NCBI GenBank assembly: GCA_001599595.1
Contig: BCHH01000002.1
Location: 4,750,055 to 4,814,054 of the forward strand
Source: Beverwykella pulmonaria
Lineage: Eukaryota > Ascomycota > Dothideomycetes > Pleosporales > Melanommataceae
Length of the DNA stretch: 64,000 bases
Direction: 5' to 3'
Part shown: positions 1-64,000 of the stretch, one piece after another
Layout: each line of letters opens with the position of its first letter
How positions within the stretch are numbered: position 1 is the stretch's first letter
Notes under the pieces: model-generated
The model's input: the letters and a program-made list of their open reading frames with translations, nothing else
The model's database searches: none
What the model was told of the DNA's origin: nothing
Made by a program: the position numbers and the translations under genes

Positions 1-2313
1 TCTTAGCCGCTATAGGACGAGGCGAGAGGCCAAACATCCCAAGCCGAGGGATTACCATGCGTCCCTGAGCTACGCCGCAATCACGAACCAAATATATATG
101 CAAAAAAAAGAGAGCAATATCATGCCGGTAATGCCGCAATATAATGCAATTTGCGGAAATTAACTCTTGCTGCAAGATTCCATGCCAGTGCGTTTTTCAG
201 TAATTAGGAAGTTGGATCCAGAACTGAGCTAGAGCGCTAGGTGTGAAACTCTTCTAAATTCCCTTGGCAGCCAGCTTTTCGAGTCAGCAGATGGTATACT
301 CGGGGCTGGACGTACCAAGAGTTTCTTGCCCTTCAAGCAGTATAATTCTTCTCCCAGTAAGGCAGGCGATTTTGCGATAAATGTTCCCTAAAGCAACCAA
401 TTCATGATATAACAAATATTTTTGAGCCGCGCTTCAAGGAGACTTTTTATCTCCGTTCGATGTTGATGAGTGATTGCGAGGGGTATTCTACCTTGAGGCC
501 AAATGTGAAGAAGATAAAGCATACTTATTGCTAGACATTCTTAATTTTTGCGTGCTCCCTATTTATAGCGCAGGGACGACAAGTGCACTCACTCGGCTTA
601 TGGATGAGTTCCGTAAGATACATCAATGTGTCCAAGATTTTCGCCTTCCTGATCCCAGCGATGACAAGAAACGTATTGAGGAACCCAAGGGTGGCCTGCT
701 GGAGGACTCATCACTAGATTCTCCATGTTGTGGTGAGACGAAGTTTGATAGAGAGATAGACGTTCTATTATTTTGGTTCTACAGACGAGCTACCGAAGAA
801 GTATCTATAGTTTTGCCAAGTACGCTAGGAGCCTGCCGAGATAGTGAACGCAAACACAGAGGTAACTCGACATGTGACGCACGTGCCGGGCTACAGACTC
901 GCTAGGCGTCGTCGCGTATTGCGTCTTCGTATGTTGCGTCGGTGCGGATGGAGCTCGACGGAGTGAGGAGTTACTGGAGAAGATTTTAGGATTAGGGTTA
1001 AGGCACATAAGAAACAGAGGGTGAACTTATTTATAGAGTAGCAGGCAATGGTTGGCTCTACAGTATGTTCTTGATATTTTCTCTTGGGTAGGAATGTACG
1101 TAGGTAGTAACGTTATTTAGCTTTCGCCTAATTCGTAAGGAAATAAATCTAGCTAGAAAGGGTTAGGCTTAGCTTCACAACCGATCGCCACCGCCTACAT
1201 CACCGCCCACGACATCACACATCATACCTCCCGTGTTGCTTTATCATTTATTGTTCATGCCTCTAAAACACACACAATCCAAAGACATGCATGACAGTCG
1301 TACATCGCCCCAGAAGCATCTGCGGCTCCTGACCCCCGTAGCATTCTCGTCTCCGCCCGCCGAAGTTTCCCCTCGATTCACCCTGACTCGCGAGAACTTG
1401 CAGCGCTGGGAGTTCTCGCAGTCTTTGATGCACGCCGCCAGCCGGTTGTCCCTAACCCGCGGACCCACATACAAAATTTATGCCTGCAATCACAGTAATC
1501 CGCGCCCCGAACTGAGCAATTCCTTTGGTACCTGTCTCCCTGTACGCTTAACCCTTTAAGAAAGTTCTGCACTGCTTGAGCAGTAACTTTTGCCGCCGAA
1601 GTAGTGCGAACATGCTGTGCGCAAGCCTCCTTTCCCTTAGCTACTCTCTATTGTGTTGAGTTTAACGTAGGGTTCAAAGTTCGTATCCACGATTTCGTGA
1701 TCCGAAATTACTTTCAACTAACACCTTTTTCAAATCCATTCATATCGTCTGGCACCATATCGACATGCTTGGTATCATTCATATATCCGAATGATATCTT
1801 GAGAACAGTATCAGCTTCCACAATCTCACTATTCCATCAAAGAGCGGCAAACCCTGTAAGCATCAAACTTTAGAATCGTCAAATTGCTAGACTAAGCGAG
1901 ATGCATCGTATGATGAGCCTGGGTACTCTTTGAGGAGAACTTGTACAATATGCAAGCAGATATAGGAAGAGGACAACAGAAATAAGTTAGGCTCAGAAAG
2001 TCCCGCTGTGTCTGATATACTTCTAAGCCCTGTTGTGTTCCTCAGAGTGGTAACAATCTAGATCGCCATTCCTCTTTTTACAACCAACGATACATTCCAA
2101 GCTGAGTTTTTTTTCTAATAGCAATGTTTCAGTCTCATCTTCCAAGGTTTTCTGTCCTACGCGTCGGCCCTTGGTACGTACCACAATTTGCATAACCCTA
2201 CTGTGCCGCCCACCTACATGATGCAGGCGTCCCATCGTATATCACGCTTGCTATAAACCGGATGCCCTAACAGCGCAGCCGGCCTCGCCACAAAGGTCCT
2301 GGAGGACACCGCA
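1..2313. other. Left flank, no gene I can support
   Basis: No recognisable domain was found on either strand. The longest open frame (474-905, plus, 143 codons) has a plausible soluble composition but matches no family I know and has no obvious splice partners; another (1233-1559) is Ser/Pro rich with overlapping open frames on the opposite strand, so it is probably chance. A TATAAA occurs near 2251, upstream of the next gene. Small or fast-evolving genes may have been missed. Confidence 0.4.
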
Positions 2314-2421
2314 TTGCGTAGTAGACACATTCCCTTCTATCCATCAATCCCTCCTCAAGTGCTGGCGACCAAACTTCCCTCATCGACAATAACCTCATTT
2401 ACCTACCTTAAGGAATCTCCT

Positions 2422-4525
2422 ATGGAAACAACCTGCGGCCCTCAACATGCTATCTGCAATACTGTTAGTGGCTATCAACGCCTCACCTGGATCATCTGCG
2501 CCAGTATCTCATTACTCAGCGCTAGACATCTACTAGTAGAACAAAACATACACTACCCGCTACAGCTTTACTTCAATCAGCTTGTTGCCGCTAGTCTTAT
2601 CACATTGTGGCCGTATCAGAGATTACAAGATACTCAGGAGATGTTTCACGAAAGGTCACAGTCTCGGAGGCCTATAACTTGGGGAACAGTACTCCTGGCG
2701 GCATCAATGTGCTTCGTGTCATTGTCGATAATATGTACTTTGCAAGCGATCCTGCATTTTCAAAATCTACCGACCTTTATTATGATGACGGGAAGATTTC
2801 GCGTCTCCCAGCTATGAGTACTACAATACTGACATATACCAGATAATAGCCTTCTTCGCTGAAGGTCTGTTGCTTCTTATCGTTGGCATCTTACCGCACA
2901 CACAAGCCGAACTCCTTCGTATTAGCCTACTCGTACCAGCTTGTGCCGGTCTCCTACTCGCAGAATATCGACTCACCGTGCCAAATCTGACAGCGTCGAT
3001 CCCGGCGATGGTTCTTGCTGGAGTTGCCCGAGCTCTCTTGAAGACTGTCATCAAATATCATCCGGGGGTAGTTGCGGACAATATAAATCAAACCGGTCTA
3101 TTGATCGCCATAGAAGCACTGGTAGGCGTCATATGGGTACTGGTCTTTTGGACCGGCGATCAAATCTTCGCCTTCGATCTTATAAACACACCACTGCTCG
3201 CCATCAACGCCTTGACTTCTGCTTTGACTTTGACACTAGGAAAGTCGATGTTGCTTCCTATAGGTAATGAAGTAGCCAACATGGGTTCTCAGACTGTTGA
3301 TACTCCAGTACGTCACAGCTGGGACGCCTTGACTCTCCTCGCTCTTGCTGGCATTGTGGGTTGTCATTCGACACTATCGATACGTCGCTCGTACACGAAC
3401 GCATATCAATTCTGCTGCTTCTTGTTTGCGGTACTGTGTATCTGCGGCAAGGCTCGCTTCGATGTATTCGATGTTCAACCGCAGAGACTTTGGACTATTC
3501 AGAGCACTTACGAGCTTGTAGATGTCTACTCGGCGCCATCGGCAGAGACCAGCGATGCCATTAGCTTCGCGGAAGAGATCGATCATACTGGAATGTCGGC
3601 ATTCTTCTCAAGCTCCCGAAATAACAGGTTTTGCAGATTAATACTTGGTATCACTGTAGCCTTGCTCTGGACGGCGTACGGGATCTTGAATTTTACTGAG
3701 CGACCGGAGCGTTACAGTTCAGCCCTCCTTGATCGGGATTACGTACCACAATTACCTGTGGAGATTGTGCTAAGCATGTACAAAGAACCTGTCGATGAGG
3801 TCAGCAAGCTCATTTCCAACCTGAAGAGCATGCCAGCTCTCTCCGATGCGCACTTCACGATCTATATCAAGGATAGCGAGGCAGACAATGAGGACATCAA
3901 GCAGCGAACGGGAGCAGACCGTGTCGCCACGCTACCAAATATTGGACGAGAGGGTGAAACATACCTTAACCATATCCTCAACGAGTGGTACAATCTTGCA
4001 AGGCAAACCATCTTCTTGCAGGCCGATATACACAACTCAAGGGAGTTCTTTACTCACATAAACAACTACTACAGCCGTTTTCGGACCGGGTATCTCAGTC
4101 TTGGTTGGTCGGGCACCGTTTGTAACTGTGAGAGCTGCGGTGATAGATTGTTCTGGCGAGACAACACGCACCTTCTCCCGCAAACCTACAATCGGATAAA
4201 TACCTCGGCCACTTGTAGCAATGTCCTTCTTAGCTACAAGGGCCAGTTTATCGTCTCCGCCGCACGTATCCGTGGCATCGATAAGAACATTTACCACAGT
4301 CTATGGCAGGCCTTCGTCGACGAGAAAAGCTGGGCGCATCAACCCGAATACCTGCAAGGGCGACCAGACTCGATGATCGCGCCAGACTTTGGGTACACGA
4401 TGGAGAGAACGTGGAATTTGTTGTTTCAGTGTTCCAGCATTGATGTGGCTTGGAAGTGTCCTTCTTTGGTGAGTGGATGGCGGATCGGTGGTGATATTGG
4501 CGATTGCCAGTGTTTTGATGCCTAA
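2422..4525 (+). CDS. Multi-pass membrane protein with C-terminal DUF3431 domain
   Basis: Two exons, 2422-2802 and 2843-4525, joined in phase 0 by a very short 40-nt GT-AG intron, give about 687 residues. Residues 1-400 are a string of hydrophobic helices resembling nucleotide-sugar/drug-metabolite transporters (the early stretch contains SARHLLVE and LPTFIMMT). Residues from about 433 to the end match fungal DUF3431: IVLSMYKEP, LPNIGREGETYL, FLQADIH, and a terminal DCQCFD. The function of DUF3431 is unknown; its glycosyltransferase-like look is only a suspicion. An in-frame Met at 2314 could be an earlier start, but METTC at 2422 fits the expected N-terminus better. A GTGAGT near 4470 might be an alternative donor, but the uninterrupted frame already ends with the expected Cys-Gln-Cys tail. 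The reading frame appears intact. Confidence 0.72.
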
Positions 4526-4619
4526 TGTTTGCATTGTGTTTCAATATCTGCTGCTCGATAGGCAAGAAGAACACTTCGATGTTGAGCGCCGTTCTTAAAG
4601 TGGCTTGTATGTACGGCAG

Positions 4620-6158
4620 ATAGTCCTTGCCGCTCTCGCTTGGATGTCTTGTAGAATTCCGAGAGTGTAGACTCCCACTTTTATGTTAGCATTTGACTAG
4701 ATAGATTAAGCACACATGCATTATCTGCTACAGTACGGTTCCTTCATAGATCTTTCGCACGTCCACAAAGTCGACGCCCTTGCTTGTGCCCCTAAAGTTG
4801 CTCAGTATGCCCGCTGTTTTGGTTACCTTTCGTCTAATCTCTTCTGTGTGCGTCTTTCACTGTAGCTTGGTGTCCAGTACTAGTCCAAGATAATTACAGG
4901 TCATCTTAGGTCTCACCTCGCTATAGGCGGTCGGAATAGGTCTGTTCGTGTCGATGTGCATACATGATCTGGTAAAGTAACTCAGTTCATTGGCAAAATG
5001 TAAATTAGAATCTGGTTACTGTGGTTAACCATGGCTAGCTAGGTTAGTGAGATTTGGTGGTTAGTGAGATTACGAGAGCCTTATTTGGCGGGTCGCGATT
5101 ACCGTGATTAGCTATGATTACCATGAGCAATCTATCCTAGTATCTGGTTACCCTGATTACTTAGGTTAACTTTACTTGTTATTATAGTTTTAGGACTTTG
5201 TGTCACAAATATATATATATTGTTCTATACACATGTTCCTTTTGGTTGTCATGGCGTTGTAGTGTAGTGCAACGTCTTGACACCTCAGTCCCTGCCACGC
5301 TCATACCACAAGCCTTCCACGCCAATGTGCCACCTAATGCCTTCAATGTTTTCCAAATACTCCTAACATCCTCAACACCTGCCATAACCGCCATACAACC
5401 ATTATGCCTGCTGTTCAATGCTGCTATTCTATAGTAGCGTTGCTTCCCAAGTCTCCTAGAATTAACGTCCTAGCAATTCCTATCTGTCCAGGTTCACTGT
5501 GTGACGCCTTATGCTGTGTACATTAGCTGTGTTATACTCTTGCTTACAGTACAATAGGTCTCCTTAACTCACGTGCTATACAATTGCTGTGTCTAGAACC
5601 TAAGTATGCCCCTGTTGCGCGCCTGCCTGTTAGTGTTGCTACAAGAGGCTATTAGTAGTCTGTGATTAGGGCTTAATTAGCTATTGAAGGCTAGAGATAC
5701 AATCTTAGGTACAATATTACAAGACGTTGCGGAAGGAGCTCAACCAGAGGTCCTATGTGTTCAATAAGTACTCAGTATGGTTTGTGCGTTAGGGGTCTGA
5801 TTCGTGCGCCAGGGGTCTGATCCGTGCACCAGGGGTCTGATTCGTGTACATTCCAGGTTAGGCTAGTTGCCGAGCTTGTTGTTCGGAGGGTACAGTGCAT
5901 GGTTTGTACGATTTGTATGGTTTGTCTGGTAACCAGTGGTTAACCATGGTTAGTACATGGTTTGGGAAATTTAACCGAATTCCCGATGTTGGAACTTGTC
6001 TGGCGTGAAGATGGAGGCGTGGGTGTTAGTTTAGCGCTGTGCTTTCTCCAGAGTTCTACCGAGTATGTCGCACGTCTTCTCTATTATGTCTCCTGATGCG
6101 AGGATGGCTATGTCGTCTATATATCCTATTGACAAAATGTCTGCATCTTGGCTGCATT
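4620..6158 (-). mobile_element. LINE (Tad-like) reverse transcriptase relic, split by a DNA element
   Basis: On the minus strand, 6158-5989 encodes the reverse-transcriptase active site (GYIDDIAILASG) followed by CDILGRTLEKAQR and a PDKFQ segment. After the 1-kb element the same frame resumes at 4987 with LSYFTRS, then YLGLVLDTKLQ, EEIRRKVTKTAGILSN and VRKIYEGTVL, the thumb/connection region of Tad-type LINEs. Stops sit where Trp or Gln codons are expected (TGA after DTKLQ, TAG after EGTVL), as C:G to T:A decay would produce. Both ends are truncated; no endonuclease or 3' tail is visible. Confidence 0.75.
4988..5988. mobile_element. 1-kb non-autonomous DNA element, copy 1
   Basis: This 1001-bp unit begins CATTGGCAAAATG and ends AATTCCCGATG, so its termini are imperfect inverted repeats of the type CATCGG...CCGATG. 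Subterminal zones are rich in GGTTAACC/GGTTACC words at the left and repeated GGTTTGTA words at the right. It interrupts the LINE relic; TT at 4986-4987 and 5989-5990 is the apparent 2-bp target duplication, and removing the element with one TT restores the Phe-Gln-Leu codons of the LINE. It has no long open frame. Two more copies lie at 38076-39070 and 48493-49885. Confidence 0.8.
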
Positions 6159-6704
6159 AGTTTATGAGGTCAGCATTGTAAAGGAAGTTAAGAAGCTTGG
6201 ATTCCGAACACACACACAGAAAGTGACACGTAATAATGCTAGAATTAAGGCTAAGGGCCCGCAGTTCATGCCTCCATGGGGAATGAGTTATGTTAACTGC
6301 GGGGTATAAGAGAGGACAAACAAGGAGAGAAGCCAACTGCCAACTAACAAGCGGGGTTGAGAAGAGATAGCACTTACCCACAGCCACGGCTTCCCCCCTA
6401 AGGCCATCTTTCCGCCGAGCACGGACTGCACCTTCCGTTACTCCGTCGTGCGCCCCTTGCGGTGTGAAATGTCCAACCCTCCATCGAACTACTCTCGCTT
6501 AGCCGCGTCGACACTTCCGCCAAACCCTAGTTCTCCATCTCTTCAGCGCTGCCGCACTTGACAGACCATTTTAATTAACACTCACCGCCAAGTGTCTGCC
6601 GTCGGCTTCGACAAGCACTCCATATACGCCAGTCCCACATCCATCGGTGCCTATCACCTGAGCTGTACACCGGATTTAGCTCCAAGCGACAGCCTTCACG
6701 CTTC
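6159..6704. other. Gap between LINE relic and membrane-protein gene
   Basis: No coding signal was found. Part of this stretch (from about 6400) probably serves as the promoter and 5' region of the gene at 6705; it is C-rich with CT blocks, as is common in fungal leaders. Confidence 0.35.
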
Positions 6705-7367
6705 ATGCCCCCCGAGATCTCTGTTTACAAGCTGTATTGGCTCAGCCGGCTGCGCTTAGCTCTGCGACCCCTAATAATTGTGCTCAGCGGCGGTGTGGCT
6801 GTGATGCTGGTGCACACGCTGCACGTTTACCGTGGATCCACGTATGTAGACCTGCGGAAGGCCGAGCTGCCTATAACGTGGCCTGCACATACTAATCTTG
6901 CGCCAACGCTGATCCTGTTCTCTATTGCGTCCGCCAATCTCTTCGTGTCAGTCACTATCATTTCTGGGCCCTTTTACAAAGTTTTTCCGGCAGTGCTCAC
7001 AGAATATCTATGAGATAGTTGCTGGCAGTTTAGAGTTATCTTGTGGGCTACAGCGCTTGTGGCATTTAACCTCCTTTACAGGGCTAGCAAAGCGAGCCTA
7101 CGCCGGTACGCATTCACAAACGAGAATGCCATAACTAATAGCCGCTACCAATATCGCGCTGTGTGCGAGGAGCAGGTAAGATAGTAAATTAGCCTTAGGA
7201 CTCACATGCTAGCGCGCCACCAGGGAGTCGCATTCTATCTGGCAATAGGCGCCGCCTCAACTGAAGTCTTTACTCTTGGTACCCTAGCCGTCTCTGTTAC
7301 CCTCTCCGCAAAGCACAAATCGCCCAGACGAAGAACAATTTGGCCCGCATATCCTGGCGTTGCATAG
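6705..7367 (+). pseudogene. Four-helix membrane protein gene with one in-frame stop
   Basis: Two exons, 6705-7175 and 7224-7367 (48-nt GTAAGA...CCACCAG intron, phase 0), would give 204 residues with four hydrophobic segments: LRPLIIVLSGGVAVMLVHTL, a second around SIASANLFVSVTIISG, a third around VILWATALVAFNLLY, and a fourth around YLAIGAASTEVFTLGTLAV. The frame is continuous except for one TGA at 7011-7013, where an Arg CGA would fit (a single C-to-T change). The layout resembles fungal MARVEL-like four-pass proteins, but I cannot name the family. It is either a freshly disabled gene or a sequencing/allelic difference. Confidence 0.5.
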
Positions 7368-8549
7368 TTATCATCTCACGGTTCACGATACCTCAGACTC
7401 GATGGGAGGCTTGAGCTTGAAGCTCACAACCACTATGGGCCTTACTCGTACTGCGAAAAAGAAGTACACTAGTCATTCTGTCACAATCACAACGAATATA
7501 CCCGATTTGAGCTCGAAGTTGAAATACAAACATCACAAATCACGCATTCGTCTGCCTCTCTTCTGATTCCTGTACTTCCTCGACGTCGCGCCGCTCATAT
7601 CAAGAAGAATTGACCAGGGGTGGTGCGAATCTGCTCTTAGCGCTACCACTACATTCTGGGAGGATAAATTTAATAGGCACCTTCCGTCAAACACTGCTAC
7701 TGCTCTAGAAGCAATGCCTCTACCGCCGAAGAAGAAGAATAATCAGCTTGTGTTATTATGAAAGAAAGGAAGGTAATTACTGCAGAGGAACAGGACGATG
7801 AAGATTTTCGGACGTCTATAGCGGCTCTTACCTTATGTATTAAATGCACTACAATGATGGTGCCGTTCAGAGGAGAGGTAGTAGTATCGAGCTTAGCTAC
7901 ATGGCTATTGCCATTCTATCTATCCTAGCAGAGTCATCGGAGAAAGAACCGGTATTAACAGGCGCTAGAAGTCATGTTCATGGGATAGGCTTCGTTCACG
8001 GTGTCATACCATCGAGAAGATTGAAGGCATCGGCAATTAGCTGAGAGCAGCATATGAAACAACAGCGGCCAATAGGAAATATCTTCCAATGGAGGTAGAC
8101 GCAGAGCATGAAGGTGAGGATGATGATAATGGTCTAAATATTATTGAATGTGAATAGAGTATGTAAGTATGATTAACAAATATCTAGTTATCTCGTTCGT
8201 TGTCCCCTGACAACGGTTATCTAGAACCTCACATCATTATCGCGGTTCTCGTCATAGGCCTCAAGTATAACGTTTATAACGAATTGCTTGTGTAGGATGG
8301 TGGGAGGAGTTCTCTGGTTTGCGGAAACCTCTGTTCTCCTCGTTGATACCAAAAACGGCGAAGCCCACCACAATACTATCGTAGATATTGCCCCTTAGAG
8401 ACAATGATCGAGCAGGTAGATACAGAGATCTCGGTGTAGAACAGCAGTGCAATCTTGACGGCGCACCTAGCAGCCGTTGACGCGATACTGGTCTAATACA
8501 TTGACATTATCCTGCTCGACTGAAGTATCAGTTACAGCCTTTTGACCCC
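7368..8549. other. Degenerate stretch, possible transposase relic
   Basis: No intact gene. Around 7700-8160 short plus-strand frames contain a Pro/Lys-rich block, an acidic EEQDDED block and a terminal EGEDDDNGLNIIE segment, broken by stops and reminiscent of the C-terminal tails of fungal DNA transposases. The match is too weak to assign a family. Confidence 0.25.
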
Positions 8550-9395
8550 CTACTGCAACACCGCCGCACCCCAGCTGTTACTCCTTACTCCACTTCACCT
8601 ACAACCACGCCGCAACAACTTCGCAAACACTCCTACGCTGCATGAACCCCTGCTGTTCCGGGTCTGGGGAAGGAGTGAGAGCGGCACACTCTAGAGTCAT
8701 ATTAGCACCATTTCTGCTCCTCACTCCACCGCACACACCTACAAACACGCCGCAGCCACTCTGTAACCACTCCTACGCTGCACGGACCCCTGCTGCTCCT
8801 GACCGGGTGAAAGAATAGAAGCGGCACACTCTAGAGCGTCATATCGGCATCATTTCTGCTCCTTACCCCGCTGCACGCATCTACAACCACGCCGCAACCA
8901 CTTCTACGCTGTACGTACCCCTGATGCTCCGGGTTGGGTGAAAAAATAGAAACGGCACACTCTAGAGCGTCATATCAACACCATTTCTGCTCCTCAATCT
9001 ACTGCACGCACCTACAACCACGCCGCAACTACTCCTACGCTGCACACCCCTCTTCTGCTCTGGGCTGAGTGGAACAGTAGAAGCGGTACACTCTAGAGCG
9101 TCATATCAGTACCATTTCTACTCCTCACTCTACCGCACGCACCTACAACCACGCCGCAACCACTCCTACGCTGTACGCACCCCTGATGCTCCGGGTTGGG
9201 TGAACGAGTGGAAGCGGCACACTCTAGAGCGTCGTATTAGCACCATTTCTGCTTCTCACTCCACCGCACGCACCTACAACCACGCCGCAGCCACTCTGTA
9301 ACCACTCCTACGCTGCACGCACCTCCGCTGCTCCTGACCGAGTGAGAAAGTAGAAGTGGCACACTATAGAGCGTCATACCGGCATTATTTCCTCT
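8550..9395. repeat. Tandem array of six units of about 130-143 bp
   Basis: Six imperfect head-to-tail units recur at 8681, 8821, 8952, 9083, 9213 and 9356 (positions of the shared GCGGCACACT block), giving spacings of 140, 131, 131, 130 and 143 bp. Each unit contains ACCACGCCGCAACCACTCC, a CTGCTGCTCC-like block and CTCTAGAGCGTCATAT. The array ends about 30 bp before the TATA box of the secreted-protein gene at 9546, so it occupies that gene's upstream region. Confidence 0.85.
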
Positions 9396-9426
9396 CTGCT
9401 GGGTTGGAACGGACTGAAAGGACCTC

Positions 9427-9435
9427 TATATAAAG
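9427..9435 (+). promoter_or_regulatory. TATA box of the small secreted protein gene
   Basis: TATATAAAG lies 111 bp upstream of the start codon at 9546, at the end of the tandem array and ahead of a pyrimidine-rich leader. Spacing and sequence fit a strong fungal core promoter. Confidence 0.6.
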
Positions 9436-9545
9436 GCCTCTCCATCTTCCCCATTTCCTAATAGTCTTTTAACCACTACCAACCAGAGCTTCCCAAACAC
9501 TTTACATTACTGTCCCTCTTCAGAAGCGTTTTGCACTACTCCATT

Positions 9546-9974
9546 ATGAAACTCCACACGCTCCTCGCTATCATTGCGCCGGCCATCGCTACTGTCCAAG
9601 CTGGGTGTTTCAGTGATGGCCCGACATGGATTCCCACCAAAACCATAGCAAACACTATGGTCGATCAGATCTGTAACTCGAATGGCGTCTCTGGTTACTT
9701 CACTTCAGGCCAGACCAAAAGTCGGTGCCTAAACATACGCGACAATGTCAAGGCCGAGTTCGAGGTCCAATGGACAGGTGGTGGCAGCCTGCCGCTCAAT
9801 GATGGGGATTGCAAGCTGCGCCTCAAGAACGAGATCAATGGTTGCAACCACGGCGGTGAGACCACTACAGCACAATGGCGCTTCAAGTAAGTACTATTGC
9901 ACTTGGCCAGAGATTAAAGACGACATACCTAACATTCACACAATAGGTCTGACCCCAATGACGGACAATGTTAG
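9546..9974 (+). CDS. Small secreted cysteine-containing protein, effector-like
   Basis: Two exons, 9546-9886 and 9947-9974, joined by a 60-nt GTAAGT...AATAG intron, give about 122 residues. The N-terminus MKLHTLLAIIAPAIATVQA is a clear signal peptide; an earlier Met at 9531 would only add five residues. The mature chain starts GCFSDGPTW and contains several Cys, an EINGCNHGGE motif, and a tail SDPNDGQC that is read only after splicing, which supports the intron. The pattern (Cys-Phe start, INGC-HGG core, DPN-x-G-x-C end) recurs in secreted fungal proteins of unknown function. The role could be at a host or competitor interface; there is no catalytic motif. Confidence 0.78.
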
Positions 9975-12694
9975 GTGGAGTGAGTGACGTGGCTTTTGAG
10001 CTTTTGTTGCTGTACTGTCAAATTTGATCCGGAATTTTGCTACATCTTATGTGACGGCTCAGGGCTCGAGTCAAGATGACTGTGGGCAGGGAATGCTAGC
10101 GATTCATGTACACCACTCTTTTTGTATGTGAAACTAGACTGATTGAAGAAGCTAGGCCTTGTCTATACGCTGGCAGGTATAAAATGAGGCTTTTCCTCCT
10201 TCGTAGAAAATCAATCAGTTCTTATAATCCTCCTGTGCCCACGGGTATGCAAATAACCAAAGTATCTCATCCAGGGAAGAAACCTAGGCCCAAATCTTAT
10301 CTTCGTAGGAAAATTTTTGTTTAGGATATTTGAAAAGATGCAATACATCGTCCTTGTTCGCAATTGTAGTTGATAGCAGCACGGCGTTGGCTAGCTCGTG
10401 AAGCTTCGCTGTTCGTGAAAATGGCCTGGTATACTGAAATCACTTATATGGATAAATTATTTGAGGCATTTCTAGTAACCTCCACTAGTAACCTCCCTGT
10501 CAGTAAAGGCACCATTCATGTGGCTTGTTGAAGAAGCTGTGCTTGAGTGGTTCGAGGTGTTCAAAGGGTTTGCGGGGTTTGCAGGGCTCAAGGTGTTGGA
10601 TTGGTTTGCTTTGCTTGGCGTGATAATAATGATATTCTCGAACACGATTAGCCTTTTCTTCCTAAAAGTGCTGTTGTGATGTCACTTACAGTAGGCATGT
10701 AATAAGGTATAGTTGATATTGAACGAGAGGAGGGGAAGCCTGCGAGCGTTCATACCACTCTAGCACTATAAGATTTCCATAGATAGTGGAAGGGTGAACT
10801 TCAGCGCTGACAACAGTCGGTAATACGGCTCGGTGATGCCTGCTACTATTACGTTACGGTTGTTAGTAATTACTATACCGACGTTACGCTCAGAGCGCTT
10901 GTACGGAACGGATGGTACACCGTAGAGGTCGATTTGAAGCTTCTGTGACCGGCAATATATACAAATTTCCTAATTAGGAAGGAGGTCTGGATTGAGTTCT
11001 TCGAGGGCGTCGTCGTCGAGGTCCTGGATGCTGGTCATGTCGTCGGCCGACTCCTCCTCCTCCTACGCCTCCTTGTTTGTTATATCAACAGCCAGGTCTT
11101 TGAGGTAACTCGGCATGGCGTCTCTGCTCAGCCAATTCTTTTGCAGCTGGCATATTTCAATTGTCTCTAGGGATGGTGAATTACGATCGCACGTGACTAT
11201 ACGTTTGGCGTTTATTCCGCGAGGTAATCCAGCTAGTAATTTACATGTCGAATTTCATAATAAACAAGGTAAACAAACTGACGATGGTATGATGTAACGG
11301 TTTAGGTTTGTCCAGATGTAGCTAGTAGAACAGCATATAAGCTGCTCCGACTTGATCTGTCCCAGAAAAACGCAGTCGCCGTATGATCATTGTCCCCATC
11401 TTACAATAGAGATGAGGGCGAAAAGTTAGTCAGGGACCGAAGCTCCGCATTTGCTCTATGTGGGGACATACTACGCCTGATGCAGTTAGATCTGCCGAAT
11501 CTGGCCCCCGAACGCTCAATTCATGCCTCCTTCCTAATCAGGAACCGTATAGCCGTAATACGGTTTCAAATTCAGTACGCTACAGTCCCTTTTACGGTTA
11601 CCTCCTCACTACGCTACCTACGGAGAAAAACCATGTACGGGCTGTATTTTACGGTAGAAGAACTGTGCGCTTATAGAGATTACATAAAAAACAAGGCAGC
11701 TAGAGACAATAAGCCTAATGTTAAAGCTTTAACAGTAAGCAACTCCAACAACACTCAGTATATGCGAAACATGAGATTCTACTGCTAATATCTGAATCTT
11801 ATAGGTATCCTTACTGACGCCCTGCACAACTACATCCTTTCGAATATGTTGGCATCACAAGGCTTATTGCAATTGCAATGGGGTGTCCTAAAACGAGGTG
11901 TTGATTCATGTAAATCTCTTTGTGTGCGGCTGAGGGAATCGTCCCATCCCTCTGCCGCCAAGCATGGCTAATACCCCACGTGATAATCACGTTCGATATA
12001 CTCCCAACAGAATACTACCTAGGTTTTCCAAGGAAGTTACTAGACGCAACAACCTCATGAAGCTAGCCTTTTGGCCTATAGCTAGGCGCAACAACAACCT
12101 CCTCTAAAACCTCAGCAGCATTTCCCTCAGCTAGGATGCAGGCGCTCCTGTCAACGCGAGTGCGAAGGATTTGGAAGAATTTGAAACACGTCGCAACATG
12201 CGTGCTCTCTGCGCCAATATTAAGAGGGCACAATAGATATGTAAAGAGGTCTGATTAATCAAATCGCAGATTAAGAATCTTGCAATGACCCTGTTACATC
12301 TAAAACTGCAAGAGAAGAGGGTTGCATAATTTTAACACGTAGATAGCCTAAGGGCTTAAGTATTACCCACTACAGCTTCTCTAGGAGAAGCTACAAGACC
12401 ACCGAGATAGCCTGTTTGTTCAATGTCGCGATAAGTCGTGTTCACGTCTCGTCTGCGCTACGCCACTCCTGTAGCAGTGAGAGTAACAGAGGCGAACTAG
12501 ACAACTCTAATCGGGCTGCTTTTGCAATGACTAAGACTATGAATGATCTTAACGGGTAAGGAAGTAAGCTATTATAAGGTTGAAACACTGTTAAGTTCGA
12601 GGAAAGTGAGACAGCCAAATTTCAACAAAATACGATCAAAAGTCCCACGCCAAGAAAAATTGGATATTCATTTTAGGTATCTGACGTGTAACGA
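9975..12694. other. Relic-rich intergenic stretch
   Basis: No gene can be supported over about 2.7 kb. Short open frames occur (11390-11788 plus, 132 codons, unknown). The minus strand around 11100-10980 encodes an acidic segment (DDMTSIQDLDDDALEEL) that may be the tail of an old transposase, and 12360-12560 contains a helix-turn-helix-like segment broken by stops. All are too decayed to name. Confidence 0.3.
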
Positions 12695-12699
12695 GAATA

Positions 12700-12831
12700 T
12701 GTAAGCCGAGGACACCATAATGTCACGTGGATATGCCACTGACTAATCAGTCCGTCATATATATATCAGCTGTACATACATCACATACAATACACATCTG
12801 GACACCTCTTTCCTCCGCCCTCCAGCTTACA
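12700..12831 (+). mobile_element. Solo LTR of the Ty1/copia family at 47-55 kb
   Basis: The sequence starts TGTAAGCCGAGG and ends CCAGCTTACA and is near-identical to the copia LTRs at 47455-47587 and 55330-55462 in opposite orientation. It is flanked by the perfect 5-bp duplication GAATA (12695-12699 and 12832-12836), so it is a complete solo LTR left by recombination. Confidence 0.92.
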
Positions 12832-12959
12832 GAATACCGTCAAATATGGGATCGAGAAGAGTTAAATCTAAGTCTACTCTAGTAGTTTAGAAGAAAATAT
12901 TCTAGCTTTAAAGGGCAAGTAATATGAGGCCATGAGCTATTAGGATATGAGGAGGAACG

Positions 12960-12977
12960 TTATCTCATTAATCAGAC
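12960..12977 (+). repeat. Left terminal inverted repeat of the 9.3-kb element
   Basis: TTATCTCATTAATCAGAC, an exact reverse complement of 22272-22289. Similarity continues imperfectly inward (CTC, then GCGGCGCTAA-like words). Confidence 0.92.
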
Positions 12978-13040
12978 GCTCCACAGAGGATTTTCCTAGC
13001 GCGGCGCTAAGGCTCGCTAAGGCTCGCCTTGAACTTCTGG

Positions 13041-13100
13041 GAACTCCTAGGCCAATCAGAGACCTAAGAAACTCCAGGGAACTCCAGGGCCAATCAGAGG
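13041..13100 (+). repeat. Subterminal CCAAT motifs, left end
   Basis: Two copies of the element's recurring motif, AACTCCTAGGCCAATCAGAG and a CTCCAGGGCCAATCAGAGG variant, read on the plus strand. The mirror-image pair lies at 22121-22199 near the right end. Confidence 0.75.
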
Positions 13101-13740
13101 CCGATTATGTAATCAATGGAAAATTCTCTGCGGAGCGTCTGAGGTAATTTGGTAGTCGTTTGTTAGCAACTCAGATTTGTCAATCGCAATATTTGACTTT
13201 GAGCCCACCTATGAGTTTGCCTGCGCCCTTAGTTATTTAAAGGCGCGATGCAAAAAATAGAACAGGTAATTCTGCGTTAATTGATGTCATTTTAATGCCT
13301 AACTAACGTCTGTATAACATGGAGATACACGGCGCCGTGTAGTGACTTGTTTTCGCAAGTCACGTTTTGTGGAATCACGACCAACAGTGACTCAATACAC
13401 CCCACCCACACCAAGATAATACACTGTAACCTGCTCCGCTAGGTTATACGCCTGTCCTAAAGCGCCTCCTGAGCTTACTCCGTTACATTTACACCTGTCG
13501 CCGCCGGATCGCACATCCTCAGTCCATCGCCTGCATATCCAGACCACGCGACAACCACGCACTACGTTGTCGCACAGCCTCCATCTAACCCCTATCACAC
13601 TCGCTGAGTTGGATATTGCGCCGTACTGTCCAGTGTTATTCCCTGCTTGTGTTGTTGGGTTAAAATCGCGTTACCAGATTCCTATCTTACAGAACCGTGT
13701 CTGCCCTCTTCAACTTTGTTATTAGCTAGACCTGCACTAC

Positions 13741-13819
13741 AAAACTCCTACAAACTCCTAGGCCAATTAGAGGCCACAGATATAAGCCCTAGAAACTCCT
13801 AGAAACTCCTGGGCCAATC
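13741..13819 (+). repeat. CCAAT motifs directly upstream of the helicase start
   Basis: Two further copies (AAACTCCTAGGCCAATTAGAG and AAACTCCTGGGCCAATCA); the second abuts the helicase start codon at 13820. The position suggests a promoter element or a binding site for an element-encoded protein. Confidence 0.7.
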
Positions 13820-16696
13820 ATGGCTCCTCAGAAGGGTAGACAAGGCGGCAGGTTGACGCGGCATGGCGCACGGCAGGCGCCCGCGCAAGCGGCGTGGAAT
13901 ACAACAACTGTGACGCCGACAAGGAGGAAAAGTGGGAAGACGAGTAGAGGTGATAAGCGTACTATCTGGCACCGGCGCCACCAAAATCTACGTGTACCTA
14001 GGCTAGAGGAGCGTCTCTTTATGGATTAGACATTGAGTGAGTGGGTTTGTAGTGTTCCACATATGAAAATGGAGGATCTTCCAATGGTTGTTGAGCGGGC
14101 CAGGGCGTTTGAATATGTGGACTTTCAAGAGGAGGTTATTGCGGTGTGTCTAACGCGGATACTGGCATGTGGCATGGCTGATGGTTCCCCTGCCTGCAGA
14201 CCCCGCCTAGAGCAGGTTTGAACGCTCCAGCGGCTTATATTTAGATGTGGTGATACGTTCTTAATCGCACGGACTGGGTTTGGGAAGAGTATTATCTTTC
14301 ATGCCTTTACTGTGTTAACTCAAAAGATTACGTTGCAGTTAATCCCACTTAACAAGCTAGGCGACAAACAGCTTTGCGACATCCGCAGTATACTAGGTAC
14401 TAATCCTTGTCTCCTAAATGCAAAGACTCGCACTGAAACAAAGGCCCTGTTGGGTAGTATTGCTGCTAGCAAGTACACTCATGTTCTGCTTAGGCCTGAG
14501 CAGGCGTTAAGTAGGTCCTTCTGTGCCGCATTAAAGAGCCCTAAGCTACAATCACAGATTAGACTAGTGGCTATTAATAAGTGTCATCTAGTCCAACAGT
14601 GGAAGGACTTCCGGCCTGCGTTTACACTCCTTGGTGAACTGCGTATGATATTGCGCTGGGACATTGTCTGGTTTGGCTGCTCAGCTACAGTTGACGAAGA
14701 GACTAAGTTAAGGGTGCTCAAGTCCACTAGATTTAGGCCACTTGGGTATGGTATGTACAAGACGGAGGTTATCTGGACATCAATTGATCGCCCAGATGTA
14801 TCAATTGCAGTCATCCCCATCCCAAAGGGGAAGATGTCAGACTAGGATCCATTGCACTTCCTTATTGACGGCGCGACGTTAGATGTAGACAGTGGTGTCC
14901 AGTCTGCAACTCTAGAGGGTGTGCCTAAGACTGTCGTCTTCATTGACGGTCGGATGAGCCTCCAGACTGCCGCAGATTGGTGTTGTCGCGTATTGGTTGC
15001 TAAGACAGCAGGTCTCCCAGCTCATAGTCGGTATACGTTGGATCCTTTGGATGGCGCGCGCTGCGTGCTTAATGTCGTGGAGGTCTTTACCTCGCATGTA
15101 TTGGACTTCGATCGACAACAGCGCTACGCCGAATTCAAGCTCCCATCATCCATGATCCGCGTCATGTTTGCAACCACGTCTCTTGGCATGGGCATCAATA
15201 TTCCTGACATCTAGCGCGTTGTGTGCTGGCGCTTCCCAATCACTATGAGCATCGCAGACATGTGGCAGCGCCTGGGTCGTGGTGGTAGATCAGCTGGTGC
15301 TAGAAGCTCCGCCTACATCTTTCTCCCGTATTAGATGTTCGACTCTGAAGGCTACTCAGCTGTTGAGGTTCAGGTAGCTACACTGCCAACCACGGCCTCA
15401 CCACTTTCCCGTCTAGCGCGGCGTATGAAAAATCAGCTGCCCAATCAATCGCGGCGTCTTAACAAGAGTCGGTTGGCGGAGAGTCACACGCCTGCCTCTA
15501 TGGTATGTGACATGACGCCAGGCGACACTGCTGCGGAGCCATCCACTCAGGAGCCTTTGGGTAGTCAAACTCCAATGGTAGATGGGAGCGAGGCTGAGAG
15601 TGTTGCCTCCAATGCCGACGCATGTGTGCGCACTCGCAGAGACTCACAAGGCCGCAAACCCTGGACTAAGTCAGATCAATCAGCCCGAGAGTTGGTAGAC
15701 GCGGTGTGGTTTAGGATGGTGAATGGGGTGTGCCATTGGGAGGAGTTCTTACGCTGCCTGGGAGAGTACAAACTGCCGCCTAGTGAACAAATGTCTGTTC
15801 CTAGAGATGAATGTTGCTCTCGCTGTAATCCATCACTCTTGCCGTTGCCGTCGGATCCGCCGCCAGCCATCAAACCACCATCCCGTCCGCGCAAGGGTAC
15901 GCTGCCGTACTTTGCCTTTGTGCACATTGAGGAGTGGGCCACTACCCAGGCGGCGTTGCTGTGTTCAAGTACATTTTGGAGATATCCAGTGCCAGCTGCT
16001 GCCTTTATAAGTACCAAGCTACAATATGCTCTAAGCGCCGCATGTAGATCTAAGATAGTTAGTGATACCATGCTGTTAATAGAACAATGGCTAGAGCTAG
16101 CACCGCAGCTCTCAGAGTGGTCGCGGATTGAGTCTCATGGCAGCGCGTTGGTGTCCGCAATGCCAGATATACTTGTGGCTGCTCGCTCTGAACATGATGC
16201 ATATAAACTTGCTATAGGTGCGAGTAGACAGGAGCGTCTGGTGGCGCATTTGTTAGACGGGCCCATAACTGCGCTGGGGGCAGACCGCGCAACTGTAATC
16301 AAGAATCGAGACAACCACTTGGCCAGGGAGGTTGCTAAAAGGAGGTTTGCCAATCTGGCCAGTACAATAATGTCGACCGCGGCTGCTGTAGCTGCTTCGC
16401 CTGACACTATCGTGGACCGTGTGATCTCTACTCCTGAGCGCGACGTCGACAGTCCAACAGCATTGCCAGTCACACCGTCCATGTCGATACCAGCAAGCAC
16501 GGCTACGCCTGTAAGGTTGAGTAAACGCCGTCGGTTTACTAGAGAGATTGCCAGTACACCACCTGCAACGCCATCTCAGGTGCCTTTGGCGCAGCTAGAC
16601 GCAAACGTAACAAGACCACTGTTGTTTGCTGCTACTACACGTACAGGTCAGGAACGGAAGCCAACTGAAAAAGCGCGTGGATACTTTAAGATATAG
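13820..16696 (+). pseudogene. RecQ-like DNA helicase of the 9.3-kb element, with five nonsense codons
   Basis: One uninterrupted frame of about 958 codons is broken only by five stops: TAG 14027, TGA 14219, TAG 14843, TAG 15212 and TAG 15332. Helicase motifs appear in order: Walker A TGFGKS (about residue 152), motif II at residues 252-256, motif III GCSAT (about 288), motif V MFATTSLGMGINIPD, and motif VI QRLGRGGR. After these come CHWEEFLRCLGEY and a DECCSRC cluster, which resemble the RecQ zinc-binding subdomain. Motif II reads INKCH where DEAH/DECH-like acids are expected; two G-to-A changes would explain the loss. The basic N-terminus and Ser/Thr/Pro-rich C-terminus are unassigned. RecQ-like helicases unwind DNA 3' to 5'; here the role would be in element replication or excision. 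This copy cannot be functional. Confidence 0.8.
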
Positions 16697-16769
16697 CAAA
16701 CTATACCGTACAATTGCATCTCCTTGCGTTATGCCGTATGCAAGATATTGTCTTAGGTATAATCTATAG

Positions 16770-16961
16770 CCTCCTATTGGCCTAGGAGTTTGCAGGAGTT
16801 TCTAGGAGGTTCTAGGAGTAGTTAGCGCGTGTCCAAGATGAAAGGAACTATCACTATTACTATTACCACCATCCTTCTGTCTTCATGCATTGCTATATAT
16901 GCTAAATCCCTAGCCTCTTATTGGCCTAGGAGTTTGCAGGAGTTTCTAGGAGGCTCTAGAA
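16770..16961 (-). repeat. Two inverted CCAAT motif blocks between helicase and Zn-cluster genes
   Basis: At 16770-16816 and 16911-16961 the motif recurs on the minus strand (ATTGGCCTAGGAGTTTGCAGG), within two larger direct copies of about 145 bp. They sit upstream of the gene at 17113. Confidence 0.75.
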
Positions 16962-17112
16962 GTAGTTAGCGCGAGTCCAAATAAAGGGAACCTACATCAC
17001 CATTACTATCACCACAACTCAGCGTCTACACTAGCGCTCCGCGTAATAGCCATATATAATAGTAAACTCCCTGCTTGTCTGCTCTGCATAGAAACACCAC
17101 AATACTGCAAAG

Positions 17113-18106
17113 ATGCCTTTGAATACTCTACCTGCAATCTTTGCTCTCCAGTACCAATCCAACGTCTGTCAGACGGAGGACGAGATCCTTGCTTCTGCCT
17201 GTACTATCCAATTCTATGCCTCACGGCATAGGGGTGTGACTTGGCCGTGCCTGCCTGTAAAGGTTTGGGTGCGCCAATGCGGTGCGCGGAGGGATAGGTT
17301 TCAAGTCATTGGACAGAGGCCAGCCAAGAAGGTCGAGCGTGGTCGTCAAGAGACACCTCGCGCGACCTTTAAAGTTGACTCATCTAATGATGAGGCATTT
17401 GGGGAGCCGCTTGTGCGCGTTCCTAGCTTAGATGCGTTCCCCCAAGAACCATCTGTAGACTTGGGTTGCAGCGGCAGCGTTAGTGACAAAGAGATGGATG
17501 GCCTGTCTTTCAACGACAATTAGCAAGTGTTGCTCTCTCCCTTACATCTACAAATGCTAACCTTTATACAGCAAGGACGCTACCACCCTGCCGTCTCCGC
17601 CTGCTGTCGTGGGCAACCCTTCGCGGGCAGTCTTTGCGAGAGCTCAGGTTGCACATGGTCCGGAAGATCGCGTGGCTTGGACTTGGGACCCTCAGGGCAA
17701 AAAGTCCAGTGACCACTACGTACACCAGCACTCCAACGTGTGGTCGTATCAGTCTGAATCGGAGTACCATGCCGCAAAGCCTAATAGGAAGAAGGTGTTT
17801 GACCATATTGGTCGCATCATGGAGACGGACCTTGGGGTGAAGCTGAGTAATGATCAGCGTTGCAGCCACTGTCAGGCTGGAAACGGTTCCAGCGGGTACG
17901 AGTGTTGGATATACAGCAGTGACGGAGCAAAGCAGGTGAAGAACCCGGGCTCTATCTGCGCGCGTTGTCGGATGGACACTGTCAAGTGCTCCCTCTCCAC
18001 ACGCAAGTCACAAGGAGTACCCGCGCCGCCTCGCTCATCTCCTGCGGTTCTCCTGCCTCGTCCAGCGGCGTCTGGTCCCTCGTCCAGAGTGGTTCCCAGA
18101 TGCTGA
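17113..18106 (+). CDS. Six-cysteine (zinc-cluster-like) protein of the 9.3-kb element
   Basis: Exons 17113-17522 and 17572-18106 are joined by a 49-nt GC-AG intron (GCAAGT donor, GCTAAC branch site, TACAG acceptor), giving 314 residues. The stop that would otherwise end exon 1 (TAG at 17521) spans the donor and vanishes on splicing. The C-terminal third carries C234-x2-C237-x10-C248-x17-C266-x2-C269-x6-C276, a likely zinc-binding module, preceded by VAWTWDPQGKK and a WSYQSESEY segment. No family is recognised. DNA binding at the repeated motifs is an inference from the cysteines and the genetic setting. Unlike both neighbours, this gene has no premature stop after splicing. Confidence 0.65.
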
Positions 18107-18644
18107 GTTGTTGATTCGCGGTCAGTACGTCGTCGAAGCTTGCGACCTTGAGACTTGTCACCTCTTGGAAGTTACACCATCTCAGCTACAACCCCTTCCT
18201 CTTTGCTTGGTTGTGGCTTTGAGCAATAGGGAGAGCATAAGTGTATGTTAGGGCTACAGCTCTTCTGTCTAACGTACTGGCTGGCGGAGAGTAGAGTGTT
18301 GTAGTTTAGAGTCTGTCAACGCAGCAAGTTCTAACCGTCATCATCAGGGTCTGGCGTTTGGGGTGGCTTAATCTGTGTAAAGTTTCTACCCTTCACCTTC
18401 TTTTGACGAAGACGCATGGTTACAGACGGCTCTATTAGCAAGCACCATGTAAGATCTGGTATAAGCTGCTCTATTGGTTGAGCCTAGATGGCCGGCGAAG
18501 ACGGAACCTGCTGCCTGTACGGGGCGCCGGCTACAAACCTGTCACTACTCTATCTAGTAGTTGGCAGAGCCGAAGCAGTACGCAAATTCCTTTCCACTAA
18601 CAGTAGCTTTTACAGTTACTGCTAAGGGAGAGTTATTGGTCTCA

Positions 18645-19047
18645 GGTTCAACATTTGTTCTGCACGGGACTTAGCCATGCTACAAACTCCTACAAACTCC
18701 TGGGCCAATAAGAGGCTATTGGTCTTAGGTTCAACATTTGTTCTGCACGGGACTCAGCCATGCTACAAACTCCTGCAAACTCCTGGGCCAGTAAGAGGCT
18801 ATTAGTCTTGGGTTCAACATTTGTTCTACGCGGGACTCAGCCATGCTACAAACTCCTGCAAACTCCTGGGCCAATAAGAGGCTATTAGTCTTAGGTTCAA
18901 CATTTGTTCTGCACGGGACTTGGCCATGCTACAAACTCCTGCAAACTCCTAGGCTAATAAGAGCCTATCAGTCTTAGGTTCAACATTTGTTCTACGCGGG
19001 ACTTGGCCATGCTACAAACTCCTGCAAACTCCTAGACCAATAAGAGG
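18645..19047 (+). repeat. Five tandem units of about 84 bp containing the CCAAT motif
   Basis: Five direct units start with GGTTCAACATTTGTTCT (near 18645, 18729, 18811, 18895 and 18978); each ends with an AAACTCCTGCAAACTCCT block followed by GGGCCAATAAGAGGC. The array lies between the 3' ends of the convergent second and third genes, so it is not a simple promoter and may be a binding-site cluster or internal control region. Confidence 0.85.
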
Positions 19048-19054
19048 CTAAGGA

Positions 19055-21923
19055 TTAGGTAAGATCTATAGTCTTAATAGAAACTGTGGGGTCGAGCATG
19101 CCATAGAGCTTATCTAATATAGCATCAGCGTAGTCCTAGATATCATCAAAACTAGTAAAGTCAGAGCTGTCTTGTGCAGCCAGAGGGTAGAACTGAATTT
19201 GGCCAGGGGTACAGACATGCTGTTGGTTGAACTGCGTAACCTTCTCCTCTAACAAAACAGTACCCTCTTTTCAGATGTCAAGTAAATCATACATCGCGTA
19301 GTTGCGTAGCTAGTCAGACTCACAAGGCTCTAAGAGGTCGTCATTAAGCAGTGTGCGGGCAAGAAGATACATGTCAGCCACTGCAATACTAGAAGTGTGC
19401 TTGTCTGACATGTCCTCTCCAAAGTAGCCCTCTAACTGTAAGCGCAGTAAGTGGAGCCAGGTGCTGCACAAACACTAGTGTTTAAATGTCTCCTTAGCGT
19501 TGTGGGTAGAGTTCTTGTTTATCTTAATATCAATCTTAGACGCAAGATTAAGATGCTCCATGTGAAGGTCAATTGGCTTAAAGGTAGACAGGAGCCCCTT
19601 CTAATTTACTAGCCCAGTTGCAAGTATACTCCTCTGTAGCTCAGGGGTGTTTACACTTGTTAGATTCCACCTATAAAATAACATCTCACGCCCATAATTA
19701 TGCTGTCCTGCACCAAAGAACAGCACAATAAGTAGATCTACAAGACGTTGCAGTAAACTAATGTTACTAAACTTGACAGCATGACGCACTGTTAAGAAGA
19801 TCTCAACTTCCTGGAGATACCTGCACATAGTACAGAACTTGACATCTGGTGTATTAGACACCCAAGCAGAATGTGTGAAGGCAACCTGTTGTACATCGCC
19901 TACAATATCCAGGAACTAGTCAGGTGTTAGGGACTAAACAAGCTCTGTGACGTCCTCCAACTGCTTAGTAGAGACAGTGAGCTGAGTTGACGCGCAGAAC
20001 AGGCCTTGGCGTCTTATTGCGGCGTAAAATAGACCAACAACGCGAGACGTAAAACCTTGCGCTACAATAGGCTCCATTAGGTGGTACTTTGCACTGTCTC
20101 GTGTGGTTTGACTGCGGCCCCACATAGTAACGTTGTGGAGTATAGTATGTTGGCTGCCAGGGCACGGCGGAGATGCGTCAAAGTGGGTGCGGACAATCGT
20201 AAACAAGAGATTCATCTGTATGTGAAACCACGCCGGAAGCCCAAGTAGCCAGTCCCGCTTGTCGTATAGTCAAGCTGCACGCACCTGCTCAGCCTTGGTA
20301 GTTCATATGTGATGAGCAGTAAGTTGGTCGCCATGTGCAAGAAATAAGCGCGCCTTAAAGTCGTTAGGCTTATCCAATGTTGGGTTATCTGGTGCCCAGA
20401 GACCAAGCTGCCGCAGATAAATATCATCCTGCACCTTATACGTCCCCTTAATAGTGCCCTTATTCTCAAATACAGCAGCATACTGCCAGAACTTGGTCGT
20501 CCAAGGTGTAAGGCACTCTATCGTCAGAAACACTGGGTATCTAGCTTTGTTGGATCTGGAGAAGACAGCATTGACGGCGACAGGATAGATTCAGCGGACA
20601 GCGTCAGAGATGAGACTATAGGTTATGTCGACGTCAATCTGACCTCCCACAAGGCCATCGCTGAATACTATGTCGTCTAAGCTGAGTGGCACAGTAGGAT
20701 TATGCATTAACTGCACTAATCTAGACGCCGGCATCTCCTCGTCTATACAGATTAACGCGTTTGTTATATCTAGCCGACCCTGCTTGTGCCCTGCGTCCTT
20801 GTGGCAAACAGCTGCCTTTGCGTTTAAATTATCCCATACGTTCTTTGTTTGTAGGTGGAAGGCAAGAGTGCGTAGATGTTTCTACTGTAGGTTAGCAACG
20901 TACAAATACTAATAGAAGAGAATGTAGAGATTACAATTAAGGACGTACTTCTGCCTCTGCAGAGAGCTTGCGCATAAGGCTGTTTGCGCTGTGGTATGTA
21001 TAACACAAGCCAAATCCAGCAAGCACCTCTATAACCTTACAGTGCGTACTNGTACCTAAAAGGTATAGATCAAGAGAAGACGCNAGAAAGTTTGACCTCA
21101 TCTTAGTCCTTNAATNGCACACTATACTAGTAACCGCAAACATCTTCTNGTGGAGCGCACTGTNGACATTCCTNGCCCNGTAACTCCTGTAGCCTGCACA
21201 AGGATTGCTNATAACATAACAGAGAAGCGCGTGCCATTTGGGGGCAACACGCTGTATAGACTCAATGCCAGCGCTAAAGTCAATACTCTCTGCATCCACA
21301 CGCTCATTAAACATCCCAAACAAAGGCTCTTTTTGCAACTAATCTAACTCGCCAGCACAGGCACGCATAATGTTTACGTCTGATATAACACCACAGGAGT
21401 AGAATAACTTAAATGTTTCTTCCAGAATCCGGCGCCGCAATTTCTGCCTGCTATAGCTCTTGTGACTGACGCGCACCTCCAGCTCATTATTGTCCCCAGC
21501 CCACGCCTCTAAGAATTCCTTAAACGTCCACTTTGTACGTCGCAGTGCATTAACTATAAGGTCTAATTTCACCTTAGAGGTGCGCGCCCGGCAAACGCGC
21601 GCACGGGAGCGCGCGTCCTAGGAAGGAGGGTGCAATATATTAGGCAGGACAGCGGTGTCGTCCCTCTTAGTGTTGTCCTCGTCAGCATCCAGTTTGTCCA
21701 TGGTGGCGAGAAGTGCTTTATTAGGCAGTGCAACGTCCCCAAAGGGATCGCTTAACTCAGAGTCACCGCTACTATCTTCTAGCACGCTAAGGGGACTTGA
21801 GGAAAGGTCAATGTCATCAAAAAATAATGGCGGAGGGCTTGTGAAGGGGCTTGCTGGTGTGGTAGATAAGGCTTGTTTGGGGCCGCCAGGGAGGTGAAGG
21901 AGGGCGGGAGATAGAGACATCAC
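19055..21923 (-). pseudogene. DUF6589-like large protein of the 9.3-kb element, 13 nonsense codons
   Basis: The frame runs 21923-20949, then after a 64-nt GTACGT...CTACAG intron 20884-19055, about 934 codons in all. Recognisable stretches are WTFKEFLEAWAG, APKWHALLCY, LDLYLLG, VIEVLAGFGLCYTYHSAN, FWQYAAVFENKGTIKG, HGDQLTAHH, WFHIQMNLLFTIVRTH and AKYHLMEPI. This order matches my memory of the fungal DUF6589 family, whose function is unknown. At least thirteen in-frame stops occur, all TAG or TGA, with the frame otherwise preserved. Several ambiguous N bases lie at 21051-21199. The HGDQLTAHH motif and size would suit a catalytic protein such as a transposase; that is inference. Confidence 0.65.
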
Positions 21924-22120
21924 AAATTGAACAGATAGTATTAAATAATCGCTATCGTTTAGTGCTAATTTTGCGTGGTTAAATGCTGTTTTAGTGTTGG
22001 AGATAGAGGGTGTAAGTGTGTATGTTTCCCCTTCAGTGTAGAATCAGAGTTGCTAACAAGCCACTACCAAATTACCTCAGACCCTCGTGGAGAATCTGGC
22101 TCCGGTCCCATCCCTGCGCT

Positions 22121-22199
22121 CTTATTGGCCTAGGAGTTTGCAGGAGTTTCTTGGGTTTATTCTAGACCTGTGATTGGCTGAGGAGTTTGGAGGAGTTCT
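22121..22199 (-). repeat. Subterminal CCAAT motifs, right end
   Basis: Two minus-strand copies (TATTGGCCTAGGAGTTTGC and GATTGGCTGAGGAGTTTGG) mirror the pair at 13041-13100, followed by a GCGGCGCGCTAGCGGCGCTAA zone resembling the left end. Confidence 0.75.
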
Positions 22200-22271
22200 T
22201 AGCGGCGCGCTAGCGGCGCTAAGAAGGGTGCTGCAGGGGTGGCAGACCGGAAGTCAGGATTCTCCGCGAGG

Positions 22272-22289
22272 GTCTGATTAATGAGATAA
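22272..22289 (-). repeat. Right terminal inverted repeat of the 9.3-kb element
   Basis: GTCTGATTAATGAGATAA, exact inverse of 12960-12977, followed directly by the target duplication GAGGAACG. Confidence 0.92.
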
Positions 22290-22324
22290 GAGGAACGAGC
22301 GAAATGTGGTTCGAAAGAACAAAA

Positions 22325-22537
22325 TGTCACGTATGTCACGTGTTCTCTTATGTCACGTGTCTCACGTGTTCTATCATATGTCACGTGTCTCACATGACAT
22401 ACATATGTCCTATTCTAGCTAGTTCACCCTTCATGGGTATGTATAGTCGTCATGCGAGCAGTCAGCTCTTCACGGCTTTCTCACTCTTTACACACACTTT
22501 ACCTTCAGACAGTTGACTTCCGCCTCTACTCGTGACA
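22325..22537 (+). mobile_element. Solo LTR-like element with CACGTG repeats
   Basis: The 213-bp unit starts TGTCACGTATG and ends ACTCGTGACA (TG...CA, with TGTCACG/CGTGACA inverted ends). It is flanked by CAAAA on both sides (22320-22324 and 22538-22542). Its 5' part repeats TGTCACGTG and TCTCACGTG several times. A diverged inverted relative lies at 25890-26050. No internal coding part exists nearby. Confidence 0.7.
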
Positions 22538-23150
22538 CAAAAACGTATGGAGCGAGGCGGAGATTGCGAAGGATGAGATTACTGCTCCGTCCTCCAACTT
22601 TGAGATGGATTGGTTGAACAAGGCCTACTTCCTTGAATTGTCCTCGTGACCTGTTGCTAAATAGGAGAGAGTTAGTTTGGTCACATATTGGGCGTAATGG
22701 TACAGCTCTATTCGGGTTTAGTTGCTGGGTGCTTGCGTTTATGTTTGGAGATGCCTCGCAGACTGGGGTAAGCACTTTACCTGTCTGGAGCTAGCTCCAG
22801 AGCTGATAAGAGCTGGGCGCATGTGATCAACAGAGGCTGTATAGGCTGGTGGACAACATCTAATGAGTGCTTTTGAGGTAATTACTGCACGGGCGCATTG
22901 GCATCGGCATGTAAGATTTTCGCGAATCTCTTCAAAGTCTTATTTAACCATTAAGAGTCCCGAATTGTGACATAACTACCGCTAATTGGAATCTGGTGCA
23001 GGGATGTCGCTCGACCCGCATGGGCAAAAGTCTACAGGATTCCGGCTCAACTATCCTTCAATTGTGGCGTCCCGAAGCGAATTTCTTTCACTTCCTGTCA
23101 ACAACCTCATCTTTAGAATTTCGCCCTCGTTATCTTCTAGCTGTGACGCA

Positions 23151-24884
23151 ATGCAATATTTTGTGCTACTCATTTTCGTATGGGCTTGGCCCACTATCGG
23201 GAGAGAGATGTCTGAGCATAAAGTTCTTCTACACCAGCCGAAAGTCACGCTTCTTGGAGGGTCCACGCTCAGCGGAGTGGTTGACCACAGCTATTCTTCT
23301 GTCCGGCAGTTCTTGGGAGTCCCGTACGCCCAGCCTCCTATTGGAGAGCTGCGCTGGGAGGCACCGCGAGCGAATCATTGGCCTTCGTCAGTAGATGCAA
23401 CTGCTTATGGAAGATCTTGCACGCAATTCCTAGGCACTGCAGCGAACGTGTTCACAAGAGACGTTCTTGAGTTCAACATTGGAAATATTAACACAACAGG
23501 AGAGGATTGCCTAACGCTGAGTGTCTGGACTCCTCAACATGCGGAAAACCTGCCAGTTATAATCTTCTTCTATGGCGGAGGCTGGTACACTGGCGGACAG
23601 GACACAACATATCAGATGCCTACACAGTGGGTGCAGCGGACAAAGGATTTAATTGTAGTTGTACCAAAGTATGTTGGCTCCAATGGTTTGAGTGAAAAAT
23701 TCTAAAGCGGAGATAGCTTTCGCGGGAACATCTTTGGTTTCCCGAATGCACGAGGAGTGAAAGATCAAAATCTAGGTCTTCTAGATCAACGGCTTGCGTA
23801 AGAATGTGTTCTGTATAAATTTGAAAACCTATAGACTAAACAACATAACAGTGTCGAATGGGTTAGGGATAATATCAACGCCTTCGGCGGAGACCCTCGT
23901 AAAATCACCATCTGGGGTCAATCTTCCGGTGCGGAATCTGTCGATATGTACAACTATGCTTGGTACAAAGATCCGATAGTGAAAGGCTTGATCATGGATT
24001 CCGGCACGGCTTTCATTGAAGATGGTTCAGGTCCCAAGTACACAAACTTCTCATATGTGGCGAGTCAGGTGGGCTGCGGCAACACTAGCAGCGCACAAGA
24101 AGAACTCGCATGTATGAAGAAAGTTGATGCAGCCACACTTGAGGATTTTATAGCCGAAAACTACAACGAGGGATCGATACCAAGCCTTGCGTTTGGTCCT
24201 TCGGCAGATGAGAAGGTCGTATTTTCCAATTACACCGATAGAGTGCGACAGGGCAAGCTCACTAATGTGGTGAGTAAAACTCTGATTGATGGAACATAAG
24301 ACAAGAAATTGGACTGAGCGAGCTATAAGCCGGCTATTATAGGTATCAACAAAGAAGATGGCAATGTGTTTGCGCCGTACAACGCCAGTGGGCCGGACCA
24401 GACTATTTCTAAGTTATGGTTCCTCCAGCTGTTCTTGTGCACCTCGTACAAAACTGCAAAGTAAGTTTATTGAACTTGTCTATAGTGCTTTAGTTCTATA
24501 CCTGGTCCAAATGTTAGCGGCCCTAACTAGTGATGCAGACTACGAGCAGCCGCAGGTCTCCCAACTTATCGATATCTATATGCGGGCAACTTTAGCAACA
24601 TATCGCCGAGGCCATGGATGGGTGCTTATCATCAATCTGAGCTGCCACTGCTGTTTGGAACTCATAGCAATCATCGGGAGCTGTCGACAAAGTACGAGAT
24701 TGCTGTGAGCAAAGTAATGCAAGATGCGTGGCGATCGTTCGCAAACAATCCCCAAAACGGTCTAGCGGGACAGCACTGGCCCCAGTTCACTCCCCACCGC
24801 GACGTTGTGAGAATATTCGGTGGCAATGGAACAGTTGCATTGAATGGGGTTGATGACCTGAAGATATACGAGGACCAGTGTTGA
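23151..24884 (+). CDS. Secreted type-B carboxylesterase
   Basis: Five exons (23151-23668, 23717-23797, 23852-24269, 24330-24460, 24539-24884) with introns of 48, 54, 60 and 78 nt give 497 residues without a break. MQYFVLLIFVWAWPTIG is a signal peptide. Family marks appear in order: FLGVPYAQPPIGELRW, EDCLTLSVWTP, oxyanion-hole FFYGGGWYTGG, VVVPNFRGNIFGFPN (formed across intron 1), VEWVRDNINAFGGDP (across intron 2), nucleophile GQSSGAES, INKEDGN acid region, and GAYHQSELPLLFG with the catalytic His. The nucleophile elbow is GQSSG rather than the usual GESAG. It hydrolyses esters outside the cell; the substrate is unknown. Unspliced frames look broken, but every splice restores the expected motif. 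Confidence 0.82.
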
Positions 24885-25889
24885 TCGCTCTTCGACAACG
24901 CTAGCTGTGGATGATCCCGGGCCTCGTACTAAGCAGCAAAGAATGCCCTGCGTTTCGTAAAAAAACCGCATCTCGGTCGAACCTAGCCAGCAGAAACTTG
25001 TTGTCATTATCAGTTAACAAAAGCCCTTGTGGAGTCAAGTAAGAGAGCCATGATATGCAGGCTTTGAGTTGCGGATAAGCGACAGTCGATTGTAGGCTGC
25101 TTCACAACATGATAGTGCAAGGCTGACAGTGTTCGACTTCGTCAAAACCTGCAGGGTAAGTTAGACCACTCGTTTGGAGCATCTCGCATACTCAGTTACA
25201 TTGCAATGTCTGGTTGGTGAACATGGAAGATGCATAACCGTGTGATGCAGAAAAACTTGAGATACGTCTTTGGCTTGCCATCCACTTTTCTGGATATAAT
25301 TTACTCGCTTATGGCGGGGCGCAGTGGCTATTTTCTAAGTAATACGCATAATATTTAGTAATTCAATTCGTTAGCTACTATGTAAGTACACATGTAAGTA
25401 GTTTAAGGCACGCAAGATCTTGGAGAGCAAGTCTAAATATGCATAGTTAGTGTCGATGCGTTAGTTGGAGAAAGTCGGGTAGGGTGTAAAATGAGAAACG
25501 CGAACCTACGTAAGGTATCACGGTATATCACGTGTATATCACGTGCACCACATGATCTTGGATATCACGTGTACTGTGCGCTTAGTCACATGTCCCGATT
25601 AGTCATGGCTGGATATATATACTCGTCGATTTCCATAGCTTCTAAATCAACTCAGTCCCTGATTTATCTCGTCCATATTACGTGACCGCGCACTCCGATA
25701 TAAGGTTATAGAAGAATTGTAAGGTATCACTTGTTAGTTATCAAGTTAGTAAAAGTGCAACTAGGCAGTCTTCGCGGGCTCACATCGAAGCATCCCCACC
25801 TAAACGCCAGTATGCTTACTCAACTCTTTGACGGCCCGGTTCGCAGTTTTGATTTTGAGAAGTATCACAAAAGGCAATAGCGGCGATGT
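24885..25889. other. Intergenic, CACGTG-rich patch at 25515-25600
   Basis: No gene found. Around 25515-25600 several TATCACGTG words recur (ATATCACGTGTATATCACGTG), loosely like the LTR-like repeats at 22325 and 25890, perhaps a third relic without clear ends. Confidence 0.35.
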
Positions 25890-26050
25890 TGTCACGATGA
25901 GTGGAAGCAGTCAATCGTCTGATAGGTAAATGTGTGTATAAGGAGCGTGAAAACCGTGACGAGCTGACAGCTCGCATGATGACTATATATATCCTTGAAG
26001 AGGAGCTAGCTAGAATAGGACATATAGTAGAACACGTGCGACACGTGACA
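25890..26050 (-). repeat. Inverted relative of the 22325-22537 LTR-like element
   Basis: Read on the minus strand it matches 22365-22537 over most of its length (GTCCTATTCTAGCTAG, CGAGCTGTCAGCTCGTCACGG, ACACACATTTACCT). Ends are TGTCACG and CGTGACA, but no target duplication is visible (GATGT against ATTTG). With its partner it brackets the carboxylesterase in inverted orientation. Confidence 0.6.
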
Positions 26051-26892
26051 ATTTGTGCTACAAAGGCGCTGCTTTGGATCTTCGCGAGGACACAAACGCT
26101 TTCATCCTCCAAGGTGTCATCAGGTCGGTCTAGATAGCGTATTTTCCCAAGGAATATGGCTACCCACTCATAGGTGCATAAAGTAAATCGAAGCAATTGT
26201 GGGCGTGGAGCAGAAGGGTATTGCGGTGCGTTGTTTGTTCGCATGAAGAAGCGCAGGCGTAAGCCCCTGCGCTCAATTCTGATCAACCCATGGATTAGTA
26301 GGTTCTTGTTGCACTAAATGTTGTTCATAATCACTGCGAAGTTTGCTTGGGAAGCTGAGGAAGTTGGGTAATATCTCTTCAGTGGCTGGTGGGCTGTCGA
26401 TGCAGGGTTAACTATGAAATTCAGTCAACAATCTTTCACAATTTGTGAATTGCAAAAATAGCATTTAGAATATCGAAATATGCCAGGTATTATTTGAGCA
26501 TATTGGCGCTGGTCAGGCGTTCTCTCGTCATTAGTTAAGATTAAGGCCTAAACTCTGTTTCTACACGTTGTTGGGAATTATAGGTTCGTCTTTACGTGTC
26601 ATATTCTCCATTAAAACAGAGCTTCATTGTAGTGTTGTAGAGTCGCTGAGTGTATCGAAAGATGTTTCTTATTTCCCACTTTTATTGCACCCCAGTGCCA
26701 AAATAGTTCACCGATTTTGATACAATGTACCGAAGTGAGTGGCAACCTTGTAGCGCCACGCCAGGCACATTATTGACGATGACTTCTCACAGAATGTTCT
26801 TCGGAAATAGATCAGACACAGGGCAAAGAAATAGGATGCTAACAATAGCAGATAATACATAAATATTATCATTAGTCTCCCGAAAGACAGGT
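26051..26892. other. No feature recognised
   Basis: A minus-strand open frame crosses 26286-25816 but overlaps the LTR-like repeat for half of its length and has no known motif, so it is not called. The rest is AT-rich. Confidence 0.35.
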
Positions 26893-27023
26893 TGTAAGCA
26901 GAAGTGTCGAGGAAAGAGTGTCAAGATGTGTATTCGATGTGATATATGTACAGCTGATATATATATGACGGACTGATTAGTCAGTGGCATATCCACGTGA
27001 CGGTATGGTGTCCTGAGCGTACA
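26893..27023 (-). mobile_element. Diverged solo LTR of the copia family
   Basis: Shows the copia LTR core (ACAGCTGATATATATATGACG, GACTGATTAGTCAGTGGCAT, CCACGTGAC) between TGTAAGC and GCGTACA. The flanks CAGGT (26888-26892) and TAGGT (27024-27028) differ by one C/T and look like a decayed 5-bp duplication. It ends 75 bp from the stop of the CHAP gene. Confidence 0.8.
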
Positions 27024-27097
27024 TAGGTCCCTCCGTTATAAGTCCAGCGGCTCATCTAACACGCCCAAAATTTTGATAGCAGGAGTCACCGTTCCCA

Positions 27098-27612
27098 CTA
27101 GAAGTGAATATAGTTATCAAACTTCCCCTTTGCAACTGTTCTCTTCCCATAATTCTCCTTATTAGCCCAATTATACTCCTCCACCGTAACATCCCCACCT
27201 TTCACCGCAGTAACCCAAGCCACATGCCCATAACCGCCCGCATTGCTTTGAGCCACGGCCCCAACCTTTGGCGTTTTATTGATACTAATTCCAGCCGCTA
27301 TGGCCGCTGTATCCCAGGTGTTAGCATTGCCAAAATGCTTGCCCTTATAATGATTTTTGAAGTTTTTATCGAGGCGGTCGTTGATGCGCCAGGCTACGAA
27401 GGATGTGCATTGGCATTTGTAGAAGTTCCAGGGATCGACGCCGCCGCAAGAGTTCTTGTAAGGGTAATCATTTGAGCGAGAGTGGAGGTCGGAGCGTATA
27501 CTTAGGGAGCGTCGAGGGAGTTGGAGATAACCTCAGTAAAAGCATTGTGGGGGAGGGCATATGATGAGATAACGGAGAGGGAAAGGAGGGCAATATTTGG
27601 TAGGAACTTCAT
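27098..27612 (-). CDS. Secreted CHAP-domain hydrolase (peptidoglycan-amidase type), frame uncertain
   Basis: Minus strand. MKFLPNIALLSLSVISSYA is a signal peptide. The mature part holds a CHAP domain: YPYKNSCGGVDPWNFYKCQC, then TSFVAWRIN with the catalytic Cys, HFGNANTWDTAA, TPKVGAVAQSN, GGYGHVAWVTAV with the catalytic His, and VEEYNWANKENYG, ending near 27098. CHAP enzymes cut peptidoglycan bonds and are chiefly bacterial and phage proteins. Near 27502-27504 the signal-peptide frame hits TAA while the CHAP frame continues one register over. A 77-nt intron from GTTATC to TTACAAG would rejoin them in phase but would remove the family-like NDYPYK stretch, so a small indel is equally possible. 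The domain call is firm; the intactness of the gene is not. Confidence 0.7.
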
Positions 27613-29311
27613 GTTGGTAGGCGTCTCAATTGTGACTTTGAAATGGTATTTAGATGTTGGACTGTTAGTGGAATTGATGTTGATATTTATAATTCTTCGA
27701 CAGGTTTTTCAGCTTTGTGTAAACATCGACATAGAGGCGATGAAGTGCTAGTCTCCCATGCAATCTCGTATTTTCGCGTATACATATATTGTAATCAGTC
27801 GCAACGCGCAACATAGCCATAGAAAGGTTCAAGAGTAGCATAATAAGTGAGATTACCTTAAAGATATCTAGATTATATAGTTTTACCCTACAGTATACCT
27901 ACCCTCCAATCAAATTAATTAATTAATCCATGAATCTAACCTTGGATGGCGATCAAGCCGATCAATCTTATTCAGGTAGTCAAATTTGGTCAATCAATGA
28001 TAATCGGGGTCTTTGTTTCATTGATTTGATTGTTAACACTGGGCACAGTAGCGGCACTATGACCTTGGAGTCTAGAAGCGTGGTCAAAATCAATGGAACG
28101 TTATGAGGAAGAGCATCAGCGATTACACCTATCAAGCTCAAAGGCCTTTAATCGTTTCAAAATATGCCTAAAGCTCCATAAATAGTCCTCGCTAAATAGT
28201 GTGGCAGACCAGAGGTCAGGTAACTAGTCGCCCAAAGTAAATTGACCTCCTGTCAAGATATCCGGTGAGGGTCGAACTTGTGTTACTTCGGGCAATATAT
28301 TGCGACACTTTTTGACGGACTGTAATCTAAGAATGTGTAATTCTATATCATATACGAGTGCTTAGTGTCCGAAGGTTGCCTATACCGAGGTGCGGCTGAG
28401 CATTGAACGAGCATTGAGGTCCGAACAGCCAATCAAGTGCGGGATATCCCACCACTACTTGGATCGGTGTTTTGCGATCCTGTAAGCCTGCCAGATTCAG
28501 GGGAGTGAAGTGCTACCGCTCCGGAGCCTGGGAAAGTTTGGCTTGAGATGTTAGCCAACGGGAATTTCATCTCCGGGAAGTTCACTACGAGGATGCTCAA
28601 TGTCCGTAGCGCATGCGGAAGGAGAGACTGAAGAGACTTAAATGTTTGCTGCCGTCAAAATGGCATGGAATCGTTGAACAGTGACAGAGCGGTGGTTAGC
28701 CAATTCCATCTACCTTCCAAACAGTGCGCAAGGGTAGCGACATTGACGGTGGAGACAAGTTCATTCTATGAGCATGAGGACTCCTGAATAGCCTGGAAGA
28801 GTGTATATACATGAGCAAGGAAAGAGGCTAGAAGGGTATGTCCAAGTTATTCGCGGTGATTTTCTAGTGATGCTATTATTCAGTCAATTTCTTAGATGCC
28901 CAGCTGTCTTTTCGATCCAAATAATGAAACTGCAGCGCGAGCATATATCCCAGGGCCGAATTTTTGATGTCGTCAAGAGAATATCAAATGTGCATATAAG
29001 GAGTGTGGAAGCCATCTCTTGCTAATAGTTCGCACGAGAACCATATATACCCATGCGAGGGGAACCAACAAGAGTAGGTAGTGGTGAAACACATAACAAA
29101 TTTGCGGTTAAATAAGACATATGTATGGAGAACTTTTGTAAATCATAACTTACGTTTCGTAGTAGTGACGAAATTGCTACAACATGAATATATTGTATCT
29201 CGTAGTCAACATTCAATGCTTATTATCTACCGCAATTTCGAACTCTTGAGTCTCCTTTGATAATTTCAGAGCGCGTAAACTACAAGGATGAAGTGCTCAC
29301 TAGATTTCGCC
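27613..29311. other. AT-rich intergenic stretch
   Basis: No gene recognised over 1.7 kb. It includes the upstream region of the CHAP gene and a TTAATTAATTAATTAATCC run near 27915. A 74-codon frame at 28801-29025 has no motif. Confidence 0.35.
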
Positions 29312-30109
29312 CTAAAGAAACTTCGACATCCATACATTCGGGCCGGAGTACACGTCCAACTCAAAATTTCGGTCAGCTTCAGTGTTGAGGAAGCCAATTC
29401 CTTTATCGCTGGCTTCATGGGAAATAACAGTGCTTCCACTCGAGGCACTTGGAATACACGTCTCTGATGCAGTCGTTTGAACGATATCAGATACTTCGTT
29501 CAATCCATTCTGCGATTGCAAGCTTCGTACGAGCTTCAACAGCTCCTGGATCGCCCCATTGTGCTCCACCGAAACAGAGGACGCTGCTTTGACTAGTCCG
29601 CTGTTGGAGATTTTAGCTTGATGCAGCACTTAAGGTTTGAACACATTATCTTACAATGTTCTCAGCTGCAAGGACATTAAAATAGCGGTTTTGCTATGCG
29701 CTAGTCTCGTCCTCAAGTCTCTTAAATTGTTCTTTTCCGACGAGACAAAGAAAGGATACTTTATCTTGTCAAATACACCCCCGTTCAAGTACCCTTCCAC
29801 TACATCTAATCTCCGAATTAACTCCTTCATTACTTTCGTGCACGACCAAAGCGCAATTTCAATATCGGTGGTTTGCGACACTTCTCCTAACCACAAGATC
29901 GGCCTGGTTGGGCTCGCGCGCGCTTCTTCTTTTGAGAGCGCATCTAGGCGCTCGATGACCCATACTAGCGATGCGAGTTCATCGCGGATTTCAGTGAGCT
30001 CAGTGGGCGCATCTTTTGCATCGTTAGCGATTTGCTTCACCTTGATCCCGACTTTCGTGGCAAGTCCTATGACTGTGATGAGGGATGCTGAGAAAGAGAG
30101 AGGGTCCAT
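29312..30109 (-). CDS. HeLo-like (PF17111-type) N-terminal domain protein, stand-alone
   Basis: Exons 30109-29655 and 29600-29312 on the minus strand, joined by a 54-nt GTAAGA...CAACAG intron, give 247 residues. The N-terminus MDPLSFSASLITVIGLATKV starts the fungal N-terminal domain related to HeLo-like domains, found at the front of many NACHT/ankyrin proteins; helices continue through ELTEIRDELASLVWVIERLD, FDKIKY and RDLRTRLAHSKTAILMSL to AIQELLKLVRSLQ. No NTPase or repeat domain follows, so this is the signalling domain alone. Such domains are linked to regulated cell death and incompatibility in fungi, but also occur in proteins with no known role. The longer upstream frame (Met at 30406) would overlap the neighbouring gene and lacks family similarity. 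Confidence 0.7.
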
Positions 30110-30359
30110 TCTGGAACGAAATAGACTTAAATGGTGTAGGAAACAGAAGAGGGAAGGAGAAACTAGTATGCGGCTTTTTGATCTGACCATGGTTGCGGTC
30201 TGCCTCGCGCTTGTGGTGGCGCAGTCATCTGCGGCTGAGCACAAGTTGCTTTTGCGACCTCGTGGAGGGGTGCATACAAGTATGCCCACTTCACATCCGT
30301 TATATATTTCTAGTCCTTTTTTCAAGATATTATCTGAATTTCTTTCCTGCCGGTGCAAA
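30110..30359. promoter_or_regulatory. Shared 250-bp divergent promoter
   Basis: The HeLo-like gene starts leftward at 30109 and the ubiquitin-domain gene rightward at 30360. The gap must hold both core promoters. A TATATATT word sits at about 30302-30309, roughly 55 bp from the rightward start. Confidence 0.5.
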
Positions 30360-32268
30360 ATGACCACTCGTTGGACCCCGAGGCAACGCGTGGAAGGCGA
30401 TGCCATTCATCTAGATGACTTTGAGCTTTCCTTCCATCGCACGCTTCGCGTACCAGATAACCATGATAGCTCAATACTTCCTCCTTCTCTCGGTAGATTT
30501 CCTCTGTATAATGCGGTAGAATATGCGAAGAAGTTGCCGAACGAGATGGCGAAAAAGGGAGGTGTCTTTCTACCTATGTACCGTAAGCGACTTCGCAGCT
30601 AATCCACCACCCTGCCAACACTCCAAAACACGAATTCTAATAGAAATATAGAACGAGAAGCAATGTGGATGAAATTTGTCTCCCAAAAGCCCTACGCCGT
30701 GCAGCTCTTTGTCGGCGGCGTAAACGCCATCTCCGGAAAGCCACTTGTCCCTTCCCCGAGCGACCCTTTTCCATCTCAGTCAAGTTCTTCAACTATAACG
30801 CAGGACTACATGGTAATTCCTAACCAAAATTGGATCGACGGGATTGCCACAGCTCCAGGCGTTGTGCGTCAGTTCGTCGCGATGCCGTCTGGAAGCGGGT
30901 ACTCGGTTGAAGTGCAGGTTACAGGGAAGGAGGAGTTTGCTGGAATGTTATTTTCCGTGACGCCAAGACTTGATCCGAGTGTGAGTGGTGGATATCATGG
31001 AAGAGTGAGAAATATTAGGTTAAAGGTGTCAGCGTTGGGGGGGAGGACATTTATAATCCCGGTGTCTCTAGAGGATACAGTGGATGATGTGAAGTTCACC
31101 ATTCAGGAGCGTGAGGGCATCCGGCCGGCGCAGTCTGAGCTCAGGCAGCTTGGAATTCTACTCGAAGGTATGTTCTCTTCTCCCGTCTTGCTTCCACAGA
31201 CCGAAATTGATGAATATGTCGAATCAGGGTATCGCACACTGGAAAGTTACGCCATTGAACCGGTAAGGCATACTACTGATCTTAATTATCGTTGAAGTAG
31301 AGGTATTAATGAACAAAGGACACCCTCCTTCATCTTACTCTCAAGCTCCGCGGAGGTATGAAAATATTCATTAAAACACTCACCGGTAAAACAGTTGAAA
31401 TCGAATGCGAGTCCTCTGACACCACCGATAATATCAAAAGTAAAATCCAGGATAAAGAAGGAATACCCCCAGACCAGCAACGCCTCATATTTCTCGGAAA
31501 ACAGCTAGAAGGTACAACTCCAACCCACGCTGACCTCAACATAATGATGTAATGGCGCTGTACTAATATATCCTCCAAGATGGTAGAACTCTGAGTGATT
31601 ATAACATCAACCACGAAGCAACCTTGCACCTTGTTCTGCGGCTCCGTGGTGGTGGCAACCCTATGGCTCCCCCCGAAGCCGAGGCCTCGTCCGAAAACCA
31701 TGAAATGGGCATCGCAGCCGGCGGCCGCATCGACCAAGTTATTGAAGCTGATTCTAAATTTCATCAATGGGATAGTTCACAAACAAAATGGTTCAACGTC
31801 CAGATCTTAAACTCCTCTAAGTTCAAGGAGGTGACAGGATTGTCTGCTCCCGAGACCCCTGCGAATGCACAGACGTACGCTCAGCATGGATATCCATTTT
31901 ACCAGCTCTGGGGGGAAGAGGACAAGAAGGCTGTTGCTGGGAACTTTGAAGGAGTAAAATCCATAGGCCAGATTGATGGGAACGTCGAGGCTCCATTAAA
32001 GCTCAAAAATATCATCAAAATTGGGTTCAAGAGATGGGACTCCAGAGTCAGCACGCCGGGTTCCGAGAAGAAGGGTGGACTGAGGGGACTATTCACAAGA
32101 CGTGGTCGGAGCACATCTGGATCGCCAGCGCCAAGCCCTTCTTCAAATTCTCCAGTCATGACCCCAGATATGTCTATTATGTCCGATTCTGAGGTCTCCT
32201 TTTTCCAGGATAGTAAAGGCTTGCCGGAGTTCAAGGGTTTAGCAGAATTTGAGAGATATTTGGCCTAA
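30360..32268 (+). CDS. Fungal protein with two tandem ubiquitin domains
   Basis: Five exons (30360-30582, 30652-31167, 31228-31262, 31319-31511, 31580-32268) with introns of 69, 60, 56 and 68 nt give 551 residues. Residues 1-195 are a conserved fungal domain ([62 protein letters not shown]). Residues 196-271 form a divergent ubiquitin-like fold ending LKLRGG. Residues 272-347 are almost canonical ubiquitin (starting [12 protein letters not shown], ending LRLRGG), with Ile44 and Lys6, 11, 27, 29, 33 and 48 kept but His in place of Lys63. The tail 348-551 includes a basic GLFTRRGRS patch and low-complexity Ser/Pro. Every intron falls inside a ubiquitin fold and splicing restores it exactly. Function is unknown. 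Confidence 0.82.
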
Positions 32269-32883
32269 TGGATAGATAGAGGCCCAGGGGAGACATCAAG
32301 GAAGTTATCCTCACTGGAATTTGGACTCGTTTACGTGAGTATTGCTAAACAATGCTTAAAGGTGTCGCTGTTAGCGGCAGATGAAGCTCTACGTGACGAA
32401 TTTGGCATTTAAACCTTCTCCCGCACGGCGCTTGTTTTAGTAGGTTGCGAATGTTATCTAATAGGCTTCACGATAAGCTTCACTCTTGTTTGTTGGATTA
32501 TGACACCTGGATATCTGTTTATAGACATGTTATAGAATTGAAAGATATATAGTTCATTGGTAGGCATCTCGCCCTGCCGATAACGCTTTGGGGAGAGCGT
32601 AAAAAACAAAAGAGATTCATGGGAAATTGTCAAATATGAGGATTAGCGCTTTGCGTCTAGTAAAAAGGGGTTTATTTCCCTTAATGAATCATTAAACATT
32701 CCTTAACGGCACTATTTGTAGGAACGCTGTCTCCAGCACAGGTCTAGAAATGAAGCAAGCCACGACTAGTACACTGTAGAAGAAAGACACTGCTCAACTG
32801 ATCAATCTAAATAATAAACAAGAAAGAAACGCGCAAGGCTCGTCTCCAGAAAACTCCAGCTTTCTCTAAAAGATCGGTCTTAC
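32269..32883. other. Convergent intergenic region, nothing seen
   Basis: The region lies between the 3' ends of the ubiquitin-domain and chitinase genes and is AT-rich. Apart from possible 3' untranslated sequence, no feature was recognised. Confidence 0.4.
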
Positions 32884-33012
32884 CCATGTTCTAGTAGTCC
32901 CCATACTCTAGTAGTCCCTACGTTATAGTAGGCCCCACGTTCTAGTCGTCCCCATGTTCTAGTAGTTCCCACGTTCTAATTGCCCCCATGTTCTAGTAGT
33001 CCCTGTATTCAA
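32884..33012. repeat. Minisatellite of about 19 bp next to the chitinase stop codon
   Basis: About seven imperfect copies of CCCCATGTTCTAGTAGT (variants ACGTTATAG, ACTCTAGTAG, ACGTTCTAATTG) end 33 bp from the chitinase stop, probably inside its 3' untranslated region. Confidence 0.8.
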
Positions 33013-33044
33013 GTACCCTGCAGGTCGAAAGTCGACTCACATCA

Positions 33045-34414
33045 CTATTCATTGACAAGAACCGGTTCCGCCCGTCTCAAACCCCATCTCATCGATCTCT
33101 TGCTAAAATTTCTCAGATAACTCTTCACGCCACTAACAAATCCGGGGTTGGTCCAGGCCTGACTAGCATCCCACATCATCACACCTCCAAAACTCGCGTA
33201 TTGCGAACTATACTGAATAACCGGCTGCAACTGATTCGGTGTCAAATAGCCCCTCCCAGCGCCAGTATTTGTTGGCACACCAAGCAGTACTCGCACTGCC
33301 GGATTTTTGCTTGAACGCGACCACGTGTCCCACTGATTGAAGTTGAAGTTCCACTGATCGGTTGCGCCAGGGACGTAGGAAGAGGCGCCGCAACCGTTGT
33401 TGTAGAACTGCACATTCACAAAGTCGAGGGGCACGTTGTCGATGATGTCTTTGCTATACCAGTCTGGGAACGGGCACTGGGGGGCGGCGCTGAGGTAGTA
33501 ATTTTTGCCCCCGGCTTGATTCATGAGGGTGCGGAGACGATTGGCGAAGGTAGCCATGTTGGAGACATTGGATTCGAAGTCGAAATCGAAGCCGTCAAGA
33601 ACCGCGGTTCCGAAAGGACGGAGAGCGGTGGAGCCGGACTGAACGGGTCCGAATGATGCCCAGATTTTATTGGCGCCGGCAGTTGCGAGATCCGCAGAGG
33701 CAAACCCCCCTTCCGTATAGGAGTCGCCCCCCAGGGAGAGCATGATTGTCTTTCCTTTGTCTTGGCAGGTTTTAATGTCGGCTCTGTGGTGTGTTAGCCT
33801 AGTGCTGGTTGAAACAAAGGACCAAGAAACATGAGAATCAGTGGCACTCAATTAGCAAATTTGATAGGTGAGTGGAATCAAGGAATAGTGCGCGGTTATG
33901 TCGATATTGAATTGTTTGAGAAGCGGATATACTGAAAGCCATCAAGATGAACGGGCTATGGAATATTTTGGACTAGCAAAAGAGATTCAGATAATACGTA
34001 CTCAATTTCAGGACAAGAGAACGTCTCAGTGCCTGGAAAAACGGTGCACTTGTCGCCTTGATTGGCAAAATTCATGACCGGTTGGCCACCCATGCCATTG
34101 AAACGTAGGAGGAATGCCATGAGCACAACCTAAGAGGATGCCTAGTTAGATCCACGAATGAACTAAATGAGTAAGGCATAAGCATACATCAACATTGGGG
34201 TCTGTATTCAGTCAGCTGGGTACTGGGAAATTATACATATCTTTACAGTGTCCTTACCAGTACAATAAGTCGAAAGGCGTGTTTGAGTACTCTGCTGACC
34301 AGCCGAGTTTTGACCCCAATACAAAACAACATTGGATTTGCTGTTAGCACTAAAGCCGGCATAGACGGAAGCTTCAAGAGCTGCGAATAAAGAAAGGTAT
34401 CTTAGAAACACCAT
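33045..34414 (-). CDS. Class III chitinase, GH18
   Basis: Four exons on the minus strand (34414-34258, 34201-34188, 34129-34002, 33783-33045); exon 2 is only 14 nt. The product is 345 residues with signal peptide MVFLRYLSLFAALEASVYA. GH18 marks: VVLYWGQNSAGQ near the start, ADIKTCQDKGKTIMLSLGG, the catalytic LDGFDFDFE (DxxDxDxE, complete), YLSAAPQCPFPD, VNVQFYNNGCG and GGVMMWDASQA. There is no chitin-binding module or GPI signal. It would cleave chitin outside the cell, in wall remodelling, recycling or attack on other fungi. The intron chain was fitted by eye to restore family motifs (TDPNVDVVLMAF, CPEIEADIKTC). Confidence 0.85.
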
Positions 34415-37300
34415 GATGAAGGTATATATAATCGAAGAAGCAAAGCAAAGAAGACGACCAGCTGTAGAAAAGATGCTTGCGAAATGGCATGAAACGAGGT
34501 TATCGGTTCCTTAACGCATGCTCTTATACGTGCGACTAAGCCAAGTCGTGAGAACAATGCATATATAGAATGTGATGCGAAAGAGGAACCTACACGCTCT
34601 TACCGCTGAGTTGGTCACACCGTTTGTTAGAGAGTGAGGACTGCGAGGCCAGGTGATTGCCACGGGTGGGTGGAGATGTAACTGCATTGGGCATTGCTTG
34701 CCGAAAATCCATCTACGATGCAGCGTGAAGATGTAAATGTAACTGAGCAAAGCAACTGTACAGCGCACACTCGGTATGAAACATCGTCTACGGTTGGTGA
34801 AGATCGATGTTGTAGTCGAGGTTCTGGAAATGTTGGGGGTGCAGTTAGAATTGGGATAAACGGCGGCTAAAAACATACAGGGGTTGTACTATCAGATAGG
34901 GTTGGAAAATCGAATTCTCCATTCAGAGATCTGAGCGGTAACGGTAGGGAAGGTATGCTCTAACAGGTCAGGTAAAATCAGTTACAGATCGATAGAGTCG
35001 ACAATGGTGAGAGCGAACAAGTATTACGCATTTTGATCCTTTCTTGAGAAGCAACACTTCGTCTGAATTCTAGAACATCACGCTCAACATGACTCCTCCG
35101 ATGGTTAGAAATCGCATAGTTCCTGTTGGCTACTAAGGTGATCTTTTCAGTCGAAATGTAGTGGACCGGGGTTCAGTCCTAGAGATAGCCCACATTCTCA
35201 CATGACCTTATCAAGGCCAGATGGCATAGTACATCGACCTTTATCACGAGTGGACGTCTCGCCCGAAAGCAACAGGAATAGTGGATAGTGTCTTCGCTAT
35301 TGGTCCAAGTAAGCAGGGGTGATAATATAAAGCCAACGCTTGGACGATACCTTCCTCTTACGGAAATACCATGTGCAACATCATCCCGTGGGTTCCTGCA
35401 TCAAATCTGGCGTCGGACTCAACTTGTCATTACGATAAAGATAAGGATCGAATAGCTGCAGTGCATGTAGAGGGCATTAGTGGAACGTGGAGAGGAAGCT
35501 AGGGGATAAGGATGGAACAGAGGTGTAGCTGGACTAGCCTGCTGATCGAATCTCCGTGATTTGCAGAAGCGCTCACCAGGGATTATTAGAATCCATAAAT
35601 TGATCATTACGGGATGAGGACTCAATCTTCGTGGTCATAATATCGTACTAGGACAAAAGTCTCTCCGTGTAGATTCTTGGCAACCCACCAACGCTACAAT
35701 CTGTCAGGTGTTTACAGTCAGTTGACAAAAGCCTGTTCCAGTAAAGCTTGGCAACCCACCAACAACACGCGACCTGTCTCATCGCCTCTACTTCAACACT
35801 ACTCGTGGCACCCATTATTAAGCATCGCTTAGTAGCACGTGTAGTGGTCCCGGGCTTAATAATAAAACTGGGCTCAACGATTAAAATGTGAACTAATTCG
35901 CTATTTTGCAGCGAGCACCCGCAAAATTATGAATTTAGTTAATTTGCATTCGCTTGGTATGACAGAGCAATGAGTCCTTCATATTTCTAGGCGGGAGTCT
36001 GAGTAATATAGGCGCAAGCAGAAAATTGAGCTGTACATACTTCACACAGAATGCACATCTTGATACTCTTTTCTGGACTCTCCTGCTTGCATTTTCTTAA
36101 TACTTTTGAATTTAATTGCGAATTAGGTTTAACTAAGCATCTAGCTTAGTAGTGTTGCTTAACTTTTTAACTCTTATTAATGTAAAGGGCTGGGCCCTGG
36201 TTAGAGGATCCTTCAGCGAGCTGAAGGGTCCTTTGTACGAGGCCTTGGCAGGACCTTCTAAGCTCCGCTGGCCTCTGCGTCTTCTTCTTCTTCTTCATGT
36301 TTCCTCCTGTTGTTACATTAGGATACAATGCTTATCATTTGAGCCTCTTCTATCCCATTACAGTTAAATTACACCGTAATAACCTCTAGATACTCGCATA
36401 GAGCTCTCTAGCAATTTTATTTTCAAAGTGAATCGTGTTGTAAGCTCTAGGGCACGCTTAATGTCAACCTACAAATCCAGGTCAATTATGTGTTTTACAA
36501 TAAGTGATTGCTCAAGCTTAGTGAGCTTCTTTGAATTAGACTCACAGTCGCGTTGTGCAGTTGTGTTAGCGTGTCGGCTTCTCAGCGTCGTTTGGGAAAT
36601 ATCTTAGACTGCGGCAGCGCGTCGCACGCGTTTAATTGAATTTGACCAATAGCTTGGTCAGCTACAGACATACTGCCTTCGTTGTGTATTGATTCCAGGG
36701 TGGTTGGTTGAGTTATCGTTGTTGGAAGTTCACGCATCGCATTTTGTTAGTGAGGTGGGCCGCTCGCTTATCGAATACGTTAACCTAGGTTCCTTTTTAT
36801 CAATTGCGGGTTTCGTTCTTGTGTTACCTTATAATGTGATTGTATGGTTGTAGTTTAATGCATCAACACGGCTTTAACTGTGAAGAAACAAAGTTGCTAA
36901 GAGGACGCCAGTACAAGTCCCGCAGCGCTCCTTCCCGTTTCATCACATGAAGAAGGATCTAACTATTATATCAAGTTACATCTGACGAAACAGCCTTCTC
37001 TAATAACTGGCAGGAGACAGAAATAGAGAGCGCAATTAAGATGCTCCTCTACCAACAGAAATCTTCCACGCTCACACTGATTTTTGCATTAGACACGGAT
37101 CAAATAGATAATCCAGCGGGAACTAATGAGGCAAGTGGTATCAGTGAATTGCAGAGACTGCACTTAACGACAATTCTAAAGTAAAATTCATGAATCTAGA
37201 TATTCCGCCTCTTGGTAGAGAAGCTATCACAATATGGCGAACACGGGAGGGCAACTGTAATCAATCCCAAAGAAGCGGAAACTCAGTCAACCTGAAGGCA
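34415..37300. other. Long intergenic stretch with transposon debris
   Basis: Nearly 2.9 kb without a supportable gene. Short minus-strand frames (34876-34511, 35625-35419) lack motifs. From about 35650 the sequence is AT-rich with direct TTGGCAACCCACCAAC words at 35677 and 35747, and a GGATCCTTCAGC/GCTGAAGGGTCC hairpin near 36207-36232. Confidence 0.35.
36000..36095 (+). repeat. Degenerate copia LTR fragment
   Basis: The stretch GAGCTGTACATACTTCACAC and what follows (AATGCACATCTTGATACTC) matches the distal half of the copia LTR family seen at 12700; the proximal half is lost or unrecognisable. Confidence 0.45.
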
Positions 37301-37564
37301 TCAACTATTGTTCTGACGATTTTGGTAGAGGTGGCAAAGGCAATGACTGGTGTCCTTAGCCCTAGATGCACCGAAAGCCACCTGCTCCTCGCACAATCTC
37401 GCCCCGCCACTCTCAGGTGCGGTACGATCGGATGAATGTAGGAAACGAGCGGCTAGAACTTGCCCCTGCAAGCCATGAGCCATTCTGTTCGGGAGTCCAT
37501 CGGCGCTACCGTAGTGGACAATGACAACAGAGACAGCAACGAGTAGATAACAACATTGTAGCAT
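37301..37564 (-). CDS. Possible small secreted protein
   Basis: An 87-residue minus-strand frame opens with MLQCCYLLVAVSVVIVHYG, a good signal peptide, and has further Cys near the end (RLCEEQ, HCLCHLY). A TATATAA word at 37607-37613 lies about 45 bp upstream of the start. No homology is recognised; the gene could continue through an unseen intron. Confidence 0.35.
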   Translation of the reverse strand: MLQCCYLLVAVSVVIVHYGSADGLPNRMAHGLQGQVLAARFLHSSDRTAPESGGARLCEEQVAFGASRAKDTSHCLCHLYQNRQNNS

Positions 37565-38073
37565 TAGCCAATATTGAACCCAGCCGCTTGCGTACTTGAA
37601 AGGGCATTATATAGTCGTGAAAGCACGCCCAATGCTACATGTGGGTACACGAGGGGTTTTTAAGGAATAGTGTCAAGTCGGCGACTCTTATGATTACAGT
37701 TTGAAGGAATACCTCAATGACGCTAGCGGCCTTCTAGTGTCAAGTTAGAACGCATCTGGAGCGAATACAGCTCTTGTCGAAATCCTTTTATTACGTCTCT
37801 GTAAACTATGCCCCAATAGCTTCAAAAGACTCTTCTACTAGCACTTTCTTTCCAAATACTTCAACGCTGAAGACCTCTTCAAACACCAAAACATAGACAA
37901 CGGTACGTGCTAGACACTACCGAATGTTGAAATGCCGCTCATCCGACTAGATAGATAACCATCAGTTCTTTAATGCTTCTGAGTGGTAAGATTCAGTTAC
38001 TAGTACTCAATTATCTCCCATGTTTACGTTGTGTATAAATCGTCCGTCCACCCGAACATTTTCTGCCTGGACC
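37565..38073. other. Intergenic, nothing further seen
   Basis: Apart from the TATATAA word noted for the neighbouring small gene, no feature was recognised before the second 1-kb element. Confidence 0.35.
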
Positions 38074-38075
38074 AA

Positions 38076-39070
38076 CTTCGGCAAAATGTAAATTAGCATC
38101 TGGTTACTGTGGTTAACCATGGTTAACCATGGTTATCTAGGGTAGTGAGATTTGGTGGTTAGTGAGATTACGAGAGCCTCATTTGGCGGGTCGCGATTAC
38201 CGTGATTAGCTATGATTACCAGGAGCAATCTATACTAGTATCTGGTTACCCTGATTACTTAGGTTAACTTTACTTGTTATTATAGTTCCAGGACTTCGTT
38301 TCACAAATATATATATATTGTTCTATACACATGTTCCTTTTTGTTGGTATGGCGTTGTGGTGTAGTGCAACGTCTTGACACCTTAGTCCCTGCCAGGCTC
38401 ATGCTACAAGCCTTCCACGCCAATATGCCACCTAATGCCCTCAATGTTGTCTAAATACTCCTAACGGTCTCAACGTCTGCCATAACCGCCGTACAACCAT
38501 TATACCTGCTGTTCAACGCTCCTATCTGTCGCTGCCCAAGTCGCCTAGAATTAACGTCCTGCCAATTCCTATCCGCTCAGGTTTATTGTGTGATGCCTCA
38601 TGCTGTGTACATTAGCTGTGTTATAGTCTTGCTTACAGTACAATAGGTCTCCTTAACTTACGTGCTCTACAATTGCTGTGTCTAGAACCTAAGTATGCTC
38701 CTGTTGCGCGCCTGCCTGTTAGTGTTGCTACAAGAGGCTATTAGTAGTCTGTGATTAGGGCTTAATTGGCTATTGAAGGCTAGAGATACAATCTCAGGTA
38801 CAATATTACAAGACGTTGCGGAATGAGCTCAACCAGAGGTCCTACGTGTTCAATAAGTACTCAGTATGGTTTGTGCGTTAGGGGTCTGTTTCGTGCGTCA
38901 GGTGTCTGATTCGTGTACATTCCAGGTTAGGTTAGTTAGTTGCCGAGCTTGTTGTTCGGAGGGTACAGTACATGGTTTGTACGATTTGTATGGTTTGCAT
39001 GGTTTGTCTGGTAACCAGTGGTTAACTATGGTTAGTACATGGTTTGGAAAATTTAACCGAATTCCCGATG
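38076..39070. mobile_element. 1-kb non-autonomous DNA element, copy 2
   Basis: A 995-bp close relative of 4988-5988 in the same orientation. It begins CTTCGGCAAAATG and ends AATTCCCGATG, flanked by AA on both sides (38074-38075, 39071-39072). Differences from copy 1 include many C/T and G/A changes and short indels. Confidence 0.8.
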
Positions 39071-39146
39071 AAGTATGGGTATATGTCTGAGTGGAAGACA
39101 CACTTCAGATAAATGGCGCGGGCATTTCAATAATTCTCTCTCCAAA

Positions 39147-39360
39147 TCAGCCGAGGTGGCCATACTTCATGAGCTCGGCAGTCTCCAGCGTCAACTGCAC
39201 GTGATTCTCAAACGATCCGCCATACTCGTCCGTCCAGTAGATACTGACGCCAGAAAGACATCCGTGCAAACAATAAACCCGCGCATCGCGGATCATAATA
39301 TCATCGAATCAAGCATTAATCACCTACTGCCTCTACAAACGCAGCCTTGAAATCCTAATG
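39147..39360 (-). pseudogene. Fragment resembling an old-yellow-enzyme family oxidoreductase
   Basis: On the minus strand, WTDEYGGSFENHVQLTLE resembles the DEYGGS-x-ENR segment of NADH:flavin oxidoreductases and is followed shortly by a stop. Upstream, a KAAFVEAV stretch would fit the preceding helix, but the intervening part is broken. No flavin-binding N-terminus is present. Treated as a short relic next to the inserted 1-kb element. Confidence 0.3.
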
Positions 39361-40158
39361 TCCCTCTTCGTCATCGCCATTGACTTGAGGAAGGTATCAC
39401 TACATGGTACAGCACTTGGCACAAGCAATTTATCCGAATATCAATCTACTTACTCGTATACTCGTTAGCTATCACCTCTTCACTACTTGAGAAAATATTG
39501 AGATTTACATCCTTCATCGACATGGCCGGAAAAATCCACAGCGCAACCTTGCTCGCCTTTCGTCCTGTATGGCCAAGCTAGATCATCATCCTTTGGTCTA
39601 GGAGTGTGGAAACTCAGCCACCTTTCTGAGTTGCCCAGCCTATGAATCTTTTTAAAATCCACTGTCCTCGGGCGTGATGCGACCTCAGGTATGACAGAGG
39701 TAGCTTCCACAGTTGTGATAGCCACCTGCGTTGGATTATTCTATCTATGTGCGTGAAGTGTCAGATGGTAGAGTGACCATTTTGGGCCCATTACTGACAC
39801 TTGGGAGAGAGCCATCACCATCCGCTGCTCCATGTCTCACATATCGTTTACTAGTTTACGATATGGCGCACGATGGTCAGACGCAGGAAAAAAAACGGAC
39901 TAAGAGTACGAAGATAGGGCCCTTGCAGGATAAGAGTTGGAGATGTTGATAAATAGAGGTAGTCAATTTGTTGTTTATTACCCCCTCACCACAATTCCCG
40001 AATAAAATTTCTCTAACATTATAGCCTACATGCTTGATCATGTCACGATCTTGAAAACAAAATAACGTCGCAAATAGTAGATTGTTTTGAATAAAATTCT
40101 CCCGTAGTTGACTTTTACGTACGATAACTAAGATAAATTACTCCTAGGTCTAAGAACT
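39361..40158. other. Intergenic; one unrecognised minus-strand frame
   Basis: An 80-codon minus-strand frame (39725-39483) has a gene-like composition (RTVDFKKIHRLGNSERWLSF) but no family match. The 40000-40150 part is AT-rich and probably 3' region of the next gene. Confidence 0.3.
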
Positions 40159-41070
40159 TCAGGTCCAAGCATCTTCCAGCACCTTCAATGGAACATGGAA
40201 AAAGCGATATCCCTGCTCAGTAACTGCAGGCAACTGTCCCGCACGGATATTGAACTGCAGCGCCTGGTGTAAGAGCCTTGGTTCTCCCAATGTCGCATCA
40301 CGCTGCGTCCTCCACTGCACGAACTCTTCCATTCTCACTCCGTTATGCACATGTTTATTCTTTTCGCACTGCTCTGAGACAGTGGCGAAGGCGCGAGGAT
40401 CCGTACGGCCCTCGTCTTGATTGGGTGGGTAGTCGTGCCCGGAGTAGAGGCGAAACTCTGCTGGTAGCGAGAGCAACTTGCGCATGGACTTGAACAGCGC
40501 GGTTGCGTTGCCGCCGGGGAAATCGCACCTGGCAGAACCGACGTCGGGCAGAAATATGGAGTCGCCGGTGAAGACGTTGGAACCAATGACGTACCCAACA
40601 TGGTCGGGCGTATGGCCTGGAAGATGGAGCACTTCGATCTCAAGGCTGCCAAGTGACAAACGCTCGCCGTCATCGAGTAATTTGTCGAAGGCACCAACGT
40701 ACTCAGCTTCTTTAATGTCGTACTTTCTTGCGAACGTATGCTGGACTTGTTCGATGCGTTTGCCGATACAGATCTTGGGTTTGAGGGCCCCAATGCGGAG
40801 AAGGGTTCGCTGGATGTATTTGGAGGCGGTGAGGTGATCGGCGTGGGCGTGGGTTTCGAGGATGAAAATGATCTTGTAGTTGTGGGCCTTCACAAGGTTG
40901 AGAAGATTATCGGCCGAAGATGTTGTGATTGTACTGGTCGAAATGGCAAAGTCGAGAACACTGTCGATTATTACAGCATTCTTGGTCGCAGGATCCGCGA
41001 CGATGTACTGCCACGTACCGGTGTTGGGTTCGAAGATAGTGTGGATTTCTGGTTGGCAAGATGCTAACAT
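40159..41070 (-). CDS. Persulfide-dioxygenase-like metallo-beta-lactamase fold enzyme
   Basis: A single exon of 303 residues. Metal ligands fit the ETHE1/Blh group: T73-HAHADH-79 motif, His153 in LPGHTPDHVGY, Asp170 in FTGDSIF and His212 in YSGHDY; GSARCDFPGG also suits the sulfur dioxygenase branch rather than glyoxalase II. Such enzymes oxidise glutathione persulfide to sulfite with one mononuclear iron. No mitochondrial presequence is evident, so location is unclear. It is divergent from a YeeE/YedE transporter at 41652, a pairing that also occurs in bacterial sulfide-detoxification operons, which supports the assignment. Confidence 0.82.
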   Translation of the reverse strand: MLASCQPEIHTIFEPNTGTWQYIVADPATKNAVIIDSVLDFAISTSTITTSSADNLLNLVKAHNYKIIFILETHAHADHLTASKYIQRTLLRIGALKPKICIGKRIEQVQHTFARKYDIKEAEYVGAFDKLLDDGERLSLGSLEIEVLHLPGHTPDHVGYVIGSNVFTGDSIFLPDVGSARCDFPGGNATALFKSMRKLLSLPAEFRLYSGHDYPPNQDEGRTDPRAFATVSEQCEKNKHVHNGVRMEEFVQWRTQRDATLGEPRLLHQALQFNIRAGQLPAVTEQGYRFFHVPLKVLEDAWT

Positions 41071-41651
41071 GATGATGAGTTTTTTCTGAAAACTGGACTG
41101 GCAATATCGACGCTATGTGTGGGGGTGCAGCGGATATGTGAGCACGATGCAGAGACTGCATCCGAGATTTCGAACCCATCTTATCCTATCCAACTCTTAG
41201 CTATAACCCTCACGGAGAATGAAATGATTATAAAATCATGCTTTGTAATAACTAGGGAGACGGCGAGGGATAGATCATGGAGGCGATGTGCGTGTATCAG
41301 GTGACCGTCGGGGAAGTTCTAGTTCGCTCGGCGACCACAATTCTAAAAACAAACTGGCACGGACATCGAGTGACCGATCCAGTGATGCGCATCTCCCATG
41401 TTCAATTTCCGTCAGTCGCCTAGCAGGCATGTCATGGCAGGCGATGATGCACGGTATATATTCGTTGCCATGTTTGAAATATGGTGGTCTGCTCAAATAT
41501 TTCAATCACACTTGAATTCATCCAAAACTTCTACTTTCAAAGTGGCAATTCAAATCTTCTACCAAATTCAACTCACTTTTACCCTGCGAAATATTAGGTA
41601 TACTCAACACTCTCCTGTTGGTACAGCGGTCCTTTACATCACCCTCTCCCA
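41071..41651. promoter_or_regulatory. Divergent promoter of the persulfide dioxygenase and YeeE/YedE genes
   Basis: 581 bp separate the two start codons. It includes a palindrome GATGCGCATC at 41384-41393, which loosely resembles sites of Cys3/MetR-type sulfur regulators but does not match the usual ATGRYRYCAT consensus. Co-regulation is inferred from layout only. Confidence 0.4.
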
Positions 41652-42731
41652 ATGACAGCAATGGGTCTCGTAAAAACAACCGTGTCGGGCGCGGCCTTTG
41701 GGGCTGCTCTTACGGCATCTGGGGTGTGGAACCCGTCCTTCATCGTCGACCAAATGCGATTAGACGACTTCCACTTGCTAAAGGTCTTCATGACAGCGGG
41801 CGGTGTAAGCGCGTACGTTTCTCTCCATACACGAAAGTGGTTGAACACTCCCTGATCATTGGCATTTTCCAGACTCGCTATTCACCTCCTCTGGCGCTCT
41901 GGCTACGTACCTAAGAAGCCTCGTAATCCGTCCTTGCTCTTCACTGGGATTCCATACGATGGAAACATCATTGGAGGAACGATGCTCGGTGTTGGCATGA
42001 CGCTCACAGGAGCCTGCCCCGGCACGGTCCTCGTTCAGGTTGCCACACAAACATATCCTGGAATATATTCCTTCGCCGGGGGAATCATTGGAGGTACCCT
42101 CTACTTTCCTCTACAGCGATATTTGAAGCGTAGTGGAAGCTGCGTAGAGTCCAAGGACGAGAGCCTCTGGCTCTACACGAAGTACCACATCAACCCGGAT
42201 CTAGCGGTTGCGGCGTGGGTAGCAATGTACGCCTCCATAGTCAGCATGGCGACAGTACTTGCTCCTCCTACCGAGAAAAACTCTTTCCTTCCTCCAATCA
42301 TCGGCGGATTTTTCGTCGGGGCAGCTCAACTAGCATCCCTGATTCTACGTGGAGCACCTGTCGGCATATCGACGGCATACGAGGATGTTGGAGCCAAGGT
42401 TTGCGGGCTATTCCAACGGCGGAACAAGGAAGGGAAGTGTGTCAAGACTTTCACCCCAGCGGTGGCTTTCGCGGCTGGTGTAATGTTGGGGGCCGCTGCC
42501 CTGGTCAGAGTGGTGCCGAAGCTCGCTTTGGTAGGAACGGCGACGGGCCTGGGGATATCCCCCGCAAGAGCTGTTCTTGGAGGCGTGGTGATGGTCTTTG
42601 GGGCAAGGCTGGCGGGTGGATGTACTTCAGGACATGGCATTAGTGGGATGAGCATGCTTGCGACTTCAAGTGTTGTAACGGTAGCGAGCATTTTCGCCGG
42701 TGGAATCGGTCTTGCTCGACTGCTGTGGTGA
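41652..42731 (+). CDS. YeeE/YedE-family sulfur (thiosulfate-type) transporter
   Basis: Exons 41652-41812 and 41873-42731 (60-nt GTACGT...TTCCAG intron) give 339 residues, nearly all membrane-embedded. The two pseudo-repeats each carry the family's Cys-containing loops: TGACPGTVLVQV in the first half and GARLAGGCTSGHGISG in the second; GGTMLGVGMTLTG and GGTLYFPLQRY also fit. Bacterial members take up thiosulfate or related sulfur species. The gene is divergent from the persulfide dioxygenase and about 1 kb upstream of sulfate permease on the same strand. Fungal copies are often regarded as bacterial in origin; here that is not tested. Confidence 0.82.
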
Positions 42732-43715
42732 CGGCTGATTTCTATCTTTCAGGGCTCGTAGTTTTAGGCAGTTCCAACATTTCAGTCTGAATAATAATAC
42801 CTAATCAGGGCGGCTCCATGTTTCTGCAGAGGCGCTCTGTGTCAACGATGTTGACGAGCGAGATGTTTGCTCAGCGCTCGATCAATCATGTGCTTAAAGG
42901 TGTTGATGACGTAGTTCTTCACCCTTGTCTGCAGGCGAACCTGCGCCTTTAAACAGGAATTCTTCATTCACTGGTCACCCGAGTTATTTCTTCGAGCATT
43001 CAAATTTCATATTTTCCAGAGACTAATAAACTTTATCCGCTTGTGGTCCTTGTATTTGTCAAGCTCCATGGTCTAGTTTGGTGATCGCCTGAGCACAACG
43101 CGGAATCCTTGCCTCTCGCCTACCACCCATCCCATCCTCGGCGATCACCTCAGGACTCCTTGCAGGGGACTTGGCGATCAAGAAAGGGCTTTATTTCGGC
43201 GAGGTCGTACTTCCGAAGGCCTGGGATATCTCCGAGGGCCCACCCGTCGACTGCGGGGCACGTTTTGACGGCTTGTCGCCGACTTGGACGAATACCAGAT
43301 CGTATCGGCTAACTGGTTTGTCAAGAATCGAGGGCGCGAGGTGATATGCGGTTCTTCCCGTTCGCAGCCTTCTCGCTCGCCGATTGCTTGTCCGAGATGA
43401 CATCGCAATCAGGTGATCGCGCCGGCCATCATGTGACCTCTCACCTCCAGCTTTCGCTACTTCAGCAACCCGGACGAGGCGTTGCCCTTGCTGACAAATG
43501 CCCAGTGCTATAGACATATCTAGGTATCCTTCTCTTTGCGAGCCGGGTCTTCCGACCCCGAGTGCCCATGTTCAACCAACGTCGGCGAGGTGGGGACCAT
43601 CGAGTTAGCCCCCGGCTCGCCAGCACGAACATACAACACTACATCATGAGTCGCCCACTTGTATTGTTATCTCGAGAAAAGCATACGCTCTGGGTATCCA
43701 ACTGTTGCCACGACA
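42732..43715. other. Intergenic; GC-richer upstream region of the sulfate permease
   Basis: No gene recognised. From about 43080 the sequence is more GC-rich than its surroundings and has overlapping open frames on both strands without motifs; it probably contains promoter and leader of the gene at 43716. Confidence 0.4.
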
Positions 43716-46383
43716 ATGAGCGCCAATAAACTTACAACCATTGTAGCAAACAAAGTCTTCCACGCCAATTCCCAGCAACGACCCCAAGCCGAGCAAAAGG
43801 CTCTTGAAAATCTCGCCAAAGATGCTGTTGTCACTCCTTACATTGAGGAAGAACCTACGGTAGGGGAGTGGATATGGAGCTTGAAACCCACAGGACGGGG
43901 CAGCGTCCAGTATTTTCGCAGCCTTTTTCCGTTCACGTCATGGATCACCCGTTACAACGTGCATTGGATGCTAGGTGATGCTATTGCCGGTGAGTCTGGC
44001 TTTCCTAAGTTCTTTGTCCATATTCTGTGTGGCCTGCTGAAGTCTGACTATTCACAGGGCTGACTGTTGGATTTGTCGTTGTTCCACAGGCAATGGCTTA
44101 CGCCCTCCTTGCTAATCTGAGTCCAGAGTATGGATTATATACTTCCTTCGTGGGCGCAGCTTTGTATTGGCTCTTCGGAACGTCGAAGGACATTGTCATA
44201 GGGGCAAGTCACCCCCTTTCAACTACCGACAGCTTTCTGATGCTTAACTAGACAACGGCAGTTGGTTCTCTCCTGGTTGGTGGTGTCATCAATACAGTCG
44301 ACGCCAAAAGGCCAGGCATCTACACCCGCGAAGAAATTGCAAAAGGTCTCTCGTTACTGTCAGGTCTCGTTCTCATCTTCCTTGGACTCTTCCGCCTAGG
44401 ATGGCTCATCGAATTAATCCCATACGTTCCCATCTCCGCTTTCGTAACATCAGCTAGTTTCACCATCATCGGCACACAGCTCCCAGTCGTGCTAGGTATC
44501 AAGGGAATCAAAACCAGGGAAGCACCGTACAAGGTCTACATCAGTGTCCTGAAAGGACTGGGGCGGACGCAGCTCGATGCCGTAATCGGATTGACTTCGA
44601 TTGTTCTTCTTTACATTTTGAGGGACGTTTTTGCAAAATTAGAAGTCAGGCAGCCCGGAAGAAGGAGATTTTGGGCTACTCTGAGCTCACTAAGATTAAC
44701 ATTTACCATTCTCCTGTACACCTTTATTAGTTGGCTCATTCATCGGGGACTACCGCACGGAGAGCATAGGTTCCGACTCGTTGGACATATCGAATCGGGT
44801 ATGTATCTCTCGCGAGTAGAACAGTACCGTAGATCATTTCCATCATTCGCTAACATCTGGCTGGTAGGATTCGAGCATGCTGGCGTCCCCAAAATTACCA
44901 GTGAGCTCTTTAGCCTCGTCGTCCCGTCTATCCCCGCAATCGTCATCATCCTTATCATCGAGCACATCGCCATTGCAAAGTCCTTCGGCCGGCAGTTCGG
45001 CTACACGGTAAATTCGTCTCAAGAAATCCTCGCTCAAGGCGCATCCAACGCATTGGGAACATTTGTGGGAGGTTACGCCTGCACTGGCTCTTTTGGTGCA
45101 TCTGCTGTCCTCACAAAGGCCGGTGTTCGGACCCCACTCGCAGGTCTCTTCAGTGCTATGATCTTACTTCTCGCATTGTACGCGCTGACTGCAGTATTCT
45201 ACTATATCCCTATGGCAGCCCTAGCGGGCTTGATCATTCACGCTGTTGCAAATTTGATGACGCCACCAAGTGCTCTGTACAAGTATTGGAGATTAGCTCC
45301 GTTAGAGTTATTGATATGGGTAATTGGTGTTACGGTAGCACTGTTTGTGAGTCTTGAGATGTCGATATACACAACGGTTGCACTTTCCTTCGCTTTATTG
45401 TTGATACGAATGGCAAGGTCTCAGGGGGGCTTTATGGGGCAGGTAAAGGTCCGTCGTGTCGTACACGCCACGACTAAAGATGAGACAAGCTCCCGAGCTT
45501 CTAACGCTGAATTTCGCGAGGAAGAGACAGAGCGAGAAAGGGAGGTATACATGCCGTTGGAGAAGAAAGCGATTTCGAACCCTAGGATCGACGTAGTGGC
45601 TCCGTATCCTGGTATCTTCATTTACCGGTTCAATGAAGCTTTCAACTACGTCAACAAAGCTCAACATATGGACTATCTGTTATCATACGTTATGACACAT
45701 ACGAGGCGGACTCGCTCGGATGATGGTGTACAGGTCAAGGCAAGTTGCATCACACCCCTCCTCTTCTCTTGACATGCTCATATTGCCCTCAGGATCGACT
45801 CTGGTCCGACCCACTCCCTACACCTCACTCTCCGAATTCCACGATAGCCCCGCTTCCAATTCTCCGTGCCATAATTCTCGACTGTTCTACTATAAACAAT
45901 CTTGACATTACCAGTATCCAGGGCCTAATCGATGTACGCAACACATTAGACAAGTATGCTGCGCCCATGACTGTAGAATGGCATTTTGCAGGACTCCAAA
46001 ATCGGTGGACACGACGATCACTCGCGGTCGCCGGTTTCGGCTATCCCGTTGGAACGGCCTCCGATTTGGCTGGGAACTGGTGTCCGGCGTACTCCGTGGC
46101 GAGTTCTTTGGCCGGGGCAACGGAGGAAGATAGGAGGGCTGCGGGAGTGAGGGGAAGGGAGGTAGAGAGAAGAGATGAGGAGAAGGAGAGGGAGAGCCAA
46201 GGGAGTGTTGGTGAGACAGAGGGAATAAATGAGAGGAAAACAGGGTTGCAACCGGTGAATGGAGTTGACAGACCTTTCTTTCATATTGATCTTGTGGATG
46301 CAGTAGACACAGCAGTGAGGGATGCGATTAAGAGGGATGAGTTGGTAGGTCCAGATCGGTGTGTAAATGGAGCCCCCACCTGA
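43716..46383 (+). CDS. Sulfate permease, SulP family with STAS domain
   Basis: Five exons (43716-43989, 44058-44203, 44252-44798, 44868-45733, 45793-46383) encode 807 residues; intron 2 is GC-AG (GCAAGT donor). SulP signatures: LTVGFVVVPQAMAYALLA, SPEYGLYTSFVG, VGHIESGFEHAGVPK (rejoined across intron 3), LIIEHIAIAKSFGRQFGY, SSQEILAQGASNALGTFVGG, FGASAVLTKAGVRTPLAGL. The C-terminal STAS domain starts near VVAPYPGIFIYRFNEAFNYVN and includes AIILDCSTINNLDITSIQGL. A charged linker (residues rich in Glu/Arg) separates pore and STAS. It imports sulfate at the plasma membrane. An upstream in-frame Met at 43659 is possible. It closes the sulfur cluster. Confidence 0.85.
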
Positions 46384-46621
46384 TTTTAGGAACACCATGG
46401 GTAGGTAATGTCGTCTCCTCTTTTTTCTTGCATCTCTCATGTTTCTTTCTCGCTTAGTTCGTACATATTGACTTAATCCGTCTTACCCCTTATTTTTCTA
46501 TGCCTGACATTCAGTGCAATCTATTCAGCTGGCCATTGGACTGCGGAGAAATGCAACCGAGTCTGGGCAAGTTCAAGCAGCCCGGTGGCGATCTTCGCGC
46601 CTTGGCGCTCGGCTCAATCTA
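46384..46621. other. 3' region of the permease up to the transposon
   Basis: Short spacer, no gene. It ends in the palindromic target ATCTA/TAGAT of the Tc1-like element. Confidence 0.4.
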
Positions 46622-46678
46622 TTGTATTCAAAAATCGGGGTAATGCTTGGCGACATCGCTTAATTCTTCGCGACCCGC
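46622..46678 (+). repeat. Left 57-bp TIR of the Tc1-like element
   Basis: Identical over 57 positions to the reverse complement of 56177-56233. Confidence 0.93.
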
Positions 46679-46816
46679 GTTTTGCCCGCCAAAACCTCGA
46701 CTTTTGTGAATATCGCTATGTCGCGTCAGTAAACACCCATAACGCGTTAATATTGCTCCTAGAAAGTGAGGCTGTATATTCCTATACAAATTGCTTATAC
46801 TGACGAATTTTTGTAG

Positions 46817-47454
46817 TTGCAGAGACCTCCGCGGGCCATGTTTCAAGCCCACGGGCTTAATCAACTCGCAAAACCTCTACGGCCACGACTGCCTCCTCTC
46901 ACCAGCACGCGCGGTTTAGCTAATCCTGTTCGACTCCGTGTTTATCGCTTCCTCTTGCTAGGCTGGCATGCTCAAACAATCGCCAATTACAAAGGTTGTT
47001 CGCTCCATGCGGTATACAATGTGGAGAGAAGCTTGCGGGACAAGGGCACAGTGCAGCAGCTGCCAACGCGTATTCTTAGGAGGCCTTCTAAAATCAGCGT
47101 TGAGGATAGAGAGGCCTTGTTTAAACACCTTCTCCAGAGCAGCTAGCTCTATTAGGATGAGATTTGATACTAGCTGTTTATAGAGTAAGGTGTAAACTGT
47201 TTACAGCCTACAATTAGCAGGTATCTTACTGCACAAGGATAGAGCAAACATACAATACAGCCATTCTCTATTAACTGTAATAATAACCTCTATAAGTCCT
47301 ATTGCAACAGCCTCTAGCACTTTGCAGCAGACAATTTAGTGTTTCTTAACAACTTAGTAGTTAATTAAGCTCTATATCTTTCTCCCCTTGCTGTTGCTAA
47401 AGTTAACAAGCAAAGTATAGCACTACACTAACTTGCTCTAGTTAAGTTTATAGC
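46817..47454 (+). pseudogene. Tc1-like transposase, 5' part, broken
   Basis: The first part encodes a paired helix-turn-helix: RLRVYRFLLLGWHAQTIANY, CSLHAVYNVERSLRDKG, and the RRPSKISVEDREALFKHLL hinge. From 47144 the expected sequence continues only through stops (TAG, TAG, TGA, TAG, TAA) placed where Gln or Trp codons fit (LY-DEI). A LVFL segment near 47330 may precede the first catalytic Asp region. The copia element cuts it at 47454; the frame appears to resume at 55468 (NRATKIGVFSALKLSLRALQ). Confidence 0.7.
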
Positions 47455-47587
47455 TGTAAGCTGGAGGGCGGAGGAAGAGGTGTCAAGATGTGTATTGTAT
47501 GTGATGTATGTACAGCTGATATATATATGTGACGGACTGATTAGTCAGTGGCATATCCACGTGACATTATGGTGTCCTCGGCTTACA
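47455..47587 (-). repeat. 3' LTR of the copia element
   Basis: 133 bp, TGTAAGCTGG to CTCGGCTTACA as read on plus; essentially identical to 55330-55462, indicating a fairly recent insertion despite internal stops. Confidence 0.92.
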
Positions 47588-48492
47588 CACCCCCCTCAGT
47601 TTTGAACTTTAAAGCTGGAGCGATCGAAGGCCATCCTCTACCTTTCTCAGGCAGAGCTGCAAATTTGTGGGTCTGTCCTGCTGTAGTACAGGCTTGTCAA
47701 CCACTGCTGGTGCAGTTCCAGATGGGGCGATCATATTTGTGCTTCGTGTGTTCTGTATGGAGGTTGGAGGTTTGAAATAGCTGTTTACAAGAATTGACAG
47801 CAATGTACAGTAAATAAATACAAAATAAAGAGATACACAAAATAATTACGATGGGAAATCCTTGAAGTGAAGAAGTGACACCTAGTGTTCATGCCTTTGT
47901 CTTAGCAACAGCTTTGTAAGACCGTCAGCTAGTTGACTATTTGTCTAGATATATGCAAGATTGATTTGATTGTTTTGAACCTCTTGACAAAGCCAGTGAT
48001 AATGGATATTAACATGCTGTAGTTTGGTCTTGAGACGCGGAGAAGCTTCTTTTAGCAATTAAATTGTCTGTTGATTGTCGCAGTATAGCAGTTGCTCATT
48101 GTCAAGCTCAAATCTGATGGATTTGAATAGTCTCCACCACTATATCAATTTAGTGCTGGCTGAAGATGCAGCGATTAGTTTAGATTTGGTGGTTGATTTG
48201 GTGACACAGCGCTGCAACGTCGCTTTCTAGTTAATAGGACTGCCAAATAGGAAGAAGATATAACCCTGTGAGCTTTTGCGCGTGGCTTTGTCATTAGCAT
48301 ATAACGCGTCTAATGCTCTAAAGAAGTTGGGTTCTTTACAGTTAGCAATATAGGCTAAGTTAGTTGATACTAATGCATTATAGCACAGTGACTAATCATG
48401 TGTCTGACCAAGGTATGTGATCACGTGATATGCGGCGTTGATATGTTGCTACAACAGGTTAATTAAGAATTTGGCAAGCTTGGAATATGCTT

Positions 48493-49885
48493 CATCGGCA
48501 AAATGTAAATTAGAATCTGGTTGCTGTGGTTAACCGTGGTTAACCATGGTTAGCCAGGTTAGTGAGATTTCGTGGTTAGTGAGATTACGAGAGCCTCATT
48601 TGGCCAGTCGCGGTTACCGTGGTTAGCTGTGGTTACCACGAGCAATCTATACAGGTATCTGGTTACCCTAATTACCTAGGTTGAATTTATTTGTTATTAT
48701 AGTATTTATCACTTTAATGGTAAAATTCTCTGCATTAGGGAAAGGGTTGTATTAAGTTTTAGGAATTTGTGTTAAAAACGTGCATATTGTTCTACAGAGA
48801 TTAAAGATTTGTTATGGCGCTGTGGTAACACTCTAATCTACGCTCATGCCCTAAGCCAATGTGCCAATCCTAGCCGCCCTAACGCTCCTAATGCTGTTGA
48901 TGTTTCCCAACTCCTAACACCCTACGTTACTATTATGCCTGCTGTTCAACGCTGTTATTCTGTAATTGCTGTCCCTAGCCTGTATGCTTGCTGTAGACAC
49001 CTTATTAGCTGTGTTCTAAACAATTTCTGCAACAGATTTCTGTAACTTACGTGCTCTATAATTGCCACTTTTACCTAAGTGTCTGCTTCTGTTGCGCGCC
49101 CCTAGGTGAGATAAACATGTCCTTAGTGGTTACAAACTATAGGATTAGTGCTCAATTGGTAATTAATGGCTACCTAGAGATGTGGTCTTAGGTGCGATAT
49201 TACAAGACATTGCGAAAGAGCTTAACCTAAGGTCTAATGTGTTTAATAAGTACTTAGCATAGTTTGTGCGTTAGGGGTTTGTTTTGTAGTGTTAGGGGTC
49301 TAATTTGTGCGCGTTAAGGGTTTAATTTGTTTGTTAAGGATCTAATTTGTGCGTTAGGGGGTCTAATTTGTGCATTAGGGGTCTTAACTTGCATGTCTAA
49401 AGCAGCAATGCACTAATAGTAGGATGGTATTTACATAGACAATAAGGTTTGGCAGCAGTGTATCCAGCTGCCAAGCGAATGAAAGAAAGAAAGATAGAAG
49501 AACGTGTTGATGATGATATGATGATGATAAATAATAATGCCTATATCAAATAAAGCAAGCAGCTGACAGAGAAATTCCCTGCACTATTAACAGCTTGTTG
49601 TTTGGAGGAAACAGTTCCTTGTGAAGCTTGTTGTACTGTGTAGTAGCAATGCAGTACTGTCATCTCCTCCAAGGTCGTACTCAGTTTGTACGATTTGTAT
49701 GGCTATGTTTTGTAACTACGTGGTTTGTATGGTTTGAATGGTTAGTGTGGTTTGTATATGGTTTCTACGATTTGTATGGTTTGTACATGGTTTGTATGGT
49801 TTGTGTGGTTAGTATGGTTAGTGTGGTAACCGGTGGTCAACCATGGTTAGTACATGGTTAGGAAAATTTAGCCGAATTCCCGATG
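48493..49885. mobile_element. 1-kb-family DNA element, copy 3 (1.4 kb, diverged)
   Basis: Begins CATCGGCAAAATG, ends AATTCCCGATG, flanked by TT on both sides (48491-48492 and 49886-49887). It is longer than copies 1 and 2 because of an added central segment with GTGCGTTAGGGGTCTAATTT repeats and an expanded GGTTTGTATGG array. Removing it with one TT rejoins copia RNase H codons reading ITKAYSKLAKF. Confidence 0.82.
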
Positions 49886-49944
49886 TTTTGTGATATTAGG
49901 CTAAGTAACTTCTGCAGCGTGTCTAATTAATCCAACTAGCTAAC

Positions 49945-50183
49945 TGTGAGGGTTTTCGTATGTAGGAAGCTTGAATGTAGGTGTACGATTGTATTGAGAC
50001 GAATCCTTGAGGATGACTCAGGATCGTCGAGAAGACTATATACTCCTGCGCGGTCACGTGATCTCTGATCACGTGATCCCAATCCAAGTCACGTGATCCT
50101 CTGGAGAACCCGTGACTGGCCCGTGGCTGGCCCGTGGCCTGCCCGAGGGCCTTCCGGGGCTGACGATGTATAATATCGTCACA
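49945..50183. mobile_element. Solo LTR inside copia (239 bp)
   Basis: Starts TGTGAGGGTTTTCG, ends ATATCGTCACA, with perfect CTAAC duplications (49940-49944 and 50184-50188). Contains several GATCACGTGATC-like words and a GC-rich CCCGTGGCTGGCCCGTGG patch. Confidence 0.9.
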
Positions 50184-50547
50184 CTAACTATAGTAAGTAA
50201 TATTAGCTTTATTTTCTGTCTGTTTTAGTAACAGAAGTAGTTCCTTGAGCAGTAGCAGTGTTGAAGCTTTAATAGGCTTTAGTGGCGGGAATTTAAGCAC
50301 TAGTTTGTTAATATAAGCACCTTGTGATAGCTATATCTTTCCTGCTTTTTAGTTGCGTTAAATTTAAATTCTGCAGAAGGTGGTTAGTTCTCCTAGACAT
50401 CTAATCTTATATTGCTGCAGGAGCTTTTGTTTAAACTGTTTAATTACTTTTGTATAACCTAGTTTGACAAGGACAACAATATTATCTACGTAGAAAAATA
50501 CTAGTAGCTTGTCGTTCATCTACAGGCACAGAGCTTCTTTGACTTCT

Positions 50548-50852
50548 TGTCAGATGTAAGGGCTATATGGGGGTTTATGGAATAGTATTTCTATAACCCC
50601 CAAGTAGACAAAGCATCAGATGGACGGGTATTAGTCGTGGTATTGGGCGCAATGTGCGTAAATGGGCCTGCAACGGATCAACGAAATAGGACTAAGCGCA
50701 TGGGGTTAAGCGAGAAATAAAACCCAGCCGAGAACACGATGGCTGGGGCGCGACACGACAATCAATCAATCAATTCATCAATACTCATCATTCTTTCATC
50801 TCACAACGTGACCACATTATTCTTGTAGCCGAAATAGTGCTACAATCTGACA
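50548..50852. mobile_element. Solo LTR inside copia (305 bp)
   Basis: Starts TGTCAGATGTAAGG, ends GCTACAATCTGACA, with CTTCT duplicated at 50543-50547 and 50853-50857. It belongs to a different family from the other LTRs in the window. Confidence 0.9.
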
Positions 50853-52741
50853 CTTCTTTAAGTCCTAGCTCTTTAAGTGACTTAGTGAGGTCCTTGTACT
50901 ATAGTAGTAGTAATATCTTAAGGCTATATAGTGCGCGGTGCAGCTCCTATAGGTGGTTAGGGTTAGAGAAGCTGTCTAGTGCGTGGCAATAGACAGGCGT
51001 TTCTAATTGAGCGTTGGTAAACGCGTTGACAGCGTTGTAGTGCCTTATCTCTAGATTGAAATGAGCTGTGATAGCCATCACAGCTTAGAAGGTTTAAATG
51101 GCTAATATAGCTGTATATGTGTCTTTAGCAGTAGTCTGGAGGTTGCCGCGCACATAGATTCTAGCTTTGTAATTAGTGAGATATCCTTTACTATTAAGCT
51201 TGTGTGTGAATCTCCACATTATTAGGAGAACTTTGTGATTATTGGCATTGAAGTCTTTCTAGGCTATCTTTGTGTATGTCCCTTTGCGCTAGATTGTGCT
51301 AATCTTGTGTTAAGTGGCTGCTAGGAATTCTTAGTTGTGTGGATAAGGGAGCTTTATTACCTCCTTGTAGGATATTAGCTCTAATAGCAGCTAACTTTGA
51401 TGAAATTGTGTTTTGGTTCCTCTTGATAGGGCGGTGACAAAGGTTGACTAGTACTTAGTAATATAAAAGCTACTATTTCTTTGTGATAGTTTCCTAGTTC
51501 TAGTAGATCCTTGTGGAAGGATATAAGATTGTCGCAGGTTGCTATTAATAAGTTCGCGATTTTGTGCTGCATTTAAGTTGGTTAAATCTTGTCTTTTGCA
51601 CTTTCTAGTGGAAGTGGCGGTAGAGGCAGCAGAGGTAGAAGCAGTGGCCATTTCTTCATTGTGTAGTTGACGAGCGTCGCTTGTTTTAGAGGTAGTTGAC
51701 TAAACGGTTGATGACCGTGTGGTTGATAACTGTGTGTGCGAATTGGGAGTGATATTTAGTGATGGTGATATTGAGCTATCAGGAGTTGGTAGATGAGATG
51801 GCTGATTATGTGATTTGTTTTGACTTGACTGATTGATTTGATTCTGATTAATAAGGTGATTAAATTAATAGTAATAGGAAGGTTAATTAGATAGTTAATT
51901 AGGCTTGTGTTCTAATTTAGATTTAGATTTAGACAATTCTTTGGGATTCTGAAGTAGTGGCATGTGAAGTGTTTGTAAGATATCCTCTAGTTCTTGCCCT
52001 TGCAGTAGTATATTAGAATTGTCTTGGTGATTATAGAATAGATCCTCCTTGAAAGTAACATCTCGCGTCTGAATAACCTTTCCTTGATGTGCTCTGCTCC
52101 TAGCCTTTAGCAGCTATACTTAGTATATGTTTGAAGAGTTATAACTGACAAGGTATCTAATTAAAGCACGTGGTGTCAATTTGTCGCATTTAGGTATCTG
52201 TGTATGGAGTGCATATGTGTGACAGCTATATATACAAAGGTGAGTGATTAAAGGCTTCTTGTTATATGCCACCTTAAATAGAGTCTTCTAGCCTAATGCT
52301 TTTGTCAGCGTTTGATTAAGTATATATCCTGCTATTACATAGATTTTAGGGCTAAGTGCTGGTAGTAGGTTTGATGTGCCTTTTATAGATTGTGATTTTT
52401 TAATTAGATTCTTTCCTAAGCGTTCTGCAGAACTGTTTTGCTCCTTAGTATAAGGTGCTCTAATCTAAAAGTTGATACTGTGTGCTGCGCAATATGCACA
52501 AACTAAGTTGTTATTAAGACTATATCCTCTCTTGTTATCTGTAATTATGAATGTGACAGTAGTATTGAACTTGCGTTTAATAGTTTGATTAAGTTGTATA
52601 AGGATATTAAGCAGTGCTTCCTTATTGCGTTGGGGCATTGTATATATAAAATTGAACTTTGTAAATAGGTTGAATCTATAGAACACATATTAATAACTAT
52701 TGTAACCTAGGGCATTAAGCTTGATAATTTTAATAGTAACT

Positions 52742-53365
52742 TGTTACGGTTCGAAGAAGTAGCACAGATGCGGGCTGCAGATGAGGAACCAACCCCGTCA
52801 ACAGGCGCAGCACGGCGCGCAGGCGGGCGCAAAGGAACAGCGAGGATTCGCGCAGGTAAGCGAGGCACGTGACAGAAGATATCCCGCCAAGGAAGAGGAA
52901 ACTCGGAAGAATCAAAGGATCCTCAAGATCCCGCCAAGGAAGGGGAAACTCGGAAGAATTGAAGGATCCCAGAAAATTCCGCCAAGACAAAGGAAACTCN
53001 GGAGAATCNAAGGATCCCAGAAGATCACGCCAAGACACAGGAAACTCGGGAGAATTGAAGGATCCCAATTATCCCGCCAAGAAGAAGGGAGACCTGGGAG
53101 ACTCGGGATTCTATGTTCAAAGAGGAAATATATAAGGAGGACAGTTTCCTATGTTATGTTTGCTCTTTGTAGTCAACTCAAATAACTTCACTCGTCTCTT
53201 ACCCAGATTGATACAGCAAGTTAGTTAGTCAATTTATTGATTGGATTTACCACCCCTCTGTCTTATATCATCGTCTTCGAACCTCACAGAATAATCCTAC
53301 GACACCTACGCTTACGCACCGCCTTAGTACGGACCGGACCCAGTAAGTGTTCACCTCGTATAACA
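52742..53365. mobile_element. Solo LTR inside copia integrase region (624 bp)
   Basis: Starts TGTTACGGTTCG, ends CTCGTATAACA, with TAACT duplicated at 52737-52741 and 53366-53370. Its length and TGTTAC...GTATAACA ends suggest a Ty3/gypsy-type LTR, though no internal domain is present to prove it. Confidence 0.9.
52885..53110. repeat. Five 47-48 bp tandem units inside the 624-bp LTR
   Basis: Units start CGCCAAG at 52885, 52932, 52980, 53028 and 53075, each with GGAAACTCGGAAGAAT-like and AAGGATCC words. Two N bases fall in the third unit. Confidence 0.85.
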
Positions 53366-55318
53366 TAACTGTTTTAAATGGACGTGATGCACCCCTCTTA
53401 TGTCTAATGCGTTAAGATATAATTTTATAGGCCTTATTTTGCAAATATTCTTTGCAGTTAATAGTACAAGGAGCAGATCCCTTAGGTGGCTTAATACTAA
53501 TAACGTTATTGGCTAAATAGTTAATTGCATTACTGCCTGCGTGTGCCATTAAGACATGCAGCTAAGGCTTAGTGAGTGCTTAAGGTTGAAGCGGCTGCGC
53601 GGAGTACTGTGGTTGACAATTGGTGGTTGCATATGTGAATGGCTAAGGTGGCTGATGAGGATGAGGTGTTATAGCCTTAGTATAGTGCACAACAAGCTAG
53701 TGACTACTATATTAGGTAAGGTGCGCGATGTCTTCCTGGGTTGATCTTGTTAGCTAATACAGGACGTTGCGGCTAGAGTTGAAGTGGATATTTAATGATG
53801 CAAGGCGTGATAGTAAGACAAGGTTGGTGAAGAAGGACAGGATAAGCGCTACTCTCTTGAGTGTTGTTGATTTAATGCCTCTTAGCGTTAATAGGGGTAT
53901 TGTTACTTCTCCCTATGCTTAAATAGATATCTTAGTATTACTAGTAAGTATAATATTATTGTTAGCTGCAGGTGCCACCTATTAGAATTTGGCTGGGTTG
54001 TTGCAAATATGGATATTAGTGGCTGGATCTAGAGTCTATAAGTGAAGGAGTGGATAGTGCTGATGTAATTAAGGACTAAATGCTAATAAGAACACTGCAA
54101 ATGCATGTGGTGATGTTAGTGGCTAAGTAGTGTTATCTCTGGTGTTAATCTCTATTAAATTAGATTTATCCCTCTTGTTATTACCCTTGCTATTCTGCTT
54201 GCTAAAACGCTTCTTGTATTGCTGCTGCCTGTCGCAGACCTTGTTTAGTATACCTCTCTTGTCTGTGGCCTTGTAATTAGCAACTTTCTTGGCTTTTTTA
54301 GGGTCTTTAACAAATCCTCTTAGTCTTAGCAATGTAATAATATAGGGACATTAGCCCTAGTAGTGCATATTACTACACAGACACAGCTTTAGCTTGGCTA
54401 GATTACTACTGTTCCTAGCTGTTTTTTTGTTGTATGGAGATTCTTTACTGTTTAGCTTTGCTCCAAATGCTCCCCTATAGATATTGGTTTTCTTTAATTG
54501 TGTGGCACGATGGTATTGCAGATATTTAGCGGCGACAGTTAACAGCTGAACAGAGTCTGGTATTGGAGCGTTGGGGTTTGCATCTTAGGCTTTCTTAGTA
54601 GTGAAGATTTCACGTGAGATATTAGCAGCATATCCTGGATTAACCTAATTGATTGCTTGCAGTAGATTGTGGTGAGGTTGGAAGCTGTGTGCTTGTGGCA
54701 ACTTAAGTAGTTTTGCGCGATTGTAGGCAGTGAGAAAGGCGTCGCACTAGTCCTTGATATTTGTTTGGCGGGCATGCAGGATCTTGGCTGTTTCGTACGC
54801 TTGTTGAACTTGATATTTCTGATCCTGGCTTGTAGGTGAGTAGTGCTTTTCCAACGCCTTGAGCTGATTGTATACAGCGTCTTTGTCTTGGATATGGTAG
54901 ATGAGATCCTGATGAATTGTTTTAGCAATGTGGGATCCAACTTGTCCTAACTTATCTTTTAATTGCTGATACTCTTTGGCATCTTTGTAATATGCGTTTA
55001 TATCCTAACTGTATAGCGTGAGCTCTCCCTGCGTAGGTTGGATAGAAGCAGTTCTAGCAGCATTAGGAACGGCAGTTGGACGAGGAGGTTTCTTAGGCTT
55101 GTTGAGAGGACAGTAGGGTTGTTCAGGGTTGAGATACTCCCATACGCCTCCTGATTGAGCGACTCGCTTGACCACAAAGATCCAGTGCTCCCAGTTGGAT
55201 TTTCCTTGAAGAATGGGTTTGGTAGAAGACATAGTGACGACGAGGTTGATAGGTAGGATCAAATAATAAACAACGGTGATAGTCAAACGATATTTGATGG
55301 TGCGGTTAGGCACGAACC

Positions 55319-55329
55319 GGGCTCATAAC
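55319..55329 (-). other. Primer binding site of the copia element (half initiator tRNA)
   Basis: Directly inside the 5' LTR the minus strand reads GTTATGAGCCC, complementary to the anticodon arm GGGCUCAUAAC of initiator methionine tRNA. Priming from an internally cut initiator tRNA is the mode known for Drosophila copia. Confidence 0.75.
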
Positions 55330-55462
55330 TGTAAGCTGGAGGGCGGAGGAAGAGGTGTCAAGATGTGTATTGTATGTGATGTATGTACAGCTGATATATA
55401 TATGTGACGGACTGATTAGTCAGTGGCATATCCACGTGACATTATGGTGTCCTCGGCTTACA
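55330..55462 (-). repeat. 5' LTR of the copia element
   Basis: 133 bp, matches 47455-47587; followed on the plus strand by the ATAGC target duplication. Confidence 0.92.
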
Positions 55463-55467
55463 ATAGC

Positions 55468-56176
55468 TAACAGAGCAACTAAGATAGGTGTATTCTCTGC
55501 CCTTAAGCTTAGCCTAAGGGCTCTGCAGCAGCAACTCTATTGCTATCTTAATGTCTACTATAGTAACAAACGTCTTAGCAACCTCCTCTAGTGTATCCCT
55601 TGCCTTCCTGCTCCTATTTATAAGCACGCTGTATTGCTAGGCAACAATATAATTAGTCTCTTGCACTGGCGAGGATGACAAAACATACTCTGGCGCAGGA
55701 CATTTAGGTGTAGCCTCTCACGTGAGATCTACCTTGCTAAGAGCATCGCCAAATTGCAGAAAAGGCAGTGATAACAGTGGAGCAGACAAGCCAGATGGGC
55801 CCTCCTCTAAGGGCCTACGCCAGCTGACCTGCAGTGTAGATTTCTAGGCTAGTGCCCGCTTCTTGGCCAGTGCCTTCTTCTTGGCCAGTGCCTTCTTTGC
55901 TAGTGCTAGTGCTAGCACCTTCTTTAGAGTAGGAGCCTTTGCAGAACGCGTTGATTTGGCCAGTGGAGCTTTATTAGCTGGCGCGGCAGCAGCCTTACGT
56001 TTGGCCATATTACGCGTCAAAAACCGCGTTAAAAAAGTCGTTGATTTGAGCCAACTGCAACAACAAAAGTCAGCTTCATTTACTATCCTACTTAGGTAAC
56101 TTACAGCGCATTAAATGGGGATATTCACGTTGACATCCACTGATTCACTGGATTTGCGAGTTTCCCTGCAAAGGGG
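55468..56176. pseudogene. Right part of the Tc1-like element
   Basis: The plus frame continues the transposase for about 40 codons (to 55591) before stops. On the minus strand 56005-55600 an Ala/Lys-rich frame starts MAKRKAAAAPANKAPLAKST and repeats LAKKALAKKKALAKK, followed by a Pro/Ser-rich part with two stops. Whether this is a second, opposite-strand gene or a low-complexity shadow is unclear. Confidence 0.4.
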
Positions 56177-56233
56177 GCGGGTCGCGAAGAATTAAGCGAT
56201 GTCGCCAAGCATTACCCCGATTTTTGAATACAA
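56177..56233 (-). repeat. Right 57-bp TIR of the Tc1-like element
   Basis: Exact inverse of 46622-46678, followed by TA. Confidence 0.93.
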
Positions 56234-56519
56234 TAGATGTCCAGCGAGAACCCGGCGGAGAAATTTCACGACTCCCTGCAAGCTCGAAGGACATGATCCC
56301 CCTCCACAAGCACATCATTACACCCATCTCTATTTAGGAAAGAGAGATTCAACTATTTGGCGGGGTTGTCTTGCGTGACGGCCAATATGAACGACGCAAT
56401 TAATTTCCGGTACCAGCGCCGGGCGTGCGGGTTGGCGATGCAGGTACAAAGTCGGCCAGCAGTTCCTCGAAGAATGCACTTCACATCAATATTGCCCAGT
56501 ACTCATACTCACTGCGGCG

Positions 56520-59312
56520 ATGGCTCGTGATGTGCTTGGCGTCGTCGCTCTCATTGCACTCGCAGCTTCCGGCGCGTCCCAGCAATTTAGTGGTGCCAGC
56601 GATGCTGTCAAGGTTAAGTGGCTCGAAGGACCGGCAGAATACAACAACGGGGTCACGTTCGGTCTTCCTTGGGCTCGCGGCAAGCATCTTGCCAACGCAA
56701 CAACCTTTACAGCTTCGTCGGGCAGCGATGTTCCAGTACAGCTCCAGTCATGGATCACCGCATATTGGCCTGATGACTCCATCAAGTGGTCTGGACATGC
56801 CATTGCCGGATCTGAGACCTCTTATGACGAATACAAGATCACGGCGAGCGGTCCTGGAAACGCGACTTCATCCAAAATACGACGACAAGCGAATACAGTT
56901 GGCATCAAGATCAGCGACTCTTCAGATGAGCTTGTGGTGGACACCGGCAAGTTGATCGCAACTTTCCCCAAGTCAGGCAATGCTCTTGTGTCATCAATTA
57001 CAACCGCTAGCGGGAAGACGGTGGGAAAAAACGGGCGGCTCATCCTCCGATCCCAATCTGACGTCGCCGAAGACGATGAGAGCGAGCATGCATCTGGGGT
57101 TCAATACACCAACTTCGTCAGCAAGATTTACAACGCCACCATCTCAAAGGACAGCACCCTCCGCGCTTTAGTGACCGTCCAGGGTATACATCAAATTGAT
57201 GGAAACTCCGCTGGCAGCCATGTCGACTGGCTTCCATTCACCGTGCGCTTCTACTTATACGCCAATTCCGAAGCTATTCGAACCATCCATACTATTGTCT
57301 ATGACGGTGACTCCAAGACGGACTTCATCTCTGGCCTTGGAATCCGCTTCGATGTTCCCCTCGCTGGTGAAGAATTGTATAATCGTCATGTTCGGATCGC
57401 CGGAGTCGACGGTGGCCTGCTTCACGAGGCCGTTCAGGGCATTACGGGGCTGCGGAGAGATCCCGGCAAGGCAGTACGAAGCGCCCAATATAACGGCACA
57501 GTACTCCCAGATAAAAGCACATGGGACGCTCGTGTTGCAAATGGTCTTCAATGGATCCCATCATGGAACGATTACCGCCTGACCCAACTGTCGCCGGACG
57601 GCTTCAACATCAAGAAGCGAACCAAAGCTGGACAGAGCTGGGTGAAGATTCCAGGAGGGACTCGGGCAGGCGGTCTGGCATATCTAGGTGGCGCTACGAT
57701 TGGCGGTCTTGCTGTTAGCCTTCGTGATTTCTGGAAGAAGTATCCCACAGGTCTTGATGTTTCAAATGCCGCTATAGATGAGGGATCGATCACACTGTGG
57801 CTTTACAGCCCAGCAGCGGAGCCCATGGATATTCGGCCTTACCACGATGGACTGGGAGAGGATACTTATACAAAACAGCTTGCTGCCCTGGAGATCACCT
57901 ACGAGGACTATGAAGGTGGTTACAACACTCCTTATGGTGTCGGTCGAACTAACGAGATTTTCATCTACGGTTTTGACAGTACACCCTCTGCAGACAAGCT
58001 CTCAGCCTTGACAAAGCAGACCAACGAGCCCCCAGTCCTTGTCGCAGGTCCAGAATACCTGCACAGTACCGGTGCCCTTGGAACCTATTGGAACACTCGC
58101 AACGCCACATCAGGCTCTGCTGCCGCTTCTACGATCGAGTCTCACCTCGACTTTCTTATCGAATTTTACGAAAAGCAGATTGAGCAGCGTCGATTCTACG
58201 GCTTCTGGGACCACGGCGACATCCAACACACTTACGATGAAGACCGACATACTTGGAGATACGACATCGGAGGCTACGCATGGGATAATTCTGAACTCTC
58301 TCCTGATCTATTCTTCTGGATCTTCTTTCTCCGCACTGGACGCGCCGATGTGTACCGGCTTGCCGAAGCGCAAGCCCGCCATGGCGGCGAAGTCGACTCT
58401 TATCATCTTGGCAATTTCACTGGACTAGGAACGCGGCATGGTGTCCAGCATTGGGGTGACAGCGCCAAACAAGTTCGCATTTCCACGCCCGTGTATAGGA
58501 AGACGTTTTTCTATCTCACTGGCGGCGATGAGCGAACTGGTGATCTCATCCATACCGTCCTTGAAGCTGAGAAAGCCTTCGTGCTCGTCGACGCACGGCG
58601 CAAAGTGCGAGATCCCGGCGTTGTATACACCCCAGATCCAACGGCGCTTTACCTCAACTTTGGTACCGACTGGTCCGGCGTCGCAGCCGCCTATCTCATC
58701 GAATGGGAACGTCATGGTCCCCGTTGGGAGGAAGCCCGTGACAAGCTCATCGAAACCACCAAGACGTACCCACTCCTCAAAAACGGCTTCGTGACCGGCG
58801 AAGCCCTCTACAACTCACTCACCGGTGCGTGGGCACCTCCGCCGACCGATCCCAATAACCTTGGTAACATCACTGTCTCGCACCTCTCTGCCGTCTTTGG
58901 TGTCGTTGAGACAATTGATGAGTTGATTGAGCACTACACCGATATCCCGCAGCCGTTTGTCGACGCTTGGCTCGACTACTGCTATTACTACGGCGCCGGG
59001 GCCGCGGAGCAGAAGGCGCGTTATGGCGCTTCTTTCGGCACCTTAAATCTGAAACAGGGCCACTCGAGGCTGACTGCGTATGTGGCGCACAAGAGAGGAA
59101 ATGCAACCCTAGCCGCGAGGGCGTGGAGCGAGTTCTTGAATGACAACAGCTCGGATGAGCTGAGTCCGAGTGATCCGTGGATAACGGAAAGGATTGACGG
59201 GAGTAAGGTGTTGACAGCAGTGGATGAGGCGACATGGATTAGTACGAATGCGGCGGCGTTGTATGGGGTGAGTGCGATTGAGAATTTGGCACTGATTGGG
59301 GGGCCAAAGTGA
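56520..59312 (+). CDS. Secreted rhamnogalacturonan exolyase-like protein (PcRGLX/YetA type, PL26-like)
   Basis: A single exon of 930 residues with signal peptide MARDVLGVVALIALAASGAS. The N-terminal half is beta-rich (VKWLEGPAEYNNGVTFGLPW, PDDSIKWSGHA, VDWLPFTVRFYLY) and the C-terminal half looks like an alpha/alpha toroid (FYGFWDHGDIQHTYDEDRH, GGYAWDNSELSPDLFFWIFF, GTRHGVQHWGDSAKQVRIS). This combination fits fungal proteins often labelled Tat pathway signal sequence domain protein, which include the Penicillium rhamnogalacturonan exolyase of family PL26. It would act on pectin backbone outside the cell; other acid-sugar substrates cannot be excluded. The coding sequence is more GC-rich than its surroundings and intact. 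The adjacent transposon ends 286 bp upstream. Confidence 0.75.
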   Translation: MARDVLGVVALIALAASGASQQFSGASDAVKVKWLEGPAEYNNGVTFGLPWARGKHLANATTFTASSGSDVPVQLQSWITAYWPDDSIKWSGHAIAGSETSYDEYKITASGPGNATSSKIRRQANTVGIKISDSSDELVVDTGKLIATFPKSGNALVSSITTASGKTVGKNGRLILRSQSDVAEDDESEHASGVQYTNFVSKIYNATISKDSTLRALVTVQGIHQIDGNSAGSHVDWLPFTVRFYLYANSEAIRTIHTIVYDGDSKTDFISGLGIRFDVPLAGEELYNRHVRIAGVDGGLLHEAVQGITGLRRDPGKAVRSAQYNGTVLPDKSTWDARVANGLQWIPSWNDYRLTQLSPDGFNIKKRTKAGQSWVKIPGGTRAGGLAYLGGATIGGLAVSLRDFWKKYPTGLDVSNAAIDEGSITLWLYSPAAEPMDIRPYHDGLGEDTYTKQLAALEITYEDYEGGYNTPYGVGRTNEIFIYGFDSTPSADKLSALTKQTNEPPVLVAGPEYLHSTGALGTYWNTRNATSGSAAASTIESHLDFLIEFYEKQIEQRRFYGFWDHGDIQHTYDEDRHTWRYDIGGYAWDNSELSPDLFFWIFFLRTGRADVYRLAEAQARHGGEVDSYHLGNFTGLGTRHGVQHWGDSAKQVRISTPVYRKTFFYLTGGDERTGDLIHTVLEAEKAFVLVDARRKVRDPGVVYTPDPTALYLNFGTDWSGVAAAYLIEWERHGPRWEEARDKLIETTKTYPLLKNGFVTGEALYNSLTGAWAPPPTDPNNLGNITVSHLSAVFGVVETIDELIEHYTDIPQPFVDAWLDYCYYYGAGAAEQKARYGASFGTLNLKQGHSRLTAYVAHKRGNATLAARAWSEFLNDNSSDELSPSDPWITERIDGSKVLTAVDEATWISTNAAALYGVSAIENLALIGGPK

Positions 59313-61819
59313 GGCAAGGCGAGGAGTGTATATTAATTAGACATAAAGTAAATAATGGAAAGAATAATGCTATTACATATAGATCACGGTTGTGAAGTAT
59401 TAGGATGAGATGTTGGCTTGATAAGATCCTACAAGGGCGCCTAGATAGGTGCCAGGGCCTGAAATGGAAAGTGTTCGTTATCTTGTCAAATTCGCATTTC
59501 AGCAACCGCCACAACTCACATCACTTTTTCACTCGTAGCCTTTTCACCCACATCGTTTTCACCAGGTATTTCAAGTTTCCACCTCGTCCATCTGCGCAAA
59601 GCTTGCTCTTGGCTAGTCAATACTCTTCTTGAAGAAGGCTTCTCCACAACATTTGTAATCTGCGACCTTTGCTATTAGCATATTGCATCTCGGACCCAAC
59701 CACCAGTTCTAGCGATGACTCCGTGTCAGTCTCTTCTCTAGTCCTTTTTCCCGGCTTACAAATTGCTGATACCTATTTCAGGTTGCCATGCCTTCCGAGG
59801 TCAATTTTCTGTTTCATTATTGGAGCTGCAAAGTTGCAATTGCCCCTTTACAAGGAGCCACTTACAAAGAAATCAAGCGTGATTGCCGAGCACTTGAACA
59901 TTGCTAAGATTTTTCCCCTGCTTCCCAAGAGCTTGAGACAAACCTTGCTGCCCTGAAGACGCTGCCCAAAGTATCATATTCCATAGCACCTCTTATGTGT
60001 CAGTTATCCCTTCCTTTGTCTGTAACATCTATGAAATGTGTATTCCTGTGAAGTTCTGGTTAAGCGCTTTCTTCGGGAACTCTCGTTCGATGTTAGCTAC
60101 TGCCCAGCTTAGAAATGACAGCGAGTCAATGTCACTACTCAGATTTTAGCCTTAACAAATCAGAAAATTGGGAAGATATTCGTAAACTCATTAGCTAATA
60201 GGGAATTACTCACGAGCCTACCCATCAGTATCCTACCTGTCGTCATCCCGAGCCTTTCCTCTTCTTTTCTCCATAAACTGTGGCCCATTCGCATTAGTTT
60301 TAACAAATATGATTTTCTTAACAACCTGTATGTTTTCATATAGATGAGCGTGGCAGATGAATTAGCCTAGCTCCACAAAGAATTCAGATAGCAAGTACTT
60401 CAAGGGGCAAGGGAAAGCCCAAAATAATCTTTGCCACTCCTCTGCTACATACCACTGAGCCTACTGCCCAACTTGCGAATAGCTGCATCAACGGCCTTGT
60501 CGCCGAGACCAACACCTTGACCATCAAAAGATCCACTTAGTCTCGCGCTCGCGCTCCTGTCCCCGCCATAGTTCCGTCAGCTCCCCACCTTTTTCCCACA
60601 AATCCGATTAGATATAACCCTATCATTTTCTTCAAACACGAGAACATGCTTTGTCTAAAAGTAGACATGGTATTCAACTCTTCACCAAGGGCTCATCAGT
60701 TTTATACATTGAAGACTTCTTGATTAAGAGATTCCGAACATTTCAAAATCATCAGTTCTTCTGAACTATTGAATAAAACATCACGTAATCCTTACATTCA
60801 TTCATATGCTTTCCAACATCCAAGCTTATTCCATCTTCGATTGAGGGGTACAACTGTTCTGGATTCCCTTAGACGCCCCCTGTGACGATTGAATCGTATG
60901 CTGTTATCAAGGAAAAATAAACATTTCGCTTCTAGGCTACCATTTTCGGAAGTACGTCCCTATGGCTAATTATCGAACTCTTTCTCCTTCTCCTTCTTCA
61001 TGATTCCACTCCACATATCACGTGTGGTTTTGACCAGATTGCGAGCCCTTATATGGCGTGCCTTCGTACCTTCGATAGAAAATTTGATTGCGCCTGAGCA
61101 CTCCCTCATCTGAGACCATGCGCTCCGCTCTACGACTCACGGCATCAACCTAAGTGGTGTGTATCTGCACCTCAAGCGTCTGGGCTGACTGTCTCATCCT
61201 CCGAACAATCTGGCGGGAAACCTAATCGTGAAGCTTGGTTTTAGCCAGATATTCAGTGGTAATTCTACGTGATTCGCTGCCTGGAGGCAAGGCGGAGTTA
61301 AGGGAGTGGTTGCTACGGTTTGGATTGGATGAGGTGAAAATATGGGACAAGGTGATCGAAGTCTGGTGTGGCGCTCATATAGAGGTCTTCAGGTAGATGC
61401 ATTCGTAGGGATGATGTTGAAGACCAGCTTGAGAGAGCCTTAAATCATGGACGCGCCAGTCTGTCAACGTCAATTTGTCGTTCTGCTAGACCCCTAAGAC
61501 CCTCTAAATTGGGACTAGTGCACCCGTCTTGTTTACTATCGCGCATTGTGAAAGCAATGAGAAGCAGCATTGAAAACTATCATGGAGCCGCAGTCGACTT
61601 TTATTTTTATTTTTTTTTGGGGGGGGACTGCTGCTTTTCTGTTCTTAAATTCAGTTCTATAGGAGGTACGGCTGATCTCAGACACCGAGAAGGAATGATC
61701 CCTCTATTTCCGTCTATTTCGTCTAGTTTAATCTATTCTATCACATCTACTCTAATTTTATGTAATACTTACGCTGTTAGCTATTAATCACCACAGATTT
61801 TCAGTGTGTGGGTCATCGT
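59313..61819. other. 2.5-kb intergenic stretch without a supported gene
   Basis: Short plus-strand frames near 59669-59956 and in the other register (MPSEVNFLFHYWSCKV at about 59788) have weak gene-like character with a possible GTGTCAG...TTTCAG intron, but stop soon after. A minus-strand segment near 61230-61010 (QIVRRMRQSAQTLEVQIHTT, AVSRRAERMVSDEG) may be a decayed coding exon of unknown type. Nothing is firm. Confidence 0.3.
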
Positions 61820-62983
61820 CTACGTCTCCGCCCAGCCAATTCGATATAGCTTATATCCCGTCTCGTCACCCCGGCCAACGCCCTTCTGCTTCTCCAGCCA
61901 CTCCTTCCCTAATATTTTTAACACCCTGCCATCGTCTCTCCTCGAACACCCATCGTCTAAGAATGCAGCTTCGACAGTATCTGCAATGCCTTCAAACTTG
62001 CCATGCTTACGGACGGTCACAATTAGCCAAAACACTCCGTCAGGCGCGAGTAGACGGGCGGCGCAGTCGCGTAGCAGTGTGGCATGTTCCGGGGCGTATA
62101 CTGCGTCTGCTGCCACTAGCATGCTAACTGGTCCAATTGAAGGAGCAGGGAAAGACCAATCGAGCAGCATTGCCTGAACAGGAGGGTTCGCGACGCACGG
62201 GAAATTGGCGGTGATGTTGAAGCGAAGATTTTCGAGGACGGCGGAATGGTAATCGGTTGCGATGATGGTCGGTGCCGCAGTCGAAACATGCGACTGCAGC
62301 AAAGCAATGGCCAGACTGACCAAGCCGGTGCCAGCGCCGAGCTCAATGATGGTCGACCCGGGCTGTAGCTTGTCAAGTTGGAAGCGCGCGGGCGCAGCGC
62401 ATATCAGTTCGGAGAAGATGATGGAGGCGCCCCAGCTCTGAAGTCCTACGTCGGTGTGATCGGTGCCGGAAAGCGGCGCGTCATTGAGCAGGACATGGAT
62501 GCTGCTCGGAGACAGGAACGACGTCGGAAAATTAAAGTTGCGCGTGATTGCTTCCGGAACAGCATCATTCCCTGGATCGGTGAATGAAGCGAGGAGGGAA
62601 GCGGCGTCGTCTAATATGCGTTCGCGGCTCTCTTCGTGGTTGAAGCACAGTTCATCTGCACGGGCGATCAGGCCCGTGAGCCAGCGCACAGCGTAGTCGC
62701 GTTCAAAATCATCTGCGCGTAGCGCTGCAAGCGCGTCATGCGGATCTGGGGACTTATTGTCGTCGTTTTCATCCTCCGAGGCGTATCCGGAGTCGACGGG
62801 CTTCGGCGCGATTGGAGCTTCCTTTGGGTGCTGCTGCAATATTACGGAGGGTAGGCGTAGTGGACAGTAGACAGTATGGAGATTGCGGAGTGCAGCATCG
62901 ATGCGATCTTCTGGCGAAGAGCGAAGCGAACGCAGAGGAGGGAGGCTGCTCGACGGCGGCTGCCAATGGCCCGGGTGGCTCAT
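61820..62983 (-). CDS. Methyltransferase_16-family SAM-dependent protein methyltransferase
   Basis: A single exon of 387 residues. The SAM-binding glycine loop IIELGAGTGLVSLAIALL follows GLQSWGASIIFSELI, the usual start of the Methyltransf_16 fold; ATDYHSAVLENLRFN is the acidic strand-2 region, and LLDWSFPAP and LVAADAVYAPEHATLL give the post-motif DAVY-like catalytic stretch. Relatives methylate lysines of translation factors and other proteins; the substrate here is unknown. The extended N-terminal 120 residues contain a conserved-looking DDFERDYAVRWLTGLIARA helix. No targeting signal. Confidence 0.82.
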   Translation of the reverse strand: MSHPGHWQPPSSSLPPLRSLRSSPEDRIDAALRNLHTVYCPLRLPSVILQQHPKEAPIAPKPVDSGYASEDENDDNKSPDPHDALAALRADDFERDYAVRWLTGLIARADELCFNHEESRERILDDAASLLASFTDPGNDAVPEAITRNFNFPTSFLSPSSIHVLLNDAPLSGTDHTDVGLQSWGASIIFSELICAAPARFQLDKLQPGSTIIELGAGTGLVSLAIALLQSHVSTAAPTIIATDYHSAVLENLRFNITANFPCVANPPVQAMLLDWSFPAPSIGPVSMLVAADAVYAPEHATLLRDCAARLLAPDGVFWLIVTVRKHGKFEGIADTVEAAFLDDGCSRRDDGRVLKILGKEWLEKQKGVGRGDETGYKLYRIGWAET

Positions 62984-64000
62984 TAGGGCCTCCGGTCGCG
63001 CTCGAGGATGTGGGACTAGAAAAGCGGAAAGAGTGTGGATAGAACGAGGGAACCGAAAATGCAGAAGGAAGAAAAAAGAGTTATAAGATTAGATAAGAAA
63101 CATGTACCTTAAATTAGAGTGTGCTGTGGGTCCACACATGTCTGAAGTTCACCGCCTGTCATCAGTCGTCGCCGCCCATCGTGGGCGTTATCGCAAAGCA
63201 CACTCGCTCAGATACCGAGCGCGGAGGATACGCTCATCCTTGTAGCGCATCGTCGAGGAGGAGACTTACATTTTGCGGATGAGATGCGTGTCGCGAAGAG
63301 CGCGTGAAAATCTCTGCATCGTGAATTCTAGACACTGGTGTTGCGATTCGCAACCGAGGCGCCTAACCTATCCAAGATTAGGGTATTGATATCTCCGTTC
63401 TGCTCCCAGTCAAGCGCCTGAGGTCTTACGGAGAGATAGCAGAGACTTCCTCAGAATTTCTATGTGACGACATGTCTGCATCCGGGTTAGAATATAGTCC
63501 TGTGGAAGACCGGCCTGATTCATCATTGTGCGCAAGCCTTTCAAACGAGCTTTTCTACGCCTGGTCTTCTTTGCAGCTCGGCGGCCACGTTCTTTCCAAC
63601 GGTGTTATCAAGGGTCGATGGACTTTCGCCTCCAGAAACGAGGGCAATTTCCACGGCAGAACCCAGATATCTCCCAAAATAGCTCACATTCCAGCCGACA
63701 TCTCTCTCTCTTCACAATATGCTCTCCTCATCCATATCTTCCTCGCAGTTATTCCATCCTTCACTTCCATATTAAGAAACACCTCCTTCAGAACACACTT
63801 TTCAAGCGAGTTTATATCGCGAATGCAAAGGAAAATGCGCATCCAACTGCTATCCGGAATGGATACATATTCTTGAGCCGGAAATCCTTCAGTGGCGCGG
63901 CGTGACAGGAGAGAAGTGCGATAAGATCATTCTCCGATATGTCTATGCAGCCTAAAAGCAGGCTTCTGAGACTTGAATACACATAATTCTGAGGTAGAAC
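62984..64000. other. Right flank, one unassigned open frame
   Basis: A plus-strand frame at 63472-63876 (134 codons, MSASGLEYSPVEDRPDSSLC) overlaps another open register and has no known motif. A stretch of AC/GT-poor promoter-like sequence lies just upstream of the methyltransferase start. No other feature seen before the window ends. Confidence 0.3.

What the first reader, a model, noticed from the sequence alone, without database searches (positions are those of the whole stretch)
12960..22289. Possible undescribed class of large fungal DNA transposon with RecQ-like helicase and DUF6589-like protein
Seen directly: 18-bp perfect inverted ends, identical 8-bp flanks, and three genes enclosed (RecQ-like helicase with a RecQ-type zinc segment, a six-Cys protein, and a 934-codon opposite-strand protein resembling DUF6589). 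No known transposase or recombinase was found. Known families with 8-bp duplications (hAT, KDZ) use other enzymes, so the DUF6589-like protein is the best candidate transposase. I know of no described superfamily with this gene set, but I could not search.
Basis: partly seen in the sequence, partly recalled or inferred. Interest (0 to 1): 0.92.

Follow-up and report, generated by a model that had tools for sequence, protein, structure and literature searches.

The report
Fungal transposon with DUF6589 transposase, RecQ-helicase
This is a genuine but mutation-silenced fungal 'jumping gene' of 9.3 kb whose cut-and-paste enzyme appears to be a protein family so far filed as 'unknown function', travelling with its own DNA-unwinding enzyme; it most resembles the already described Academ type of fungal transposon but leaves a different-sized footprint.

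Summary
Window 12960-22289 is a 9,330-bp DNA transposon with perfect 18-bp inverted ends and an 8-bp target duplication. The genome holds a second full-length copy (same length, no indels) and four 883-bp non-autonomous copies; all six have exact ends and exact 8-bp duplications. Both full copies are RIP-mutated (411 of 419 differences are transitions) and carry premature stops in the RecQ-type helicase and DUF6589 genes.

The opposite-strand protein is DUF6589 (PF20231, E 2.6e-52). Two predicted models show an RNase-H-like fold with an all-helical insertion; best matches are Hermes (hAT) and P-element transposases. A conserved D-D-E set sits at the expected places. So DUF6589 is very probably the DDE transposase. 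Its helicase belongs to a distinct RecQ clade, and seven public contigs appear to carry both genes.

'Undescribed class' is not shown. Fungal Academ transposons are reported with PF00270/recQ_fam helicase domains, and AcademH is a published helicase-bearing lineage. But AcademH makes 9-10-bp duplications, here 8 bp, and I had no Academ transposase sequence to test homology. Verdict: new variant of a known kind.

The parts
12960..22289 (.). DNA transposon, 9,330 bp, RIP-mutated copy
   Evidence: 18-bp perfect TIRs and 8-bp TSD; second copy of identical length, 95.5% identical, no indels
12952..12959 (+). left 8-bp target site duplication GAGGAACG
22290..22297 (+). right 8-bp target site duplication GAGGAACG
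12960..12977 (+). left terminal inverted repeat, 18 bp
   Evidence: 27 genome-wide matches at up to 2 mismatches vs 0 in the reversed control
22272..22289 (-). right terminal inverted repeat, 18 bp
13139..13157 (+). left subterminal block CTGAGGTAATTTGGTAGTC; possible transposase-binding site (inferred)
   Evidence: 23 genome matches at up to 3 mismatches, 3 in the reversed control; found in inverted orientation near both ends of the 883-bp copies too
22062..22080 (-). right subterminal block (1 mismatch to the left one)
13820..16696 (+). RecQ-type SF2 helicase gene, 958 codons plus stop, 5 premature stops in this copy
17113..17523 (+). 136-codon ORF, no family; possibly a 5' exon of the next ORF (not resolved)
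   Evidence: six stops in this frame in copy 2
17609..18106 (+). six-Cys small protein; frame without internal stops in both copies; weak, sub-threshold match to DUF3716 (E 0.084)
18634..19050 (.). five 83-bp tandem repeats, each with the CTCCTRGGCCAAT-type motif that also recurs near both ends
19055..20884 (-). DUF6589 transposase exon 2 (608 codons plus stop): RNase-H-like core; predicted D18, D186, E443
   Evidence: PF20231 E 2.6e-52
20885..20948 (-). predicted 64-nt intron GTACGT...GCTAACCTACAG
   Evidence: sequence; both flanking exons align to continuous relatives
20949..21920 (-). DUF6589 gene exon 1 (324 codons), N-terminal part, no Pfam match
   Evidence: 32% identity over 207 aa to P0059 and 29% over 228 aa to P0058; no Pfam family at E up to 1

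Best explanation
The segment is one copy of a two-enzyme, probably cut-and-paste, DNA transposon family. Shown: both ends, 8-bp target duplications, several dispersed copies, small derivatives with the same ends, RIP damage. Predicted from structure and conservation: the DUF6589 protein is the transposase. It has an RNase-H-like core with an all-helical insertion and a D-D-E triad (exon-2 residues 18, 186 and 443), so it should cut the ends and join them across an 8-bp stagger, as hAT and P-element transposases do. Inferred: it recognises the 18-bp ends plus the conserved subterminal blocks; the RecQ-type helicase unwinds DNA at excised ends or during gap repair; the six-Cys protein is an accessory DNA- or protein-binding factor. 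The family is most likely a lineage of, or close to, the helicase-bearing Academ (AcademH) transposons, with an 8-bp instead of a 9-10-bp duplication. RIP damaged the helicase and transposase genes in both full copies.
Confidence: 0.78

Rival explanations
1. A distinct, unnamed superfamily: DUF6589 transposases are not Academ transposases, and this RecQ-plus-DUF6589 element with 8-bp duplications is its own class.
For: 8-bp duplications in 6 of 6 copies against 9-10 bp reported for AcademH; no C/DxxH signature; no paper in the held library contains the word DUF6589, and the only PF20231 hit is an optics paper.
Against: Fungal Academ elements are reported with the same kind of helicase domains, PF00270 and recQ_fam, and AcademH is reported from ascomycetes, basidiomycetes and mucoromycetes. 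Duplication length varies inside the Academ superfamily itself (3-4 vs 9-10 bp).
Confidence: 0.22
2. A hAT, P or KDZ/Zisupton-type element (8-bp-duplication superfamilies, recalled) that captured a RecQ gene.
For: Best structural matches are Hermes (hAT) and P element; 8-bp duplication; H-x(3)-N-L after the second Asp resembles a hAT C-x-x-H-x-x-x-N-L pattern (recalled).
Against: No hAT, P or KDZ Pfam family matched up to E 1; C/DxxH absent in 60 of 60; the RecQ partner appears to recur on 7 other contigs, so it is not a one-off capture.
Confidence: 0.05
3. KolobokH, the fungal Kolobok lineage with a RecQ helicase.
For: RecQ helicase and fungal distribution (PMC9587614, passage).
Against: Kolobok duplicates TTAA (recalled); here six different 8-bp duplications. 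The helicase is described downstream of the transposase domain; here the two genes are convergent on opposite strands. C/DxxH is absent.
Confidence: 0.02
4. A composite: a host or subtelomeric RecQ gene and a DUF6589 gene trapped between ends mobilised by an unrelated transposase.
For: RecQ genes are common subtelomeric repeats, and a RecQ repeat with an inserted DDE transposon is reported in Colletotrichum higginsianum (PMC5576322, passage).
Against: Second copy has identical gene order, length and ends; DUF6589 and RecQ-family hits share contig lengths in 7 cases, 0 for the 35 other RecQ hits; DUF6589 itself has a transposase fold.
Confidence: 0.03

Closest known systems
AcademH (helicase-bearing Academ transposons, Kojima 2020; paper not held, known here from citing papers)
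   Same: DNA transposon with a helicase of PF00270/PF00271 type, fungal distribution, recQ_fam domain reported in fungal Academ copies (passages)
   Different: 8-bp not 9-10-bp duplications; transposase homology untested; helicase and transposase are separate convergent genes here (AcademH gene layout not seen)
KolobokH
   Same: fungal DDD/E transposon with RecQ helicase (passage)
   Different: TTAA duplications (recalled) and C/DxxH signature; neither is met here
hAT (Hermes) and P element
   Same: RNase-H-like fold with all-helical insertion, 8-bp duplication (recalled for both); best structural matches
   Different: no sequence match, no C/DxxH, no hAT, P or THAP Pfam family matched; not known to carry RecQ (recalled)
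Subtelomeric/telomere-linked RecQ helicases of fungi
   Same: RecQ-type helicase repeated in fungal genomes (PMC4522978, PMC5576322, passages)
   Different: here inside a TIR element with its own transposase, at an interior position on a 5.1-Mb contig

Membership tests
DDE DNA transposon (generic) | terminal inverted repeats and fixed-length target duplication at different sites | tested here: met
   18-bp TIRs and exact 8-bp TSDs in 6 of 6 copies with two exact ends
DDE DNA transposon (generic) | transposase with RNase-H-like fold and D-D-E | tested here: met
   fold by prediction only; conserved acidic residues. Catalysis not tested
AcademH | helicase encoded by the element | tested here: met
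   PF00270, PF00271, recQ_fam
AcademH | 9 or 10 bp target site duplications (as stated in PMC10045372) | tested here: not met
   8 bp in 6 of 6
AcademH | transposase homologous to Academ transposases | not testable with these tools
   no Academ sequence and not the defining paper held
KolobokH | TTAA target duplications (recalled) | tested here: not met
   six different 8-bp duplications, none TTAA
KolobokH | C/DxxH signature between second D and E (PMC9587614) | tested here: not met
   0 of 60 at the conserved H221; no other C/DxxH column with 20 or more rows between positions 190 and 439
hAT | 8-bp target duplication (recalled) | tested here: met
hAT | C/DxxH signature (PMC9587614) | tested here: not met
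   0 of 60; also no hAT Pfam family at E up to 1
KDZ/Zisupton | KDZ transposase Pfam family | tested here: inconclusive
   not matched at E up to 1, but distant homology not excluded
DUF6589 (PF20231) | match above the Pfam gathering score | tested here: met
   178.4 bits against 27

The most novel reading that the evidence does not exclude
DUF6589 defines a DDE transposase superfamily of its own, separate from Academ, hAT and P, with 8-bp duplications, no C/DxxH signature and a standing partnership with a dedicated RecQ-clade helicase; in fungi its genes are annotated as hypothetical proteins and as host-like RecQ helicases.
Probability: 0.22. Interest if true: 0.75.

Novelty: new variant of a known kind. 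Interest (0 to 1): 0.5.

Why it matters
It gives a fungal 'unknown function' family a concrete, testable role as a DDE transposase, with named candidate catalytic residues, and it ties a distinct RecQ clade to transposition rather than host repair, which affects genome annotation. If DUF6589 proves to be the Academ transposase, the Pfam and Repbase names can be merged and an 8-bp lineage added; if not, it is a new superfamily. Uninterrupted natural relatives exist for both enzymes, so the role of a transposon-borne RecQ helicase in excision or gap repair can be assayed directly.

Tried and rejected
Recoding of TAG (internal stops are mostly TAG: 13 TAG, 5 TGA, 0 TAA in the helicase and both DUF6589 exons of the window copy): rejected, because copy 2 differs almost only by transitions at CpA/CpG, the mark of RIP, and has TAA and TGA stops too. 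Whole-element RIP indices were not decisive: TpA/ApT 1.18 in the element against 0.87-1.01 in the flanks, (CpA+TpG)/(ApC+GpT) 1.14 against 1.12-1.19.

Looking for relatives in IMG/VR and in GTDB prokaryotes: none. DUF6589 in the 14 control genomes: 0. BFVD viral fold library: no credible match. PDB by sequence profile: 0. VIA-align listed no KDZ or Academ entry; this is an absence, not a test.

A deletion derivative at C7 (L049; 76-80% identical to internal parts of the element) has a good right end, but no left end was found. C1 (L047) showed no clean right end.

The weaker RecQ matches on C21, C16, C4, C2 and C10 were not assigned. Splicing of the 17113-17523 ORF to the six-Cys ORF was not settled.

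Paper searches behind 'DUF6589 not in print': (the InterPro number used is recalled); searches for RecQ-bearing fungal transposons. All in the held library only.

Full report
Observation. The stretch 12960-22289 has perfect 18-bp inverted ends and an 8-bp duplication GAGGAACG. The window lies at C2:4750055-4814054 of an unnamed 45.6-Mb, 31-contig genome; that the host is a fungus is inferred from RIP, the intron and the named relatives. The end sequence has 27 matches at up to 2 mismatches in that genome, 15 of them exact, against none for the pattern read backwards. Twelve of the 15 exact ends pair up into six elements: two of 9,330 bp and four of 883 bp. All six have exact 8-bp duplications, each a different sequence. 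Two further pairs with imperfect ends (C8, 683 bp; C17) match at 6 and 7 of 8 flank positions, read by eye. Three of the four 883-bp copies differ by 2-3 bases and the fourth by 16-17, so the family moved fairly recently.

State of the copies. The two 9,330-bp copies align without any gap at 95.5% identity; 411 of 419 differences are transitions. Of 410 C-to-T-type changes classified by context, 290 are at CpA and 116 at CpG. This is the pattern of repeat-induced point mutation. The window copy has 5 internal stops in the helicase frame and 13 in the two DUF6589 exons; copy 2 has 8 and 15. The helicase's motif II is altered in both copies, while 37 of the 40 close relatives show DECH by a plain text match that counts truncated proteins as misses. 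Two DUF6589 loci were found in the assembly, both damaged.

The opposite-strand gene. It matches PF20231 (DUF6589) at E 2.6e-52 in its second exon. The first exon aligns to the N-terminal parts of continuous relatives (29-32% identity), across a 64-nt intron with a GTACGT donor and a GCTAAC branch-like site. A protein search found 76 relatives among the 7,995 candidates scored (a capped list), all PF20231; the five with organism names are Setomelanomma, Coniosporium, Clathrospora, Cadophora and Histoplasma, ascomycetes by general knowledge. I aligned 59 of the 76 with the window and left out 17, most of them fragments. In these 60 sequences D186, E443 and a set of neighbours are invariant; D18 is invariant in the 22 rows that reach it.

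The helicase. It is a RecQ-type SF2 helicase. Of 75 hits among the 7,993 candidates scored (a capped list), 40 form a tight family (E at most 1.7e-64), and 35 other RecQ-like helicases start only at E 1.2e-10. In the precomputed Pfam column none of the 40 has the RQC, HRDC or RecQ zinc-binding domain that many of the 35 have.

The partnership. Seven DUF6589 hits and seven RecQ-family hits have longest contigs of exactly equal length from the same source: 5,571, 7,050, 7,439, 8,380, 12,598, 611,236 and 778,892 bases. None of the 35 other RecQ hits matches. As background, 13 pairs differ by 1-20 bases, over 40 possible offsets. Five of the seven contigs are under 13 kb, so the genes would be close neighbours. 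The other 69 DUF6589 hits have no equal-length partner, many on contigs too short for two genes, and the two Histoplasma hits are on contigs of different length. Between the seven pairs, DUF6589 and RecQ identities correlate (Spearman 0.62, 21 comparisons that are not independent). The six-Cys protein has four relatives among 41 candidates, three of them 72-77% identical and one 41%, too few to say whether it belongs to the core set.

How it most likely works. The transposase is taken to bind the 18-bp ends and the subterminal block, which recurs in inverted orientation near both ends of full and 883-bp copies (23 genome matches at up to 3 mismatches against 3 in the reversed control). It would then cut and rejoin DNA with an 8-bp stagger. 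The helicase would assist strand separation or repair of the gap. Binding, cutting and helicase role are inferred; ends, duplications, copies and RIP are shown.

Comparison. AcademH is the nearest published system. A survey reports that most fungal Academ copies contain recognisable protein domains, such as PF00270 and recQ_fam, and are often annotated as host genes (PMC6416283, passage). AcademH is listed as low-copy in Basidiomycota, Ascomycota and Mucoromycota (PMC10799480, passage) and makes 9 or 10 bp duplications (PMC10045372, passage). The defining paper (Kojima 2020) was not held and I saw nothing of it beyond its title in reference lists. Because a stated AcademH feature was tested and not met, I do not file this element as AcademH; I say it works like one. 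KolobokH (PMC9587614, passage) fails on duplication and signature. The library has no paper that uses the name DUF6589, and PF20231 gave only an unrelated optics paper; this does not exclude papers outside that library or under other names.

Verdict. New variant of a known kind, with about a one-in-five chance of being a separate superfamily.

Noticed in passing
window 40159-45772: Neighbouring sulfur-related genes: a metallo-beta-lactamase-fold protein (PF00753), a Sulf_transp protein (PF04143) and a sulfate permease (PF00916), looking like a small sulfur cluster.
   Followed up: no
window 22986-24299: Carboxylesterase (PF00135) in at least two pieces just right of the element; intron or break not resolved.
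   Followed up: no
window 22324-22409 and 25516-25545: Short tandem arrays containing CACGTG just outside the right end of the element and 3 kb further on.
   Followed up: no
window 18634-19050, also 13044-13825, 16769-16932, 22117-22185: A CTCCTRGGCCAATNAGAGGC-type motif occurs 13 times (up to 4 mismatches) in the window, all inside the element, five of them in an 83-bp tandem array; possible regulatory or transposase-binding repeats.
   Followed up: partly
L049 (C7:1632914 region): A related but 76-80% identical internally deleted derivative with a good right end, pointing to an older sister family.
   Followed up: partly
G000:C3:2092888 and C3:2108371: A left end (2 mismatches) and an inverted subterminal block (1 mismatch) 15.5 kb apart; could be a larger element or a nested insertion.
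   Followed up: no
L013, L014 (C21, C16): RecQ fragments 49-51% identical to the element's helicase, with stops, and no DUF6589 match found on those contigs.
   Followed up: no
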